Positions 1-64,000 of a DNA stretch of 64,000 nt are shown here, one piece after another (position 1 is the stretch's first letter; every line of letters starts with the position of its first letter). This stretch comes from Cyclobacteriaceae bacterium. Its GTDB lineage: Bacteria > Bacteroidota > Bacteroidia > Cytophagales > Cyclobacteriaceae. The stretch covers positions 1-64,000 of the forward strand of contig JAHEGY010000009.1 in the NCBI GenBank assembly GCA_024644875.1, written 5' to 3'. The notes beneath the pieces were generated by a model that saw only the letters and a list, made by a program, of their open reading frames with translations, searched no databases and was not told the DNA's origin. The translations under genes were made by a program, and so were the position numbers.

Positions 1-1410
1 GTATATGCATTGATAGCCTACCAGGCTGGTGTTGGTGGTGCAAATTCTATAGTAAATGATAAATACTTCGGAGCGAAGAAAATGGACCTGAACAGGAAAA
101 CATACTGGTATGTCATTAAATTCCTAGCCCATAAAGTAGCATTTGAAAATTATATTGGACAGGGAAATAATAAGAGGCTTTTTGAATATGCAGACGGCGG
201 TGGCCAGAGTTTAAAGCAGCTCGCCTCCAGCCTGGGTGTGGACTATGACGAGCTCAGGAATTATAATAAGTGGTTAAAAAGGGGGAAGGTCCCGGAAGAC
301 AAGTTATACTGGGTGATAATTCCAGGATTATCATCCCCACCTGCACAAACGGTCAAAGCCACTCCCCAGGTTATAAAATCCGAAGATATTGCTTTTGTAT
401 CCCCAAATAGTGACCTGTATCCAAAAATTAAGCTAGGCAGTCGTGATTCCAGAATAGTTAAAGTAAATGGTATTCCTGGTGTGATTGCCAACGATGGAGA
501 AGACCTGAAAACCCTTGCTTTGATAGGAGGGGTTGAGTTGTCAAAATTCCTGAGGGTAAATGAAATGGATATTTCTCATCCTGTGGTTGCAGGTAGTGTT
601 TATTATTACAAATCAAAAAAAGGCAAAGCCAGCGAACATTATCATACTGTATTGTCTGGAGAGGATCTGTGGTATATATCGCAGAAATATGGCGTAAAGA
701 TCCATAAACTGATACAAAAGAACCGCCTGGAAAACGAGGAAGATATTAAGACTGGTTTGGTCCTGTGGCTGAGGTATATCCGGTCTGCTGATCAACCCGT
801 CGAATATGTGAAAATTCCGGATCCCGAACCAGCGATCGCTGTATCAATATCTGCTGTGGAGCCCGAAGTCGTTCAGGAAGAGGTAGCTGAACTGTTGCCG
901 ACCGGGGAAGAAGATGTTGAATTAACGGATGATTACTCTCAGATAATAGAAGAAAAAGAATCCCAGCCGGATGAAATTATTACCGGGCCTGTTCGTTATG
1001 TAGATGAAACGATTGAAGAAGATCTAACAGTTGAGGAACTGGAAGAGCTGGACCGAGAGAAAGTTCCCCTTTTCCATATTGTTGAAGCGGGTGAAACAGT
1101 GTATGCAATTTCGAGGAAGTATAATATATCAATAGATGAGATTTATCGCATAAATGAACTATCTGCGGAAGATAAAATAGGAATTGGACAGAAAATATAT
1201 TTAAATGACCCTTTTGAGGAGATGAATGCACCGGTTAATGAAAATTCGGGCAATGATTCTTACATCAATTATACGGTAAAAAAGGGAGATACCATGTACA
1301 GTATATCAAAGCAGTACGATGCAAGCATTGAAGATATATTGGAATGGAATAATAAAACGGATTACAGCCTGAAAGAGGGAGAAATAATAAGAATAAAAGC
1401 GCAAAAGTAA
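1..1410 (+). CDS. LysM-repeat lytic transglycosylase, 5' end cut off by the window
   Basis: The frame is open from base 1 (codons for V-Y-A precede the first possible TTG start), so the gene begins upstream. The first visible residues, with an A-Y-Q-A-G-V-G-G stretch, resemble the A-Y-N-x-G-x-G segment near the end of an SLT/MltD-type lytic transglycosylase domain; this is a family-level guess from a short piece. The rest is a chain of about five LysM-like modules (counting from base 10: residues about 57-106, 150-202, 210-256, 354-398 and 419-463), the last two with the clear V-x-x-G-[ED]-T start. An acidic Glu/Asp linker lies at about 282-345. Such proteins bind and cut peptidoglycan in the periplasm. 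The stop at 1408-1410 is followed by about 190 bp of AT-rich spacer. Confidence 0.7.
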   Translation, partial: VYALIAYQAGVGGANSIVNDKYFGAKKMDLNRKTYWYVIKFLAHKVAFENYIGQGNNKRLFEYADGGGQSLKQLASSLGVDYDELRNYNKWLKRGKVPEDKLYWVIIPGLSSPPAQTVKATPQVIKSEDIAFVSPNSDLYPKIKLGSRDSRIVKVNGIPGVIANDGEDLKTLALIGGVELSKFLRVNEMDISHPVVAGSVYYYKSKKGKASEHYHTVLSGEDLWYISQKYGVKIHKLIQKNRLENEEDIKTGLVLWLRYIRSADQPVEYVKIPDPEPAIAVSISAVEPEVVQEEVAELLPTGEEDVELTDDYSQIIEEKESQPDEIITGPVRYVDETIEEDLTVEELEELDREKVPLFHIVEAGETVYAISRKYNISIDEIYRINELSAEDKIGIGQKIYLNDPFEEMNAPVNENSGNDSYINYTVKKGDTMYSISKQYDASIEDILEWNNKTDYSLKEGEIIRIKAQK

Positions 1411-1600
1411 CCTCTGCTAAATTGATTATTGAAGGATAATATTACATGCATACGAAAATGTAAAGTTTTGATTATTATAGCGCGTAATTTAATATAATTT
1501 TGCTATTGTGAGTTTTTAAATTTTAAATTGATTTAATATAATTTTTTTTAGTTTTTATTCAGAACTTACTTTATTATTGTGAAATAAATCGAATATTTAG

Positions 1601-2011
1601 ATGGCAAGAGATACCGGGCACATAGATTTGGTCATGTTGGTTGATGATAACGATACTGATAACTTCATAAGCAGGAGAATTATTGAAATTACCAAGTTTG
1701 CGGGCGATGTTGTTATTAAAAATTCCGGTAAGAGTGCATTGGAATATCTTGAAGATCATAAAACGAATCATGAAAGGCTTCCGGACCTGATATTCCTGGA
1801 TATAAACATGCCGATCGTTGACGGATTTGTATTTTTATATGAATTTGAAAAATTCGACTATACAATTAAAGACAAATGTAAAGTGATCATTCTCTCCTCC
1901 TCGGATAATAAGCGGGACATTGATAAGATCGTTAATAATGATCATGTTATTAAGTTTATAACCAAACCGCTTACAGAAATCGCACTTGAAGAAGTCTCTC
2001 AGATTGTATAA
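1601..2011 (+). CDS. Stand-alone CheY-like response regulator receiver
   Basis: A single receiver domain fills all 136 residues, with no output domain. The acidic pair is D15-D16, the phospho-acceptor is D67 (in F-L-D-I-N-M-P), the switch Ser is around 99-100 and the conserved Lys is K122 in T-K-P. Proteins like this act by protein-protein contact or as phosphate shuttles in His-Asp relays. No kinase gene adjoins it, so its partner is elsewhere. The gene is monocistronic by position, with about 190 bp of AT-rich DNA upstream and 127 bp downstream. The ATG at 1601 fits the start of the fold; eight residues precede the first beta strand. Confidence 0.85.
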   Translation: MARDTGHIDLVMLVDDNDTDNFISRRIIEITKFAGDVVIKNSGKSALEYLEDHKTNHERLPDLIFLDINMPIVDGFVFLYEFEKFDYTIKDKCKVIILSSSDNKRDIDKIVNNDHVIKFITKPLTEIALEEVSQIV

Positions 2012-2138
2012 TTTACACTTGTCGAATTATACATAATTACTGATTTATTCCTGTTTTTACCCATTCGATTTTCTTCCTACAATACCTTTTTATTGTTGAT
2101 CAATACCATTATATTCAATCGAATGTAATTGTAATAAC

Positions 2139-3041
2139 ATGAGAAGGTTTGGATTTATAATATTAATACTGGTTTCATTTTTGCCTCATTTTCTTTCAGC
2201 CCAGGGAGGTATGCAGGACAGCATCAAAACCCAGTATGATACCATCAGTTTCTGGACCCGAACAGCTGAGTTCGGAGCGACTTTTAAACAAATTGGACTT
2301 AAGAACTGGGTACAGGGGGGAGCCGAATTGATCTCATTGAACCTGACCGGTAAGCTCAGAGCAAGAAAAGAAAAGGAAAGGTATATCTGGCAGAATTTGT
2401 TTGAGGCGACTTATACGCTAACGAAACAGGGCGAACAGAAGCGTATCCGGGCGAATACAGATGATTGGCGGATCATTACCCGATACAATTGGAAGCTGGA
2501 AAACAATTGGGCGATCACTACCGGTATTACGGTAAACTCTCAATTCGGACCTTTGTATAAGGTTTCTGTTGATCCTGATACTGATGAAGAGGTAGCCACC
2601 CTGACGAGTGATATTCTTGCACCGGGATTCATATGGCCATCCTTTGGTTTTACCAAACTGAAAAAAGATATATGGAATATCTCGCTTATGCCTGTTGCCG
2701 GCAAGTTAGTAATAGTTTTAAATGATTCTCTGTCAGATGCCGGGGCATTTGGTGTAGATCCAGGAGAGAAATTCAGCATAGAAGCGGGATTCGGGATAGA
2801 TGCCTGGGTAAAAACTGAAATATTTAAGAATATGTTGATAGAATCAGATTTAGCTATATTCTCACACTATTATGATATGTTGCATACCGATGTGAGGTGG
2901 AATTTTACCATGCGTTTTAAGGTCAACAAGTTCTTTTCCGCCTTTTATACCAATAATTTGATATATGATTATAATATAGTTGATAAGGTGCAGTTCAAAT
3001 ATACCATTAGTTTGGGATTTGCCTATGATATAACCTGGTGA
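2139..3041 (+). CDS. DUF3078 family outer-membrane protein
   Basis: The protein has 300 residues with a Sec signal peptide (hydrophobic 4-18, cleavage probably after S-A at about 21-22). The body is rich in aromatic residues and alternating hydrophobic/polar strands (W-x-x-x-N-x-x-W patterns), typical of a beta-barrel-like protein. The early segment with N-W-x-x-G-G and the Trp-rich strands that follow match the DUF3078 family, widespread in Bacteroidota and without a known function. It converges on dnaX, with only 3 bp between the two stop codons, so transcription from both sides must end inside the opposing gene or be tolerated. Confidence 0.75.
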   Translation: MRRFGFIILILVSFLPHFLSAQGGMQDSIKTQYDTISFWTRTAEFGATFKQIGLKNWVQGGAELISLNLTGKLRARKEKERYIWQNLFEATYTLTKQGEQKRIRANTDDWRIITRYNWKLENNWAITTGITVNSQFGPLYKVSVDPDTDEEVATLTSDILAPGFIWPSFGFTKLKKDIWNISLMPVAGKLVIVLNDSLSDAGAFGVDPGEKFSIEAGFGIDAWVKTEIFKNMLIESDLAIFSHYYDMLHTDVRWNFTMRFKVNKFFSAFYTNNLIYDYNIVDKVQFKYTISLGFAYDITW

Positions 3042-3044
3042 TGG

Positions 3045-5114
3045 CTAGAATTCAGTATCCAGGCCAAATTTATTTTTAAGTTTGATTAGGTTTGGATTCT
3101 TTTTAGCCAGATGATTGAATTTGTCAGTGTTGGTATATATCTTCTCTGATTTCTCGATTTTTTTCAGGGAAGTATCGATTTTTATCTGATCATTCTCCAG
3201 GTTATCCCTTAAATGCTTTAATAGATCTGTCTTAAATCGTATAAGAATATCCTGTTCAATAGAATTACTAATATGTATTGTAATCGTGTGATCATCAATA
3301 AGTTCAAAAGCCTGGGTCATTAAATTGTATTCATTATCTTTTCCTTCCTTTTTCAGTTGTGATCCGAAGGATTCCCATTCCTTTTTCAGTTGATCCACAG
3401 AAAATGTATTCTGGCGATCATCGTCCTTTTTCCTCGTCTGTGCTTTTTCAACTTTTTTTGCAGGAACCGGTTGCCCTGTTCTACTTTTGAGTTCATTGAT
3501 GTCCGGGATGCTTACTGTTTTTTTGGTTACTTGTTTCGCTTTCTCAGTTAGATCCAATTTTTTTGGTTCGACTTCTTTTTCATCAACTTTTGCCTGATCA
3601 GTTTTATCAGAACTTACCGTTACAGGTTTTAATATTTCTTTTTCAGATTTTTCAGTCTCCGGTTTGCCGGCTTCCTGTACTTTATTCCCCTTTGTAATAA
3701 CCTCTCCTTCAACCGATTCTGTTTCGATACTCTCCCTGGCTACTGCTTCTGATTTACCATTCACAATTTCTGCCGTTCCTGGTTTTCCTGCCTCTTGATC
3801 ATTAGCTTCTGATTTATGAGCCCCCCGTTCTGCAACAAACCTTTTTCCAGCCTCCCGGTTGGCAGCTTCTCTAAGGCCTGGTTTCGGTCCTGAAGGCACG
3901 GATTCTTCATCCTTTTGTACTGCAGGTGCCGTTTTATCTGGTTTTGGAATGGTAGAAGTCTCTTTTTCGACCCCTTTAACCTCAGGTTTTACCTCAGGCT
4001 GTTTTTTTTTTTGCTCCTGCACGGGAGAGGAGGGAACGTCTTTTATTTTGAGCGCGGATTTTAAATGCGCCATTTTCATCAGGGCAATTTCAACATGCAG
4101 TCTCTGGTTTTTACTTCCTTTATAGTAGATATCGCATTGATTACTGATATTCAAAGCAGAGAGAAGAAAGCCCTTGTTGGCTACTTTGCTTTGTTCAAGG
4201 TACCTTGATTTAACGTTTTCTGATACTTCCAGCAAGTTGATGGTTTCAGAGTCCTGGCTTATCAGCAGGTTTCTGAAATGTTCGGCCAAGCCAACGATAA
4301 AATTCTGACCGTCAAATCCTTTTTTCAGGATATCATTGAAGATGGTAAGGGTTTTTGATAGATTTTCCTGAAGCAGGTTCTCCGTAATCTCGAAATAATA
4401 GTCGTAATCAAGAATATGGAGGTTTTTTGCGGTATCCTTATAGGTTATCTTATTCCCGGAAGAATAAGTAACGATCAGATCGAATAGAGATAAGGCATCC
4501 CGCAGCGCTCCATCAGCCTTTTGAGCAAGTAGATGCAATGCTTCATGTTCCGCTTCTATATTTTCTTTTTGTGCTATATTCTCCAGGCGGTCCGTAATGT
4601 CCGATATCTGGATCCTGTTGAAATCAAAGATCTGGCATCTGGACAGAATAGTTGGGATCACTTTATGTTTTTCCGTAGTAGCCAGTATAAAAATTGCATA
4701 GGATGGAGGTTCTTCCAATGTTTTTAGAAAAGCATTGAAAGCCTGATTGGAAAGCATGTGCACCTCGTCAATGATATAGACCTTATATCTGCCATACTGT
4801 GGTGGATAACGGACCTGATCGATTAGATTCCGGATGTCATCTACAGAATTGTTGGAGGCTGCATCCAGTTCATAGATATTCATAGCGGTTGATGATCCCT
4901 GATCGTTTTGCTGGTCAAAACCATTGATCATATTAGCCACGATCCTCGCACAGGTTGTTTTCCCAACACCTCTCGGACCACAGAACAACAGCGCCTGAGC
5001 CAGCTGATCCTGTTTGATCGCATTTGTCAGAGTCGTGGTAATGTGATCCTGTCCAACAACTTCTTCAAAACCTGTTGGCCGGTACTTCCTGGCAGATACG
5101 ATATAATTTCCCAT
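3045..5114 (-). CDS. dnaX: DNA polymerase III subunits gamma and tau
   Basis: This is the clamp-loader ATPase of the replisome. The AAA+ module has Walker A at 46-53 (G-P-R-G-V-G-K-T), Walker B around 114-118 (I-I-D-E-V), a sensor-1 region near 146 and the S-R-C arginine-finger motif at 158-160. The Cys4 zinc module that follows Walker A in E. coli DnaX is absent and replaced by a short Gln/Ser/Asp-rich loop (about 66-78). Residues about 365-570 form a long charged, Lys/Glu/Pro-rich linker; the C-terminal tau part (about 585-689) is conserved-looking. An A11 tract on the coding strand lies at codons 368-371, right after domain III (see separate entry). At 689 residues it is a full-length tau. 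ATG at 5114 gives the expected family N-terminus. Confidence 0.95.
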   Translation of the reverse strand: MGNYIVSARKYRPTGFEEVVGQDHITTTLTNAIKQDQLAQALLFCGPRGVGKTTCARIVANMINGFDQQNDQGSSTAMNIYELDAASNNSVDDIRNLIDQVRYPPQYGRYKVYIIDEVHMLSNQAFNAFLKTLEEPPSYAIFILATTEKHKVIPTILSRCQIFDFNRIQISDITDRLENIAQKENIEAEHEALHLLAQKADGALRDALSLFDLIVTYSSGNKITYKDTAKNLHILDYDYYFEITENLLQENLSKTLTIFNDILKKGFDGQNFIVGLAEHFRNLLISQDSETINLLEVSENVKSRYLEQSKVANKGFLLSALNISNQCDIYYKGSKNQRLHVEIALMKMAHLKSALKIKDVPSSPVQEQKKKQPEVKPEVKGVEKETSTIPKPDKTAPAVQKDEESVPSGPKPGLREAANREAGKRFVAERGAHKSEANDQEAGKPGTAEIVNGKSEAVARESIETESVEGEVITKGNKVQEAGKPETEKSEKEILKPVTVSSDKTDQAKVDEKEVEPKKLDLTEKAKQVTKKTVSIPDINELKSRTGQPVPAKKVEKAQTRKKDDDRQNTFSVDQLKKEWESFGSQLKKEGKDNEYNLMTQAFELIDDHTITIHISNSIEQDILIRFKTDLLKHLRDNLENDQIKIDTSLKKIEKSEKIYTNTDKFNHLAKKNPNLIKLKNKFGLDTEF
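4002..4012 (-). other. A11 slippage tract in dnaX
   Basis: The coding strand of dnaX holds eleven consecutive A residues, read as C-AA AAA AAA AAA before CAG (Gln368, Lys369-371, Gln372). It lies at the junction between the AAA+/domain III part and the tau-specific linker. Both alternative frames close at once after the tract: the -1 frame reads ACA GCC TGA and the +1 frame reads AGC CTG AGG TAA. Slippage in either direction would therefore give a gamma-like protein of about 373 residues. Transcriptional slippage on an A-run makes gamma in Thermus, and ribosomal -1 frameshifting does so in E. coli. Function here is inferred. Confidence 0.55.
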
Positions 5115-5230
5115 TTCCGAAAGATAAACACTACAAAAGTAACCACCAACATGAGATGAAAAAAATCCTGAGTAAATAGTTGTATAAATAATAATATGGC
5201 TGCGAACTTTTATTGATTAAATATCGTTCT

Positions 5231-5238
5231 TAGATTTG
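5231..5238 (+). promoter_or_regulatory. Probable -7 promoter element of the tmRNA gene
   Basis: TAGATTTG matches the Bacteroidota -7 consensus TAnnTTTG and lies 10 nt before the mature 5' end of the tmRNA at 5249. A TTG at 5213-5215 is only 15 nt upstream, shorter than the usual 19-21, so the -33 element is uncertain. Confidence 0.5.
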
Positions 5239-5248
5239 TAGACACATT

Positions 5249-5608
5249 GGGGCCGACTGGATTTGACAGTAGGTGTGAATCAAGTGTAAGCATGTCGGGT
5301 GTTGTTAGTATTACCTGTTCAACAAACTATCACAATCGTAAATGGCGAAAATAATTACGCCTTAGCAGCTTAAAAAACAGTTGCTATGTCTCGTTAGCGC
5401 CTCGCCTTGCCGCGCTGACAATGAGGCATCGATACGCAGGGCTAGCGGTTACAGGGCTGTGATGTAAACGCGAATACAACCGCAGCTACGGAGATTTCAT
5501 AGGCAGGTCTGGTGCCTTGGCTTTTCCCGACAATATAAACCGGACTAAACATGTAGAAAGCATTTTGGTTTCCTTATCTGGACCGGGGTTCGATTCCCCG
5601 CGGCTCCA
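5249..5608 (+). ncRNA. ssrA: Transfer-messenger RNA (tmRNA)
   Basis: The 5' end GGGGCCG followed by ACTGGATTTGACA is the hallmark start of one-piece tmRNA, and the 3' end has the T-arm with GGTTCGATTCC and the acceptor strand CGGCTCC. The two acceptor strands pair over 7 bp with one G-U pair; A5608 is the discriminator and CCA is not encoded. The tag reading frame starts with GGC at 5344 and ends at TAA 5371-5373, giving (A)GENNYALAA, a typical Bacteroidota degradation tag ending in A-L-A-A. Length is about 360 nt. It rescues stalled ribosomes with SmpB. It is divergent from dnaX. Confidence 0.95.
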
Positions 5609-5823
5609 CTCACTTCCTGCGGTCGTTCTTTGCGCCGCGGGAATCTAACGCTGCAAGCTGGCCCCTCACTAAAAATGACCAACGGACATTTTATTAACGT
5701 TCGGTCCCCCTCGCGGCTCCACTCACTTCCTGCGGTCGTTCCTTGCGCCGCGGGAATCTAACGCTACAAGCTGGCCAGTCGCTAAATATGTCCACTGGAG
5801 ATTTTCTTAAGGCTAGACCCCCT
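5599..5823 (+). repeat. 113-bp imperfect tandem repeat starting in the tmRNA 3' end
   Basis: Copy 1 spans 5599-5711 and copy 2 spans 5712-5823. Both start with CGCGGCTCCACT, the last bases of the tmRNA plus flank. The first roughly 66 bp of each copy differ at only two positions; the second half has diverged more, but both keep A-rich and ATTTT-containing blocks and end in a C-run plus T. Each copy also holds GCCGCGGGAATC, a near-perfect inverted copy of the tmRNA T-arm/acceptor segment GATTCCCCGCGGC, with one G fewer. Copy 2 carries only the last bases of the tmRNA, not the whole T-arm. There is no gene inside the repeat. Confidence 0.85.
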
Positions 5824-5852
5824 ATTTAGGTTTTTGAATTTGAACATAACAG

Positions 5853-6293
5853 GTGATCCTTTTGTTTTCTTATCCAGACTACATCACCTTTCCTGTTACC
5901 TCCACTACCACTCTTTTGTCGTACTCTATTTTTGCTGCAATAATTTTTAAACAGAGTGAGCGGGGTAAGATTAATGCTTATATAGCTCCCATTACCATTA
6001 GTAATTGCTGCTATATACTCAGGAAACCTGCCAGCCATAAGAAAATAGTGAACAACCTTCGAAAACTTCTGATAATAACAAGAATCACAAGCATTAGCAA
6101 GCAGGATGTGATACTTACTTTATACTCTAAATTCAATGATCTTGAAGATGCTTTGCAGCGCTGCAGTGCTATCAGTCATTCTAAAATTGATATTATTCTC
6201 ACCAGAAATGTTAAAGACTTTAAAAATAGTGAGATTCCTGTTATGACACTTGAAGCATACTTAAAAGCCAGGTCAGTGGAATTAAATATTTAA
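5853..6293 (+). pseudogene. Decayed PIN-domain (VapC-like, PIN_3) toxin
   Basis: From about residue 40 on, the reading frame follows the PIN_3 pattern: A-x-I-T-I-S-N-x-x-Y-I-L-R-K, then a helix-rich middle, D-L-E-D-A-L-Q (usual D-F-E-D-A-L-Q) and I-I-L-T-R-N-x-K-D-F with a final P-V-M-T. The N-terminus is wrong: the usual first strand with the catalytic Asp (L/I-D-T-N) and the helix after it are missing, replaced by an unrelated Tyr/Thr-rich stretch. Without that Asp the nuclease site cannot form. No antitoxin gene precedes it; the tmRNA and its tandem repeat lie there instead. I read it as a remnant of an accessory toxin-antitoxin module, although translation of the C-terminal part remains possible. 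Confidence 0.7.
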
Positions 6294-6297
6294 AATT

Positions 6298-7281
6298 CTA
6301 ATTCCACTTCAGTGCTGATCGTGTTTGCCAGTATTCTTCGGGAGATTCAACCAGCTGATTAAGTTTTTCAATTTTGCCCGGATTTAACTCTATCTGTAAA
6401 GATTCAAGATTGGAATCCAAATGTGATTTCTGTACCGCCCCGCTCAGTACTACTGAAATCCACGATTGATGCAGAATATAAGAGATCGCAATAGCATCAA
6501 TCCCGATTTGATACTCATTTGCAATTTCAGTAATCACTTTTAGCTTATCCTGAAATTCAGGGGCTGTATTTTTATCGGTTAGTCTACCGTTGGCTAAAGC
6601 CTCTTTAACAATGATTCCATAACCGGCTTTTACTGCATTATAAATAGCTTCTGTTGTTGATCTTTCCAGTAGATTCCATGTGACCTGTACGGATTGAAAC
6701 AACTGTTTTTCAGATGATTTGATCTCCAGTGATTTTTCCAGGGTATCGGCTTGCCTGGGTCCACTTAAAGATAAGCCAATGATCAGCCCATTTTCTCTCA
6801 ATTGCCACAGGTAATCAAGTACCTGTTTGTTTTCAAGCACACCACTTTCTATGGAAGCTGAATGAATGTGATAGATATCGGGCTTACGGTTCAGTGTATT
6901 CAAGGTCTCCTGCCACTGGCGTTTTAAAACATCAATGGAGTGTTCTTTAATCTCATGATGTTTAGCATTTACTTTCCAATCGGCTGTGTAAGTATATCCC
7001 CATTTCGATCCTATCCCGATATCATTGCGATCGTTAATCCAGCTCGACAGGAATTCTTCAGCTTTTCCATAGCTTCGGGCAGCGTCAAAATAACGGATCC
7101 CCTTACTATAAGCATGTGTTAAGATATTATGGGCATGCGATTCCATTGATTTCAGGTCATACTTCTGATCAAGATCTTCCGCATGCCCCAGGTTTATATA
7201 TCCAGGTCTTCCAAGAGCAGCAAGTCCGAGACCTATTTTTGTAACTTTGAGTGATGTATTTCCGAATTGCCTGAGATCCAT
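6298..7281 (-). CDS. Aldo/keto reductase
   Basis: The protein has 327 residues, the usual length for the AKR family, an NAD(P)H-dependent (beta/alpha)8 barrel. The catalytic tetrad is visible: D66 and Y71 (F-D-A-A-R-S-Y-G), K93 (G-S-K-W-G) and H140 (Y-H-I-H-S). The N-terminal F-G-N-T-S-L-x-V-T and G-L-G-L-A strand is also typical. Substrate cannot be read from the sequence; a sugar or sugar-derived aldehyde would fit the carbohydrate genes that follow. It ends 4 bp from the PIN remnant on the other strand and is separated from the next leftward-reading gene by about 130 bp. Confidence 0.9.
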   Translation of the reverse strand: MDLRQFGNTSLKVTKIGLGLAALGRPGYINLGHAEDLDQKYDLKSMESHAHNILTHAYSKGIRYFDAARSYGKAEEFLSSWINDRNDIGIGSKWGYTYTADWKVNAKHHEIKEHSIDVLKRQWQETLNTLNRKPDIYHIHSASIESGVLENKQVLDYLWQLRENGLIIGLSLSGPRQADTLEKSLEIKSSEKQLFQSVQVTWNLLERSTTEAIYNAVKAGYGIIVKEALANGRLTDKNTAPEFQDKLKVITEIANEYQIGIDAIAISYILHQSWISVVLSGAVQKSHLDSNLESLQIELNPGKIEKLNQLVESPEEYWQTRSALKWN

Positions 7282-7415
7282 GAGATTTTAGCTTCTGAGA
7301 AAGCTTATTGGTGGTAATTTATAAAATAACAGCAAGCAATACTAAATGTTTGGATTTCAGGATGGAATTAAGGCCAGATCAATATTCAATATTTAGGAGA
7401 CTTTGGATTGTTTAT

Positions 7416-8234
7416 TTAATCCAGCACAATAAAATCTGTCCATTCAAGACTCTCAAAGATTGCTGCACCACCACCCGACTCAGGTTTCAGGTACGAATCT
7501 TCAACCAGATAAGTGCCCAATTCTTTAGCGAGGTCTTTATATGGACCGAATAGTTGCTTCACGATATCCTGTTCCTGTCCTCCTGTTGGCCAGAATCTTT
7601 CCCTCGCTTCAATGGATTCTATGGCATAAATGGTGATGAAAGTGTCTTTATCCTGCCCATCGATAGCCTTATAATACAATAGATTCATATCATGTACCAG
7701 ATTACCTACGGTTGGATGTAATTGTTGAGTTACGAATTTCTCATATTCCTTTTTCTTTTCAGGTTTAACCTTCATGTAGTGGATTCCTAAAATCTCGACC
7801 GAAGGAAGAGGCGTAATGCGATCACCACCCAGCAGTTGATATTCAGTATATGCATCAGGATCTTCCAGGAAAGCTGAGGGTTGTTTTGAAAGATCACCAG
7901 CTACCACAGCCACCGATTGATCCCTGAATGGACTTCCATTGGTAAGCTGCCTGCCAGTTTCTATATCAGAAGCAACACAGACCATCAAAAATTCCCCGTT
8001 CCGATCTCCCCTGTCAGCTTTTAGCAGATACATGGCGGTACCAGCAGCATTACTATTCCATGCAGGTATCATCTCAGATACCATAGACGTTTCATAAGCT
8101 CCAGGATCAATATCCTTTTTCAGAGGGGAGTTGCTTATGAAAATCGTTTCACCTATAGGTATGCCCTGGCCGTGAGTTGCTAAACCCGTAAATAAAAGGC
8201 ATATGCATGTAAAAGTTGTCTTACGAATATTCAT
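7416..8234 (-). CDS. Secreted protein of unknown function, possible tandem dimeric alpha/beta-barrel fold
   Basis: I do not recognise the family. The start at 8234 (ATG of M-N-I-R-K) is preferred over the upstream one at 8273 because it gives a normal signal peptide (hydrophobic 8-19, cleavage around G-Q-G). The mature part of about 250 residues contains a segment of the type I-H-Y-M-K-V-K-P-x-K-x-x-E-Y-x-x-F, which resembles the first strand and helix of ABM/NIPSNAP-like ferredoxin folds, and the N-terminal half may hold a second copy. No catalytic motif or Cys pair stands out. It lies on the same strand as the glycoside hydrolase upstream, 177 bp away, and could share its transcript. Confidence 0.7.
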   Translation of the reverse strand: MNIRKTTFTCICLLFTGLATHGQGIPIGETIFISNSPLKKDIDPGAYETSMVSEMIPAWNSNAAGTAMYLLKADRGDRNGEFLMVCVASDIETGRQLTNGSPFRDQSVAVVAGDLSKQPSAFLEDPDAYTEYQLLGGDRITPLPSVEILGIHYMKVKPEKKKEYEKFVTQQLHPTVGNLVHDMNLLYYKAIDGQDKDTFITIYAIESIEARERFWPTGGQEQDIVKQLFGPYKDLAKELGTYLVEDSYLKPESGGGAAIFESLEWTDFIVLD

Positions 8235-8411
8235 GTTTTCTATATTTTGAGTTTGAAGAATATAATATATCAAAAATATCTTTAACTAACCCAATTTAAT
8301 TATGGTTACCGGGTGAAATTGGTCTCCTACAATTTATATTTTTTGGCGAACCTCATTTCTTCCAGCTTATCAACATATCTTTTAATATTCCATGTATTTA
8401 ACCAAAGCATA

Positions 8412-9944
8412 TTACCTCTTCTTAACAGCCGGTTCTTCATGCAGTAAATGAATGGTGGTTAAGGCATGAATGCTCTCAGCCGGAAGGGTCAGACTTAATA
8501 AGGCTTCAGGTTTTATCGAGTATGTATTAACCGGATTCATTTTAAAGTCCGGTTCAGATACCTCCTGCTGAATTGCCCTGTTTAGATAAAAGGTAGACTC
8601 ATTTATTCCATCCATCTGCAATTCGATGGTTTGTTCCTGATCACTTTTATTCAAAATAATGGTGGTGATATCCCCGGAAGGTGTTTTCACCGTCTGCGAA
8701 AAAATTGCATCATTCTCAATAGGTTCAGTGGATACAACGGTTGAGTGTTTTGGAAGAAAGCGTGTGATGATGGCATATCCATAATAGGATACAGGTTCAG
8801 GTTCCACAATATCATAAAATTCCTTTTTTTCAAGGTTCCAGGTACGGATAAGCTGCCATTGTCCATCCAGGTCTCCCCGGTTGGTAAAGCTCCATCGATT
8901 AAATGCACTAACACCTACTGACAAACCTCTCAGGATATCCTCTGCATTTGATAAGGATTCTGCCATTGAAACCACATCCCCGGTTCTTGTCTTTTCCGGT
9001 TCCCGGATACCCATAACAAGGTCCTGACGGCCAATCTCCGACAGGAATAATGGCTTTTTATGTTTTTTGGCCCATTCCGCCCATTTTTTTAATTCAGCAT
9101 GTTTTTCATCATTAATTCCATGATATGAATGAATATCATAAGCTCCGATATACGCATCAAAATCAATTTTTCCAGCATTAAAAGGTGGAAGATCCGTCCA
9201 ATCCGGTCCTGATATCGGAATATTTAGGTTTTTTTCATCCAGTGCCTTTCGGACTTCCTTCAGGGCTGGAGTTAAAGGAGTGTTTCTTCCGTATTCAGAA
9301 CTGCTCCACCAGTGTCCCCAGGTACCTCCGGGTGGCTCATTCGAAAGACACACCCATTTAATACAGGTGTATCCTTTTTTATTGACCAGATGATCGACCA
9401 AAGTGGCTATTCCATTAGCAAAGTCCGGCAGTGATCTTGGGGCACTGATCAAAGGTTGTACATCCGGATAAGAATTCCATTTTACATTGCTCCACATTTG
9501 TTGAAGGAACACATCCGCCTGATTTGATTCGGCCCATTCCAGAATTTTGTATAATGCCTGCATTTCATCATTTTCCCAATCGAATTTTCCCTTTTCCGGT
9601 TGATACATCCGCATACTCAATTCCACCCTCAGCCACGATAGGCCCAACCAGCTGGCATGGTCACAGATCTGCTGCCAGGCAGCAGTCTGACTGATAGGTG
9701 GATTACCACCCCATGCGCTTCCCCGAGAGTTACGGACCCGGAGGGCATGTTTATATTCCGGTGAGATATCAATGTGCTTTTGATCCAGGCTGATGGCATG
9801 CCAAGAAGCGCCGATACCACCGGCCATCGTAAATTGGGGCTGATCACAATGAATGTTGATCCTGGTTTGAGCACTGCTATATATTCCAGAAAGATGTATG
9901 ATTCCCAGGCATAGTATGAATCGTAATAGAATTGTTTTAAGCAT
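8412..9944 (-). CDS. Exported glycoside hydrolase, clan GH-A-like TIM barrel
   Basis: The start at 9944 (M-L-K-T) gives a clean signal peptide ending near S-S-A-Q. Numbering from there, the mature protein begins with a motif G-G-I-G-A-S-W, typical of glycan hydrolases that start with a beta-sandwich plus barrel. A probable acid/base E203 sits in S-N-E-P-P-G-G, and the likely nucleophile E303 in L-F-L-S-E-I-G; Asn before the first Glu is the clan GH-A signature (GH5, GH30, GH39 and relatives). The C-terminal 120 residues look like a beta-sandwich. The family number and substrate are not determinable here. The gene diverges from the AI-2E-family gene across a 387-bp spacer. Confidence 0.8.
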   Translation of the reverse strand: MLKTILLRFILCLGIIHLSGIYSSAQTRINIHCDQPQFTMAGGIGASWHAISLDQKHIDISPEYKHALRVRNSRGSAWGGNPPISQTAAWQQICDHASWLGLSWLRVELSMRMYQPEKGKFDWENDEMQALYKILEWAESNQADVFLQQMWSNVKWNSYPDVQPLISAPRSLPDFANGIATLVDHLVNKKGYTCIKWVCLSNEPPGGTWGHWWSSSEYGRNTPLTPALKEVRKALDEKNLNIPISGPDWTDLPPFNAGKIDFDAYIGAYDIHSYHGINDEKHAELKKWAEWAKKHKKPLFLSEIGRQDLVMGIREPEKTRTGDVVSMAESLSNAEDILRGLSVGVSAFNRWSFTNRGDLDGQWQLIRTWNLEKKEFYDIVEPEPVSYYGYAIITRFLPKHSTVVSTEPIENDAIFSQTVKTPSGDITTIILNKSDQEQTIELQMDGINESTFYLNRAIQQEVSEPDFKMNPVNTYSIKPEALLSLTLPAESIHALTTIHLLHEEPAVKKR

Positions 9945-10331
9945 TTTAATATATATCAATTTGGTTTTTGTTAGGAGGTGAAAAAAGGATCTGATTAAAA
10001 ATAAGAAATCGAGTAATCAGAATCAAAGAAATACAATAAAAGGAGTGTAGGTGACAATTAAAATCAGGAAATATATTTTAAACATATAAAGTTATTTCAA
10101 GATGAGACGTTTTTCCAGATTATGGGGCCTTTATTCCAGCCTTTGGAATATTATTCCTACCCCTAGAACCATTTCTTATACCTTTATTCCACATTCACAT
10201 ATTGTATCATACTCTTTAGTCACATAATTTTAACTAATAGTCCCAAACATCTGTAAAAGAACAATACAGACACTAGATAACTTAAATAAAATTTATAAAT
10301 TGATACCTGTCTTATAATTTATTACTCCATC
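9945..10331. other. Divergent intergenic region with short repeats
   Basis: This 387-bp AT-rich spacer separates two divergent genes and must hold both promoters. CCTTTATTCCA occurs twice as a direct repeat (10128-10138 and 10181-10191). The first copy overlaps an inverted repeat, TATTCCA-GCCTT-TGGAATA (10132-10150). These could be regulator sites; I see no gene, no RNA gene and no clear TAnnTTTG box. Confidence 0.4.
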
Positions 10332-11420
10332 ATGAAGAATAATGAAAACCATACTCCACCCATTCATGCGGCCATTGAAATATTCATAAGGTTGGCACTT
10401 TTAATATTGTTAATTGCCTGGTGCTTTCAAATTCTATATCCATTTTCAAGAGTCATTTTATGGGGTATCATACTTGCTCTAGCCTTGGCTCCACTATATA
10501 ATGCAATAAATGCCCGACTTAAAGATAGGCCCACGTGGACAGCAACCATAATCATTGTTATAGGATTGCTCATTCTTATTTTACCAAGCTGGTGGTTGAT
10601 AGAATCCGCGATCGACGGTGCAAAGGAATTAAATACCCGCCTTGAGGCAGGAACCCTGACCATCCCACCACCTGAGGAAAAAGTCAAGGATTGGCCGTTG
10701 ATTGGAGAAAAAACCTTCAATATGTGGCAGCTGGCATCGGAGAATATAGATGATTTCACCACAAGATATAGTGATCAGATTTTGAATTTTGGTAAATCTT
10801 TTGTCGATAGCATTCTTAATGTTACAACAAGTATAGTACAATTCGTTTTGGCCATTATAATTGCCGGAATCCTTCTGGCCACAAAAAGGACAGAAGATAT
10901 TTCAAAAACGATTTTCAGGAGGTTAATTGGGGAGCGTGGTGATTCAATTTCCGAGCTTGCAGAAAGTACTGTGGGTAATGTAACTAAAGGAGTATTAGGA
11001 GTGGCCGTTATCCAGTCTTTACTTATAGGCCTTGGTTTTTTACTGGCTGGTGTACCCTATGCAGGACTATGGGCAGTATTGGTTTTTTTGCTAGCCGTAT
11101 TGCAACTTCCACCAACCCTTCTGGTTATTCCAATTCTCGTTTACTTATTCTCGATAATGGGTACCGTTCCTGCTGTGTTTTGGTCAATTTATTTAATTCT
11201 GGCTTCTGTATCCGATAATGTACTGAAACCAATTTTACTTGGTAAGGGCGCTCCTGTACCTATGCTCGTAATATTCCTCGGTGTGGTAGGAGGATTTATG
11301 CTTTCTGGCTTTATAGGATTGTTTACAGGAGCAATTGTGCTTTCTCTTGGGTATAGAATGTTCCTTTTCTGGTTGGATGAAGAAGGTAATTCTTCAAAAG
11401 TAGACAATGAAACTGGATGA
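10332..11420 (+). CDS. AI-2E family (TqsA/PerM-like) membrane transporter
   Basis: The protein has 362 residues and the family layout: two N-terminal membrane segments (about 12-50), one at about 72-92, a long loop of about 95-160 ending in W-P-L-I-G, one segment at about 165-185, and four or five in the C-terminal half. The conserved L-x-G-V-P-Y-A-x-L-W-A-V-L and the L-x-P-x-L-L-G-K-G-A-P-V-P-M-L-V-I-F motif (about 297-315, interrupted by a few residues) are visible. Family members export or sense small molecules such as AI-2, or are Na+/H+-linked; which applies here cannot be told. Single gene, divergent from the hydrolase. Confidence 0.9.
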   Translation: MKNNENHTPPIHAAIEIFIRLALLILLIAWCFQILYPFSRVILWGIILALALAPLYNAINARLKDRPTWTATIIIVIGLLILILPSWWLIESAIDGAKELNTRLEAGTLTIPPPEEKVKDWPLIGEKTFNMWQLASENIDDFTTRYSDQILNFGKSFVDSILNVTTSIVQFVLAIIIAGILLATKRTEDISKTIFRRLIGERGDSISELAESTVGNVTKGVLGVAVIQSLLIGLGFLLAGVPYAGLWAVLVFLLAVLQLPPTLLVIPILVYLFSIMGTVPAVFWSIYLILASVSDNVLKPILLGKGAPVPMLVIFLGVVGGFMLSGFIGLFTGAIVLSLGYRMFLFWLDEEGNSSKVDNETG

Positions 11421-11640
11421 CATTACCTTCACTACGTTCTTAGAATTATTTTCTTGGAAAAGCTATATATGTAAAAGGTAAACAAATTGTATCTGAAGCG
11501 TAATCACGGTGAGGAAGAAGGTTCAAGTTAAAAACCAACCAGATGATAATCATTGCTTATTTCGGAAGAAGATGGGTTACCATTTCCCGGATTTTCCATT
11601 AACAGTATAATTATTAAGTGTAAAGTAATAATTTCTGTTA

Positions 11641-11807
11641 TGAAAAAGATGAGCCCACAACAAGTCAGAGAAGCAATGATCGAGATTATTGTTGGGAAAA
11701 AACCTTCCAATCTGAGCATGAAATACCCTGAACATTATTATCGAATTCGTAATGAGATAATTAATGTTCACAGTACTGGAGGCCGGGTTAAGATCCCGGT
11801 AATATAA
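11641..11807 (+). CDS. Small hypothetical protein
   Basis: From the ATG at 11641 a protein of 55 residues begins M-K-K-M-S-P-Q-Q-V-R-E. It looks like one amphipathic helix, a basic loop (G-K-K-P-S) and a second helix. The frame is open upstream to 11553, but those residues are less protein-like. It is not recognised; it might also be the remnant of a longer gene. It converges on the sulfatase gene, ending 8 bp before its stop. Confidence 0.35.
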
Positions 11808-11814
11808 TCAATCC

Positions 11815-13302
11815 CTATTCCGGTACAAATGCCGGATTTTCAGATGGATACCTGGCCTTGACCTCCAGTCTCCATTGCTTGAGCTGTTTATAAAGCGAAT
11901 CAGCAATTTCTGGCCTAATTTCAATCAGGTTTTCTGATTCACCAATATCTTTAGATAAATTATACAGCTCCAGGTGCCCGTCTTCAAAATACTCTATGAG
12001 TTTGTAATCCCCTGATCGTATTGCGGATCCTGGACTGCCTCCCTGGTTTCCATAATGCGGATAATGCCAGTATAGTGCATCTCTTGATAGCTTTTCCTCA
12101 CCCTTCAATAGGGGAGCCATACTTATCCCATCGATATGTTGATCTAGCCTGAGTGAGATATTAGCCATTTCAAGGATGGTAGGGTAGAAGTCGGTACTGG
12201 TTACCGGGTAGTTACATACACTATTCGGATCCGACACCCCTGGCCACCGGATGATCATTGGTTCACGGATACCACCTTCATACAACCAACCCTTGCCCGC
12301 CTTTAGAGGCAAATTCGTTGTTGGATGACCTTCACTCGTGCTCAGACCACCATTATCTGACATAAAAAACACCACAGTATTATCCGAAATATTCAAAGAA
12401 TCCAGTGCTTTCAAGACCCTTCCAACTGCTTCATCCATGGCCTCTACCATTGCCGCATAGACAGCATGATTTTGTACCTGCCTCCATCTGTTATTATTTA
12501 TAGGGATAAATTCTTCTCCCTCAAAATCAACCGATTCTGATTTAACCTGATATTTTTCCACCAGGTCAGAACGCCCGATCAATGGGGTATGAACAGAATA
12601 AAAAGATAAATAAGCAAAGAAAGGGTTGTTTTTTTGTATTGATATAAAATCAATGGTTTCTTGTGCCAGGCGATCCGGCAAATGCTCACCTTCTGGCCCA
12701 TCTTCCAGTTTTGGATTCCCGTATGGCGTAAAATACTTTCCGGGACCGTAGGGGCCTCCTCTTTCCCAACCGCCTTTATTGATATCAAATCCCTGGTCTT
12801 CTGGATAATAACCTTCTTTTCCAAGATGCCATTTGCCTGCAAAAAAAGTAGAATACCCATTTTCTTTCAGGACTTCAGCAATCGTGATCTCTTCCAGGGG
12901 CATATATTCTATATACTCAGCCGGGATCAATGGTTTATTTCTTGTCCAGTGCTTTTCAACATTATAGGGTTGAGGCGCTCCAAACCAGTCTGTCGTCTTT
13001 AACCGTGCTGGATACTTTCCGGTCATAATGCTTGCCCGGGTTGGACTGCAGACCGGGCAGGCGGCATATGCCTCCGTAAATTTCATGGATCTCTCGGAGA
13101 ACCTGTCAATATTAGGGGTTTCATAAAAGGTGCTTCCATAGCATCCCAAATCGGTCCATCCCAGGTCATCAACCAAGATAAACAGGAAATTGGGAGGCAT
13201 TTTTTCTTTTTCAGGCTGACAACCGATCATTATTGACAGAAGAAATATGACAATTATTGCCATTTTTCGTAGTATGATGAGATCAAATAAATATCTTAAC
13301 AT
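11815..13302 (-). CDS. Sulfatase (formylglycine type), predicted lipoprotein
   Basis: The protein hydrolyses sulfate esters. The formylglycine motif C-x-P-x-R is present (C85-S-P-T-R89) in V-C-S-P-T-R-A, followed by S-I-M-T-G-K-Y, and the metal-binding D45-D46 pair lies in F-I-L-V-D-D-L-G. The K-W-H-L-G and M-S-D-N-G-G motifs complete the alkaline-phosphatase-like site. The signal sequence with Cys28 suggests a lipoprotein, although the residue three before it is Met rather than Leu. The 13302 start is kept because it supplies basic residues ahead of the hydrophobic stretch. It begins 6 bp after the stop of the sugar porter gene, so the two form an operon, with the sulfatase second. Confidence 0.9.
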   Translation of the reverse strand: MLRYLFDLIILRKMAIIVIFLLSIMIGCQPEKEKMPPNFLFILVDDLGWTDLGCYGSTFYETPNIDRFSERSMKFTEAYAACPVCSPTRASIMTGKYPARLKTTDWFGAPQPYNVEKHWTRNKPLIPAEYIEYMPLEEITIAEVLKENGYSTFFAGKWHLGKEGYYPEDQGFDINKGGWERGGPYGPGKYFTPYGNPKLEDGPEGEHLPDRLAQETIDFISIQKNNPFFAYLSFYSVHTPLIGRSDLVEKYQVKSESVDFEGEEFIPINNNRWRQVQNHAVYAAMVEAMDEAVGRVLKALDSLNISDNTVVFFMSDNGGLSTSEGHPTTNLPLKAGKGWLYEGGIREPMIIRWPGVSDPNSVCNYPVTSTDFYPTILEMANISLRLDQHIDGISMAPLLKGEEKLSRDALYWHYPHYGNQGGSPGSAIRSGDYKLIEYFEDGHLELYNLSKDIGESENLIEIRPEIADSLYKQLKQWRLEVKARYPSENPAFVPE

Positions 13303-13308
13303 GTCATT

Positions 13309-14694
13309 CTATTTCTTGGTTAACAGGTTTTCAACTTCTTCCAGGGTCTTGCCTTTGGTCTCGACGAGTTTTCTCTTAATATAAACAAATCCAACAATAC
13401 AAATAAATGCATAGAGCCAGAAGGTGCCATAGGAATTCAGAATTTTATTAAGCCAGGGGAAGGTGTAGGTTAAGATAAAACAAGCCACCCATAGAGCAGC
13501 AGTAGCTACTGCCATAGCACTCCCACGCACTGAATTGGGGAATATTTCAGAGAGCACAACCCAGGTTATCGGTGCCAGTGTCATCGCATATACTGCTATC
13601 GCTGTGACCACCATTAAAACAACCATGAACCCTTGAATTTCGAGGTAATATAAGTAACCAAGAACTATATAGGATATGGCCAATCCGGCAGCCCCGAGCA
13701 ACATCAGTTTTTTCCTGCCCCATTTGTCGACGGTAACTATTGCCACAAAAGTAAATATCAGATTAACGGTTCCGGTCAGAATAATATTAAACAGGATATC
13801 ACTGATCCCGTATCCAGCTGCAGCGAATACTTCTTCGGCATAATTGAAAACCACATTGATCCCACACCATTGCTGAAATACGGCCAGGACAACTCCTAAA
13901 ATTAATATTGGAAATATATTTCTTTGTTCAAGCGCACTTAGATTGAACCGGTCAGTAACATTTTGAATAGTTTTTGCGATCTCTTCCCTGGAGTAATTTG
14001 CAAAATCAAGACCTCCGATCTTAAGGAGAATTTTTTCTGCCTTTGACCAGTATCCTGACTTTGCCAGCCATCTCGGACTTTCCGGAATTCCAAATGTGAG
14101 GAAAAAGAATAGGAGGGCGGGAACTGACTCTGCCCAGAACATCCATCGCCAGCCCCACTGCCCATTCCAGGAGTTTACGATTTCATTGTTGGTAGCACCC
14201 GGATCTATCGCATCTGCAATCAGATAATTGGTAATCTGCGCCAGCAGGATCCCGATAACTATAGTCAGTTGGTTGAGAGAAACAAATCTTCCACGCAATG
14301 TACCCGGAGTTACTTCAGCGATGTATATTGGTGATTGTGTAGAGGCCAATCCAATCCCAATCCCGCCAAGCAAACGGAAAATTATGAAAGTAGACAGATC
14401 ATTTGAAAAACCGGTTCCAATAGCTGATAAACTGAAAAGGAAAGCGGAAATAATTAAAGATTTCTTCCGTCCGTATTTTTCACTCAATATGCCTGATACC
14501 ATTGCCCCGGCAATACAGCCAAGCAATGCACTGCTCATGGCCCATCCCTGTAAATTAGGCGACCCGGCGATATCAAAAAACTTCTCATAAAATGGCTTTG
14601 CACCGCCTATTACTACCCAATCGTATCCAAACAGCAGGCCGCCCATGGCGGATACCAAAGAGATCCTGATCAAGAAGGCTGTATTGAATTTCAT
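13309..14694 (-). CDS. Sugar porter family MFS transporter
   Basis: The 461-residue, 12-segment protein has the sugar porter signatures: an R-L-L-G-G-I-G-I-G loop before transmembrane segment 4, P-x-Y-I-A-E-V-T-P, R-G-R-x-V-S-L-N-Q-L, P-E-S-P-R-W-L at the middle loop, Q-Q-W-C-G-I-N in segment 7 and a final E-T-K-G-K-T-L-E-E. Such proteins import hexoses or pentoses with protons. Being first in an operon with a sulfatase suggests that it takes up the desulfated sugar, which is inference. Upstream lies a 141-bp divergent spacer shared with the symporter gene. Confidence 0.93.
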   Translation of the reverse strand: MKFNTAFLIRISLVSAMGGLLFGYDWVVIGGAKPFYEKFFDIAGSPNLQGWAMSSALLGCIAGAMVSGILSEKYGRKKSLIISAFLFSLSAIGTGFSNDLSTFIIFRLLGGIGIGLASTQSPIYIAEVTPGTLRGRFVSLNQLTIVIGILLAQITNYLIADAIDPGATNNEIVNSWNGQWGWRWMFWAESVPALLFFFLTFGIPESPRWLAKSGYWSKAEKILLKIGGLDFANYSREEIAKTIQNVTDRFNLSALEQRNIFPILILGVVLAVFQQWCGINVVFNYAEEVFAAAGYGISDILFNIILTGTVNLIFTFVAIVTVDKWGRKKLMLLGAAGLAISYIVLGYLYYLEIQGFMVVLMVVTAIAVYAMTLAPITWVVLSEIFPNSVRGSAMAVATAALWVACFILTYTFPWLNKILNSYGTFWLYAFICIVGFVYIKRKLVETKGKTLEEVENLLTKK

Positions 14695-14835
14695 ATAATA
14701 CCGTTTTGAAAATCACGCCGGTTGAAAAACCTAATATCATATTTATTTTTTAATTTACGAAAATGATAGAGTTATTTAGTTTTTATCCCAACATCTTTCA
14801 GCATATGGGATATACTAATCCAAACGCATAAAAAC

Positions 14836-16443
14836 ATGTCGAGTCTTCCTGTTGTTGATCTGATCATTATTGCAATTTACGTACTTGCCATAGTGTTGAT
14901 GGGTGTATATTTTGCTGTAAGAGGAGCTAATTCCAATCAGTTCGTATCTGCAGGGGGTGTCTTGCCGGCCTGGGCAGTAGGCCTGTCTATTTTCGGCACC
15001 TATCTAAGCAGCAATACCTATATCGGTGTAACCGGGAAGGCGTATGGGAGCAATTGGAACGCTTTTGTTTTCAGCCTGGCTATTCCAATTGCCGCATGGA
15101 TCGCATCACGGTATTTTGTCCCATTTTACAGAGAAAGTGGAAATATCTCGGCTTATGCCCATGCGGAAAAACGATTTGGTCCCTGGGCCAGGTTATACAT
15201 GGATATTTGTTATCTTCTGACCCAACTAGCCAGGATGGCTTCCATTATGTTTGGTGTATCCCTGGTATTAAATGCGCTGATCGGGATCGACATTGCTTAC
15301 ATCATCATTGCGATGGGTGTACTGGTAACATTATACACCTTACTGGGTGGGATAGAGGCCGTAATCTGGACAGATGTGATCCAAAGCGTCGTATTAACGC
15401 TCGGAGCATTTCTCATAGTGGTCATTTTATGTATTGATGTAGAGGGCGGATTCATGGGCATAATTCAAAAAGGAATGGTTGCTAACAAATTCAGCCTGGG
15501 GAGTTTCAAATTGAGTTTTACGTCATCCACTTTCTGGGTGGTAATGTTATATGGGATATTTATTAACCTGAACAACTTTGGTATAGACCAGAGCTTTATA
15601 CAGCGTTATCATACGGCTAAAAGTACTGGCTCAGCACAAAGGTCCGTCTGGATGGCTGCAAAATTATATATTCCGGTATCTCTTCTATTCTTCTTTATAG
15701 GTACCGGTTTATGGGTCTATTATCAGGAAAATCCACAAAAACTGGAGCCCTTGGTTAAAGAATCTTTAAGAGAAGAATCCCTAAATGAAAAATCCTTATC
15801 CTCCAGTGAAACACCCCCAGGTGATATGAATGATGACAATAGGAAATCTTCCATTTCGATGGGATCTGTTAAGGTTAATGATTCTGAAATAGGGGACAGG
15901 GTACTGCCTTTTTTTATGGTGTATCGACTGCCCCGGGGGATTACAGGTCTGCTGATAGCAGCCTTATTTGCGGCTGCTATGAGCAGTGTGGATTCAAGTT
16001 TAAATAGTTCAGCAACCATCATCTGGTCGGATCTCTATAAAAGGTATCTTAAACCTAAACCTACTGAGAAACAATCCATGCAGGTGTTAAAGATAAGTAC
16101 AGTAGTATGGGGAATCCTGGGAACCTTCTTTTCACTGGCACTTATTGGGATTGAAAGCCTCCTCGATACCTGGTGGCAACTCTCCGGGATATTTGCAGGC
16201 GGAATGCTGGGCCTTTTTCTTTTAGGATTTTTCTCAAGGACTACCGGAAATGCTATTGCCAAAATTTCAGTTACAATCGGAATTCTGGTGATCTCCTGGA
16301 TGACCTTTCCTGCATTAATCCCTGACAATATGGGATATCTTAGAAGTCCGTTTCACACCAATATGATAGTTGTTATTGGAACACTGACCATCTTTTTATC
16401 CGGCATAGTCCTAAACCGTTTTAGCAGGAAATTAAAGCCATGA
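14836..16443 (+). CDS. Sodium:solute symporter (SSS family) with Ser/Glu-rich insertion
   Basis: The 535-residue protein has about 13 membrane segments. Family motifs include G-x-x-L-P-A-W-A-V-G-L-S near 42-52, G-G-I-E-A-V-I-W-T-D-V-I-Q at 171-183 and A-A-L-F-A-A-A-M-S-S-V-D-S near 375-388. Sugar-type SSS members (SglT-like) share these, so a sugar is the likely substrate. Residues about 305-350 are an unusual hydrophilic insertion, rich in Ser, Glu and Asn with near-repeats of K-E-S-L, E-E-S-L and E-K-S-L, where family members normally go almost directly into the D-x-V-x-P-F-F helix. It diverges from the sugar porter gene and is followed 35 bp later by the SMUG2-like gene. Confidence 0.92.
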   Translation: MSSLPVVDLIIIAIYVLAIVLMGVYFAVRGANSNQFVSAGGVLPAWAVGLSIFGTYLSSNTYIGVTGKAYGSNWNAFVFSLAIPIAAWIASRYFVPFYRESGNISAYAHAEKRFGPWARLYMDICYLLTQLARMASIMFGVSLVLNALIGIDIAYIIIAMGVLVTLYTLLGGIEAVIWTDVIQSVVLTLGAFLIVVILCIDVEGGFMGIIQKGMVANKFSLGSFKLSFTSSTFWVVMLYGIFINLNNFGIDQSFIQRYHTAKSTGSAQRSVWMAAKLYIPVSLLFFFIGTGLWVYYQENPQKLEPLVKESLREESLNEKSLSSSETPPGDMNDDNRKSSISMGSVKVNDSEIGDRVLPFFMVYRLPRGITGLLIAALFAAAMSSVDSSLNSSATIIWSDLYKRYLKPKPTEKQSMQVLKISTVVWGILGTFFSLALIGIESLLDTWWQLSGIFAGGMLGLFLLGFFSRTTGNAIAKISVTIGILVISWMTFPALIPDNMGYLRSPFHTNMIVVIGTLTIFLSGIVLNRFSRKLKP

Positions 16444-16478
16444 GCAAAAGCAACCAACTTCATTATTAAATATATGAC

Positions 16479-17156
16479 ATGACTTTCGGGAAAAAAGTAC
16501 TTGAATTTTATAAAGACCTGGATTTTTCGGTATCAGGGATCCCGGATGGGATCGAGGTTATGAATCCTATGAAGGATGAGCAGGTGCAGCGGCTAAATGA
16601 ACAGTTTTATTCAAAGTATTATAATGATACTAATCCAAGAATATTTCTGATAGGAATCAATCCCGGGAGGTTTGGAGGGGGCTTAACGGCCATACCTTTT
16701 ACAGATCCCATCCACCTGGAGAATACCCTTGAGATAAAAAATGATCTGCCTAAGAGACATGAATTGTCCTCCAGGTTTGTATATGATGTTGTGCAGCACT
16801 TCGGGGGTCCGGATATATTCTTTCGTACATGCTACCTCACAGCAGTATCCCCTCTGGGATTCGTGATGAACCAAAAAAATATTAATTACTACGACAATAA
16901 TTTTTTAGTGAAACAATATGAACCTCAATTTATTAAGTGGCTCAAACAGCAGATCAAATTCGGGGCCAATACAAAAATCGCTTTTTCCTTAGGAAGAGGT
17001 AAAAACCATGACTATCTGAAAAGGATTAATGAGCAAAATCTACTATTTGATAAAATTTTAGCCCTTCCTCACCCAAGATGGGTGATGCAATACAGGTATA
17101 AGAAAAGGTATGAATTCGTTGAATTTTATTGTGATCAGATCTCCAGTTACCTGTAA
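16479..17156 (+). CDS. SMUG2-like uracil-DNA glycosylase (family 3, DUF4918)
   Basis: The 225-residue protein carries the uracil-glycosylase superfamily motif G-I-N-P-G at 59-63 (catalytic-site Asn61) followed by R-F-G-G-G-L-T, and the second motif L-P-H-P-R-W-V-M-Q-Y-R with His198. This pairing is characteristic of SMUG2 proteins, which remove uracil and oxidised pyrimidines from DNA in base excision repair. It starts 35 bp after the symporter and is probably read from the same transcript or a promoter within that gap. It is a housekeeping repair gene among transport genes. Confidence 0.85.
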   Translation: MTFGKKVLEFYKDLDFSVSGIPDGIEVMNPMKDEQVQRLNEQFYSKYYNDTNPRIFLIGINPGRFGGGLTAIPFTDPIHLENTLEIKNDLPKRHELSSRFVYDVVQHFGGPDIFFRTCYLTAVSPLGFVMNQKNINYYDNNFLVKQYEPQFIKWLKQQIKFGANTKIAFSLGRGKNHDYLKRINEQNLLFDKILALPHPRWVMQYRYKKRYEFVEFYCDQISSYL

Positions 17157-17328
17157 TCTGAAAATATTTTTAGGCAGATCAAAATATTGTGTTCCCAGAC
17201 GTCCATAAAAGTGTGCGCTTTTGTACAGGTTCACTATTGGCAATATTTGTAATCATCTGTAAATCAGAATATTATAAATTTTGGCATGTGATTGGCATTA
17301 TTATGAGTGACAACAAACGGACACTTTA

Positions 17329-17658
17329 TTGAAAACTCTATATAACATATACAAAGTAATCATTTTCAGTTTGATGCTATTTGTTATTTGTGGGGTGAGT
17401 TCGTTACCGACTTTTGCAGAAACCATCAATACCGAAACAATCGAAGCGGAATATGAAATTTTTGAAATGGAGGAAAATTTCATGGAAGAGTTTAAAGATC
17501 TCGGTGATTGTGTGAATGTAAAGGTCAAAGTTTATAGTCATGACAATCGGCTGGTACGCTGTAGTAACGAAAAATCAAACATGATCAATGAACTGATCAA
17601 AAGGGCTGATTTTCTGACTGATGTTGGTGGAGTAGAAATATACAGGTTAAATAAATAG
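17329..17658 (+). CDS. Small secreted hypothetical protein
   Basis: A TTG start at 17329 opens a 109-residue product with a signal peptide (hydrophobic 9-24, cleavage near F-A-E at about 30). The mature part is acidic, with E-M-E-E-N-F-M-E-E-F, then V-N-V-K-V-K-V-Y-S and one C-S pair. It has a single Cys in each of two short segments (C-V-N and R-C-S). The fold is unknown. A short overlapping frame from ATG 17303 ends at the TTGA where this gene starts, so translational coupling is possible. The 3' end overlaps the DinB remnant on the other strand by 12 bp. Confidence 0.6.
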   Translation: MKTLYNIYKVIIFSLMLFVICGVSSLPTFAETINTETIEAEYEIFEMEENFMEEFKDLGDCVNVKVKVYSHDNRLVRCSNEKSNMINELIKRADFLTDVGGVEIYRLNK

Positions 17659-17886
17659 GATCAATCTCGAAATAACTAGGCAAAATTCCCGCCTTGGCTT
17701 GTAAATATGCAGGTCGGCGGGATTTTTCGTTTTAATATGCTCAAGGCATTCTAATACACTCCACTTTTCGATAGATGGTTTCCAGTTGAGTTGATTCTCG
17801 GAGAGTGGAGATATGCGGTCTTTCAGGGTCTTATTAATTGAATTGGTATCCTCAACTAAGGATTCAACTAAAGATAAAGATGTCAT
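17647..17886 (-). pseudogene. DinB-family protein, N-terminal remnant
   Basis: The first roughly 50 residues match the start of DinB/YfiT-like proteins: a helix, then S-E-N-Q-L-N-W-K-P and K-W-S-V-L-E-C-L-E-H-I, where the His would be the first metal ligand. Family members run to about 150-180 residues with two further metal-binding His; here the similarity stops at about residue 51 and the frame runs into the terminator hairpin. It starts directly after the phosphatase stop codon (stop at 17887-17889, ATG ending at 17886), as an intact operon partner would. I take it as a 3'-deleted gene. Confidence 0.65.
17684..17727. terminator. Rho-independent terminator between convergent genes
   Basis: CCCGCC at 17688-17693 pairs with GGCGGG at 17716-17721, extended by flanking A and T tracts (AAATT on the left, ATTTTT on the right). 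With T-rich flanks on each strand it can stop transcription from both sides. It lies inside the 3' end of the DinB remnant frame. Confidence 0.7.
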
Positions 17887-19029
17887 TTATTCGGATGGAT
17901 TGTCTTTCCCAAGCGCCTTCAGCATTTTGAAGAAGATCTCAGTATTATCATAGATCCCGCTAAACAATTCTGATTTCGGCCCGTAAGCCAGTACCGGGAC
18001 CATAACACCTGTATGCCCCATGGTTGTAAAACCTGGATCTAATTCTCCTTTTTTTAAATTCCCTCCGTTTATTCCAAGTCCCCCGGTTTCATGGTCGGCG
18101 GTGACGATTACCAGAGTTTCCCCATCTTCCCGGGCGTATTGAAGAACTTCCCCAATGACATTATCAAAATCAATGACTTCCAGGGTCTGGTAGGTAATAT
18201 TGTTCTGATGATTACCCCAATCGATCTGGGATGCTTCAACCATCAGGAAGAACCCATTTTCATTCCTGGATAATACTTCTATGGCTTTTGCGGTAGCTTT
18301 TGATAACATATCTCTACGGCTCTGTAGCATAGTTGGAGGGCTCGCCTCGTAGACTAATCCAGCTATCTTATCACTTGTGGCTGTGTCCAATGCTTCCATA
18401 GAGTAACATAGTTCATATCCCTTTTCTGCAAGATCAATAGTAAGGTCTCTCTGGTCAAGACGTTCGATAAAATGAACTGCCCCACCACCAATAAAAACAT
18501 CAATATCAGTCTCAAGAAATTGCCGTGCAATTCTCTCATAATCGTTTCTGGTTTCAACATGTGCAATAAAACTGGCAGGAGTTGCATGGGTTATGGTGGA
18601 AGTGGCTACAAGTCCTGTGCTTTTACCATCTTTTTCAACTATTTCAGTTATATTTTCCACACGATCCTTTTTCGGATCAACGCCAACCATACCGTTGTTG
18701 GTTTTTGTACCAGTAGCCATTGCGGTGGCTCCGGCTGCTGAATCTGTGATGAGATCATCGGCAGAATAAGTTATCGAGAAACCCGTTATTGGAAATTTTT
18801 TCATATTGAGATCTCCCTTTTTTGCTATAAAGCCGGCATATATTTGGGATGTTCCCATACCATCTCCAATCATTAAAATGATATTCTTCGCATTTTTCCC
18901 TTTTGACAAGTCATCATCCTGGGACTTGGTTGTGTGGTTTTTTTCCTGACAGGTAGAATTGCTGACCAGGAGCAATATTAAGATGGGCAATATAAAGAAC
19001 TGTTCTTTGCTAAATTTCATAAAGGTCAT
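17887..19029 (-). CDS. Alkaline phosphatase (PhoA type), exported
   Basis: A metal-dependent phosphomonoesterase. The first metal Asp is D56 (I-G-D-G-M-G), the nucleophile is Ser97 in T-D-S-A-A-G-A-T-A-M, and the later metal ligands appear in V-T-A-D-H-E-T-G-G and M-G-H-T-G. Length, 380 residues, is on the short side of the family but complete. The N-terminus is a signal sequence with Cys27 near its end, possibly a lipoprotein although the lipobox is weak. M1 (19029) and M4 (19020) are both possible starts. It diverges from the phosphotriesterase-like gene over 222 bp, so the two may respond to the same phosphate signal. Confidence 0.93.
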   Translation of the reverse strand: MTFMKFSKEQFFILPILILLLVSNSTCQEKNHTTKSQDDDLSKGKNAKNIILMIGDGMGTSQIYAGFIAKKGDLNMKKFPITGFSITYSADDLITDSAAGATAMATGTKTNNGMVGVDPKKDRVENITEIVEKDGKSTGLVATSTITHATPASFIAHVETRNDYERIARQFLETDIDVFIGGGAVHFIERLDQRDLTIDLAEKGYELCYSMEALDTATSDKIAGLVYEASPPTMLQSRRDMLSKATAKAIEVLSRNENGFFLMVEASQIDWGNHQNNITYQTLEVIDFDNVIGEVLQYAREDGETLVIVTADHETGGLGINGGNLKKGELDPGFTTMGHTGVMVPVLAYGPKSELFSGIYDNTEIFFKMLKALGKDNPSE

Positions 19030-19251
19030 TATGATAAATTCTTGCCAAAGATACCCGTATTTTTTTTTTTGGATAGATTTTAATAAATTTTTTAACTACC
19101 ATGCACAGATTTTCATTTATTGTAGAACATCATTAAAGTTAGTAATGTTTTAAAGTGTAAGTATCAAATGTAAAATGAAATTATTAATTTAGATTATTAA
19201 GATGTTTCATAATCTCTAGTCAAGAATATGTAACCCGTCAAATTCGAAGTC

Positions 19252-20301
19252 ATGAACAGATATAGCCGAAGATCTTTTTTAAAGGATGCCGTAAAGTTAT
19301 CAATTTGTACACCTCTTATTCCTGCCGGATTAAAATTTGGAGATAAATTTCAAATTAATTCAGAAGAAAATATAATGACTGTTAACGGAATGGTTAAAGC
19401 TTCTGATCTTGGATTCACACTCTCCCATGAACATATCCTTGTTGATTTTATTGGCGCTGAGCATTATGACCCGAGAAGATGGAAACACGAGGTGGTAATA
19501 AAAGCGGTGAAACCCTATCTGGATGAAATAAAAGAATTTGGATGTAAATCTTTTGTGGAGTGTACCCCTGAATACATCGGTAGAGATCCGGAGCTCCTGA
19601 AAAAGCTTTCTGATCTAACAGGGATGCTATTTCTGACAAATACGGGATTCTATGGCGCTGCGGATAATAAATATATGCCCGGGAAGGCTTATGACATGGA
19701 CACTGGATCTTTAGCTGAACTATGGATTGGGGAATCGGAATCAGGGATCAATGGATCCGGCATAAAGCCAGGATTTATGAAAATAGGTGTAGCCCCCGGA
19801 CCGCTTTCAGAATTGCACCAGAAGATAGTAAAGGCAGCCGGGCAAACCCATTTGGAAACCGGATTATCAATTGCTTCGCATACAGGACCGGCAATACCAG
19901 CATTCGAGGAAATTACACTCCTTCAGTCATTGGGAATTGACCCGGAGGCTTTCATCTGGGTGCACGCACAAAATGAAAAAGACCCTAATCAAAGATTAAA
20001 GGCTGCAAAAATGGGAGCCTGGGTAAGTATTGATGGGTTGAATCCTGAAAATGCTGACCAATATGTTAACTGGCTTCAGGATTTCAAAAAGCATGATCTA
20101 TTACATAAAGTCCTTGTTTCACATGATGCTGGCTGGTACTCACCCGGAGAAGAGGGGGGAGGGTCATTCACACCCTATACTGCAATATTTAAGGACTTGG
20201 TTCCTAAGCTAAAAACGAATGGTTTTACTTCTATGGAAATCAATCAGTTATTTACTGTAAATCCAGGAAAGGCTTTTGCAAAAAAAGTCAGGAAAGTATA
20301 A
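19252..20301 (+). CDS. Phosphotriesterase-family amidohydrolase, Tat-exported
   Basis: The 349-residue protein has a twin-arginine signal (Y-S-R-R-S-F-L-K at 4-11). The binuclear metal site of the PTE family is complete: H59 and H61 (H-E-H), the bridging K177 (F-M-K-I-G), H210 (A-S-H-T-G), H238 (W-V-H-A-Q) and D292 (S-H-D-A-G-W). Family members act on lactones, phosphotriesters or carboxylic esters; lactonase activity is the commoner natural role. Location in the periplasm and divergence from alkaline phosphatase suggest a role in scavenging, which is inference. Confidence 0.9.
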   Translation: MNRYSRRSFLKDAVKLSICTPLIPAGLKFGDKFQINSEENIMTVNGMVKASDLGFTLSHEHILVDFIGAEHYDPRRWKHEVVIKAVKPYLDEIKEFGCKSFVECTPEYIGRDPELLKKLSDLTGMLFLTNTGFYGAADNKYMPGKAYDMDTGSLAELWIGESESGINGSGIKPGFMKIGVAPGPLSELHQKIVKAAGQTHLETGLSIASHTGPAIPAFEEITLLQSLGIDPEAFIWVHAQNEKDPNQRLKAAKMGAWVSIDGLNPENADQYVNWLQDFKKHDLLHKVLVSHDAGWYSPGEEGGGSFTPYTAIFKDLVPKLKTNGFTSMEINQLFTVNPGKAFAKKVRKV

Positions 20302-20455
20302 GAATACGAAACACTTTTCAGGAAAATTTAAAAGATTTCATATTAACTTTGGCGGTTTAAAAGTTTAAAAAGCTATTGAAATCATATTGCCGAAAGATAA
20401 ATGCTAATGTGGCTTTTTAACATATGTAAAACCCTAGCAACCTTTTGTTAAAAGA

Positions 20456-20983
20456 ATGTCAGTAAGTGAAATTGAAAGAATAAAAAAGATAAATGAATAT
20501 AAATGGCATGTCCTGTATACCAAACCCAGGAATGAAAAGAAGGTTAGTGCCCGTTTGCAGGAGGCTGGATATGAAGTGTATTGTCCATTAATTAAAACGG
20601 TTCACCAGTGGAGTGACAGGAAAAAGAAAGTTCAGATCCCTATGTTCCCATCCTATATTTTTATCTATATCAATGAAAAGAACCGGCAAATACCCTTACG
20701 TGATCCTGGTGTGATGAAATACGTTTATTTTGCCAGCCACCCCGCAATAATCAGGGATGTTGAGATCCAGGCGATCAAAGAAATTGAAAATGCGGGATCG
20801 GACATCAAGGTGGAAGGAAGTGGATTTGAGCGGGGCCAGTTTGTTGAAATTCCGGATGGGCCTTTTAAGGGGATGACTGGTGTCGTAGATAAATTTGATG
20901 CCAGAAAAGTACTGGTTTATGTTGAAGAACTTGGTTGCATCGTTCAGTTTTATTATAAATTGGAAGATAAGATAGAAGAATAA
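20456..20983 (+). CDS. UpxY-type NusG paralogue (transcription antiterminator)
   Basis: The 175-residue protein has an NGN domain (about 15-115: W-H-V-L-Y-T-K-P-R-x-E-K-K-V, P-M-F-P-S-Y-I-F-I) and a KOW motif (about 121-150: G-Q-F-V-E-I-P-D-G-P-F-K-G-M-T-G-V-V). UpxY proteins keep RNA polymerase going through capsule or exopolysaccharide operons. They normally sit as the first gene of such an operon, but here the next gene is on the opposite strand, so this copy is orphaned or acts in trans. Start ATG 20456 gives the usual short N-terminal extension. Confidence 0.9.
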   Translation: MSVSEIERIKKINEYKWHVLYTKPRNEKKVSARLQEAGYEVYCPLIKTVHQWSDRKKKVQIPMFPSYIFIYINEKNRQIPLRDPGVMKYVYFASHPAIIRDVEIQAIKEIENAGSDIKVEGSGFERGQFVEIPDGPFKGMTGVVDKFDARKVLVYVEELGCIVQFYYKLEDKIEE

Positions 20984-21066
20984 AAGCTCAAAAGATTACT
21001 ATTTGGTGTCTTAAAATTGTCTGGCCAGATGATTGCAGTTGAGGATTAAATAATTAGTAAAGTCAA

Positions 21067-22785
21067 TTACTTTTTAAGATTGGGCAGGGATATCAGGAAC
21101 TTCGTCCCAATGCCAACATCAGACATCATGTCTATATTGCCATTCAGCTTATCTATTGATTCCTTCACAATGTATAGCCCCAGTCCGGAACCAGCGTTTG
21201 AGTCCGTAGCCCTATAAAACATCTCAAAAACCTTCTTCTGGTGTTTCTTTTCAATTCCCACCCCATTATCAGATATAGTTATGTTTGCATTGGTTTTGTT
21301 GATTTTAACATCGATCTCGATCACAGGATCCTTTCCATTGGAGTATCGTATGGAGTTTGAGATCAGGTTATTAAATATCACTTTTATTCTTCTCTGATCG
21401 GAGTAAAAGCTGGCTCTCCCGTTAATGTTAATTTTTCTCTCAATCGCCTTATCCTTAACACTGAATTTTAAATGATCAAAAGTATCATTTATTAATTCCA
21501 GCCAATTGATCTTTTTGCGGTCTACCAACAATCTCGAATTCCTGGATAGATCCAGGATATCCCTGATGAAGGAATCCTGCTGAACGGCACTTCTACCCAC
21601 CATATCGAAATATTGCTTCAATGTATCAAACTTGTTTTCCTTTTTGGCAAGATTTACAAGGCCAAGCACGGATGCAATGGGTGCCCTGAGGTCGTGGGAC
21701 ACTTTATATACAAAATTATCGAGTTCAACATTGGCTTTCCGTAATTGTTTGTTGGTATCCTTCAATTTATCTTCTGCTCTTTTTCTGAATGATATTTCAT
21801 CATTCAGCTCCTTGGTTCTTTCATCGATCTTTGTTTCCAGGGTTTCATTGAATCTTTGGATCGTTAACTGGGCTTCATGTCGCTCAAATACTGTTGATGA
21901 TAGAATAATGCTTGTGATACTGATAACGCTTATAAAGATCTGCAGTATCAGTATGGAATTCTCATTTGTATCAAGAACAAAAGGTCCATAACCATGGATC
22001 GTAATATAAATTGCTGACAAAGCGGTTATCAATATACCGGTTAAGGTGGTTTGAAGATTGAACCTGAATGAAAGCCATAGTAAAAAGGGAATTATAAGAA
22101 ATGGATACGACTTCTCAATAGTAGGTGCAAGTGTTTCGTAGCGTAGAATTACTATAAATAATGCCAGACAAAATAGAAAGATCAATGATTCGAATAGTGT
22201 TCTACGGGTTATTTGTAAGGAGAATTTCCTTTTCCATGAAAGAAGGAATGGAGTGAATAGCAGGACGCTTGTTACATTTGGTATCCACCAGAAAAACCAT
22301 CTCGATATAAATTCTTCTTTAGTCACAATTCCGTTCAAATAAAAACTGTATGTGCCAAAAGAGGATCCGACAAGGCATATGCCCAACGCAATGATGAGAA
22401 AAACAAAAGTATTATAGGTGTTTGTAAAAGGATCCGTGTCTTTTACAAGTCTGATCATCAGGTATCGGCCAAGTAATATTTCAACAGTATTTCCAATACT
22501 AATGATGATTGAAGACTGAATTGTTCCGATATTGATCTCAATCCCATTTAGCCAGAATACAAGCATATAGGCTATTAGCGAGCCTATAGTGATGCCTGGC
22601 CAGGTTCTTACGCCAAGAAAGAGGATCAAAGCTAACCCAATACCTACAGGAGGCCATACTGGTGATGTTATCGGATCTCTAAATGCTAATAGCAGTCCAA
22701 AATACGCACTCAAGAAGTATATAACTGCTACAAGGATGATCCGAACATCAATACTTTCCAGTAAGTAGTACTTGATCTTTTGCAT
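21067..22785 (-). CDS. Sensor histidine kinase with MASE1 membrane sensor
   Basis: Residues 6-300 form an eight-to-ten-segment MASE1 integral-membrane sensor (S-P-V-W-P-P-V-G-I-G at 41-50 and G-R-Y-L at 106-109). A coiled coil follows (about 305-355), then the dimerisation and phosphotransfer helix with His364 in K-V-S-H-D-L-R-A-P-I, and an ATPase domain with N-x-x-x-N-S-I-R-Y-S and D-N-G-V-G-I plus G-S-G-L-G-L-Y. The ligand is unknown. No response regulator is next to it. The 207-bp gap upstream is shared with a divergent membrane protein gene. Confidence 0.93.
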   Translation of the reverse strand: MQKIKYYLLESIDVRIILVAVIYFLSAYFGLLLAFRDPITSPVWPPVGIGLALILFLGVRTWPGITIGSLIAYMLVFWLNGIEINIGTIQSSIIISIGNTVEILLGRYLMIRLVKDTDPFTNTYNTFVFLIIALGICLVGSSFGTYSFYLNGIVTKEEFISRWFFWWIPNVTSVLLFTPFLLSWKRKFSLQITRRTLFESLIFLFCLALFIVILRYETLAPTIEKSYPFLIIPFLLWLSFRFNLQTTLTGILITALSAIYITIHGYGPFVLDTNENSILILQIFISVISITSIILSSTVFERHEAQLTIQRFNETLETKIDERTKELNDEISFRKRAEDKLKDTNKQLRKANVELDNFVYKVSHDLRAPIASVLGLVNLAKKENKFDTLKQYFDMVGRSAVQQDSFIRDILDLSRNSRLLVDRKKINWLELINDTFDHLKFSVKDKAIERKININGRASFYSDQRRIKVIFNNLISNSIRYSNGKDPVIEIDVKINKTNANITISDNGVGIEKKHQKKVFEMFYRATDSNAGSGLGLYIVKESIDKLNGNIDMMSDVGIGTKFLISLPNLKK

Positions 22786-22992
22786 ATTTGCTCAGATTCC
22801 TCTCTTATAAATATCTGAAAAATAGTACTTTAACGTTCATGTCTTAAATTAATACTTATTAAATATAATATCTGTTTACTTTCTATTCCACAGGACATAT
22901 GTAATATTAAATGAGATTTTGAGTTTTTTTCCCCTGATGGTAAATAGATAACATATTAAAAATCTATAACTTGTATATGTAAACAAAAGTTT

Positions 22993-23850
22993 ATGGAAGA
23001 TCCGATAAGACTGCCTTTTCATTTTTATATGGGATTGGTTCTCTTAATCACAGCCTGGTATTTGAACTGGCATCTGGATGGCCTGAGAACACATATTCTA
23101 TTTTTCCCATTATGGTTTGGGTATATTCTTTCTGTTGACGGAATTGTCTATAAACGTAAAGGAGAATCGCCGTTATCAAAAAATTCGAAAAAATTTGTCG
23201 GATTATTTTTCATTTCAATACCAGTCTGGTGGCTTTTTGAAGGATTGAACCTAAGAACGCAGAACTGGTTTTATCTGGGACGTGAACATTTCAGTGATCT
23301 GGAGTATTTTTTATATGCCAGTATATGCTTCTCGACTGTTATCCCAGCCGTTTTTGGATCTGCCGAATTAGTGAGTTCCTTTAAATGGTTAAAAAGAATA
23401 AAAGGAGGACCTAGGATTTCTTCAAGTACTAACAGTATCAGGACCATTATCTTCATTGGGATTAGCACGCTGATATTATTATTGATCTGGCCCGGGTATT
23501 TTTATATCTTCTTATGGTTATCTGTATTTCTGATCCTGGATTCTGTCAATCATTTAAGGGGTAAGCGTAGCCTTGTTTCTTTAACGGATATCAGAGATTG
23601 GCGTCCATTGATCTCATTGGCTTTGGGTTGTTTAATCTGTGGTTTTTTCTGGGAAATGTGGAATTATCTGGCCTATCCTAAATGGATCTATCATACGCCC
23701 GGGGTCGAATTCCTGTATATCTTCGAAATGCCATTACTTGGATACTTAGGTTACATACCTTTCTCCTTTGAGTTGTTTGCATTTTACCATATGCTAGGGG
23801 ACGGGGTAACCAGAAACGGTCCTTCCAATTATATCCTTTCAGAATATTAA
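22993..23850 (+). CDS. Integral membrane protein of unknown function
   Basis: The 285-residue product has about seven hydrophobic segments (roughly 10-27, 32-50, 70-85, 105-128, 150-180, 203-222 and 235-270). I do not recognise the family. Striking residues are W-W-L-F-E-G-L-N-L-R and F-F-W-E-M-W-N-Y, each with an acidic residue inside a membrane segment next to Trp, followed by E-M-P-L-L-G-Y; such buried acids often mark catalytic or transport sites. It is convergent with the radical SAM gene, whose stop it overlaps by 4 bp. Confidence 0.75.
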   Translation: MEDPIRLPFHFYMGLVLLITAWYLNWHLDGLRTHILFFPLWFGYILSVDGIVYKRKGESPLSKNSKKFVGLFFISIPVWWLFEGLNLRTQNWFYLGREHFSDLEYFLYASICFSTVIPAVFGSAELVSSFKWLKRIKGGPRISSSTNSIRTIIFIGISTLILLLIWPGYFYIFLWLSVFLILDSVNHLRGKRSLVSLTDIRDWRPLISLALGCLICGFFWEMWNYLAYPKWIYHTPGVEFLYIFEMPLLGYLGYIPFSFELFAFYHMLGDGVTRNGPSNYILSEY

Positions 23851-24755
23851 CCTGCTATTCGGGATAATCCATTGTCAAGAGCGTAGTTATATGCCCTTTG
23901 AAATTCCTCAGCTGTAAGTTTTCTGTTTATTTTCGGATTTGAGATGGCATGATATGCCGGCCGATATTGATCCATCAGATTAAAGTAGGTATTTGTTGAA
24001 AGTTCCCTGACGAAGTCAATTACCTTATTAGTTTGAGCGATGTTGTCTGGCATAACAAGATGGCGTATAATAATCCCATTCCGGGCAATCCCATATTCAT
24101 CTACCTCCAGATCACCAACCTGTCTTTGCATCTCGACTATAGATTCTGTGGCCCTTTCTACATAATCATCAATACCGCTTAATTCATGGGCAATGCTGTT
24201 ATCCATATATTTGAGATCGGGCATGTAAATATCAAATATCCCCTCCAGTATTTTAATGGTGGAAGCTAAGTCGTATCCTCCCGAATTATAAACCAGAGGG
24301 ATATTTAATCCCATTTCGATGGCTTCAGGCAAAGCATTAAGGATCGCATTGACCATATGACTTGGTGAGACAAAATTAATATTGTGACATCCAAATTGCT
24401 GAAGGTTGATCATAATGCGGGCAAGATCTGAATAACTCATCTCTTCGCCAACACCACATTGCGAAATATCATAGTTCTGGCAGAAAATGCAGGATAGATT
24501 ACAGTTGGCAAAGAATATAGTACCCGAACCAAGACTCCCGGTTAAGGGTGGTTCTTCTCCAAAATGTGGGCTATATGATGATATAACCGGTAAACTTCCC
24601 GACTTGCATTTACCCGTGTTCAACTGAGTCCTATCTATCCCGCATCGATGAGGGCACAGGTTACAGTTTGTATTTGAGTCATTTATCTCCAGAATTTTGT
24701 TCCTGAGAGTGCCTTCTCTATGGGATCTGATGTAAGAAGGTTGAAACTGTTTCAT
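23847..24755 (-). CDS. PflX-like radical SAM protein
   Basis: The 302-residue protein has the CX3CX2C radical SAM cluster at C85, C89 and C92 (C-N-L-S-C-I-F-C). The N-terminal C31-N-L-C34-P-H-R-C38 plus C50 and the block E-E-P-P-L-T-G-S-x-G-S-G-T-I-F-F are hallmarks of the PflX branch, named for similarity to pyruvate formate-lyase activating enzyme. Substrate is not established for the family, so activation of a glycyl-radical enzyme should not be assumed; no such enzyme is in the window. The extra N-terminal Cys set could bind another metal or cluster. Confidence 0.85.
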   Translation of the reverse strand: MKQFQPSYIRSHREGTLRNKILEINDSNTNCNLCPHRCGIDRTQLNTGKCKSGSLPVISSYSPHFGEEPPLTGSLGSGTIFFANCNLSCIFCQNYDISQCGVGEEMSYSDLARIMINLQQFGCHNINFVSPSHMVNAILNALPEAIEMGLNIPLVYNSGGYDLASTIKILEGIFDIYMPDLKYMDNSIAHELSGIDDYVERATESIVEMQRQVGDLEVDEYGIARNGIIIRHLVMPDNIAQTNKVIDFVRELSTNTYFNLMDQYRPAYHAISNPKINRKLTAEEFQRAYNYALDNGLSRIAG

Positions 24756-24806
24756 TAAATAAACCAGCTGTTTAAAATTTGCTTTAATTTAGAAATTAAA
24801 AATCTC

Positions 24807-27185
24807 TTATTTCAGGTTCCGTTCAAACAACTCGTAGATCCTTCGGTATTCATCCGCCCAGCTGGATGCTTCTTTGAAGCCGTGATTTTCCACAGGAAAA
24901 ATCGCCACATCCCAGTTCTCCTTTCCAAGTTCGATCAGTTTCTGGGAAAGCCTGACAACATCCTGGAAATGAACATTCGTATCTACCATACCATGCAACA
25001 TAATTAATTCACCCTCCAATCCTTCTGCATAATATATCGGAGAACTGTTCCGGTAGGCAAGGCTGTCTTCAACCGGCGTGTTCAAACGGTTGGAGGTATA
25101 AGGATGATTATAATGCGCCCAGTCCGTAACGGATCTTAATGCAGCACCACATTTGAACACTTCCGGGTATTTAAACATCGCAAATATGGTTATGAACCCT
25201 CCATAGGAGCCACCATAAATCCCAATTCTTCCAGGATCGACACCGTGTTCAGCAACAAGATAACCGGCACCATCAACATGGTCAGTGAGGTCTTTCCCGC
25301 CCATATGCCTGTAAACTCCAGTTCGCCAATCGCGGCCATACCCTTGGCTTCCTCTGTAATCAATATCCAGAACCGTATAACCCTGGTCCGCCAATAAATT
25401 ATGAAACATATACTCTCTGTAGTATTGGCTCCACCATCTATGAACATTTTGAAGATATCCTGCTCCATGAACGAATATTACAGCTGGGCCATTCTCGACA
25501 GGATTATCAGGTTTGTACAAACGGGCAGATACAATTGCCCCGTCTTCTGCCTTAAACTGAACAATTTCCGGCTCCCTCCAGGAATATGCATTAAATTCAG
25601 GGCTGGTGGATTGTGTAACCTGGAGCATTTTCGCCCCGGGCTTATTTGGCATCAGGTATATTTCCCAGGGCTTATTGCTGTATGAATACCGGATCGCCAA
25701 CATCTTCTCATCAGGAGAAACAGCTACTTCGTAATTCCCGGCGGCCTGGGTATACTTGATTAAATTTCCTCCTTCAACAGGAACCTTATAAAAATGTCGT
25801 TCTGAAGGACCTTCCTTATTGGCTGTGATATAGAAAGATCTCATATCCTTGGACAATTTGACCCTATATACTTCCCAGTTTCCTGAGGTAATGGCTTTTT
25901 TCTCTTTTGTACTTGTATTTAGGGTGTAGAGATGCGAGTAGCCCGTCTCTTCGGATTGGAACCAGATCGTTTCATCATCCCCAAGCCATCCAATGCTATT
26001 CCTTTCGTAATTCCATTCCCCGATACCCGGACCGCCTATCCATGATTCATCGCGTTGCCTGTCCAGCAATATGAGTTCTCCTAGATCAAGATCAAGCTGC
26101 ATGATCCACCTGTCCTTGTTATCAGTAGATCGAATTACCATAACCACCTTGTCGCCTCTCTTATTAAATATTGGTGACTGATACACCACATTTCTTTGTT
26201 CTTTATATTGGTTATTAAACGTGCTGTCTTCAGGTAAATAATCCTTCAGGAAGAGAGGCTTGTCAAAGATGCCAGGGATATTTTTAGGATCGATAAAATA
26301 TGTAGTATCCTTTTCAATATCTATGATCCCTAATTTCCAGCTTCCTTCAGGACTTCCAACATTTGGCCTTGCCCTCAGCATTTTTGTATATCCAGTTTCA
26401 GTTACGTAACTGGGGACTTCTGTATTGTTCCCGTTGGGGGCCCTTTTTATCAGATGGAAAAGCACGTATCTTTCATCAGGACTGATGGTCAGGTTGCTAA
26501 GGTACTGGCCATTTATTGGGATCTCAACTGGCCTCTGGGGTTTCAATGAATCTCTTCTTGCCTCGGATTGCTTTTCTTTTTCATCCTGTTCCTGGAGAAC
26601 TTCAAAAAGGACCATCTCATCATTCCGCATCCACTCTTTTTGATCTGTTTGTTTTTTATCCTTTCGTTCGGAAGGCTTCTCAACAAAATTTGTGATCTGA
26701 GTAATACTTCCTATGGTAAGCGATAATTTGAATAGATTATTATCCCTTCTGTAGACAACATTTCTTTCATTCTTTGTAAATACCGGATTGGATTCAGGAT
26801 CAATGGTATTCGTTATCTGATCAACCTTTTCTGACTTGATATGATATATGAATATATCTCCATTCTTTTCATATAGTTTTCTGCTCCTGTCACCCGATAA
26901 AACACCATATTTAGCAGGCAACCGCTTTTGTTCATCAATCCCCACTTTATAGGGACTTAATCCCTTAAGATCGATTTTGTAAAGACTTTCATTGATTTCC
27001 TTATCGGGATTCCAGTCAAAAAATACACTTTTGCTGTTATCTGACCAGTAAATGTTCTTTGGCAGGTAGCCAACAAAATCATCGCCGGACATGATTTCTG
27101 TTAAACTCAGATCACTTTGTGGAAAAACCGGATTGCCTGTTACTAAAAATAATATTACACCCGCTGTCGCTTTCAATACATTCAT
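24807..27185 (-). CDS. S9 family prolyl oligopeptidase / DPP IV-like peptidase
   Basis: Start ATG 27185 gives a signal peptide ending near V-F-P-Q. The mature enzyme has an N-terminal beta-propeller (about 40-520) and a C-terminal alpha/beta hydrolase. The nucleophile Ser lies in G-G-S-Y-G-G (about residue 660), the Asp in M-V-D-T-N-V-H (about 735) and the His in E-N-H-G-F (about 770). Such enzymes cleave dipeptides after Pro/Ala from peptides in the periplasm. At about 790 residues it is full length. It lies downstream of the FtsX permease on the same strand, 126 bp away. Confidence 0.93.
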   Translation of the reverse strand: MNVLKATAGVILFLVTGNPVFPQSDLSLTEIMSGDDFVGYLPKNIYWSDNSKSVFFDWNPDKEINESLYKIDLKGLSPYKVGIDEQKRLPAKYGVLSGDRSRKLYEKNGDIFIYHIKSEKVDQITNTIDPESNPVFTKNERNVVYRRDNNLFKLSLTIGSITQITNFVEKPSERKDKKQTDQKEWMRNDEMVLFEVLQEQDEKEKQSEARRDSLKPQRPVEIPINGQYLSNLTISPDERYVLFHLIKRAPNGNNTEVPSYVTETGYTKMLRARPNVGSPEGSWKLGIIDIEKDTTYFIDPKNIPGIFDKPLFLKDYLPEDSTFNNQYKEQRNVVYQSPIFNKRGDKVVMVIRSTDNKDRWIMQLDLDLGELILLDRQRDESWIGGPGIGEWNYERNSIGWLGDDETIWFQSEETGYSHLYTLNTSTKEKKAITSGNWEVYRVKLSKDMRSFYITANKEGPSERHFYKVPVEGGNLIKYTQAAGNYEVAVSPDEKMLAIRYSYSNKPWEIYLMPNKPGAKMLQVTQSTSPEFNAYSWREPEIVQFKAEDGAIVSARLYKPDNPVENGPAVIFVHGAGYLQNVHRWWSQYYREYMFHNLLADQGYTVLDIDYRGSQGYGRDWRTGVYRHMGGKDLTDHVDGAGYLVAEHGVDPGRIGIYGGSYGGFITIFAMFKYPEVFKCGAALRSVTDWAHYNHPYTSNRLNTPVEDSLAYRNSSPIYYAEGLEGELIMLHGMVDTNVHFQDVVRLSQKLIELGKENWDVAIFPVENHGFKEASSWADEYRRIYELFERNLK

Positions 27186-27310
27186 CACCTTGCTTTTTAG
27201 ACTAAAAATATGTGCAAAAGTATAGAATAATTGGTGTGCAGACAAATTGCCCTATCTATGCATCAAAATTTGTATTATTGCTTGTTTTCTACTTTGTCCC
27301 TACTCTTATT

Positions 27311-29716
27311 TTATTCGGAACGAAGAGAGTTTGCAGGATTGTTTCTTGCTGCCTGGATTGATTTACCGGCAACAGCAAGGAGGGCTATCGTACCGACGGA
27401 AATCCCGGCTATACCAAATGTCCACCAGTTTAGATTTGTTTGATATGCGAAGTTTTTCAGCCATTCCGTAACGAAGTAATTTGATATAGGAATAGCTATT
27501 ATAAAAGCAATGGTTATCAGGGTTATATAGACTTTTGAAAGTAATATCAGAATTTTCGCAACAGAGGCCCCAAAGGCTTTTCTTATACCTATTTCTTTTG
27601 TTCTTAGTTCTGCAGAGTACGCTGCAAGACCATAAAGGCCCATACATGAAATCAGGATTGCGAGGAATGAAAATACTTTAAATATTTTACTCATCTTATC
27701 TTCGGATAAATACAGGTTGTTAAGCTGGTCATCAAGGAAGCTGTATGAAAATATACTCCCCGGGGCAATATCCTTAATGATATATTCCATATGTGCTATC
27801 GCATCTTTTATTTGATCACCGGCAAGTTTCACGACGATAGTGCCGGACCATGCTGGTCGATATGATATCACAAGGGGTTCGATCTCATTATGCAGCGATG
27901 CGAAATTGAAATCTTTCATAACGCCAACGATCGGGCCTTTATGATTGAAGAAGTCATTGGAGGCTATTGTGCCTACAGGATTCTTAAGCTCCAGCATTTC
28001 GACTACCTTTTCATTAACAATAAATGCCCCGGAGGAATCAATAACCGGCCTGAAGTTCCTCCCTTGAAGAATCTCAATCCCAAGTGTAGGTATAAAACCC
28101 GCATCTGAGCGGGTAAACCTCATAAAATCATCATTGTCTTCATACTCCATGCCTTCAGGTAATAAAAACTCGATGCTTGAAATATTTCCGATCAAGGACG
28201 TGGTTGCTCCTGTTTCTATAATGCCAGGGTGCTTCTTGAATTCATTATAAATATATTCTCTCCTTTGTTGAAAAATATTTCTGAAATCACCATAGGTGAA
28301 TATTGCCACAATATGCTCTTTATCGAAACCGAGGTCCTTATCTCTAAAATATTTTAGTTGATTGGATATGATGAGGGTACTGCTGATCATAAATATTGCA
28401 ATGATAAACTGCAGAATTAACAGTGCCTTTCTGCTATTTGATAAGGAAGACTGGGGTATCTGGTTTATTTTGATGCTGTCTACTATTTTAAAACCGGATA
28501 TAAATATAGCGGGATACCCGCCTGATATAAAGGTCACGCCTATGATCAGGACAGCAATAATATAAAGATGTTCCCTTTTAATAAGATCTCTGAATGTAAA
28601 GTTCTGATTGGCTAATTCATTAAATAGGGGTAGCGCTAAACTACATAAGAGTAAAGCGATTAATGTAGATAATAAGGTATAAATAAAGGCTTCCAGAATA
28701 AACTGATTGATCAATTGGGAGCGGTAAGCTCCTGTAACTTTTCTGATTCCTACTTCCTTGCTTCTTTTCAATGCCTGTGTTACAAATATGTTGATGAAAT
28801 TGGCGCTGGCTACAATGATAATTAGTATGGCCAATGCACCAAATACATATATGTAACGGATATGACTATTAGGGCCCATTTCCTGCTCCCGGTGAGATTT
28901 CAGATGTATGTCCTTGATGGGATGCAGTTCGAAAAAGTCTCCACGCGCAATAAGATCCTCTTCAGTATAGAATTCATTGATTTGATGATCAAGTTGGAAA
29001 TCCCTTATTTTACTGTTTACGTTCGAAAAATCCTCATCATTATCAAATAAGAGATAGGTATACATGACTTTCCAGGTCCTTGACCCTGTCCAGCCATCGG
29101 GATAATCCTCATAAAAAGTAGACATGGAGACAAGGTATTCTATTTTCATATGAGACTTCTCGGGAAAATCCTGGATCACCCCTGTAATTTCAAATTCCCT
29201 GGCATTCTGTATTTCACCGAATGCAAATTTTAAACCTTCTCCAACAGGGTCTTTATCTCCAAACAGCGTTTTAGCAAGTTTATCAGTTAATACTATGGTA
29301 TAAGGCCTCTCCAGCAGGCCATCCTTATTTCCTGAGAGCAACTCCCGACTAAATATGCTTAATATCGATTGGTCACCATAGTATCCATTATTAATAGGGA
29401 AGTGGGTATCATCAATAACCGCAATACTTCTTCCCCCTCTGAACAGGGCTACTCTTCCGGATTCCTGTATCTCAGGAAAATAATCTTTAATTGCTTCTGA
29501 AGCTGGTGGCGAAGACTTGGCCCAGTTAGTTGACGCAAGCCTGTATATATTCCCGTGATAAGGGTAAGCCTTTTCAAAACTAAGTTCCGATTGTATATAC
29601 AGTGCAATGAACAAGCTGACTGTAATACCCATAGCCAGTCCGGCCAGGTTAATAAAGCTATTGTTTCTTTGCCTTAATAGGTGTCTAAGGCTTATAAGGA
29701 GATAATTTCGTAGCAT
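27311..29716 (-). CDS. MacB/FtsX-type ABC transporter permease (copy 1)
   Basis: The 801-residue protein has the long form typical of Bacteroidota: membrane segment at about 20-42, MacB periplasmic domain (about 60-240), three-segment FtsX block (about 285-400), a second periplasmic domain (about 430-650) and a second FtsX block (about 675-790). The E-V-G-I-R-K and E-I-G-I-R-K-A-F-G-A-S coupling-helix motifs, one per half, are where the ATPase would bind. No ATPase or membrane-fusion gene is in the window. It follows the LytS/LytT pair by 89 bp on the same strand and ends R-N-N-P-A-N-S-L, shared with the other two permeases here. Role, probably export or mechanotransmission, is inferred. Confidence 0.92.
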   Translation of the reverse strand: MLRNYLLISLRHLLRQRNNSFINLAGLAMGITVSLFIALYIQSELSFEKAYPYHGNIYRLASTNWAKSSPPASEAIKDYFPEIQESGRVALFRGGRSIAVIDDTHFPINNGYYGDQSILSIFSRELLSGNKDGLLERPYTIVLTDKLAKTLFGDKDPVGEGLKFAFGEIQNAREFEITGVIQDFPEKSHMKIEYLVSMSTFYEDYPDGWTGSRTWKVMYTYLLFDNDEDFSNVNSKIRDFQLDHQINEFYTEEDLIARGDFFELHPIKDIHLKSHREQEMGPNSHIRYIYVFGALAILIIIVASANFINIFVTQALKRSKEVGIRKVTGAYRSQLINQFILEAFIYTLLSTLIALLLCSLALPLFNELANQNFTFRDLIKREHLYIIAVLIIGVTFISGGYPAIFISGFKIVDSIKINQIPQSSLSNSRKALLILQFIIAIFMISSTLIISNQLKYFRDKDLGFDKEHIVAIFTYGDFRNIFQQRREYIYNEFKKHPGIIETGATTSLIGNISSIEFLLPEGMEYEDNDDFMRFTRSDAGFIPTLGIEILQGRNFRPVIDSSGAFIVNEKVVEMLELKNPVGTIASNDFFNHKGPIVGVMKDFNFASLHNEIEPLVISYRPAWSGTIVVKLAGDQIKDAIAHMEYIIKDIAPGSIFSYSFLDDQLNNLYLSEDKMSKIFKVFSFLAILISCMGLYGLAAYSAELRTKEIGIRKAFGASVAKILILLSKVYITLITIAFIIAIPISNYFVTEWLKNFAYQTNLNWWTFGIAGISVGTIALLAVAGKSIQAARNNPANSLRSE

Positions 29717-29805
29717 ATTTATACTTTTACCTGAAATTACGGATCATCAGTAGCAATATATTTATGTATGCAGTGAAGTGGCAAAAATTTGCAGTAAAGA
29801 TAGTT

Positions 29806-30615
29806 TTATGATTGCTGAATTCGTTTAAGAAGCTTCTTTTTGTAGGTATCACTCACTCTGACCTCCTTTCCTGATCTGAGTATTACTACAGTTTCACCCT
29901 TATTTCTTTTCTCGACCTGGTCAATATGATTCAGGTTAATAACAAACGACCTGTGCACCCTGATAAATTGATCTTCAGGGAGTCGTGGAATAATATTCTT
30001 TAATGGTATTCTCGTTAGTTTAAAAATCCCTTCATAGTGAATCTTAATATAATAGTCAAAAGCTTCAATACAGGCTATAGTATCAGCAGGTATAATAATT
30101 ATTTTGCTGCTGTCTCTTATAATCAGTTTATGAGCAGCTGGGTTTTCCTTATCATAGAAAAAATCTGTTTTCTGTGATTTTCCTTTGTTCAGTTCATTTT
30201 TTAATTCTTCAAATTTCCTGGATTGCTCAAGAGTTCTCTTGCTGTAAATGGATTGTTTCACTCTTTTGAGCATCTCAAAAAATCTTTCATCTGAAAAGGG
30301 TTTGAGGATATAATCGAGGGCATGATATTCAAAAGCTTTTATAGCATATTCATCAAATGCAGTTATGAACACAACAAAGGGCCATCTGTCTTTTGGAACA
30401 TTGTCCAATACATCAAAACCATCTATTCCTGGCATGTGTATATCCAGGAAGATGAGGTCTACCTGATTTTCTTTCAAAAATTGAATGGCCTCAATTCCAT
30501 TATTACATATTCCTGCCACTTCGATATTCGAATCGCCTGATAGCATTAGTTCCAGGCCCTCTCTGGCACTTGGTTCGTCATCTACGATGGCAGCTTTAAT
30601 GGTTTTATCTGACAT
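29806..30615 (-). CDS. LytTR-family response regulator (pair 1)
   Basis: A receiver domain (acidic pair D12-D13 with E14, phospho-acceptor D58 in F-L-D-I-H-M-P, Lys in L-K-P at about 105) is followed by a linker and a LytTR DNA-binding domain (about 165-268) with F-I-R-V-H-R-S-F-V-I-N. It starts 6 bp after the histidine kinase, so the two form one operon with the kinase first. The permease 89 bp downstream may be a target or part of the transcript. Confidence 0.95.
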   Translation of the reverse strand: MSDKTIKAAIVDDEPSAREGLELMLSGDSNIEVAGICNNGIEAIQFLKENQVDLIFLDIHMPGIDGFDVLDNVPKDRWPFVVFITAFDEYAIKAFEYHALDYILKPFSDERFFEMLKRVKQSIYSKRTLEQSRKFEELKNELNKGKSQKTDFFYDKENPAAHKLIIRDSSKIIIIPADTIACIEAFDYYIKIHYEGIFKLTRIPLKNIIPRLPEDQFIRVHRSFVINLNHIDQVEKRNKGETVVILRSGKEVRVSDTYKKKLLKRIQQS

Positions 30616-30621
30616 AAGAGT

Positions 30622-31740
30622 TTAAGTAAGTTTATTGGCCTCCTCTATCACCGGTATCTTGACCAATACGGCGACGCCCTGGTCTCTTTCGGTTATCTGA
30701 ATTTTATAATCTTTCTTATATAACTTTATTAACCGGTTAATCGTATTTGCCAATCCCAATCCTTTGTTTTTATTAATATCCCAGTTGATTGGGAGATAGG
30801 ATCCTGTATTAAATACTTCCAGTTTCAGCAATTGATCCTCTTTTTTAACGGTGATTTGCAATATTGACCTTCCCATGTTTTTTGATATGCCATGTTTGAA
30901 TGCATTCTCCACGATAGGCTGCAGGATCAGGCTTGGCACCATTAATTTCAGCAAAGATGCCTCTATGTCCCATTTAATGGTCAACCTGTCCTTGTACCTT
31001 TCACTTTCAAGCAATAAATATTTCTTTACAAGATCAATTTCCTCTTCCAGTGTCACAAATTGTTTAGGTTCACTGACAAGGCTGTGTCGAAGCATATCAC
31101 TTAATCCTGAAATCATCCCTACGGCTGTATCACCTTTACCTTGTCTTACCATCATGGATATGGTGTTAAAAGCATTGAACAGGAAATGAGGGTTCAATTG
31201 CATTTTAAGTGATTTCAGCTGGGCCCGGCTCAATTGTGATTCCATTTCAAGGTAACGGGTATGCTCGTCGACAAATTTCCTGTAATAATCCAGGCCAAGC
31301 AGTAATATAATAATGCCCCAGTAAAACATGAAACTACCCGGAATATCAAAAAATATTGAAGTCCATCGGCTGGTTATATCTATAAAATTCCCGGAATCCT
31401 GTCCCAGAAATAGTCTTTGTAATAAAATACCTGTAATGTCTGATAATACTTTATGGAAAATAGAAAAAAAAAGGCCGGCAATTATGTGATAGGCGATGAA
31501 TTCGATCTTAGCCTTTTGGCGGGTCTTAAGGTAAAGATCGAACAACCAGAAACTCAATATCCAGTATATCAAATATCTTGATACAGGCCAGATAAACAGC
31601 TGTTCTGCTTTGAAGGGATAATCATAAAAATATATAAACGAATAGACTTTAGAAATCTCAAACAGGCAAAGTACTAACCAGAAAAGGAAATTATATAATT
31701 GAAAATTATTTATATGAAGTACCTTTTGTAGATTCCTCAT
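30622..31740 (-). CDS. LytS-like sensor histidine kinase (pair 1)
   Basis: The 372-residue protein has four or so N-terminal membrane segments (15-35, 55-72, 82-100, 132-150), a short coiled stretch, the His_kinase motif with His185 in L-N-P-H-F-L-F-N, and an ATPase domain with P-x-L-I-L-Q-P-I-V-E-N-A-F-K-H-G and N-K-G-L-G-L-A-N. No extracytoplasmic sensor domain is present, so it probably senses through the membrane or a partner such as the nearby permease. Its start lies about 90 bp from the next upstream gene on the same strand. Confidence 0.95.
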   Translation of the reverse strand: MRNLQKVLHINNFQLYNFLFWLVLCLFEISKVYSFIYFYDYPFKAEQLFIWPVSRYLIYWILSFWLFDLYLKTRQKAKIEFIAYHIIAGLFFSIFHKVLSDITGILLQRLFLGQDSGNFIDITSRWTSIFFDIPGSFMFYWGIIILLLGLDYYRKFVDEHTRYLEMESQLSRAQLKSLKMQLNPHFLFNAFNTISMMVRQGKGDTAVGMISGLSDMLRHSLVSEPKQFVTLEEEIDLVKKYLLLESERYKDRLTIKWDIEASLLKLMVPSLILQPIVENAFKHGISKNMGRSILQITVKKEDQLLKLEVFNTGSYLPINWDINKNKGLGLANTINRLIKLYKKDYKIQITERDQGVAVLVKIPVIEEANKLT

Positions 31741-31830
31741 AGATTTTTAAAAAATGCCAGAATATTTACTTAAAGCAAGTTATAATAAAAGAGGCTGACT
31801 AAAAAAGATACCTGTATAATACTGTCAATT

Positions 31831-33147
31831 TTATTTACCTTTTTTCTTTTTTTCTTTTTTCTTTTCGTTTTCCTTTTTGTTTGCGATTTTATTGATGAAC
31901 CTGTTGATCTCATCAAATTGGTCAGCCAGTTTCCTGCCGACATATTCCCGGGCTTTATCAGATTCAATTATGCTATTTAAATATTTGTCATCGATCTCCA
32001 ACAACACTTCCGCTAGTTCTTCTTCGCTTCTGGAATCAAGATCCTGTATGCTGTTTTTCAGACCAATATCCTCAATGGTTTTTGCCCTGGTCCCTAAATT
32101 AACCGTGGAGAGAAACATGACAGGGTTACCGGAATTGATGCTTGTGATGCTTGGGAAGAGCGTCATCCCACACACTATTCTCGACTTTTCATATATGGAG
32201 GCAGCCAGGTCAGGCATCAGTCTTTCTTTGGATATTGCTACCTTGGCTTTAATTTCTTCAGGTATGGGATCGTATATATTTTTGACAGTATAGTCCACAT
32301 CTACCTCATTATTTGGCAGAAGTAACACATTTTTATCAGTTTCTTTAATCCATCTGATGATCAGTTCAATAACTTTCCTGCTATATTCCTTTAGTTTCTC
32401 TGAAGGAATACCATGAGCCTTGAAATCAACGGTTAAAAAATCCTTATCGAGCAGGTAATACTCCTTCAGTACCTTTCTTGACTGGGTATCGTCTCTGAGG
32501 TCAAAACCAAATAGCGGATTAGGTGCTGTTTGAATTTTTGAGATCTTGATATTTTTATCTTTCAGCAGTTTATCAGTAGTGGATGATGTACTATATACAA
32601 ATTCTGCACCGTTGGCTATCTTCAGGAAACGATCCAGTGATTCCTGTTCATCCGGGATATTACCAAGACCCAGAAGTGCATAACTGATGCCATTATCCAG
32701 GCAATACTGCAGTGACCTGGTTTCCACTCCATCCTTACTTTCACCTGTCCAATCCACCTCGGTGGAGGAGCCGGGGGTATAAAAAAATAAGTCTGATTCT
32801 GAAAGCACTTTCTTTAGTTCATCTGTAGTTGGTTGTCCGGAATCATCAATTTCGCCAGTCACCATCTTCAAGGTAGTAAAGTTCTTATTCAGCATTTCCA
32901 TCAGTTTTTCATCTGAATTTCCCAACCATAAATAAAATTCAGTTCTTAAAATGGTTTTCTGAGCAATGCGGTATAAGGCGGGGATAAGGGCCAGTTCATT
33001 ATTGTCATTATTGTTCCATCCCACTCTGAATAGAATTTTTGGATAGGTCACTTCCTGGAAATTGATTTTGAAACTCATAAGCGTTGGAAGTGATAAGGCA
33101 AATCCAAAACTTTGTTTAATAAAGCGCCTTCTTTCAGATATGTTCAT
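31831..33147 (-). CDS. Exported polysaccharide-pyruvyl-transferase-like protein with Lys-rich tail
   Basis: The 438-residue protein starts with a Tat-like signal (E-R-R-R-F-I-K-Q at 5-12, then a hydrophobic stretch to about 25). The body has the pattern of the polysaccharide pyruvyl transferase fold: I-L-F-R-V-G-W-N-N-N-D-N-N-E, a Rossmann-like middle with G-L-G-N-I-P-D-E-Q-E-S and a C-terminal I-V-C-G-M-T-L-F-P-S-I. Family members usually work in the cytosol on capsule or cell-wall glycan, so an export signal is odd and the function may differ. The last 17 or so residues are almost pure Lys/Glu. The call rests on pattern similarity and is moderate. Confidence 0.6.
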   Translation of the reverse strand: MNISERRRFIKQSFGFALSLPTLMSFKINFQEVTYPKILFRVGWNNNDNNELALIPALYRIAQKTILRTEFYLWLGNSDEKLMEMLNKNFTTLKMVTGEIDDSGQPTTDELKKVLSESDLFFYTPGSSTEVDWTGESKDGVETRSLQYCLDNGISYALLGLGNIPDEQESLDRFLKIANGAEFVYSTSSTTDKLLKDKNIKISKIQTAPNPLFGFDLRDDTQSRKVLKEYYLLDKDFLTVDFKAHGIPSEKLKEYSRKVIELIIRWIKETDKNVLLLPNNEVDVDYTVKNIYDPIPEEIKAKVAISKERLMPDLAASIYEKSRIVCGMTLFPSITSINSGNPVMFLSTVNLGTRAKTIEDIGLKNSIQDLDSRSEEELAEVLLEIDDKYLNSIIESDKAREYVGRKLADQFDEINRFINKIANKKENEKKKEKKKKGK

Positions 33148-33290
33148 GATCCCTGGATAAACTAAAGATTATCTTTCAAATTAATTCTATCTCAAGAAAA
33201 ATACCAAACCAATTCTTTTATAAAAATTTTTAGTCCCATTATTTACTTTTAATAATCAGTAGTTTAATCCAGGCTCACGCCAAAATGCAG

Positions 33291-33320
33291 AAAAAAAGCT
33301 GACCTCGCAGGGTCAGCTTT
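33291..33320 (-). terminator. Rho-independent terminator of the outer-membrane protein gene
   Basis: AGCTGACC (33297-33304) pairs with GGTCAGCT (33311-33318) over 8 bp with a 6-nt loop. Read on the minus strand, the stem is followed by a run of T (complement of A 33291-33297), as expected downstream of the gene at 33353-33838. Confidence 0.8.
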
Positions 33321-33352
33321 AATATTTGTTTTGAAATATTATTTTCCTTTGA

Positions 33353-33838
33353 TTAGTCGGCTTTCTCAAATTTTACTGATTCTCCAAACCTGAATCGAGC
33401 AGAAATACCTACGTTAGCTGCTTCGAAGCCATGACTATTAGTAAAGAATATAGCTGGTCTCCAGTCGAAGGCAATGGTCAGTGGAATGTCAAATGCATAT
33501 TCCACACCAAAATTTCCAGCAATGCTCATGTTGAACTGGTTGTCGAAATAAAATTCAGGTCCGACACCCGGGAAAAATTTCAATCCGGATGGTCCGTCAC
33601 TTAATTTGAACATCCAATCGAAATATCCGGCTATCCCAAAGCTATTTGGCAGACTACTTGATCCATAGAAATAAACCGCAGGTTGAATTCTCGGGGCCAT
33701 CCCCACAGGAATTGTTGCTTCCACTGAACCGCGGGATCCAAATCGAGCGCCTACTTCCCAGCTTGCCTGTGCTTTTGAATCGTTGTAATGGAAAACAGAA
33801 CCGATTATAACAACAGACAGAATAATTAACTTTTTCAT
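33353..33838 (-). CDS. Small outer-membrane beta-barrel-like protein
   Basis: The 161-residue product has a signal peptide (cleavage after S-K-A near 23) and a mature part of alternating strands with Gly/aromatic turns: W-E-V-G-A-R-F-G, F-F-P-G-V-G-P-E-F-Y-F and a C-terminal V-G-I-S-A-R-F-R-F-G. This is the pattern of an eight-stranded barrel of the OmpW/OmpX type. The exact family is not assigned. It has its own terminator downstream and about 95 bp of spacer upstream. Confidence 0.75.
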   Translation of the reverse strand: MKKLIILSVVIIGSVFHYNDSKAQASWEVGARFGSRGSVEATIPVGMAPRIQPAVYFYGSSSLPNSFGIAGYFDWMFKLSDGPSGLKFFPGVGPEFYFDNQFNMSIAGNFGVEYAFDIPLTIAFDWRPAIFFTNSHGFEAANVGISARFRFGESVKFEKAD

Positions 33839-33933
33839 AGTAATCGTTGTTTTGATTATGGATTTTTGTTGATTTACCGCGCAAATATAAATAAATCTGT
33901 CTTATTGTTATAAAAAATCATGAAAAAGATCAA

Positions 33934-34332
33934 TTAATCCTTTTTTAAACTAAGCGTGTTCAATTTGGATTTCAAAATATACCAGAAGATCCGGGAAACA
34001 AGAAATATGACCAGGCCATAGAGAGCAGTTATCATAGATACCTGGAAACCGCCAGCCAATAGTGCAGGGGAGACATCTTCCATTTCCTGGATGGCCATGC
34101 ATGCCTGGTATATGCCAATACCCTGGCCTAATATACCCCACACCGGGGCAAATCCGCCGAGGAACCTTATGGCTAGTACAATATTGATTAATCTTGGCAG
34201 GTTAGGATTTTGTTTACCATAGGCCTGGATAAAACCAATAACTGAGAGAATGATTACAGACAGTAATATCAGAAATAAAACGGACATGAACTGAATGCCT
34301 CCCATTATATGCATTTCGAAAAAAGTACTCAT
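33934..34332 (-). CDS. MotA/TolQ/ExbB-like proton channel protein, short
   Basis: The 132-residue product has three membrane segments (about 14-36, 48-75 and 88-120). The last one, S-P-A-L-L-A-G-G-F-Q-V-S-M-I-T-A-L-Y-G with a following basic tail, is the conserved pore helix of the MotA/TolQ/ExbB family. Full-length ExbB or TolQ has about 220-240 residues and a large cytoplasmic loop that this protein lacks. No ExbD/TolR partner is adjacent. Its role could be as a minimal channel or scaffold; this is not known. Confidence 0.75.
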   Translation of the reverse strand: MSTFFEMHIMGGIQFMSVLFLILLSVIILSVIGFIQAYGKQNPNLPRLINIVLAIRFLGGFAPVWGILGQGIGIYQACMAIQEMEDVSPALLAGGFQVSMITALYGLVIFLVSRIFWYILKSKLNTLSLKKD

Positions 34333-34566
34333 AGTATTAAATTTTTAATGTAGAACATAAATTTTCTTCAAGATTATATAATGTATTACAAATAAATAAA
34401 TAAAGTAGATAATTGCCGGGTTTTAATCGACCAACTGAGATAATTGGCTGATTTGTCCTTTAGTCGATAGAATTCATTACTTCGTCGAAATTCTGTATAT
34501 ATTCCTCTAATAAAGAGATGAAATGCAATTAAAAAATTTAAATTTAAACAAAATTGATTTTCTGTT

Positions 34567-35634
34567 GTGACCTCATTTCCTTATTCAAAATACCGCATTT
34601 TAATTCACGCCATTTTCTGGATACTGGTATTGAGTTTCTATACCTTGTTATTTGGAAGTGAAAGCTCTGATTATAGAGGTGCCTTTCAATTTGTGATTAT
34701 GTTGTTGCCTATTACGATCGCAACAACCTATTTTCTGAATTATTATCTGGTGCCCAGGTATGTTCTCAGGAAGAAATATTTCCTTTTCATTTTATATTTT
34801 ATTTATTCCTTCATAATTTCCATTACGTTGGGATTGAATGTAGTCCTGTTAACATTCGTTGTGATTGCTGATTTCAAAGTCGGAAATATGGTTCCGGCCT
34901 CGTTTAATATAATATATCTTATAGCCGGGAATTACCTGGTCGTACTGTTTGCAGTTACCATTAAACTGATCAGTAAATGGAATGTGGCGGAGAAAAAAAA
35001 CCTGGTCCTGGAGAAAAAGAGTATGGAAATGGAGCTCAGGTTGAAAGAAGCAGAACTCAAATTGTTAAAAGCGCAGATCCATCCGCACTTTTTGTTCAAT
35101 ACACTCAACAACCTTTATGGACTAGTTCTGGCAGGATCAGAGAACGCTCCCCAGATCGTTCTTAAAATCTCATCCCTGCTGGACTATATGCTTTATAAAA
35201 GCAACAAACCTTACGTAAGTATAGAAAGTGAAGTACAGTATATTAAGGATTACCTCGAATTGGAGAAATTAAGATACAGTAAGCTGAAGATAGATTTTAC
35301 AGAAAATGGAATTAGTAATAAAGTGAACATAGCCCCCATGATCCTTCAACCTTTTGTGGAAAATGCCTTCAAACACGGTATAAGTAAGGAAGTTGGGATG
35401 CAATGGCTGAATATTGGAATCATTGTGGATGATGGTCATTTGGACTTCAGGGTTAAAAATCCCAGGGTGCCTGAATCCTCAAATGATGAAACCGGCTATA
35501 CCGAAGGTATCGGATTGAAAAATGTAAAAAAACGACTACATATTCTGTATCCCAGGCGGCATAAACTGAATATACACGAGGAAAAGAATTCTTTTTCTAT
35601 TACCCTTAATATTGATCTGGATAATACATCATGA
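34567..35634 (+). CDS. LytS-like sensor histidine kinase (pair 2)
   Basis: A GTG start at 34567 opens a 355-residue kinase with four membrane segments (about 11-30, 40-60, 72-102, 112-136), a coiled coil at about 140-168, the phospho-acceptor His174 in I-H-P-H-F-L-F-N, and an ATPase domain with I-L-Q-P-F-V-E-N-A-F-K-H-G and G-I-G-L-K-N. It overlaps its regulator by 4 bp (ATGA), the mark of translational coupling. A 234-bp spacer separates it from the divergent ExbB-like gene. Confidence 0.95.
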   Translation: MTSFPYSKYRILIHAIFWILVLSFYTLLFGSESSDYRGAFQFVIMLLPITIATTYFLNYYLVPRYVLRKKYFLFILYFIYSFIISITLGLNVVLLTFVVIADFKVGNMVPASFNIIYLIAGNYLVVLFAVTIKLISKWNVAEKKNLVLEKKSMEMELRLKEAELKLLKAQIHPHFLFNTLNNLYGLVLAGSENAPQIVLKISSLLDYMLYKSNKPYVSIESEVQYIKDYLELEKLRYSKLKIDFTENGISNKVNIAPMILQPFVENAFKHGISKEVGMQWLNIGIIVDDGHLDFRVKNPRVPESSNDETGYTEGIGLKNVKKRLHILYPRRHKLNIHEEKNSFSITLNIDLDNTS

Positions 35635-36353
35635 ATGAAATTAAATGTTTGATAGTAGATGATGAACCTATAGCTGCCCAGGTAATAAAAAGTTATCTTG
35701 ACAAGCTTGATACTTTTACACCCGTGGAAACCTGTGAAAATGCTTTACAGGCTTTTGAATACTTACAGAGCAATCAGGTTGACCTGATGTTCCTGGATAT
35801 ACAAATGCCCAAAATCACCGGTTTGGAATTTCTTAAAACTTTACAAAATCCACCGAAAGTAATCATTGTTACTGCTTACAGGGAATTTGCTTTTGAAGGT
35901 TTTGAGCTGGATGTTGTGGATTATCTTTTAAAGCCGGTTTCTTTTGAACGTTTCCTCAAGTCTATAAACAAATTCAATAACCTGGATAATATGACAGCCA
36001 GCTCAAATCTTGACCAAAAAAAGATACCAGGATCTGGCGGGGAATCTATCTGGGTGAGGGCTGACCGAAAGAATGTAAAGATTAAATTAGAGGACATTAA
36101 CTATATTGAAGGCTTGAAAGATTATGTGAAGATCTATGTGAGGAATGGATTGATCATTAGTAAAATGCCCATGAAAAATATGGAGAAAATTTTGCCCTCT
36201 AAGGGATTTATCAGGATACACCGATCCTACCTTATTCCCATATCAAAGATTTCTGCATTTAATAATGAAGGAATTGAAATTGACGCCGCAATACTTCCCA
36301 TAGGTAAAATGTATAAAGAATCGGTCATCAGGTATCTGGAGGGATATATTTAG
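35631..36353 (+). CDS. LytTR-family response regulator (pair 2)
   Basis: The receiver domain has D10-D11-E12, phospho-acceptor D56 (F-L-D-I-Q-M-P) and K-P near 102. The LytTR domain (about 135-240) contains Y-I-E-G-L-K-D-Y-V-K-I-Y and F-I-R-I-H-R-S-Y-L. It shares an ATGA overlap with its kinase. The rhamnose isomerase gene starts 83 bp downstream on the same strand, so read-through or control of that gene is conceivable, but no binding site is evident. Confidence 0.95.
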   Translation: MNEIKCLIVDDEPIAAQVIKSYLDKLDTFTPVETCENALQAFEYLQSNQVDLMFLDIQMPKITGLEFLKTLQNPPKVIIVTAYREFAFEGFELDVVDYLLKPVSFERFLKSINKFNNLDNMTASSNLDQKKIPGSGGESIWVRADRKNVKIKLEDINYIEGLKDYVKIYVRNGLIISKMPMKNMEKILPSKGFIRIHRSYLIPISKISAFNNEGIEIDAAILPIGKMYKESVIRYLEGYI

Positions 36354-36436
36354 CTATTATTATACCTTTTTAATATATTCACTCATTCATTTCTTATTAT
36401 TACCATTTAGAAAAATTCGTTTAATTTTTTTTTCAT

Positions 36437-37720
36437 ATGCGATTAAAATCTTCATTAATAAGTGAACACAATGCCAAATTAAGTTCCCTCCATCAAAAAA
36501 AATTAGAGTATATTTCAGGACAGCTCGATCAATCAGGTTTCAATCCTGAAGGGATTATTCAAAAAATCTCAGATTTCCAGGTGGCTATTCCTTCCTGGGC
36601 CCTGGGCACGGGGGGCACAAGGTTCGGCCGGTTCCCTTCAGGCGGCGAACCGAGGAACCTCGAGGAGAAAATTGAAGATGTAGGTCTTCTCCATGCTCTT
36701 AATAAATCCAGCGGGGCCATATCCTTACATATTCCCTGGGATATTCCTGAGGATTACATAAAAATATCCAATCTGGCAAAATCATTCGGCCTGAAATTTG
36801 ATGCTGTTAATTCAAATACATTCCAGGACCAATCCGACCAGGAATTATCCTATAAATTCGGATCACTTGCACATACGGATGCAAATATCCGTCAATTGGC
36901 GATCGATCATAACAAGGGAGTCATAGATCATGGAATAAAATTGGGTTCACGATCGCTTACTGTTTGGTTGGCGGATGGATCAAATTTCCCGGGACAACAG
37001 AATTTCAGAAAAGCACTCTCAAGAACTTTGGATTCACTTAGATCAATATATGACCATTTGCCTGATGACTGGCAGATGTTTGTTGAGTATAAACCTTTTG
37101 AACCTAATTTCTATTCAACGGTTATTCCAGATTGGGGAACATCCTTTCTGCTTTCTTCAAAGCTTGGTCACAAGGCCTATTGCCTGGTCGATCTTGGGCA
37201 CCATTTACCCAACACAAATATTGAACAGGTGGTCGCCACACTGATGGGAGAGCATAAATTAGGTGGATTTCACTTTAATGATTCAAAATTTGCCGACGAT
37301 GACCTGACAGTCGGCGCCATTAAGCCCTATCAACTGTTCCTTATCTTTAATGAGCTGGTTTATGGTATGGAAGGGGCTAATAAAGATGATGCCCCCCTGG
37401 CCTGGATGATAGATGTTTCCCACAATGTTAAGGATCCACTTGAGGATCTGTTGCAATCGGTTGAGGCAATAAAACTTGCTTATGCACAGGCCCTGGTTAT
37501 TGACAGGGATAAACTGGAGGAAACAAGGGAAAACAATGATGTAGCCAGGGCACAGGAAATATTGCAGGATGCTTTCAGAACGGATCTCAGACCCTTGATT
37601 GCTGAAGCCCGGATCAGAAATGATGCAGCACAAGATCCATTACTTCTTTTCAGAGATCTTAAAATGCGAGACCAACTCCGAAAGGAGAGAGGATCAGGTT
37701 CTGTGGCTACGGGATTATAA
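36437..37720 (+). CDS. rhaI: L-rhamnose isomerase, Pseudomonas stutzeri/RhaI type
   Basis: The 427-residue protein belongs to the xylose-isomerase-like TIM barrels of the RhaI type (L-rhamnose to L-rhamnulose; broad aldose-ketose specificity in some members). Visible features: the early P-S-W-A-L-G-T-G-G-T-R-F with R-F-P, metal ligands E217 (F-V-E-Y-K), D252 (V-D-L-G-H-H), H279 (F-H-F-N-D) and the D287-D289 cluster. The C-terminal basic end is as in the family. It is the first gene of a probable operon with the NCS1 permease 81 bp downstream. Confidence 0.88.
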   Translation: MRLKSSLISEHNAKLSSLHQKKLEYISGQLDQSGFNPEGIIQKISDFQVAIPSWALGTGGTRFGRFPSGGEPRNLEEKIEDVGLLHALNKSSGAISLHIPWDIPEDYIKISNLAKSFGLKFDAVNSNTFQDQSDQELSYKFGSLAHTDANIRQLAIDHNKGVIDHGIKLGSRSLTVWLADGSNFPGQQNFRKALSRTLDSLRSIYDHLPDDWQMFVEYKPFEPNFYSTVIPDWGTSFLLSSKLGHKAYCLVDLGHHLPNTNIEQVVATLMGEHKLGGFHFNDSKFADDDLTVGAIKPYQLFLIFNELVYGMEGANKDDAPLAWMIDVSHNVKDPLEDLLQSVEAIKLAYAQALVIDRDKLEETRENNDVARAQEILQDAFRTDLRPLIAEARIRNDAAQDPLLLFRDLKMRDQLRKERGSGSVATGL

Positions 37721-37801
37721 TTCACTAATACTTTTTTGATCAATTGGCCGGGAATCAGAATTTTTATTTATATTGAAAGATTCATTTTTTAATATTTATC
37801 C

Positions 37802-39202
37802 ATGAAGAAAAATAAAATCATTGATAAGCTGGACGCTATTGATGAGTTTGAACGGGAACCCATACCTGAAAGCAAACTTAAGAACCTGAAGAGCTTTATT
37901 GGTATGTATGCCGGTGAACATACGGCTGGGACGGAGTTTGTTATCGGCCCCTTATTTGTGGCTCATGGCGCCAGTGCACCCGCAATAATTGGTGGGTTGT
38001 TCATCGGAAACCTGTTGGCTGTTCTAAGCTGGGGTTTACTTACTGCACCCATCGCAACAAAAGAACGATTGACTTTATATTTCCAGTTGGAAAAAATATG
38101 CGGGAAGCACCTTGTAAAGATATATAACCTGGTCAATGGCCTGATGTTTTGCTTCCTTGCCGGATCCATGATCGCTGTTTCAGCAACTGCTGTGGGTATA
38201 CCTTTTGATATCACCATGCCTACACTGAGTGACTGGCTACCAACCAGTATAGGATGGGTTGTGGTTGTATTGTTGGTAGGATTGGTGATCACAATAGTGG
38301 CGATATTAGGCTATGATCAGGTATCCAGGTTTGCCAATCTGGCAGCGCCGTGGATGATCCTGGTATTTATAGCTGCAGCTTTTGCAGTAATGCCTGAACT
38401 TGGTATTAGTTCCACGGGGAATTTCTGGGAAGTAGCGAATTCAAAGATATGGACCGGAGTGCCATTGGAGGGCCAGAGTAAATTTACATTCTGGCATATC
38501 ATGTTTTTTGCATGGTTTGCCAATATGGCCATGCATATTGGAATGGCTGACCTTTCCATATTCAGATATGCAAAGAAATGGCAGTATGGATTTTCTTCTG
38601 CTACAGGAATGTATGTAGGTCATTATGTTGCATGGATGTCATCAGGTATTCTATATGCCTATTTTCTTTCTAAATACGGAGCAGGTGGTGAATTTGCACC
38701 TGGAAAAATTGCTTATGAAGCTGCAGGACTGGCAGGTGCCATTTGCGTGGTTATTGCAGGATGGACCACAGCAAATCCGACCATTTACAGGGCCGGACTG
38801 GCCTTCCAATCGATCAATCCCAGATGGAAACGCTGGAAAGTAACTTTAGTAACTGGATTGGTGACCAGTGTGGCGGCCTTCTTCCCGGCACTGGTAATGA
38901 AATTATTGGATTTTGTGGCCATCTATGGATTTGTACTTATGCCAATGGGAGCAGTAATATTTATTGACTTTTATGTTATCAGGAAATTGGGTCTGCAGGA
39001 TTTCTATGCAGAAAAAGCCGGAATAAAATTTAACTGGACCGCAGGCCTGGCATGGATTATAACTTTAATTACCGGATTAGGTCTTAACTTATTTCTGGGG
39101 GTTGAAGTATTCTTCCTGGGTCTTCCGGGCTGGTTTATAGCTGCCGCATTATTTATAGGCTTAAATATGCTTATGCAAAAAAGAGATATTGCTAAATCAT
39201 AA
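37802..39202 (+). CDS. NCS1-family (cytosine-permease-like) transporter
   Basis: The 466-residue protein has twelve membrane segments. The N-terminal motif G-E-H-T-A-G-T-E-F-V-I-G-P-L-F-V-A-H-G is characteristic of the purine-cytosine permease (NCS1) family, which uses Na+ or H+. Its position between rhamnose isomerase and a second sugar gene suggests a sugar-related or nucleoside-derived substrate rather than a base, but that is inference. A 58-residue membrane protein begins 9 bp downstream. Confidence 0.88.
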   Translation: MKKNKIIDKLDAIDEFEREPIPESKLKNLKSFIGMYAGEHTAGTEFVIGPLFVAHGASAPAIIGGLFIGNLLAVLSWGLLTAPIATKERLTLYFQLEKICGKHLVKIYNLVNGLMFCFLAGSMIAVSATAVGIPFDITMPTLSDWLPTSIGWVVVVLLVGLVITIVAILGYDQVSRFANLAAPWMILVFIAAAFAVMPELGISSTGNFWEVANSKIWTGVPLEGQSKFTFWHIMFFAWFANMAMHIGMADLSIFRYAKKWQYGFSSATGMYVGHYVAWMSSGILYAYFLSKYGAGGEFAPGKIAYEAAGLAGAICVVIAGWTTANPTIYRAGLAFQSINPRWKRWKVTLVTGLVTSVAAFFPALVMKLLDFVAIYGFVLMPMGAVIFIDFYVIRKLGLQDFYAEKAGIKFNWTAGLAWIITLITGLGLNLFLGVEVFFLGLPGWFIAAALFIGLNMLMQKRDIAKS

Positions 39203-39211
39203 AATGGAACT

Positions 39212-39388
39212 ATGAGAACATTAACAATAATTATTTCCTTTATTGGTCTTGCCATGACTATAATCCCATCGTTTCTGGTGTTTACAGGGGAGGCAAGCAT
39301 GGACCAGAATAAAACATTCATGTTAATTGGCACTTTTTTATGGTTTGGATCGGTGCCATTCTGGATGAACAATAAGAAAGCAATATAA
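39212..39388 (+). CDS. 58-residue two-segment membrane microprotein
   Basis: Starting 9 bp after the NCS1 permease stop, an ATG opens M-R-T-L-T-I-I-I-S-F-I-G-L-A-M and runs to a TAA at 39386-39388. Hydrophobic residues form two segments (about 4-25 and 36-52) joined by a polar T-G-E-A-S-M-D-Q-N-K loop, ending in M-N-N-K-K-A-I. The hydrophobicity pattern, tight spacing and strand agree with a real gene. It could be a small accessory subunit of the permease, but there is no sequence proof. Confidence 0.65.
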   Translation: MRTLTIIISFIGLAMTIIPSFLVFTGEASMDQNKTFMLIGTFLWFGSVPFWMNNKKAI

Positions 39389-39455
39389 AAAAATCCCACC
39401 CGAAAGCAGGATTCTAATTGTCGCGTTAAATGATCTTTCTCTAAATCATACGCTA

Positions 39456-40214
39456 TTAAAATTTCTTGTCTACTTTTTTTACAAGTTTTGGAAGTTCCTT
39501 TTGCAGGTCCTCAAGAAGTCGTTCCGTGGCATTTTCACAAAGTGGCAATACCTTCTCGGATGTCATGATAGGTACCCCGTTAATAAGTGGAACACTTTTC
39601 TTCGAAGTAGCATACTCTTCCATTTTGAATACTTTTTTCGCTTCCTTATTGAACAGGTCAATATTGATAAAAGCCCTCATGCCTGCATTACCCATACCTC
39701 CGATAGCTATCTTTGGTTCGAATTGGTAGTGCATATACACGAACATTACGCCATCTGCTTCTGGGAACATTTCCAGCAGGTGTGCTTCTGTCCTCCAGGA
39801 TCTGAGCATATTTCCTCCAGAAAGCAATACATTGTATCCATCAATGGCAATAAACCTGTCCTTGATATTTTCCTGGTATATATCAATCGAATCCGTATCC
39901 TCTAGACCTTCAAGGCCAGAATAAGCTTTATACATATCAGTTTCAATGATATGTTTTTCACCTATAATGTCAAAAGGGAAGTCTTTAATAAAATCTTTTT
40001 TGAAAGTCTCATAAAATTCTACAAGAAGAGGTCTAAGATCGAAATTGGGATCATCTGCCAGAGTCCTTTCCTGATAATTGGCCCTGGTCTCAGCGGTAGC
40101 TTTTGAGTAATCGATGTATTTATCGACATAAAACGTTACCAGTGCTACTTTTTGACTGTAGGCCATGCTGGTAATAAACAGTAATAACATAGTTAGTTTA
40201 ACAAATCTTTTCAT
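39456..40214 (-). CDS. Secreted hypothetical protein
   Basis: The 252-residue protein has a signal peptide (cleavage near A-Y-S-Q at 20). The mature part starts with K-V-A-L-V-T-F-Y-V-D-K-Y, then a helical region to about residue 130, a segment G-V-M-F-V-Y-M-H-Y-Q-F-E-P and a Lys-rich C-terminus. There are no Cys pairs, no lipobox and no known catalytic motif. The family is not recognised. It converges on the microprotein gene, 67 bp apart. Confidence 0.65.
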   Translation of the reverse strand: MKRFVKLTMLLLFITSMAYSQKVALVTFYVDKYIDYSKATAETRANYQERTLADDPNFDLRPLLVEFYETFKKDFIKDFPFDIIGEKHIIETDMYKAYSGLEGLEDTDSIDIYQENIKDRFIAIDGYNVLLSGGNMLRSWRTEAHLLEMFPEADGVMFVYMHYQFEPKIAIGGMGNAGMRAFINIDLFNKEAKKVFKMEEYATSKKSVPLINGVPIMTSEKVLPLCENATERLLEDLQKELPKLVKKVDKKF

Positions 40215-40681
40215 GATAGCTTAGGTTTTCAAAAATTCAAATACAAGGCAAAATTTTTATTTTACATCATTTAATACTTTAATCATAACGATAATAACCA
40301 CTGATTATTAGACAATTAAAGAAGATAATTTCTTTTAATAATAATTATTTGAATGTGGAGTATAATTGATGTTCTGTGTATTTAGGCAGGCTACACCTAA
40401 AACGATATTGGAAAACTATATGATTGAAAATTAAGCGGCTGATGAGATCCGTATCTATCAGAATTTGCAGATCAGTATAAATCAGGGAATAATGGCTGAC
40501 AGGATCCTTATCTATCAGGATTGGATACTGGCATAATTCATGCATTGCCTATCGTTTAGATTCTTTCCTACTAAGATTTGAGTAGTTTATATAACTGAAA
40601 GATAGACTAGATGTGAAAATCCGGACCAAATGTATTCCGGCTAACAAAATGATTTACTAAGAGATACTTTATAAAAATTCC
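40215..40681. repeat. Non-coding spacer with a 57-bp-period direct repeat
   Basis: This 467-bp region has no convincing gene. GGCTGATGAGATCC and 17 further bases at 40437-40467 recur imperfectly at 40494-40524 (GGCTGACAGGATCC and on), 57 bp apart. Because 57 is a multiple of three, a short minus-strand frame (40345-40545) shows a 19-residue repeat (I-L-I-D-x-D), but it has no start or family support. The region must carry the promoter of the secreted protein gene at 40214. Confidence 0.45.
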
Positions 40682-41818
40682 TTAAATACTCTTTGCAATT
40701 TTCTGCCGGTAGTGTTCCACCTCCCAGTTTTCTATAAAGGCGATCTGTTCATTGCTCATAAAATTTGGCCCACCGAAAAATTCAGAATAATATGAGATCC
40801 GCATGGCATCCTCAAACACATCCAATACCAGGTCGGTTGATTTTTTACTTTCTTCAACAGCCACCAGGGGTCCCTTTTCGAAAAGAACTACTTTTGGATT
40901 GAAACCATGTTGTTTTTTATAATCTGAAAACATCCTCTCAAGATCTTCAGAATTTAGTGATAAGCTATCGCTTTGATAAATAATAAGTGGGTAGGCCTTA
41001 CAATAAACGATCTGGTCCGGGATAAAAGGTTTGAGAACCCCACTTAAGGTTATTTGACTGGATGTGAATCGTTCAATGAGTGAATCGAACCTGTAATTAA
41101 TGAATTTTTTACCAGATAAATAACCGGTTAATATCTTCATTTGATCCTGAGCCTGTGGATTAATTTTACGTCCTGAAATATTTAATCGTTCCTTTATAAC
41201 AGATATCAATTGATCATCAATATACTGATACAATTCATGTATTTCTTCAACTGAATCAGCACTAACAAATACTCCATGATTCTGTAAAAAAATATATTTA
41301 GGATCTAAAGAATATATTTCACGATATTCTTCCACTAATTTTAAAACCTTTTTAAAGAGGATCATACCAGGATCAGTATATGGGACATAAATTCCTTTGT
41401 CTCCAAAGAGGTCTCCCACAGCTGATTTGGCATTTTTTGAGCAGAGCAATCCATTGATCATATGAGGATGCATATGAACAACATAGCAATAATTGATCGC
41501 TTCGTGTAATGATGTCTCAACGGATGGCCTGAGATCGCTGTCCGGATGAATGCGGCTTGCGATCAGATCTTCTTTCACTTCAAACTCACGGGTTTGCGGA
41601 TCATCACTGTATTTTTTGTTGACCATAGCCTGAAGTTTCTTACGGTCTAATACGGCAAATCCATCCCCGGTTATGGTTGCTAAGGAATGGCCACTGGCTT
41701 TCACATATATATGATCCTGGTCCTTATAGGACGTATTACCACCGCCCCCCAGCGTATAATCTTTTTGTTTACCGTAAAACTGAGATACCTCAATAAGCTC
41801 TGATATTTCTTTTTTCAT
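40682..41818 (-). CDS. Class II aldolase, rhamnulose-1-phosphate aldolase-like, no dehydrogenase domain
   Basis: The 378-residue protein has the class II aldolase/adducin fold. The N-terminal G-G-G-G-N-T-S-Y-K (24-32) and V-K-A-S-G-H-S-L bind phosphate; catalytic E101 and metal ligands H117, H119 (H-M-H-P-H-M-I-N-G-L) and H181 (Q-N-H-G-V-F-V) are present. The sequence, to the end E-N-W-E-V-E-H-Y-R-Q, matches the aldolase half of fused aldolase/short-chain dehydrogenase proteins, but the roughly 300-residue dehydrogenase half is missing. The gene starts 11 bp after the sulfatase stop: they form an operon. L-rhamnulose-1-phosphate or L-fuculose-1-phosphate is the likely substrate. Confidence 0.82.
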   Translation of the reverse strand: MKKEISELIEVSQFYGKQKDYTLGGGGNTSYKDQDHIYVKASGHSLATITGDGFAVLDRKKLQAMVNKKYSDDPQTREFEVKEDLIASRIHPDSDLRPSVETSLHEAINYCYVVHMHPHMINGLLCSKNAKSAVGDLFGDKGIYVPYTDPGMILFKKVLKLVEEYREIYSLDPKYIFLQNHGVFVSADSVEEIHELYQYIDDQLISVIKERLNISGRKINPQAQDQMKILTGYLSGKKFINYRFDSLIERFTSSQITLSGVLKPFIPDQIVYCKAYPLIIYQSDSLSLNSEDLERMFSDYKKQHGFNPKVVLFEKGPLVAVEESKKSTDLVLDVFEDAMRISYYSEFFGGPNFMSNEQIAFIENWEVEHYRQKIAKSI

Positions 41819-41829
41819 TAATTAATAAA

Positions 41830-43251
41830 TTATGGTATAGAATCTTTTTCTGGAAGTTCATTTTCCAGATCCGGAACGTCGAAATAATATCTGATACCGG
41901 TAATACGATCAGTATGGTCTCTTCTGGTCCTGTAACTGGATGGGAAATCATCAGTTTCATCCATCCAGTTCTGTAGTTCTTCCAGTAAGTACTGGGCGAT
42001 CTGCCGGTAAGCTGGATCAAAGGCCAGGTTTTGGTATTCTTCCGGATCAGTTCTAAGGTTATAGAGTTCAACTGATGGTCGTGGTACTGTGAATATCAAG
42101 GATTGTTCCTCATTCAGCTTATTTTCGTGTTTTGAATCGAGCAGGCTGTACCATGACGGGCTATTGGCGAGATCTGCTGCTGTCCCATGAGGTTTTTCAG
42201 TATAGGCGTTAAGAATAAGTTTATATTGATCCGTACGGATGCTACGCATATGTTCGTCGCAATCATGCCAGTTCCGTTCGCTGTAGACAAATTCCGGGGA
42301 TATGATCAGATCACCAAGCAACAAAGGAGTAATACTCATACCAGGCATATTTTCAGGGATCTCAATTTCCGCAATATCGAGTATTGTTGGGACCAGATCT
42401 ATGATACTCATAAGTCCATCATAGATTTCCCCTTCAGGAACATCCGGACCGGAGATAATAAAAGGAGTTCTGATGCCGGTATCATAAAGTGTACCTTTTT
42501 CTCTTGGAAAGGGCGCACCATTATCACTTAAGAAGATAATGTAGGTGTCATCCAGCAATTTCTCTTTATGAAGAATATCCATGTAGGTGCCGACAATACT
42601 GTCCAGCCTTGCAATTTCATCATAGTACATTGCTATATCCTTACGTGTCCTGCCATCATCGACCAGGTGGTGAGGTACTATTACACTGTCGGGATTATGG
42701 GGATTGCCAATTATACCTGGGTCATAATCTCTGTGAGGATCATAAAATCCTGTCCAGAAGAAAAACGGTTTCCCTTTGGAAGCCTTTAAAAAATCCTGGA
42801 AAGTATCGAATGTGCTGTTATACCAGTCGAATTGCCTGTCACCATTTGGACCCCAATGTGTTTTACCATTACTTCCTGTAAAATATCCCTCTGCTCTCAG
42901 ATAGGTCGTTATAAAATCAACCCCTGCCGGAACGGGTGTGTGCAGGTCTTCTGTCCTGGTAGTATGGGGAAATTGCCCGGATAAAATACTTATTCTTGAT
43001 GGGCTGCATTGTGGGGAAGTAAGAAATGTATTTTCAAAAAGCAATCCGGATTCCGCAAGTTTATCTATATTGGGAGTTCTTATAAATGAATTACCATAGC
43101 AGCCAAAATCCATACCTGCGTCGTCGGCAATAAAAATAAGAAAATTTGGCTCGGATTTGGATCTTTTTAGAACGTCGGCAGAACAGAGCAAAATCGAAAG
43201 GATAAAGAAGCAAAGTGTGAGAAAGAATTTTCGGATAATGCTATAATACAT
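41830..43251 (-). CDS. Sulfatase, heparan-N-sulfatase (SGSH)-like
   Basis: Start ATG 43251 (M-Y-Y-S-I-I-R-K) gives a signal peptide. The formylglycine motif is C-S-P-S-R in S-P-Q-C-S-P-S-R-I-S-I-L-S-G. The metal site begins I-F-I-A-D-D-A-G-M-D-F-G-C-Y-G and later has F-L-S-D-N-G-A-P-F. The G-K-T-H-W-G variant of K-W-H-x-G and the H-R-D-Y block are found in SGSH-like members. It cuts sulfate from carbohydrate in the periplasm. It is the first gene of an operon with the class II aldolase. Confidence 0.9.
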   Translation of the reverse strand: MYYSIIRKFFLTLCFFILSILLCSADVLKRSKSEPNFLIFIADDAGMDFGCYGNSFIRTPNIDKLAESGLLFENTFLTSPQCSPSRISILSGQFPHTTRTEDLHTPVPAGVDFITTYLRAEGYFTGSNGKTHWGPNGDRQFDWYNSTFDTFQDFLKASKGKPFFFWTGFYDPHRDYDPGIIGNPHNPDSVIVPHHLVDDGRTRKDIAMYYDEIARLDSIVGTYMDILHKEKLLDDTYIIFLSDNGAPFPREKGTLYDTGIRTPFIISGPDVPEGEIYDGLMSIIDLVPTILDIAEIEIPENMPGMSITPLLLGDLIISPEFVYSERNWHDCDEHMRSIRTDQYKLILNAYTEKPHGTAADLANSPSWYSLLDSKHENKLNEEQSLIFTVPRPSVELYNLRTDPEEYQNLAFDPAYRQIAQYLLEELQNWMDETDDFPSSYRTRRDHTDRITGIRYYFDVPDLENELPEKDSIP

Positions 43252-43459
43252 ATCAGTTTCAGTAAAATTTACACGATCAGAATTTGACGTAAAAATATAC
43301 TTTTTAAATGAAAATAGGATTCTATACTGCATATTCATCATTTATTCCTTTCATCATGGCAATATTCCAAAAATGAAAGTGATTTCTAATTTCTATTTTT
43401 TATAATTGCTTTACTTTTCAATGTTTTTTAAAATCTTATTAAATACATAATTCCTTTTT

Positions 43460-43833
43460 ATGAATCCTTTAAAAATCAGGTTGCTTTCTTTTAATACCCT
43501 TATTCTGATTGTGCAGGCAGGATATTGTATTATTGCCTCTGATAGACAGGAATTCAAATTGTATGAGGTTATTGACATTGAATTCACCTTTATTAAATCA
43601 AAAGATCCTTTTGGACCGGCCTGAAATGTACAAAAGAAAATAATATGTACTTTATTCCTTTGAACAATTATGCCATTCATACTACTATAAAGAGTGATGG
43701 GAATGCGCGATTTAAAGTTTCCTGGTTCAACCCGCTAACGGGTGAATATTCAGATAAAAAGGTTATTGAAAATTCCAACTGGAAAGAATACATACCTTAC
43801 TGGAAGGATCAGCTAAACATTTTAATTCTGTAA
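43460..43833 (+). pseudogene. Remnant of a DUF5060-type glycoside hydrolase (both ends, middle deleted)
   Basis: Two reading frames on the plus strand correspond to the two ends of one gene. 43460-43624 encodes a 54-residue piece with a signal-like segment and F-K-L-Y-E-V-I-D-I-E-F-T, the first strand of DUF5060 domains, stopping at TGA. 43645-43833 encodes a piece with F-K-V-S-W-F-N-P-L-T-G-E-Y-S, the C-terminal beta-domain of the same apiosidase-like proteins, in which W-F/Y-N-P-x-T-G-E is the hallmark. About 20 bp separate them; the catalytic barrel of 300-400 residues is missing. It sits between the sulfatase and esterase genes. Confidence 0.7.
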
Positions 43834-43902
43834 CGGGAGTAAACCGAACATTAAATTAACTGTATTTAACTAACTATTTATACAACGCAAATTTTTAAAA
43901 CC

Positions 43903-45840
43903 ATGAAGAGACCATTAACACTTGTACTTATATTTATCCTGCTCATATCCACCTATTCAATTGCACAAACTTTATCCTTGCCAAAAATCTTCAGTGACCA
44001 CATGGTACTTCAAAGAAATAAGCCAATCAGTTTCTGGGGTAAGGGTATGCCTGGAAATGAGGTCTCCGTAGAGATCAGAAACAATGTTGCGGTTGAAACC
44101 ATTAAGGATGATGGTTCCTGGTTACTGGTATTCCCTGCTCTTAAGACTGGCGGGCCATTTGAGGTTCTGATAAAAGACAATACTTCAGCAATTACCTATA
44201 AAGATGTTTATGCAGGAGATATCTGGATTGCATCCGGACAATCAAACATGGAATGGAAGTTAAGCAATGTAAATAATGCAGAAACAGAAATCAAAAATGC
44301 TGACATTCCCTTGATCAGGATGTTTTATGTTGAAAACAGGATCTCAGATGTCCCGATGGATGATCTTGAAAGTGGAAGTTGGAATATTTGCACTCCTGAT
44401 ATTGCCAGGAATTTCTCAGCCGTTGCATACTTCTTCGGCAGATCGTTGCACCAGGATAAGAACATTCCGGTCGGATTAATAGATGCTACATGGGGAGGGA
44501 CTCCAGCTGAAGCATGGACTAGTAAAGATATGCTGTTGACCATGGGTGATTTTAATGATAGAATTAAGGAGATTGAAGAGAACACGGAATTTTTAAAGAC
44601 CGTTGAAGAAAATGAAGCTTTAAACCACCGACGTTCGGTAGCTGTATATGAATCATTCCAAGGCCTTGAAATGGGTGTAACGGATCCGGGTTATAATGAT
44701 GAATCATGGGAGAAAATTGAATTGCCAAATAAGGGTAGTTTAATACCGCAGATCACCTGGTTCAGGAAGAGTTTTGAAATGCCGTCGTTTAAAAAACAGT
44801 CATCCTTTCAACTCAGGCTGGGCCGGGTAAGTGATAATCCCGTGATCTTTCTGAACGGAAAGGAGGCTGGAAGGGGAGAAGGATCCAAGTTCATCAATAT
44901 AGAAATTCCCGGAAGATTGTTAAGAAAAGGAAAAAATGTAATCACAGTCAGGGCAGCAAACGGCTGGAGAAACATGGTGACTTTTATGGGACCGGAAACA
45001 GAAATGCTGATTACTGATAACGAAAACACCGTAAAGGTAGCCTTAAATGGCGAATGGAAATATAATAACCAGCTCGAGGAGCTCTTTCCTGAAGAGGTAG
45101 TTCGATACTCACATTATCCCGGTGTATTATTTAACGGAATGATCAATCCTGTTTTGCCTTATACACTCACCGGGGCAATATGGTATCAGGGAGAAAGCAA
45201 TGCTGGCCGGGCATATCAATACAGGACCTTATTCCCTAACATGATTGAGGACTGGCGTGTACGATGGAGGCAGGGGTATTTTCCTTTTCTGTTTGTCCAG
45301 TTGGCTAATTTTGAATCCCGCCAGGAAGAACCGGGAGAATCTGATTGGGCTGAATTGAGAGAGGCTCAATTGATGACTTTGAAATATCCCAAAACAGGAA
45401 TGGCTGTGATTATCGATATTGGAGAAGCTGACGATATCCATCCCCGTAACAAACAGGATGTTGGCGGCAGGCTTTATCTCGCTGCCAAAAAAATAGCCTA
45501 TGGAGAAGATATTATATACTCAGGACCAATCTACAGGCAAATGGAAGTAGCTGGCGGTAAAATCGAATTAGAATTTGATAATATGGGAAGTGGGCTGGTT
45601 TTGAGAAATAATGATTCCGGATCGGGTTTTGCTATTGCCGGAAAGGATAAAAAGTTCTACTGGGCTGATGCCACCACGGTTGTGAATAATAAAGTTATCA
45701 TTTCATCTGTCAATGTGGAAAATCCCGTTGCTGTACGTTATGCCTGGGATAAAAATCCGGTAAGTACATTATATAATAATGAAGGATTGCCGGCCTCTCC
45801 ATTTCGCACTGACTCCTGGAAAGGCATTACTGAAAGATAA
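43903..45840 (+). CDS. Sialate O-acetylesterase-like carbohydrate esterase
   Basis: The 645-residue protein has a signal peptide (cleavage near S-I-A-Q at 21) and the SGNH motif A-S-G-Q-S-N-M-E-W with nucleophile Ser114, plus W-G-G-T-P-A-E-A-W and G-A-I-W-Y-Q-G-E-S-N, and the distal D-D-I-H pair (about 508-511). Residues about 235-375 are an inserted beta-sandwich resembling a GH2 sugar-binding domain (W-F-R-K-S-F-E-M-P), usual for the SIAE family. It removes O-acetyl groups from sialic acid or plant/algal sugars; which one is not known. Confidence 0.9.
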   Translation: MKRPLTLVLIFILLISTYSIAQTLSLPKIFSDHMVLQRNKPISFWGKGMPGNEVSVEIRNNVAVETIKDDGSWLLVFPALKTGGPFEVLIKDNTSAITYKDVYAGDIWIASGQSNMEWKLSNVNNAETEIKNADIPLIRMFYVENRISDVPMDDLESGSWNICTPDIARNFSAVAYFFGRSLHQDKNIPVGLIDATWGGTPAEAWTSKDMLLTMGDFNDRIKEIEENTEFLKTVEENEALNHRRSVAVYESFQGLEMGVTDPGYNDESWEKIELPNKGSLIPQITWFRKSFEMPSFKKQSSFQLRLGRVSDNPVIFLNGKEAGRGEGSKFINIEIPGRLLRKGKNVITVRAANGWRNMVTFMGPETEMLITDNENTVKVALNGEWKYNNQLEELFPEEVVRYSHYPGVLFNGMINPVLPYTLTGAIWYQGESNAGRAYQYRTLFPNMIEDWRVRWRQGYFPFLFVQLANFESRQEEPGESDWAELREAQLMTLKYPKTGMAVIIDIGEADDIHPRNKQDVGGRLYLAAKKIAYGEDIIYSGPIYRQMEVAGGKIELEFDNMGSGLVLRNNDSGSGFAIAGKDKKFYWADATTVVNNKVIISSVNVENPVAVRYAWDKNPVSTLYNNEGLPASPFRTDSWKGITER

Positions 45841-45940
45841 GACAAGAAAAAAAACTTTTTTTTGTCGGAGAATTGACAGTTATTTTCTTGGGTTTGTTAG
45901 ATTCTTTTTATATATTGATTGGACAAAAACCCCTTTTAAT

Positions 45941-46486
45941 ATGAAAAATCTAAGAATATTGCCGCTTTTACTTTTACTAGTCCTGCTTTTCAGGTGTGAC
46001 CTCATCGACGAAATAAAAGGATTGGATGAGATTGATTTTGAAATCGAGTTGTATGCATCCCGTGATGTTAATATTGAGGAAGATGATCCGGACACGATCA
46101 ATGATACTTTTGTGATAAGTGCTACTTCCAATCCTGATGTTGCGGAATATATAAACGATATAACTGAATTTGACATCTGGAATATATACATTAAAATCCC
46201 TTTTTACAATGGAGAAGAGGGTATTCAATTTATTGGAAAAATAAATATTGGAGGTTTCGAAGCTGATTTTACCAAAGAACCCTACTTTGTTCCTAGTGAT
46301 TTATATAATTCTGGCGGCATTTATTATCTGGCGCTCAGCGAAGCTAATCTGCAGGCTTTGAATACAAAATTACTTAATGAAAAGAAGCTGGAGGGCAGTA
46401 TAACCGGAAAAGTGAGTGGTCAGCCCGTGGCCTTTACCATGGATTTTTATATTGATGCTACAGTATATGCAGAGATAAAGAAGTAA
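45941..46486 (+). CDS. Small lipoprotein of unknown function
   Basis: The frame is open from 45779, but ATG 45941 gives a textbook lipoprotein signal: M-K-N-L-R-I, a Leu-rich stretch and L-F-R-C. The mature part (about 165 residues) is acidic and strand-rich with I-D-F-E-I-E-L-Y-A and, near the end, G-S-I-T-G-K-V-S-G-Q-P-V-A-F-T-M. No known domain is evident. A strong terminator follows at 46503-46528. It could be read with the esterase, 100 bp upstream. Confidence 0.7.
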   Translation: MKNLRILPLLLLLVLLFRCDLIDEIKGLDEIDFEIELYASRDVNIEEDDPDTINDTFVISATSNPDVAEYINDITEFDIWNIYIKIPFYNGEEGIQFIGKINIGGFEADFTKEPYFVPSDLYNSGGIYYLALSEANLQALNTKLLNEKKLEGSITGKVSGQPVAFTMDFYIDATVYAEIKK

Positions 46487-46502
46487 GACATTTTAAATTT
46501 TT

Positions 46503-46528
46503 ATCCCGCTTCGGCGGGATTTTTTTTG
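46503..46528 (+). terminator. Rho-independent terminator with UUCG tetraloop
   Basis: ATCCCGC (46503-46509) pairs with GCGGGAT (46514-46520), closed by TTCG, and is followed by a T-run. It ends the lipoprotein transcript. Confidence 0.88.
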
Positions 46529-46680
46529 ATCATAAAAATATTAGAATTGGCTTATCGATAATATTTTTTCTGATGTTATTTTAAAACTACTATATTGCTA
46601 AGCTGTTCATTGAAAAAGCAAGGACAATATTGCATACATCGATTTATTAATATCATTTTAATATCTAATTATCGTTAACC

Positions 46681-47610
46681 ATGAGATACGAAAAACAACC
46701 CGGAAATGCCAGCATTGGATATTACCGGCAAAACGCATTCAACGAAAGAAAGAATAATACACCACTAAGGATCTTGACAGAAAATGATTGGGAACAATGG
46801 GAGAATAAGGGATATGTACATCTCCGGGATGTAGTTCCGAAGGATTACATAGACCGCTTGGTTGGACGTATCTGGGAATTTGAAGAAAAAGATCCGGATG
46901 ATCCCGCTACATGGTACAAACCACCCCGAAAAGAAATCGAAATGAAAGAATTGATCAATAGCGGTATGGTGGAAATGTATAATAATCCTTATATGTGGGA
47001 TATACGTCAGCATCCTAAGATATATGATATCTTCGTTGATATCTGGGGGACGGAGAAATTATGGGTGTCCATCGATCGCTGCAACCTCAACTTCCCGGTA
47101 CGGAAAGACGAGTTTAAAGGTTTTATACACTGGGATATCGATACCTCCGATCCCGATAGAAATAATAATGTACAGGGTGTATTATCGCTCTCTGATACAA
47201 CCAGTGAAACCGGGGGTTTCCAATGCGTACCTGACTTGTTTAAAGTCTTTGACGAGTGGGTAAAAACGCAGCCCGAAGACAGGGATCCTTTCAAGCCTGA
47301 TGTAACCGGTTTTGAAGTTGAACAAATAGAGACCCGGGCAGGTGACCTTCTAATCTGGAATAGCATGCTGGCACATGGAATAAGGCCTAACCGGTCCGCA
47401 GTGCCACGTATCGCCCAATATATTGCTATGACACCCGCACAGGAAGATAACCAGGAACTACGGGAATGGAGGATCAAATCATGGAGAGACCGAATTCCTC
47501 CTGAAGGATATGCATTTCCGGGTGATCCGAGAAATTGGGAACAGGAGAAATATGATCGTGCCGAATTGTCGGATCTGGGAGAAAAGTTACTTGGATTGAA
47601 AAACTGGTAA
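46681..47610 (+). CDS. Phytanoyl-CoA dioxygenase (PhyH) family protein
   Basis: The 309-residue protein is a non-haem Fe(II)/2-oxoglutarate-type oxygenase. The H-x-D motif is H150-W-D152 (F-I-H-W-D-I-D-T), and the distal His and 2-oxoglutarate-binding Arg lie in M-L-A-H-G-I-R-P-N-R-S. The middle has N-N-V-Q-G-V-L-S-L-S-D and G-G-F-Q-C-V-P, as in PhyH-like enzymes. The substrate is unknown; many bacterial members hydroxylate secondary metabolites or sugars. It stands alone, downstream of the terminator and with a 193-bp upstream spacer. Confidence 0.85.
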   Translation: MRYEKQPGNASIGYYRQNAFNERKNNTPLRILTENDWEQWENKGYVHLRDVVPKDYIDRLVGRIWEFEEKDPDDPATWYKPPRKEIEMKELINSGMVEMYNNPYMWDIRQHPKIYDIFVDIWGTEKLWVSIDRCNLNFPVRKDEFKGFIHWDIDTSDPDRNNNVQGVLSLSDTTSETGGFQCVPDLFKVFDEWVKTQPEDRDPFKPDVTGFEVEQIETRAGDLLIWNSMLAHGIRPNRSAVPRIAQYIAMTPAQEDNQELREWRIKSWRDRIPPEGYAFPGDPRNWEQEKYDRAELSDLGEKLLGLKNW

Positions 47611-47714
47611 AAGCATTTAAAACCGCCCCGAACCTAATTACCCTCAGTAGTTTTAATAAGGATATTACTAAATTCCTTATAATTGCAACCATATTCCATA
47701 TTCTATTGATTAGA

Positions 47715-47816
47715 ATGAGAAAGACATCAATTTCATTTAAGAAGTATTTTTTGCTACCGTTTACAGGATTAATAATTCTCCAGGCTTTCGGAGATATAAA
47801 TGAAAAACTGAAATAA
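47715..47816 (+). CDS. 33-residue membrane peptide, possible leader
   Basis: ATG 47715 opens a frame of 33 codons (M-R-K-T-S-I-S-F-K-K then a Leu/Ile/Phe-rich stretch) that ends 2 bp before the SDR start codon. It has a basic end and one hydrophobic segment like a signal anchor. Its tight coupling to the SDR would suit translational coupling, but a chance frame is possible. Confidence 0.25.
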   Translation: MRKTSISFKKYFLLPFTGLIILQAFGDINEKLK

Positions 47817-47818
47817 AA

Positions 47819-48844
47819 ATGGCAGAAGGCAGATTTGATAATCCTATAGTGGCAGCCCTGGCTGGCTTTCTGGATCTTTTTAGAAAGCAGGGACTCAGTG
47901 ACAGGCTGAAAGATTCAGACCGCATAGACGGTAAAACATGTTTAATTACAGGCGCTAATTCCGGATTGGGATTTGCCATTGCGGTGGACCTGGCAAAAAG
48001 AGGTAGCCATGTGATTATGGCCTGCCGGAGACAAATTCCAGAGGCAGGAGAGAAAGTAAAAGCTTTAAGTGGATCTGATAAGGTTGAAATGATGTACCTG
48101 GATCTTAGTAAAATAGATACTATTCACGATTTCTGTGATACCCTTAAGGCCAATAAAAGGATAATTGACATTTGTATCCTGAATGCCGGGGTAGCCTTGC
48201 CAAAATCACGCAAAACCAATTCCGGGCTTGAGGAACTTTTCCTGGTGAATTATCTTTCCAATGTTATAATGACCAGCCGTTTATTGAAAGATGGGACCAT
48301 TCCAAATGATACTTTGAATAATAATAAGCAAAACAAGGAATCAAGAATATTGTTTATTTCATCAGATTCTCATCAGGGCTCATCCTATGTGGACTATGAT
48401 GAATTTGGGAAATACCTGGAGTATGGTGTATCTAAAGGGATGGAATATTACAGCTATTATAAGTTGGTGGCCAATACTTATTTTACAGAATTATCACGAC
48501 GATTAAATTCAAAAAATAATATAGATGTTGCTGTACATGTAATATGCCCGGGACCTGTCAATACCAATATCGTGAAAGAGGCTCCCTGGCTTTTAAGAAA
48601 GATGTTACGAGGAATCTTTTTCGTTATTTTTAAATCCCCGGAATCAGCTGCCAAAGCTGTCGTCTACATGTCCATATCCGAGGATTATGCCGGCATCACC
48701 AATGAGTATCTGCACATGTTCAATATGAAAAAAATGGATCCAAAAGTATACGAAGTGGATGAAGGTATTAAACTATGGAAGGAAACGCACAAGCTTTGGA
48801 AGCAAGTTGACCCGGATTTTGTATCTTTGAGTGTGGTAGACTAG
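47819..48844 (+). CDS. Short-chain dehydrogenase/reductase (retinol-dehydrogenase-like)
   Basis: The 341-residue protein has the SDR NAD(P)-binding motif T-G-A-N-S-G-L-G (about 43-50), an N-A-G motif (about 122-124), Ser in F-I-S-S-D-S and the Tyr/Lys pair in S-Y-Y-K. An N-terminal helix of about 35 residues and a long C-terminal tail resemble the light-dependent protochlorophyllide/retinol reductase branch. The substrate is not clear. The CotH gene starts 13 bp downstream, so they may be co-transcribed. Confidence 0.88.
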   Translation: MAEGRFDNPIVAALAGFLDLFRKQGLSDRLKDSDRIDGKTCLITGANSGLGFAIAVDLAKRGSHVIMACRRQIPEAGEKVKALSGSDKVEMMYLDLSKIDTIHDFCDTLKANKRIIDICILNAGVALPKSRKTNSGLEELFLVNYLSNVIMTSRLLKDGTIPNDTLNNNKQNKESRILFISSDSHQGSSYVDYDEFGKYLEYGVSKGMEYYSYYKLVANTYFTELSRRLNSKNNIDVAVHVICPGPVNTNIVKEAPWLLRKMLRGIFFVIFKSPESAAKAVVYMSISEDYAGITNEYLHMFNMKKMDPKVYEVDEGIKLWKETHKLWKQVDPDFVSLSVVD

Positions 48845-48857
48845 TGCGAAAGAGAAT

Positions 48858-51065
48858 ATGTTGCGAAGATTACTTTTTTATTATTTAACCAGTTTATTTT
48901 TTTTAGGACTGTCAGAGACCAAGGCTCAAGATAATCAGACTGATCACTGGGAGACATTAATATATCCTTACCAGCCCTGGCAATATTTACCGGCTACTTC
49001 TGAACCACCATCAGACTGGAATGAATTGAACTTTGATGATAGTCAGTGGGAAGCAGGACCCGGTGGAATTGGATATGCGGATGGCGATGATTCAACACAA
49101 ATCCAACCAGTCATTTCAGTCTACATGCGTATGAAATTTTACCTGATGGATACCAGCAATATAACCGATATGTTATTTTATATTGACTTCGACGATGCTT
49201 TCATAGGATATATTAATGGAACAGAAATTGCCAGGTCAAACATTAACGGGGTAAATCCAGCATATGATACTGAAGCAAATTCTCCCCGGGAAGCAACCAT
49301 GTATACGGGTGGTCTTCCCCAGGAATTTCAGATCCCGGCCTCAAATTTGAAGAATATAATATCAAATGGTGAAAATGTACTTGCCCTTCAGGTTCATAAC
49401 CGGTCGATAAGTTCCAGTGATTTATCGGCAATTCCATTTTTGCTGGTAGGTGTAAAGGATTCTTCCAAAACCTATCAGGACAATCCGGAATGGTTTATAT
49501 CGCCCCTCGATTTTTATTCTTCTCATTTACCCATAGTATCCATCAACACATTGGGAAATACGATTCCGGATGAACCCAGGATCAAAGCAGAAATGGGAAT
49601 AATTGACCACGGACCCGGCAAAGTGAATCATAAAGCTGATTCCTTCAATGCTTTTCATAGGTGGATAAGCATTGAAATAAGAGGTGAATCTGCTCAGATG
49701 TTTCCAAAGAAATCTTATAGTTTCGAAACCCAGGACTCCCTGGGAGAGAACCGGAATGTATCTTTGATGGGCCTTCCTGAAGAAAATGACTGGATCTTAT
49801 ATGCTCCATATTCTGACAAGACATTGATAAAGAATGTCTTAACGTATAAACTGGCCCGTGATATGGGCAGGTATGCTTCCAGAACCCAATATTGTGAGTT
49901 GTTTATCGATGGAAGTTATAAGGGCCTGTATGTGCTGATGGAGAAGATCAAACAGGACAAGAACAGGGTGGATATTTCAAAGCTGAGACCTGAAGATATT
50001 GAAGGCGATCAATTAACGGGGGGATACATACTTCGGGTTGACAAAGTGGATAATAATGATTTTCCCGCTTTCATTGCATTCCCAGGTGTTTCAATACCTG
50101 GAGAAGAACCAGTAAGACTGCAGTATTTTGATCCACAGGGAGAAGATCTGCACACAGCACAACAAATATACATAAGGGATTACGTAAGGCAGTTTGAACA
50201 GGCTTTGAATTTTGGATCTTATCTGAGCTATTTCAGAGGATATCATGATTTTATAGATAAGGATGCCTTGGTAGATTTCATTATAATTAATGAGATCTCC
50301 AAAAATATCGATGCCTATATTTTCAGTACATATATGTTTAAGGACAGGGATGGCAAGGGAGGCAAACTTACTATGGGACCAGTATGGGATTTTAATATAG
50401 CATATGGAAACGTAGACTATAATTCAGCCGCCGAAACAGTAAGAGGTTGGATGTATGATGAAGGATACAGGATGTATTGGTTCAGAAGAATGATGACCGA
50501 TCCTGCTCTGCGAAATAAAATGAGTTGCAGATGGCATGAACTGAGATCAAATGTTTTTAGTGATGGGGTAGTATTTGGATATATTGACAGCCTGGTGATG
50601 GCGCTTCAGGAACCGATCAGAGATAATTTCAGACGGTGGCCTGTTCTTGGACAGTATGTATGGCCTAATTCGTTTATAGGAGATACCCATGAAGAAGAGA
50701 TCTCATTCCTTAAGAACTGGCTCTATGACCGCCTTCACTGGATGGATAATAATATCAATGATTCTTGTGTCGAAAGCATTCATCCCAATTCTGAAAGTGA
50801 AATCAAGGTTGATATCTTTCCTAATCCATTTTCAGATGAGGTGTATATAGAATATAATTACCAGAATGAATTTGTTAAACAATTGGCCGTCTATGAACTT
50901 TCCGGGTCACTACTCTGGATTGATGAATTTGACGATGAGCCTTCAAAAAGGATCAAATGGAGTACTTTGGGCTCAGATAACCCAACTCTTTCCAAAGGGA
51001 TCTACCTGATGCAGCTCACCTTCTCAGACGGGGCCCAGGTTACCCGTAAAATCATAAGGAACTAA
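48858..51065 (+). CDS. CotH kinase family protein with C-terminal sorting domain
   Basis: The 735-residue protein has a signal peptide, an N-terminal beta-sandwich (about 30-200), the CotH kinase domain (about 230-565, with S-Y-K-G-L-Y-V-L-M-E-K-I-K and G-P-V-W-D-F-N) and a last 75 residues that start V-D-I-F-P-N-P-F and include a G-I-Y-L-M-Q-L segment, typical of Por secretion (T9SS) sorting domains. CotH proteins are atypical kinases, known from Bacillus spores and fungal adhesins. Here it is probably a surface protein secreted by T9SS. It follows the SDR by 13 bp. Confidence 0.85.
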   Translation: MLRRLLFYYLTSLFFLGLSETKAQDNQTDHWETLIYPYQPWQYLPATSEPPSDWNELNFDDSQWEAGPGGIGYADGDDSTQIQPVISVYMRMKFYLMDTSNITDMLFYIDFDDAFIGYINGTEIARSNINGVNPAYDTEANSPREATMYTGGLPQEFQIPASNLKNIISNGENVLALQVHNRSISSSDLSAIPFLLVGVKDSSKTYQDNPEWFISPLDFYSSHLPIVSINTLGNTIPDEPRIKAEMGIIDHGPGKVNHKADSFNAFHRWISIEIRGESAQMFPKKSYSFETQDSLGENRNVSLMGLPEENDWILYAPYSDKTLIKNVLTYKLARDMGRYASRTQYCELFIDGSYKGLYVLMEKIKQDKNRVDISKLRPEDIEGDQLTGGYILRVDKVDNNDFPAFIAFPGVSIPGEEPVRLQYFDPQGEDLHTAQQIYIRDYVRQFEQALNFGSYLSYFRGYHDFIDKDALVDFIIINEISKNIDAYIFSTYMFKDRDGKGGKLTMGPVWDFNIAYGNVDYNSAAETVRGWMYDEGYRMYWFRRMMTDPALRNKMSCRWHELRSNVFSDGVVFGYIDSLVMALQEPIRDNFRRWPVLGQYVWPNSFIGDTHEEEISFLKNWLYDRLHWMDNNINDSCVESIHPNSESEIKVDIFPNPFSDEVYIEYNYQNEFVKQLAVYELSGSLLWIDEFDDEPSKRIKWSTLGSDNPTLSKGIYLMQLTFSDGAQVTRKIIRN

Positions 51066-51078
51066 TTTTGGTAGTTTA

Positions 51079-53448
51079 TTATTCGTATTTTAAGGAATTT
51101 GCGGGATTCAGTTGAGAGGCACGATAAATTTTCCTTCCTGAGGTTATTACAGCAAATACCACTATGATGCCGACTGATATTATAAATATACCTGGTCCCA
51201 TGTCTATATGGTGTTCGAAAACATCTCCCAGGAAGGCTTTCATAAAGTAATAGCCCAATATGGAACCAAATATGGAGGCTATCATCAAGATGATTAAGAA
51301 CTCCCTGTTCAGTAAATTGAATATCTGAAGAACAGAAGCACCCATAACTTTTCTGATCCCGATTTCTTTTATTCGCTTGTTTATATTTAACGAAACCATG
51401 GAAAACAAACCTGTGGTACTCAGGAATAAGGCAAATATCGACATAACAATAAACTGCTTCAATATGCCCATATTTATATATTCAGCTTCTTTTAATGCTT
51501 CTTCCTGGTAATATCCTTCAAATGGTTTATTAGGAAAAAGTACTTTCCAATTAGCTGATAATCCCTCATACACATCGGTAATATTTTCTTTTTCAGCCTG
51601 TACGCATAGCATTTTGCAATCTTGGTCAGATATTTTCTTCAGTATAACAGGCTTTATAGGGCGGTGAAGACCATAGGGCATATAGTTTTGTATTACACCA
51701 ACAATATAATAAGTCTTGTTATCCATTTTAATTCCTTGTGAGTAGGGGTCCCCTATATCATAGGTTTCAAGAAACTGTTCATTAACAATTATGCTTTCAT
51801 TCATATCGTTCTCTGACCTGGTTATAAAATCCCGTCCACTAATCAATTTTAATTCAAGTGTATTTAGATAGTTTTCTCCAATCAATAATCTTTGAGCATG
51901 ATGTTCTTCTCCATCGATATCAATCTCAATGTTTTCAAATCCAAATCCTACATTATGGATTGCACCCGCAACCTGATTTATGCCGTTAATATCTGCAACT
52001 GAATTTCTGTAAACCTCGAAATCCTGACTTTCATACAGTGGAACAACAAGTACTTCATCCTTGTTGTATCCAAAATCGAGCTCTGACTGATACCGGGCAT
52101 TTAAGGATAGGGCTATTCCGGCAAATATGGCCGTGATGGATAATCCGAATTGCCAGGTTAAAAGTATGCGATTGAATGGATTTGTTCCCCCGAGTTTCAG
52201 ATCTCCCTTTAAAATGTTGGAGGGTTGAAATTTTGAAATATAGAATGCAGGATAGGCTCCGGCAAGCAAGGTTACCAGTATAAGAACTACTATCAGATAC
52301 ATAATAAGAGCTATGTTCGAAAAGTAATCCAGTGACAACTCAATAGGCCATTGAACATTCATCCAGAGGATCCACATCCTGGCAATTTCCATCGCTATCA
52401 GCAGGGCAATCATGCTTTGGATAAGATTTTCAAATAAGAACTGTATTAAAACCTGTTTTTTCAAACTTCCGAATGTTTTTCTAATACCAATTTCTTTTAA
52501 TCGTTTTTGCGCATAAGCAATGGCGGTATTGGTGAAATTGAAACAGGCGATAAACAGAATGATCAGGTTCATGAATAGAGATCCATAGAGGGCAGATAAT
52601 GGCAATCCAGACCAGGTAATAGAAGAATAGAGATTTCTTGATTCATCTTTCTGGTCTTTGAATGGCATCAGATAGAACTGGTCTACTTTCCATGTTTCAA
52701 GTAGTTCGTTATTCTTTTCGGCATACCTCTTTAAATTTTCTTCCACTTGTGCAGGATCAATATCCTTTTCCAAATTGATATAGGTGATAGATGGAATTTG
52801 TACCGTCCATGAATCCTCATTTAACTGGTATATTTCATATATGTTCTCATATGGTGCTATTATGTCAAATTTGAAGCTGGAATTTTCCGGGATCTTATCT
52901 ACAATTCCTCCAATAACAAAACTTTGAACAATCTGGTTGTTTAATACAATCTCTAATGGTTTTCCAAGAGAATTTTCTTCACCAAAGTATTTTTTTGAAA
53001 AATCCTGGCTGATCAGGACGGTATTTTTTTCATGGAAAGTTGTTCGTTCACCGGTAATAAGCGGGAAATTAAATTGATCGAAAAAATTATAATCAGCAAA
53101 AAATAGATTTTCTGAATGGGTATTATCTTCATACTTAATTATAACTCTTGAGGTCCCAAACCGGGTAAAGGATTCAATACCAGATATTTGAGTGCTTATT
53201 TCGGGACCTAAAGGAAGGGGAGTAATTCCCCATCTTTGAGTTTCATTTTCGATTGATCTTAAGCTGTTAATCCTGTATATGAAGTCAGTATTCTTATATT
53301 GATTATCGAATTTCAATTCATAATCAACCAGAGCATATGTAATTATTATACCGGATAAACCAATTCCTAATCCAATAATATTGATCAGGGTATAGGTCAG
53401 ATTTTTTTTCAGACTACGATATGTAGTTTTCAGATAGTTTATTAACAT
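51079..53448 (-). CDS. MacB/FtsX-type ABC transporter permease (copy 2)
   Basis: The 789-residue protein has the same plan as copy 1: N-terminal segment (about 18-40), MacB-type periplasmic domain (about 50-270), FtsX block with E-I-G-I-R-K-T-F-G (about 280-400), second periplasmic region and a final FtsX block with E-I-G-I-R-K-V-M-G-A-S. It ends N-P-A-N-S-L-K-Y-E. No ATPase is next to it. It converges on the CotH gene, 13 bp apart. Its upstream leader contains a long hairpin at 53482-53547. Confidence 0.92.
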   Translation of the reverse strand: MLINYLKTTYRSLKKNLTYTLINIIGLGIGLSGIIITYALVDYELKFDNQYKNTDFIYRINSLRSIENETQRWGITPLPLGPEISTQISGIESFTRFGTSRVIIKYEDNTHSENLFFADYNFFDQFNFPLITGERTTFHEKNTVLISQDFSKKYFGEENSLGKPLEIVLNNQIVQSFVIGGIVDKIPENSSFKFDIIAPYENIYEIYQLNEDSWTVQIPSITYINLEKDIDPAQVEENLKRYAEKNNELLETWKVDQFYLMPFKDQKDESRNLYSSITWSGLPLSALYGSLFMNLIILFIACFNFTNTAIAYAQKRLKEIGIRKTFGSLKKQVLIQFLFENLIQSMIALLIAMEIARMWILWMNVQWPIELSLDYFSNIALIMYLIVVLILVTLLAGAYPAFYISKFQPSNILKGDLKLGGTNPFNRILLTWQFGLSITAIFAGIALSLNARYQSELDFGYNKDEVLVVPLYESQDFEVYRNSVADINGINQVAGAIHNVGFGFENIEIDIDGEEHHAQRLLIGENYLNTLELKLISGRDFITRSENDMNESIIVNEQFLETYDIGDPYSQGIKMDNKTYYIVGVIQNYMPYGLHRPIKPVILKKISDQDCKMLCVQAEKENITDVYEGLSANWKVLFPNKPFEGYYQEEALKEAEYINMGILKQFIVMSIFALFLSTTGLFSMVSLNINKRIKEIGIRKVMGASVLQIFNLLNREFLIILMIASIFGSILGYYFMKAFLGDVFEHHIDMGPGIFIISVGIIVVFAVITSGRKIYRASQLNPANSLKYE

Positions 53449-53481
53449 ATTATTAAACCAATAAATTTAAAAAATTCAGTA

Positions 53482-53547
53482 GCACAACTTTAGATTTCAT
53501 AGGAGATTCATTCCATGATCTCCGTTATTGAAAGACTAAAGTTGTGC
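53482..53547. repeat. Long inverted repeat in the leader of permease copy 2
   Basis: GCACAACTTTAG (53482-53493) and CTAAAGTTGTGC (53536-53547) are perfect 12-bp complements; between them GGAGAT (53502-53507) pairs with ATCTCC (53518-53523), extended by CAT/ATG with one bulge. A T-run follows on each strand, a few bases from either end. Transcribed in either direction it would form a two-part hairpin with terminator character. Start codon of the permease lies 34 bp to the left on the minus strand. Confidence 0.75.
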
Positions 53548-54129
53548 CATTTTTTTAAACTGTTGTAAATCAGGCCTATACGATATTTTTTAATATTTAT
53601 AAATACCAGTATGTGTCATTCTTATACAGTTTATGACCGATTTCGGGCAGTTAATCACTTAATTTTTAATTCCAGGGACTTTATTGTTTAACCTAAAAAT
53701 ATTCTTTGGGATTCAATACACGAATAATTCATTTTTCAGGGATATTTATTACACTAAAAGAAAGATATAGTACAATAATTTAACTCTTTCTATAGTATGG
53801 CTAATCTTATTTAATTACAATTGACGAATTTGTTTGAAAAATTTACTCTACCGAAATATGATATATATCAGCTTTTTGGATTCGTATTACTAATAAAAGA
53901 TGCCATAATACCCCAAAAAGTAACATTTTATTGTTTCGATAATAACAGATAAGATATTGTAAATGTACAATTTATACTAAACTATTGACATTGATACTTT
54001 AGCTTTTTAAATTTGATACACTTTCTTCTTTTGGGAGTGTTGGAAGAATAATCAAGCACATTTTTTTAAAGAAGGAATTTTTTAATTTACCTAACTAATT
54101 TATTAAAGTACTACTAAAGTCACAGCATC
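53548..54129. other. AT-rich intergenic region without genes
   Basis: About 580 bp between the divergent permease (minus) and the small protein gene (plus). It is very AT-rich with scattered A/T tracts; no open frame, RNA gene or repeat beyond the hairpin at its left edge. A likely promoter lies at its right side (53985-54015). Confidence 0.6.
53985..54015 (+). promoter_or_regulatory. Bacteroidota-type promoter for the 54130 gene
   Basis: TTG at 53985-53987 is followed after 20 nt by TAAATTTG (54008-54015), matching the Bacteroidota consensus TTG-N19-21-TAnnTTTG. The start site would be near 54022, leaving a leader of about 108 nt before ATG 54130. Confidence 0.55.
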
Positions 54130-54306
54130 ATGGGTGTCCAGGAATATTTAGTTAAAAAGGGATTTAAAAAAGTTCATCAATCAAAGAAACGGTATAATCT
54201 CAGCATCGGCGAACTTGTATCTTTAATGGAGGAATTTGCCAACCAGCAGAAAAAATACGGGATACCTGATGCGCTTGATACCAAACAACTAAAACTCAAG
54301 GTGTAA
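54130..54306 (+). CDS. 58-residue basic hypothetical protein
   Basis: A 58-residue frame starts M-G-V-Q-E-Y-L-V-K-K-G-F-K-K-V and ends with K-Q-L-K-L-K-V. It is basic and helix-prone, with S-I-G-E-L-V-S-L-M-E-E-F in the middle. A promoter-like motif lies about 110 bp upstream. Not recognised; possibly a small DNA- or RNA-associated protein, without evidence beyond charge. Confidence 0.55.
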   Translation: MGVQEYLVKKGFKKVHQSKKRYNLSIGELVSLMEEFANQQKKYGIPDALDTKQLKLKV

Positions 54307-54371
54307 TTAGTTTTCTTTTTATATATATATTGCTACCTTAAAGCACTTTTTAATGGAAGGCTATATATTGG

Positions 54372-54869
54372 ATGAAGAAGAAATATAAGAACATCAAACT
54401 GATCGTTTATAAAAAGAAGAAAGCAAAACTAGGTAAGCAACCATTTCAAAAAAATTACCAACGATCCGATATAATAGAATTGTATAAAGCCCAGATCTCA
54501 GAATATAATAAATCCAGGGATATAAAATGGAAATTCAATACATCTATATGGGCACTTCTTGTTATAATAACCTATTTCAAACATCTGAATCCTGAAATAT
54601 TTGATCTTTCATTAGTATTCATATTGTTTATAATAGCGCTACTTGCACATTATATATTTCTTTATATAGTTCAGAGATCTTTAGCCATTAGTCGCAGGAA
54701 GCTGGATGAGTATCTATACCATCTAAACAATTATAATAACGGCAAAAATATTGTTATTCGAAACAACCGGTATGAGGGGATGTATGTTCTAAGTCTAACT
54801 GATTACCTTTGGATAGCCTTTCAAATCTTTATAACTTTCTTTATTCTCTTAATTTTTGTACAGGCTTGA
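54372..54869 (+). CDS. Small membrane protein of unknown function
   Basis: The 165-residue product has a basic N-terminus (M-K-K-K-Y-K-N-I-K and several Lys to about 25), three hydrophobic segments (about 53-70, 78-102 and 145-163) and a basic loop between the last two with R-K-L-D-E-Y-L-Y-H-L. I do not recognise it. It lies 65 bp after the 58-residue gene on the same strand, with which it may share a transcript. Confidence 0.6.
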   Translation: MKKKYKNIKLIVYKKKKAKLGKQPFQKNYQRSDIIELYKAQISEYNKSRDIKWKFNTSIWALLVIITYFKHLNPEIFDLSLVFILFIIALLAHYIFLYIVQRSLAISRRKLDEYLYHLNNYNNGKNIVIRNNRYEGMYVLSLTDYLWIAFQIFITFFILLIFVQA

Positions 54870-54985
54870 AGCCGTGTCAAAAATTGTTGTGTTCCCTAAA
54901 AAATATAATAAAGATTCTATGCTAAAAACAATATCAATTGAATTAGGTTTTGTTGTTATCTCATATAGTAAATTATTAAGACATC

Positions 54986-55414
54986 ATGGCCGGACTTAAA
55001 AAGAAATATACTAAAGAAAACCTGACTGTTATCTGGCAGCCGGATTTATGTATTCATTCAAGAGAATGTTCTAAAGGCTTACCTCAAGTTTTTAATCCCG
55101 CCAACAAGCCATGGGTCAACATGAATGCTGAATCAGTTGACAGGATAAGAAACCAGGTCGACAAATGCCCTTCCGGAGCATTGTCCTATGAAATGAACCA
55201 TGAAAAAACAAAAAACGATAAAACTATGGAAAAAACACTCCAAATTGACGTATCTGAAAATGGCCCCATTTTAATAAATGGACCTGCAAATATAATTTAT
55301 CAAGGAAACCAGGAGCTTAAAGAATCAAAGACCATTGCCCTCTGCCGGTGTGGATTGTCTTCAAGAAAACCATATTGTGACGGCACCCATAAACGGGAAG
55401 GATTTAAGGGATAG
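54986..55414 (+). CDS. Fe-S protein: Fer4_19 (YjdI-like) plus CDGSH domain
   Basis: The 142-residue protein joins two cluster domains. The N-terminal part (about 8-68) has C22, C28 and C61 in the Fer4_19/YjdI arrangement (D-L-C-I-H-S-x-x-C and K-C-P-S-G-A-L). The C-terminal part has the CDGSH pattern C120-x-C122 and C131-D-G-T-H135, which binds a 2Fe-2S cluster with three Cys and one His. A Lys/Thr linker joins them. Such fusions occur in Bacteroidota; they may act in electron transfer or iron handling. The Nramp-like gene starts 86 bp downstream. Confidence 0.88.
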   Translation: MAGLKKKYTKENLTVIWQPDLCIHSRECSKGLPQVFNPANKPWVNMNAESVDRIRNQVDKCPSGALSYEMNHEKTKNDKTMEKTLQIDVSENGPILINGPANIIYQGNQELKESKTIALCRCGLSSRKPYCDGTHKREGFKG

Positions 55415-55500
55415 GTTTGATTTATTTATAATAAATAATCTTAATCTTTCTTATAAAGTAGCATTTCTTTTTATCTTGGAGCTCATCATTTTTTCAAATA

Positions 55501-56742
55501 ATGAGCATCAAAAAGTTAAAGAACTTTCTAATATCCATCCTGCCCGGGCTATTTATTGTTGGTTATGTGGTCGGGACCGGTAGTGTAACATCGATGGTTG
55601 TTGCCGGGGCGAGGTATGGTATGTCCTTTACCTGGGCACTCTTCTTATCCTGTTTTTTTACCTTCATCCTGCTTATTGCGATCAGCAGAATCACCATCGT
55701 GACCGGCCGAACCATTATGTATAATATTAAGCAACATATAGGATGGTTTGCCTCTGTATTTATCATTCTCGGGCTCATGGTTACGGTGATTTCCTCCATT
55801 ATGGGTGTTATGGCCGTAGTAGCGCAAGTGATACAGGAGTGGACAAGGCCTATGACCTCTGGTCAGACTGGGCTGTCCCCACTTATTATCTCAGTTGTAT
55901 TCTTATCTTTTTTACTGTTTCTATTCTGGACCGGTAAACATGGGATCTTCATTCGATTTGTATCATTAATGGTTGGCGTTATGGGTATAGCGTTTGTTTT
56001 GACCAACTTTATGATAATACATGATCCGGCCACTATCTTCCGGGGATTGATACCCCACATCCCATCCACTGGAAAGCCACACCTTATTATAGCAGGAATG
56101 GTGGGAACCACAATGGCTGCAGTTGTTCTTGTATCCCGTAGTATAATCATTGCCGAAAAAGGTTGGAAAGTTGAAGAACTGCATATTGAGCGAAGAGATG
56201 CTATTATTTCAGCCTCTGTATTATTTCTTGTTAGTGCGGCCATTATGGCAAGCGCTGCCGGGACTTTATATCCCAGGGGCATAACAGTGGAAAATGCGAT
56301 TGATATGGTAAGCACGCTTGAGCCCCTTGCGGGTCGATTCGCTATTGCTGTATTTGTAACAGGTATTATTGCCGCAGGATTAAGTTCGATTTTTCCAAAT
56401 ATGCTACTGTTGCCCTGGCTGATCTGTGATTACAAGGGGATTGACAGGGACTTAACAAAAAAGATATTCAGGATATTAGTAGTTATAGTTACATTATCAG
56501 GACTTATCATACCTGTGTTTGGTGGACAACCAATAGTAATTATGATTGCCTCTCAGGCATTCAGCCCACTTATGATGCCCTTATTGACCATATTCCTGAT
56601 GATCATTATGAATAAACAAAAGGTTATGGGCTCGAATGTAAATGGATTCTGGCTGAATTCCGGATTGACCATTACCTTCTTATTCTCAGTATTTATGTTC
56701 TTTATCGCGTTTGAAGGGTACATAGATTTTTTCAAGGAATAG
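55501..56742 (+). CDS. Nramp-like transporter without the canonical metal-ligand motif
   Basis: The 413-residue protein has about eleven membrane segments and general Nramp spacing, with G-P/L-G-L-F-I-V-G near the start and R-I-T-I-V-T-G-R-T in segment 3. In segment 1 the usual D-P-G-N metal site reads G-T-G-S (G-Y-V-V-G-T-G-S-V-T-S), and the M-P-H motif of segment 6 is replaced by a Thr/Met/Ala stretch (G-T-T-M-A-A). Classic Mn2+/Fe2+ selectivity therefore does not follow; related changes occur in the Mg2+-type NRMT and other branches. It follows the CDGSH gene on the same strand. Confidence 0.75.
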   Translation: MSIKKLKNFLISILPGLFIVGYVVGTGSVTSMVVAGARYGMSFTWALFLSCFFTFILLIAISRITIVTGRTIMYNIKQHIGWFASVFIILGLMVTVISSIMGVMAVVAQVIQEWTRPMTSGQTGLSPLIISVVFLSFLLFLFWTGKHGIFIRFVSLMVGVMGIAFVLTNFMIIHDPATIFRGLIPHIPSTGKPHLIIAGMVGTTMAAVVLVSRSIIIAEKGWKVEELHIERRDAIISASVLFLVSAAIMASAAGTLYPRGITVENAIDMVSTLEPLAGRFAIAVFVTGIIAAGLSSIFPNMLLLPWLICDYKGIDRDLTKKIFRILVVIVTLSGLIIPVFGGQPIVIMIASQAFSPLMMPLLTIFLMIIMNKQKVMGSNVNGFWLNSGLTITFLFSVFMFFIAFEGYIDFFKE

Positions 56743-56840
56743 ATAAAAAAATTCTTAGAACCCGTTTAGCCTGATTGCAGGAATTATTAATTGCTTGTTC
56801 ATTAAACCTAAACTCAATTCAATCTAACCTTAATCCCGAT

Positions 56841-58184
56841 TCAATTATTTAAGTTCATCTTTATTTCATATCCCCGGACCTTTATAAAAGGCATGGTATC
56901 GGATTCAGTACCCTTTATTCCAACATATTGATATTCCGAATCGTCCTTGATCATGATCTTCGTTTTGAAATCAGATTCCTGAAATTCTATCTTTCCGTAT
57001 TTTGTGTCCCAGTCTAATTTCAGATGATTAGTAGCAGATGTGTTAAGTGTAATATTAGCGTATTTGCTGATCACATCAAAATGAGTAAAAGAGGATGAGG
57101 TATCATATATTTTAATATTATCATCATAACCATCCAGGATAGTAAAGCTATTTGTGAGATTGCTTATAGTGTATTCCGAGTATTTGGAACTATTCGCTTT
57201 AAAAGATGTGACACTTTCAAAGCTGAATTCATCATCATATGACGAGGATATCTTTACCACCCCGGCGGTATTGAATTCAAAACCGGAGTATTTTGATTCA
57301 GAAATTTCCAGATTACCTATTTCATCAATTTCCAGGTTGGAGTCGTATATTGTCAGATCCAGTTTACCCGATTTCATACATTTAAGGTCAGAATACTTTG
57401 TATTCAATTCAAAATCACCTGTTGTATTGAAAGTCATAGTATCATCATACCCATCAATATCAACATTGCCTGCCTGATTTATATTTATTTTGCTGTATTT
57501 GGAGATTATTTTAATGTCTTCAGTTTTCTCCGCCGTAAAATCGCTATCGTAAATCTCCATTTCAGTGGGTCCGAAATTTTCAAACTCAAGATCGCTATAT
57601 TTGGCCTCAATCCGGACTTCTCCGCTGGCATTTTTACCATAGATCTTATCGTCATAGCTGTTCAATTCCAAATCCACCACATTACTCATATCAATTTTTG
57701 AATATTTTGATTCCAGTTCAAAATTGGAGGATTCAGGCAAATACAATCTGGCCTTGATGTTAAACTCGCTGAGCTTAACTGACCGCCCATTTTTCAATTT
57801 CATTTTTATAACGTTCCTGCCAAGAGTGCTGTTGGAACTTCTGCTGTCCCAGAATGTCGTTTCAAGCTTAACTTCATTATTACGGGCTGGGAAGGTCAGG
57901 CTTTCAAGATAGTTATTTATTGCATCTAAATCCGCCTGTTCTTTGGCCTGTGCATCAACACTAATAATAAACCGGACCGTATTTGAATTGGATGGTTCAA
58001 TGACCACATCGCAATCATAGTTACTTAACTCGATGGTTGCACCCGGTTCAATATTGTAAGTCCATTCAAAATTTTCACTGAAAGTGAGGCCTTTACTCAT
58101 GACTATCTGAGTGGTCAGAAGAAAGCAAAGGCTTAATAATCCTTTATAAACTGACTTCTTGTATATCTTTTTCATATTTTTCAA
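56841..58184 (-). CDS. Exported beta-repeat protein with alternating KYS and YDD rungs
   Basis: The 447-residue protein has a signal peptide (about 1-32; M1 at 58184 and M4 at 58175 are both possible). From about residue 150 on, a repeat of 34-36 residues recurs about six times, each with a K-Y-S-x-[ILF] rung and, 17-18 residues on, a Y-D-[DS]-x rung: S-K-Y-S-K-I, S-Y-D-D-K-I, A-K-Y-S-D-L, I-Y-D-S-D-F and so on to T-K-Y-G-K-I. This is the geometry of a parallel beta-helix, and relates loosely to DUF4097-type adhesins. It overlaps the upstream gene by 41 bp and is the last gene of the sigma-factor operon. Confidence 0.8.
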   Translation of the reverse strand: MKNMKKIYKKSVYKGLLSLCFLLTTQIVMSKGLTFSENFEWTYNIEPGATIELSNYDCDVVIEPSNSNTVRFIISVDAQAKEQADLDAINNYLESLTFPARNNEVKLETTFWDSRSSNSTLGRNVIKMKLKNGRSVKLSEFNIKARLYLPESSNFELESKYSKIDMSNVVDLELNSYDDKIYGKNASGEVRIEAKYSDLEFENFGPTEMEIYDSDFTAEKTEDIKIISKYSKININQAGNVDIDGYDDTMTFNTTGDFELNTKYSDLKCMKSGKLDLTIYDSNLEIDEIGNLEISESKYSGFEFNTAGVVKISSSYDDEFSFESVTSFKANSSKYSEYTISNLTNSFTILDGYDDNIKIYDTSSSFTHFDVISKYANITLNTSATNHLKLDWDTKYGKIEFQESDFKTKIMIKDDSEYQYVGIKGTESDTMPFIKVRGYEIKMNLNN

Positions 58185-58692
58185 TTTTTTGTGTCTCCAT
58201 TATGATTTTTTCAAGTATTCGAATTCGCTTTTCGTAGGTGTCGAAAATTATCTCAACAATTTGTTCCATATACCCATGTTGTTTTAAATCGTTGATGGCA
58301 TCCTGATAAATAGTGTCCAGTACATTTAATTCATTTATCAGAACCGGAATAATATCATTATCAGGAGTTCCGGAAAGCCCCTGAATATTGGCATCCTGCA
58401 TTTTCAGAATCACGGTTTGCTGGTAGGCCTTCTCACGATCACCCAGCGATTCATTGATTTGACTTAAAGAGAATTCTCTTTCTTTTTCCCTGCCGGTTTC
58501 ATTATAAATGATATAACTTAATGTGAATATGGCCAGGAAAATGGCTGCCACTCTCCAGAAGTTAAAAGCAGAAGATTTCTTTTTCGCAATTATTTCTTTT
58601 CGTATTCCTTCCCAAAGCAAGGTTTCATCAGGTTCTTCAATATCGAGTTCCTGACGTTTTATCCTGAGATATTTTTCCAGATCAATTTTCAT
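58144..58692 (-). CDS. Single-pass membrane protein, candidate anti-sigma factor
   Basis: The 182-residue product has a basic/acidic cytoplasmic N-terminus (about 1-45, with D-L-E-K-Y-L-R-I-K-R), one membrane segment (about 47-63) and a periplasmic helical domain rich in Glu and Lys. The position right behind an ECF sigma gene (11-bp overlap) is that of an anti-sigma factor, although no zinc-binding anti-sigma domain is seen. Its last codons overlap the beta-repeat gene by 41 bp. Confidence 0.7.
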   Translation of the reverse strand: MKIDLEKYLRIKRQELDIEEPDETLLWEGIRKEIIAKKKSSAFNFWRVAAIFLAIFTLSYIIYNETGREKEREFSLSQINESLGDREKAYQQTVILKMQDANIQGLSGTPDNDIIPVLINELNVLDTIYQDAINDLKQHGYMEQIVEIIFDTYEKRIRILEKIIMETQKIEKYEKDIQEVSL

Positions 58693-59242
58693 GGATTATA
58701 TTTTTCAGTTTATCCAACAGTATTTGTTTTGCCCTTTTATATTGGGTCTTGCTTGTAGACTCTGTTATACCCAGAATTTCACTAATCTCCCTATGTTTAT
58801 ATCCTTCCAGCGCATATAAATTGAGAATAGTTCGGGCTTTGTCAGGCAATTCCCTGATGGCACGATGCACAATTCCAGGATCAATTTGTTCGTCTATTTC
58901 TTCAACAGCATCTGCAGCCACCTGAAATGTGTCGATGTCATAGAAATGGATCTTTCTTTTTCTTAATACTGATATACAATTATTTATTGCAATTCTTTTA
59001 AGCCATTGTCCGAATGCTCCCTTGCCTTCAAAATTTTCCATTTTTTTAAAGGCCGTAATAAAAGTATCCTGAACAATCTCATCCGCATCCATTTTATTAT
59101 TCATAAATCGTATGACTACATTATATAGACTTTTAGAAAACAATTTATAGAGGCTGTATTGCGCCTTGATATCGCCAACCTTACACCGGTCGATCAGTTC
59201 TTTATGCAATTCATTATGGCCTCCCATATAATTTGTTGTCAA
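58682..59242 (-). CDS. ECF-family RNA polymerase sigma factor
   Basis: The 186-residue protein has sigma region 2 (about 20-95; D-A-D-E-I-V-Q-D-T-F-I-T-A and W-L-K-R-I-A-I-N-N-C) and region 4 (about 125-180; L-P-D-K-A-R-T-I-L and G-Y-K-H-R-E-I-S-E-I-L-G-I). M1 is at 59242; M6 is another possible start. It overlaps the membrane-protein gene by 11 bp and heads the operon. The operon has the layout of a cell-envelope signal unit. Confidence 0.93.
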   Translation of the reverse strand: MTTNYMGGHNELHKELIDRCKVGDIKAQYSLYKLFSKSLYNVVIRFMNNKMDADEIVQDTFITAFKKMENFEGKGAFGQWLKRIAINNCISVLRKRKIHFYDIDTFQVAADAVEEIDEQIDPGIVHRAIRELPDKARTILNLYALEGYKHREISEILGITESTSKTQYKRAKQILLDKLKNIIHEN

Positions 59243-59290
59243 TTCTAGGACGGGGGGATATCGAAATAGTTGGAATAAATTTAAATTTTT

Positions 59291-61711
59291 TTATTCATAC
59301 CTCAGAATATTAGCAGGATTCGTCCTTGTTGCTTTCAGGAGGACGTTTGATACCGTACTGATAGAAATGAGCATTATAATTAAAACAGGTAATAAGAATG
59401 CCCATAATGGCGGATCAATCTTAAAAGCGTAGCTATTCAGCCATTTGTCTATGACAAACCATGTGGCCGGGATGGCTATAATACTGGATATAATAATGAG
59501 TATGACAATTTCTTTGACGAGTAAATAATAAATACTCAAGCCAGGTGCACCTAATACTTTTCGGATTCCAATCTCTTTAATTCTTTGTGAGGTTGAATAT
59601 ATTGACAAACCCAACAAGCCAAGAACAGCAATAAATATGGCTACCAGGCTGAACACAGTAATTATCTTACCATATTGTACATCAAGTTTATATTGTTGAT
59701 CATAAAAGGCATCTAAAAAGAAATAATCAAAAGAAGATTCAGGAAAGAATTCATTCCAGATCTTTTTGCTTTCATTTAGGATCAGGGTAATATTCTGTGT
59801 ATTAAACCTGATCGAATAATACTCAATGGGTATCCAGCTGTATTCAGGATCCATTAACAAAATGATAGGCGTGAAATCGTTCTGAAGGGATTGCTGATGG
59901 TAGTCTTTGATAACACCAATTACTTCGTTGGGTTCATTCTGGTTAACTTCCAGATGTATTTTCTCATTTAAGGCAGCTTCCGGGTCCTTAAATCCAAACT
60001 GTTTGGCGGCTGATTCGTTCAATATAAGTCCTTTCAAGTCCGAAGGTCTATCACGCTCAAAATTTCTTCCTGCAATCACCTGAAGGCCATAGGTGTCGAT
60101 ATAATCATAATCAGTCATTAACATCTCATAAAGCCGGTCTTCTTCCACGTCAGCATGATAGCGCCTGTTTGCCAGGAATTTTGCCACCTGCATTCCAGCT
60201 ACTGTTCCAGATCCTGTAACTTTTTCGACACCGGGAATACGTCTGAGTTCTTTCTTGAAGGTCATGATCTTGTGCTCGTAATCATCTGTTTGAACGGGTG
60301 CTTCGATAACCAGGACCTGGTCGATGTTAATGCGGGGGTCTTTATCGCGCATGAACTGGATCTGTTTGTAAATAATGAGTGTTCCGGCTATAAGAATAAA
60401 AGAAGCCCCAAACTGAAGAACGGATAAAAATTTTCTATACTGGTTTCCGCTTCTTGATCTTATAAATTTTCCTTTGAGAACTTTTATGGCCTTAAAATTT
60501 GAGAGGATCATTGCAGGGTATAGTCCTGCTCCAAATATACCGCCGATAAAAACGAAGATCAATATGTATGCAAACGAACTTGTAAACCAGAAATCAAAAT
60601 TGAATATTTCGCCAATATATTTCAAAATCAGAATCCTGAACAGGTAGGTTAAAATAACAGCCATTAGGATAGCCAGAAGATTGATCAGTAAGGCGTCCAG
60701 TAAAAATTGTGTGATCAACTGCGAGCTTGTAGAGCCCACGACTTTTCTGATCCCTACCTCTTTTGCACGATCGATGGCCCTGGCCGTAGTGAGATTAATA
60801 TAGTTAATCCAGGCAATGAGGAGAATAATAATAGCAATAATGCCAAAAAAATTAACAGCTTTCCTATTTCCTTTGGCATCTATCTCATAAGGTTTTGCCG
60901 GATTCAGATGTATGTCTTTCATTGGGACGAGGTCAATTGCCCATTTCAGATCTCTTAAGGCTTCCCTGGTTTTATACTGTTCTGCGAGTTCAGGAAATCG
61001 TGATTCCACATGATCTTCTTCATCTGCATTATTTAATTTGATATAGGAATAGCTCTCGTGAAGATACCAGAAATCCCTCATCCATAAAGGAGATGTTTCC
61101 CAGGAAATGAGGGCATCAAATTGTAAACTGGAATTGCTGGGAAGATCTTCAAATACGCCCGTTACCATACAATGATATGTATATCGCAATGTGCTGATGA
61201 TTAGGATTTTGTTCATTGGATCATCATCCTTAAAGAACTTGTCAGATATAGATTTGGATATTACTATTGAATTGGGTTCTAAAAGAAATGTTTCCGGGTT
61301 TCCGCTGATGACAGGGAAGGAAAAAAAAGAAAAGAAATTCGAATCAGCAAAACAAACATGTTGCTCACGGAATTTTATATCATCATATCTGATAGTCCTG
61401 TATGAATCATGCCAGTTTATTCTTGTAAAATCCCGAACTTCCGGAAAGTTTTTATGCATGGCGGGGACATAACCATTTGTACTGGTAGGCCAGTTGTCGG
61501 TCACAACATCACTCTTATAAAAAAGACTTTCGACGCGGTAGATGCTTTCGAGATCTTTTTGAAAATTATCATAGGAATACTCAAACAGTACATAGCTGAC
61601 AATCAATAGAAAACATGTTATTCCGAGTGCCAACCCAATGATATTTATTGAACTGAATACCCGGTTTTTATAAAGATTGCGGAATGAAGTAAGAAAAAAA
61701 TTTTTCAGCAT
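59291..61711 (-). CDS. MacB/FtsX-type ABC transporter permease (copy 3)
   Basis: The 806-residue protein has the same domain order as the other two copies: first membrane segment (about 20-42), periplasmic domain, FtsX block with E-V-G-I-R-K-V-V-G-S-T (about 310-420), second periplasmic domain, last FtsX block with E-I-G-I-R-K-V-L-G-A-P, and the end N-P-A-N-I-L-R-Y-E. No ATPase is near. It lies 48 bp before the sigma factor on the same strand and may be the first gene of that transcript. Confidence 0.92.
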   Translation of the reverse strand: MLKNFFLTSFRNLYKNRVFSSINIIGLALGITCFLLIVSYVLFEYSYDNFQKDLESIYRVESLFYKSDVVTDNWPTSTNGYVPAMHKNFPEVRDFTRINWHDSYRTIRYDDIKFREQHVCFADSNFFSFFSFPVISGNPETFLLEPNSIVISKSISDKFFKDDDPMNKILIISTLRYTYHCMVTGVFEDLPSNSSLQFDALISWETSPLWMRDFWYLHESYSYIKLNNADEEDHVESRFPELAEQYKTREALRDLKWAIDLVPMKDIHLNPAKPYEIDAKGNRKAVNFFGIIAIIILLIAWINYINLTTARAIDRAKEVGIRKVVGSTSSQLITQFLLDALLINLLAILMAVILTYLFRILILKYIGEIFNFDFWFTSSFAYILIFVFIGGIFGAGLYPAMILSNFKAIKVLKGKFIRSRSGNQYRKFLSVLQFGASFILIAGTLIIYKQIQFMRDKDPRINIDQVLVIEAPVQTDDYEHKIMTFKKELRRIPGVEKVTGSGTVAGMQVAKFLANRRYHADVEEDRLYEMLMTDYDYIDTYGLQVIAGRNFERDRPSDLKGLILNESAAKQFGFKDPEAALNEKIHLEVNQNEPNEVIGVIKDYHQQSLQNDFTPIILLMDPEYSWIPIEYYSIRFNTQNITLILNESKKIWNEFFPESSFDYFFLDAFYDQQYKLDVQYGKIITVFSLVAIFIAVLGLLGLSIYSTSQRIKEIGIRKVLGAPGLSIYYLLVKEIVILIIISSIIAIPATWFVIDKWLNSYAFKIDPPLWAFLLPVLIIMLISISTVSNVLLKATRTNPANILRYE

Positions 61712-61832
61712 ATAATGTATAAAAATTCAAGGTAAATGTAAGTTAATATTTCCAATTCAAAGGAGAGAAAGCTCATCATATGCCAGGTATGTTTAAAAAA
61801 AATAGATAATATTGGATCATAAATTATATACT

Positions 61833-62729
61833 ATGCCACATATTATTTCAACTAAGATTTCCAGAAAGGATTTTCTCAGGAAATCAGTCCGAATAGGAGG
61901 GGCCCTGGCTACAATGGGTATGTTCTATAAACCATCACGCGCGGTAAATAATCCATCAGTTCACCTGGGGATCTTAGCCGATACACATGTGGCAGCCTAT
62001 AAGAATGAACAATACAGAGGCTTTTTCCCCTCAAAAAACTTTCAGCAAGTCTTAGCTCAGGTTTCGGAAAAAAATCCTGAGGCAATGATCATAACCGGGG
62101 ATATAGCTCGTCTGAAGGGGGAATTAGGAGATTATTCTGCCATTCAGGATCAATTTCTGACATTGAATAATAATATGCCGGTTCTTATGGCACTTGGAAA
62201 TCATGACGACCGGCGCAATTTTTCTGATATATTTAATAATAATTCACAGAATAAGCAGGAGGTCTTTAACAAACATGTTCTGGTTGCAGACTATGGTCAA
62301 TTCAGGATAGTGTTACTTGATTCCCTGATGTATGTAAATAAAACCCCTGGATTTTTAGGATTGGAACAAAGAAACTGGCTCCAGAGATATCTTGACATAC
62401 CTGATGAAAGACCGGTTTTCATATTTGTTCATCATACCTTGAACAATGGGGATACAGATCTTCTGGATGCTGACAGGTTATTCAAAATTCTTAAAAAGCA
62501 AAAGAAAGTGAAAGCCATCTTTTACGGTCATTCGCACGTTTATAAAATTACTGAAAGGGATAAGATAAAACTGATCAACATTCCCGCCGTGGGGTATAAT
62601 TTCATTGATTCACAGCCTGTGGGATGGCTTGAAGCCCGGCTCTCAGCCGACAAAGGGATATTTACTTTACATGCGATCGGTGGAAATATCGAGAATAACG
62701 GACAGGTTACAGAGATAAAATGGAGATAG
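61833..62729 (+). CDS. Exported metallophosphoesterase
   Basis: ATG 61833 is taken as start (a TTG at 61812 is possible). The N-terminus has a Tat-like signal (S-R-K-D-F-L-R-K then hydrophobic). Numbering from the ATG, the calcineurin-like site is complete: D50-x-H52 (A-D-T-H), G-D-I-A, G-N-H-D-D, V-H-H-T-L and G-H-S-H. Such enzymes hydrolyse phosphodiesters or monoesters with two metals. The substrate is not known. It diverges from permease copy 3 and converges on the Crp/Fnr gene, 14 bp apart. Confidence 0.9.
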   Translation: MPHIISTKISRKDFLRKSVRIGGALATMGMFYKPSRAVNNPSVHLGILADTHVAAYKNEQYRGFFPSKNFQQVLAQVSEKNPEAMIITGDIARLKGELGDYSAIQDQFLTLNNNMPVLMALGNHDDRRNFSDIFNNNSQNKQEVFNKHVLVADYGQFRIVLLDSLMYVNKTPGFLGLEQRNWLQRYLDIPDERPVFIFVHHTLNNGDTDLLDADRLFKILKKQKKVKAIFYGHSHVYKITERDKIKLINIPAVGYNFIDSQPVGWLEARLSADKGIFTLHAIGGNIENNGQVTEIKWR

Positions 62730-62743
62730 ATTATTTGTTGACA

Positions 62744-63439
62744 TTAACCAAATCTGCATAATCTTTCAAGCTGACCTATATTCAATATTTCGATCTGGCT
62801 TCCATCAATCCGGATGATCTCATCTCTCCGGAATTCGGAAAGTATTCTGATTACGTTTTCTGTACTCATATCGATGAGCTCAGCGATTTCCTTTCTGGAC
62901 AGGGGAAGATGAAATTTTGAATTGAAATAGACCTGTTTGGCAAACATGACAAGGATGTAAGCTATCCTTCCCCGAAGTTGCCGGCGGTCTATCATCATTC
63001 TGAATTGAATAATATCATCGGATATCTTGCTTATTTTTTCTAGCACCTCAAGGGCAAATACTCCGTTGTTACGAATTGTGTTTTTCAATACTTCAAGATC
63101 AATAAAGCACATGACAGAATCTTCAATGGCACTTATTGAATATTGATATTTGTCATTTGAGAAAACACTGAGAAAACCAATGAAATTGAGGGGCCTGGCT
63201 ATACTTATAATATGCTCCTTTTTCATACCATCCTTTTTCACCAGTTTAATCAGGCCTTCTTTGAGATATAGAAATTCTTTGATTGGTTCCCCTTGCTCTA
63301 CAACAATTTCCTTTTTGTAGTATTTCTTTTCTACCTTGTTAACATTCAGGTCGATCAGTTCATCATCTGTCAAATTTTCGAATAAAAGAGACCTGAATGC
63401 ACATTTATTGCACGCTGACGTATTTAAAATCTCAGGCAT
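62744..63439 (-). CDS. Crp/Fnr-family transcription regulator
   Basis: The 231-residue protein has a cyclic-nucleotide-like sensor domain (about 25-130: V-V-E-Q-G-E-P-I-x-x-F-L-Y-L-K-E-G), a dimer helix and a C-terminal helix-turn-helix (about 180-210: L-S-R-K-E-I-A-E-L-I-D-M-S-T-E-N-V-I-R). N-terminal C10-x-x-C13 and a further Cys at about 110 resemble part of the cluster ligands of FNR, but a full four-Cys set is not evident. It is divergent from the flavoprotein gene, with two palindromes between. Confidence 0.9.
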   Translation of the reverse strand: MPEILNTSACNKCAFRSLLFENLTDDELIDLNVNKVEKKYYKKEIVVEQGEPIKEFLYLKEGLIKLVKKDGMKKEHIISIARPLNFIGFLSVFSNDKYQYSISAIEDSVMCFIDLEVLKNTIRNNGVFALEVLEKISKISDDIIQFRMMIDRRQLRGRIAYILVMFAKQVYFNSKFHLPLSRKEIAELIDMSTENVIRILSEFRRDEIIRIDGSQIEILNIGQLERLCRFG

Positions 63440-63459
63440 TATTAGAATTAATCCTACTT

Positions 63460-63494
63460 ATGATATATATCATGATATGATATTTATCATATCA
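63460..63494. promoter_or_regulatory. Two adjacent palindromes, candidate Crp/Fnr-type operator
   Basis: ATGATATATATCAT (63460-63473) is a perfect 14-bp palindrome. TGATATGATA-TT-TATCATATCA (63473-63494) is a perfect 10-bp inverted repeat with a 2-nt spacer. They share one base and lie 20 bp from the regulator start and about 120 bp from the flavoprotein start. Crp/Fnr sites are palindromes of about 16-22 bp, so autoregulation and control of the oxidoreductase are plausible. Confidence 0.6.
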
Positions 63495-63613
63495 ATCCAT
63501 CTCCTAAAATATGCATAATAGATTTATTTCGCATTAATTATGATTTAAATAATACAAGAAATCATAATAATGGAATTCTTTTAAGTGTTTTCGATTAATT
63601 ATTACAAAGAAAA

Positions 63614-64000
63614 ATGAAAAAATTATTAATACTAGGTGGTGGAACCGCTGGAACTATAATGGCAAATAAAATGAGAAAAGATTTGCCAAGGGAAGATTGG
63701 GAAATTACCATCGTCGACCAGTTCAAGACACATTATTACCAGCCGGGATTTCTTTTTATCCCTTTTGGAATGTATAAGGAAAAGGATGTGGTCAAACCCA
63801 AAGGAGATTTCTTTCCGGTAGGGGCAAAAGTTGTTTATTCAGAAGTGGACCAGATAGATCCGGACAAGAACCAGGTTGTTTTAAAGGATGGTGTAGCCTT
63901 GAAATATGATTTTCTGATCATTGCCACAGGTACCAAAACCGCACCGGATGAAACCCCAGGCCTAATGGGCCCATTATGGTATAATCAGATCTTTGATTTT
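63614..64000 (+). CDS. Sulfide:quinone-oxidoreductase-like flavoprotein, 3' end beyond window
   Basis: The first 129 codons are visible. The FAD-binding motif is G-G-G-T-A-G (residues 8-13), followed by H-Y-Y-Q-P-G-F-L-F-I-P-F-G, a signature of sulfide:quinone oxidoreductase and related NAD(P)/FAD proteins, and the second motif Y-D-F-L-I-I-A-T-G-T (about 109-118). SQR oxidises sulfide to polysulfide or sulfur and passes electrons to quinone. The catalytic Cys pairs lie outside the window, so the reaction cannot be confirmed. Confidence 0.75.
   Translation, partial: MKKLLILGGGTAGTIMANKMRKDLPREDWEITIVDQFKTHYYQPGFLFIPFGMYKEKDVVKPKGDFFPVGAKVVYSEVDQIDPDKNQVVLKDGVALKYDFLIIATGTKTAPDETPGLMGPLWYNQIFDF

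Follow-up and report, generated by a model that had tools for sequence, protein, structure and literature searches.

The window analysed here, 64,000 nucleotides of the forward strand of a contig from a Cyclobacteriaceae bacterium (JAHEGY010000009.1, assembly GCA_024644875.1), carries at 56841–58184 on the reverse strand a gene for an apparently exported, Toastrack-like beta-ladder protein of 447 residues when read from TTG 58184. An alternative start at ATG 58175, giving 444 residues, is graded likelier; the MKK start of relatives corresponds to this ATG, and most relatives begin with MK. On the same strand lie an ECF sigma factor gene with Sigma70_r2 and Sigma70_r4_2 domains (PF04542 and PF08281; 58682–59242, listed from TTG 59242, with ATG 59227 the likelier start) and, between sigma factor and ladder, a gene for a 182-residue single-transmembrane (TM) protein that we regard as a putative anti-sigma factor (58144–58692). 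An earlier, sequence-only reading had made the ladder the last gene of a sigma-factor/membrane-protein operon, and this is confirmed and holds in relatives as well; the 41-bp overlap it gave with the upstream gene applies from the TTG start, and from ATG 58175 becomes 32 bp.

The outer neighbours of the module vary between loci. In the window they include, by eye, two large FtsX/MacB-like permease ORFs on the reverse strand (59291–61711 and 51079–53448), the first of which ends 48 bases upstream of the sigma factor gene, with a promoter-like element in the gap. The translation of a small forward-strand ORF (54986–55414) looks, by eye, ferredoxin-like and rich in Cys in its first part and CDGSH-like at its C-terminus (CRCG...PYCDGTHK).

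Export and topology were called from simple counts of hydrophobicity and charge, not with a trained predictor. The N-terminus of the ladder (58092–58175, reverse strand) resembles a signal peptide in its basic start and hydrophobic stretch. It is of the export type, albeit weaker than in five relatives compared, and sequence features point to the exported character proposed earlier. By the same counts ladder N-termini were exported-like in 55 of 58 operons, and a similar hydrophobic N-terminus was found in none of the 58 sigma factors. Charge places the N-terminus of the TM protein inside the cell in 53/58 cases, the TM helix being preceded by a median of 46 residues. In the window this protein has about 44 residues with two short predicted helices, a TM segment at about 45–63 and, after it, a part predicted to be helical; ahead of residue 73 almost all of the model is of low confidence. 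The window's TM protein had no match to a Pfam family, and a Pfam scan of the TM proteins revealed no recognised anti-sigma domain; one member of the set matched DUF3379 (E 1.2e-6), a family that is not named in the available text of PMC7406223. The same text reports a recognised class I anti-sigma factor near 6% of Bacteroidota ECF sigma factors, as against 32% on average, and describes the class II anti-sigma factor CnrY as a short two-helix segment that wraps its sigma factor (PMC7406223). The TM protein here would be CnrY-like in its two short helices ahead of the TM segment, a likeness that comes from a low-confidence model and not from sequence.

The alternating part of the ladder protein runs from KYS160 to KYG395 (56994–57707, reverse strand), where one corner of successive rungs alternates between K-Y-S and Y-D-[DS]. 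Named by their first residues, the rungs are KYS160, YDD177, KYS195, YDS212, KYS229, YDD246, KYS263, YDS280, KYS298, YDD316, KYS334, YDD353, KYA374 and KYG395. The regular ladder described by the sequence-only reading therefore stands, and its count of about fifteen is corrected to 14 clear Tyr rungs. The first 12 alternate without a break and are followed by two K-Y rungs, giving the order ABABABABABABAA, in which the rung type changes at 12 of the 13 steps (p 0.0023 by permutation). Tyr-to-Tyr spacing mostly alternates between 16 and 18, that is, a two-rung unit of 34 residues, and the residue autocorrelation of the core peaks at multiples of 17 (z of 4.3 at lag 51, 3.0 at lag 68 and 2.7 at lag 17; 2000 shuffles). 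Repeats in the gene are weak at the DNA level, so that a recent DNA duplication was rejected as their origin, and the rung pattern is taken to be old and kept at the protein level, presumably by selection on the protein.

Loss of the alternation in homologues, on which the sequence-only reading had staked its case, was not found. The alternation is kept in all 15 long-form ladders tested, with p values of 0.0009–0.03 in 12 of them (the window's included) and of 0.05–0.08 in three (L067, L068 and L072), where it is mostly the first rungs that break the order; it recurs across several GTDB families. Rung counts are partial for the long forms L073, which ends at a contig end, and L074, and for L096, in all of which the ladder finder stopped early. 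By inspection, a milder two-phase pattern also appears in generic members of the family (L075, L076, L080, L082, L083 and L084), where this corner tends to have Tyr in one rung and Phe in the next (SFG/KYG).

An AlphaFold2 model of the ladder, built from a shallow alignment of four sequences (model residue n being ORF residue n+33), is a beta-solenoid with a mean pLDDT of 77 and values of 93–98 through most of the rung region, and so contains the repeating helix that the earlier reading had expected of it. That the repeat is an artefact of chance or composition we hold to be vanishingly improbable: such an origin has a single-frame residue bias in its favour and nothing beyond, and it is opposed both by this confident solenoid and by an alternation that is significant in the window protein and repeated in remote relatives. 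Each rung has two strands of 6–7 residues, with two-residue gaps at Y161-S162, D178-D179, Y196-S197, D213-S214, Y230-S231, D247-D248 and Y264-S265. From one corner to the next the model has 17 residues (18 in one case), so that the 16/18 spacing of the tyrosines comes from Tyr moving by one residue at a corner that stays in place. Read from the secondary-structure string, the corner is predicted to form a checkerboard, with K, Y, K, Y in column one and Y, D, Y, D in column two. The two strands per rung, together with a near one-to-one span in the structural alignment to the RsaA beta-roll (model 4–414 against chain 255–662), suggest one 17-residue rung per turn. The proposal that Tyr and Lys occupy one face and Asp another was consequently rejected, as both rung types in the model lie at the same corner of successive turns, with Tyr shifted by one.

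The chemistry of this corner varies among relatives. Across an alignment of 11 sequences, Tyr does not vary at the main rungs. The residue that follows it in rungs of the second type (scored at Y209 of the alignment) is Asp in the window protein, L073 and L074, and Glu in the other eight. In two fused relatives, L095 and L096, described below, it is Lys after an aromatic residue (F-K-S). The sequence-only reading had suggested that the Asp rungs bind cations and the Tyr/Lys rungs a glycan. This we consider very improbable, even though Asp recurs regularly at the corner of the window protein and the structural matches include RsaA, an S-layer protein of the beta-roll type. Replacement of Asp by Glu or Lys makes a shared cation ladder unlikely, and a Ca2+ ladder was rejected on this ground; the placing of both rung types at one corner in the model is a further point against it. 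In a comparison with RTX beta-rolls no conserved acidic position per turn was found, and the RTX-type motif GGxGxD was not seen in the window protein sequence. Whether the alternation is instead purely structural, the K-Y/Y-D corner packing neighbouring turns with no ligand of its own, we regard as evenly balanced. The constancy of Tyr while its neighbour varies between D, E and K favours this, as does the F/Y alternation at the same place in generic relatives; against it, Lys before Tyr in the A rungs is very constant, more so than simple packing needs. A purely structural corner is compatible with the co-regulator role proposed below, in which the checkerboard would be a stack of residues that makes the rod stiff and gives it an extended face for contacts with proteins.

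Searches of Pfam, NCBIfam and PDB sequences with the window protein alone gave nothing usable, and PF13349 (DUF4097) was unlisted for it even at E 1. Twenty relatives produced weak matches to LiaG (8/20, best E 8.2e-7), PF13349 (4/20, best 1.2e-4), PspC Toast-rack (3/20) and the LiaX model (2/20, best E 0.00048). Aligned by hhalign to three DUF4097 proteins of the same genome, the wide family (20 relatives) scored 95.4% (E 1.9e-8), with N-terminal part paired to N-terminal part, and the alternating subfamily 89.6%, both figures standing without an unrelated beta-helix as control. The wide-family profile found no relative among PDB sequences. The window's genome holds matches to DUF4097 above the cut-off at L152, L153 and L154 (G000:C238 and C23), with corner repeats SGSGD, SSGNI or SSGSD.

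The Toastrack (DUF4097) group is the family that the ladder matches best. The best Foldseek match of the model was 4QRK at E 0.017, with none at 0.001, and 3LYC, 3LJY, 4OPW, 3JX8 and 3PET align from model residue 1 with Z of 13.7–16.6 (for 3LYC, Z 16.6 over 207 aligned residues, rmsd 2.7). Alginate lyase and tailspike beta-helices outrank the Toastracks by Z; we judge this to be generic beta-helix resemblance, because the Toastrack chains are covered over almost their whole length from model residue 1. The model has the right-handed beta-helix and the N-terminal strand region of a Toastrack, and shares with that family (PF13349, LiaG; 4QRK, 3LYC, 3LJY, 4OPW, 3PET) a right-handed solenoid with turns of ~17 residues and a non-repeating N-terminal part, whereas the Toastrack corners are SGSGD and those of the window ladder K-Y-S/Y-D. 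We therefore treat the ladder as a divergent Toastrack relative outside PF13349 membership: the relation to DUF4097 raised by the sequence-only reading holds by profile and by structure, but not as a match of the PF13349 model to the window protein itself. Toastrack domains have been linked to envelope-stress signalling, one four-gene context having an operonically linked sigma factor, and have been argued to be intracellular, as far as the available text of PMC11237479 goes. The arrangement here differs from the Toastracks described there in its TM partner, in its ladder chemistry and in that the ladder looks exported.

At about 350–390 residues the wide family occurs in 105 of 390 genomes of the window's GTDB family (A1 profile, E 1e-10) and in 31 of 295 genomes of the class (A4 profile, E 1e-15). 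The alternating long form is rare, with nine of the 390 at E <1e-100 plus two 492-residue forms (G129 and G199) that have an extra two-rung unit. In other GTDB families, the class sample yielded the alternating form at L094 and L097 and, as fusions, at L095 and L096. Named records came to just three: those of a Cyclobacteriaceae MAG, a Cytophagaceae MAG and an unclassified bacterium. The window's genome also has a second, non-alternating copy of the whole module (L075, G000:C19, 5050–7172), which shows a near-consensus promoter, TGCAACCC...TGTCTTTA.

For the gene neighbourhood we sampled, by ladder matches alone, 20 loci of the family sample, 20 of the class and 20 further family loci, plus the window; 60 ladder loci were counted, the window among them, after L097 (contig edge) had been dropped beforehand and with the duplicates L062–L064 left uncounted. 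All 60 have an ECF sigma factor gene upstream on the same strand, and 58 have a single-TM protein of ~180 residues between it and the ladder. The two loci with no separate TM protein, L095 and L096, have the sigma factor gene followed directly by a fusion of 601 or 617 residues, consisting of an N-terminus of ~46 residues, one TM helix at about 47–66, a linker and the ladder. Eight of 46 genomes in the GTDB family of these two (both included) have a match, and in six of the eight, that is, four beyond L095 and L096, an intact fusion lies adjacent to a sigma factor gene. Three fusions tested gave no Pfam family match. Another fusion-type match, L162, starts at a contig end, and in L163 (G737:C191) the N-terminal TM part is in a different ORF, by a frame change or a split gene.

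Trees of sigma factor, TM protein and ladder were built from 58 operons each, the two fusions being left out. The 12 alternating operons form exactly one clade in all three (support 0.976, 0.991 and 0.988), and distances among the trees are correlated (Mantel r 0.67–0.73, p 0.001). This correlation partly reflects species history. Some genomes, however, carry both module types (the window's own has the window module and L075), each sorting with its own kind in all three trees, so that species history is not the whole explanation.

The 48-bp gap upstream of the window's sigma factor gene contains an ECF-type promoter-like element, CCAAC-N16-CGTCCTA (59246–59273, reverse strand), which is the only exact match in the genome. 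It makes a weaker case than the elements of relatives, in that it would leave only a very short leader before ATG 59227. In the 160 bases ahead of the sigma factor gene, CAAC-N17-[GA]TC occurs in 21 of 40 discovery operons (shuffled sequences, mean 0.5, maximum 4 in 500 rounds; reverse strand, 0) and in six of 20 held-out operons (shuffled, mean 0.23, maximum 2). Since the motif was read off the discovery operons, only the held-out set is a clean test; the strict motif is absent from 19/40 and 14/20 operons respectively. A first pattern, AAC-N15-17-CGTC, was rejected, as its 3/40 lay within the shuffle range (mean 0.72, maximum 4). Genome-wide, each of two promoter patterns has one exact match, before its own operon, and one-mismatch matches are no commoner than the reversed control, so that no regulon is claimed. 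Several held-out operons that lack CAAC (upstream regions of L124–L143) show GGAAACC and then TGTC at a similar distance, possibly a second promoter subtype.

What does the ladder do? The sequence-only reading took it for the output of the operon, an envelope-protective or surface protein made when the sigma factor is active and having no regulatory role. This is the main rival to the role that we propose, and it has real points in its favour, as the ladder is the last gene and looks exported, PDB entries related to it in structure bear the title ‘putative adhesin’, and an effector made in proportion to the sigma factor could also be conserved. Yet an ordinary regulon member would be expected away from the sigma factor gene too, and no ladder locus counted lacks that gene; moreover, in six genomes the ladder is fused to a TM segment beside the sigma factor. 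A gene that is always in the operon, is inherited with it and is at times fused is better explained as part of a signalling system, and we rate a pure output role as unlikely. On balance we lean, somewhat beyond an even judgement, towards a co-regulatory role for the ladder outside the cytoplasm, as third member of an ECF/anti-sigma module, since the fusions join ladder and TM segment in one chain beside the sigma factor.

As a co-regulator the ladder might work as follows. The cytoplasmic N-terminus of the TM protein would hold the sigma factor, and its helical extracytoplasmic part would bind the ladder. The ladder, probably a brake rather than an activator, would help to keep the system inhibited, in the way that RseB acts on RseA and the LiaX C-terminus on LiaFSR, and would let go on meeting its presumed ligand, a damaged or displaced envelope component. 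The freed sigma factor could then transcribe its own three-gene operon, resupplying sigma factor, inhibitor and ladder.

RpoE-RseA-RseB and AlgU-MucA-MucB share a layout of sigma factor, single-TM inhibitor and exported third protein. The module here is like RpoE-RseA-RseB in having a sigma factor, a single-TM putative inhibitor and an apparently exported third protein, and the separate ladder parallels the separation of RseB from RseA. It differs in that its putative inhibitor has no recognised anti-sigma domain. RseB has a lipoprotein-carrier-like fold, unlike the one predicted for the ladder; the LolA-like N-terminal lipid-binding domain of the RseB/MucB family was not found, and wherever the ladder model is confident it is a beta-solenoid. 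A published abstract names an rpoE-rseA-rseB-rseC operon. The inhibitory sign is taken from RseB/MucB, in the available text of PMC7400510, and from LiaX: its C-terminal domain keeps an envelope-stress system in check, and deleting that domain switches LiaFSR on, according to the available text of PMC11601895. LiaX-LiaFSR of Enterococcus is, however, a Gram-positive two-component system, unlike the ECF module here, and LiaX has an extra N-terminal part in comparison with the ladder.

A more specific idea is that the ladder is a mechanical sensor, or a sensor of distance, whose length is tuned and which reports envelope spacing or damage to the ECF sigma factor. A stiff rod would project from an anti-sigma factor in the inner membrane toward the wall or the outer membrane, and would have been lengthened in evolution by the two-rung unit. 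We see only a slim chance of this; if true, it would mean a widely spread anti-sigma class in Bacteroidota.

Our search of the open-access literature found no paper on a sigma factor/TM protein/ladder module, which may be in print elsewhere. By its sequence features the module would have a Toastrack-like domain outside the cytoplasm, against the proposal in the available text of PMC11237479. With its short TM protein, its apparently exported ladder and its natural fusions, it is a candidate regulatory class in Bacteroidota.
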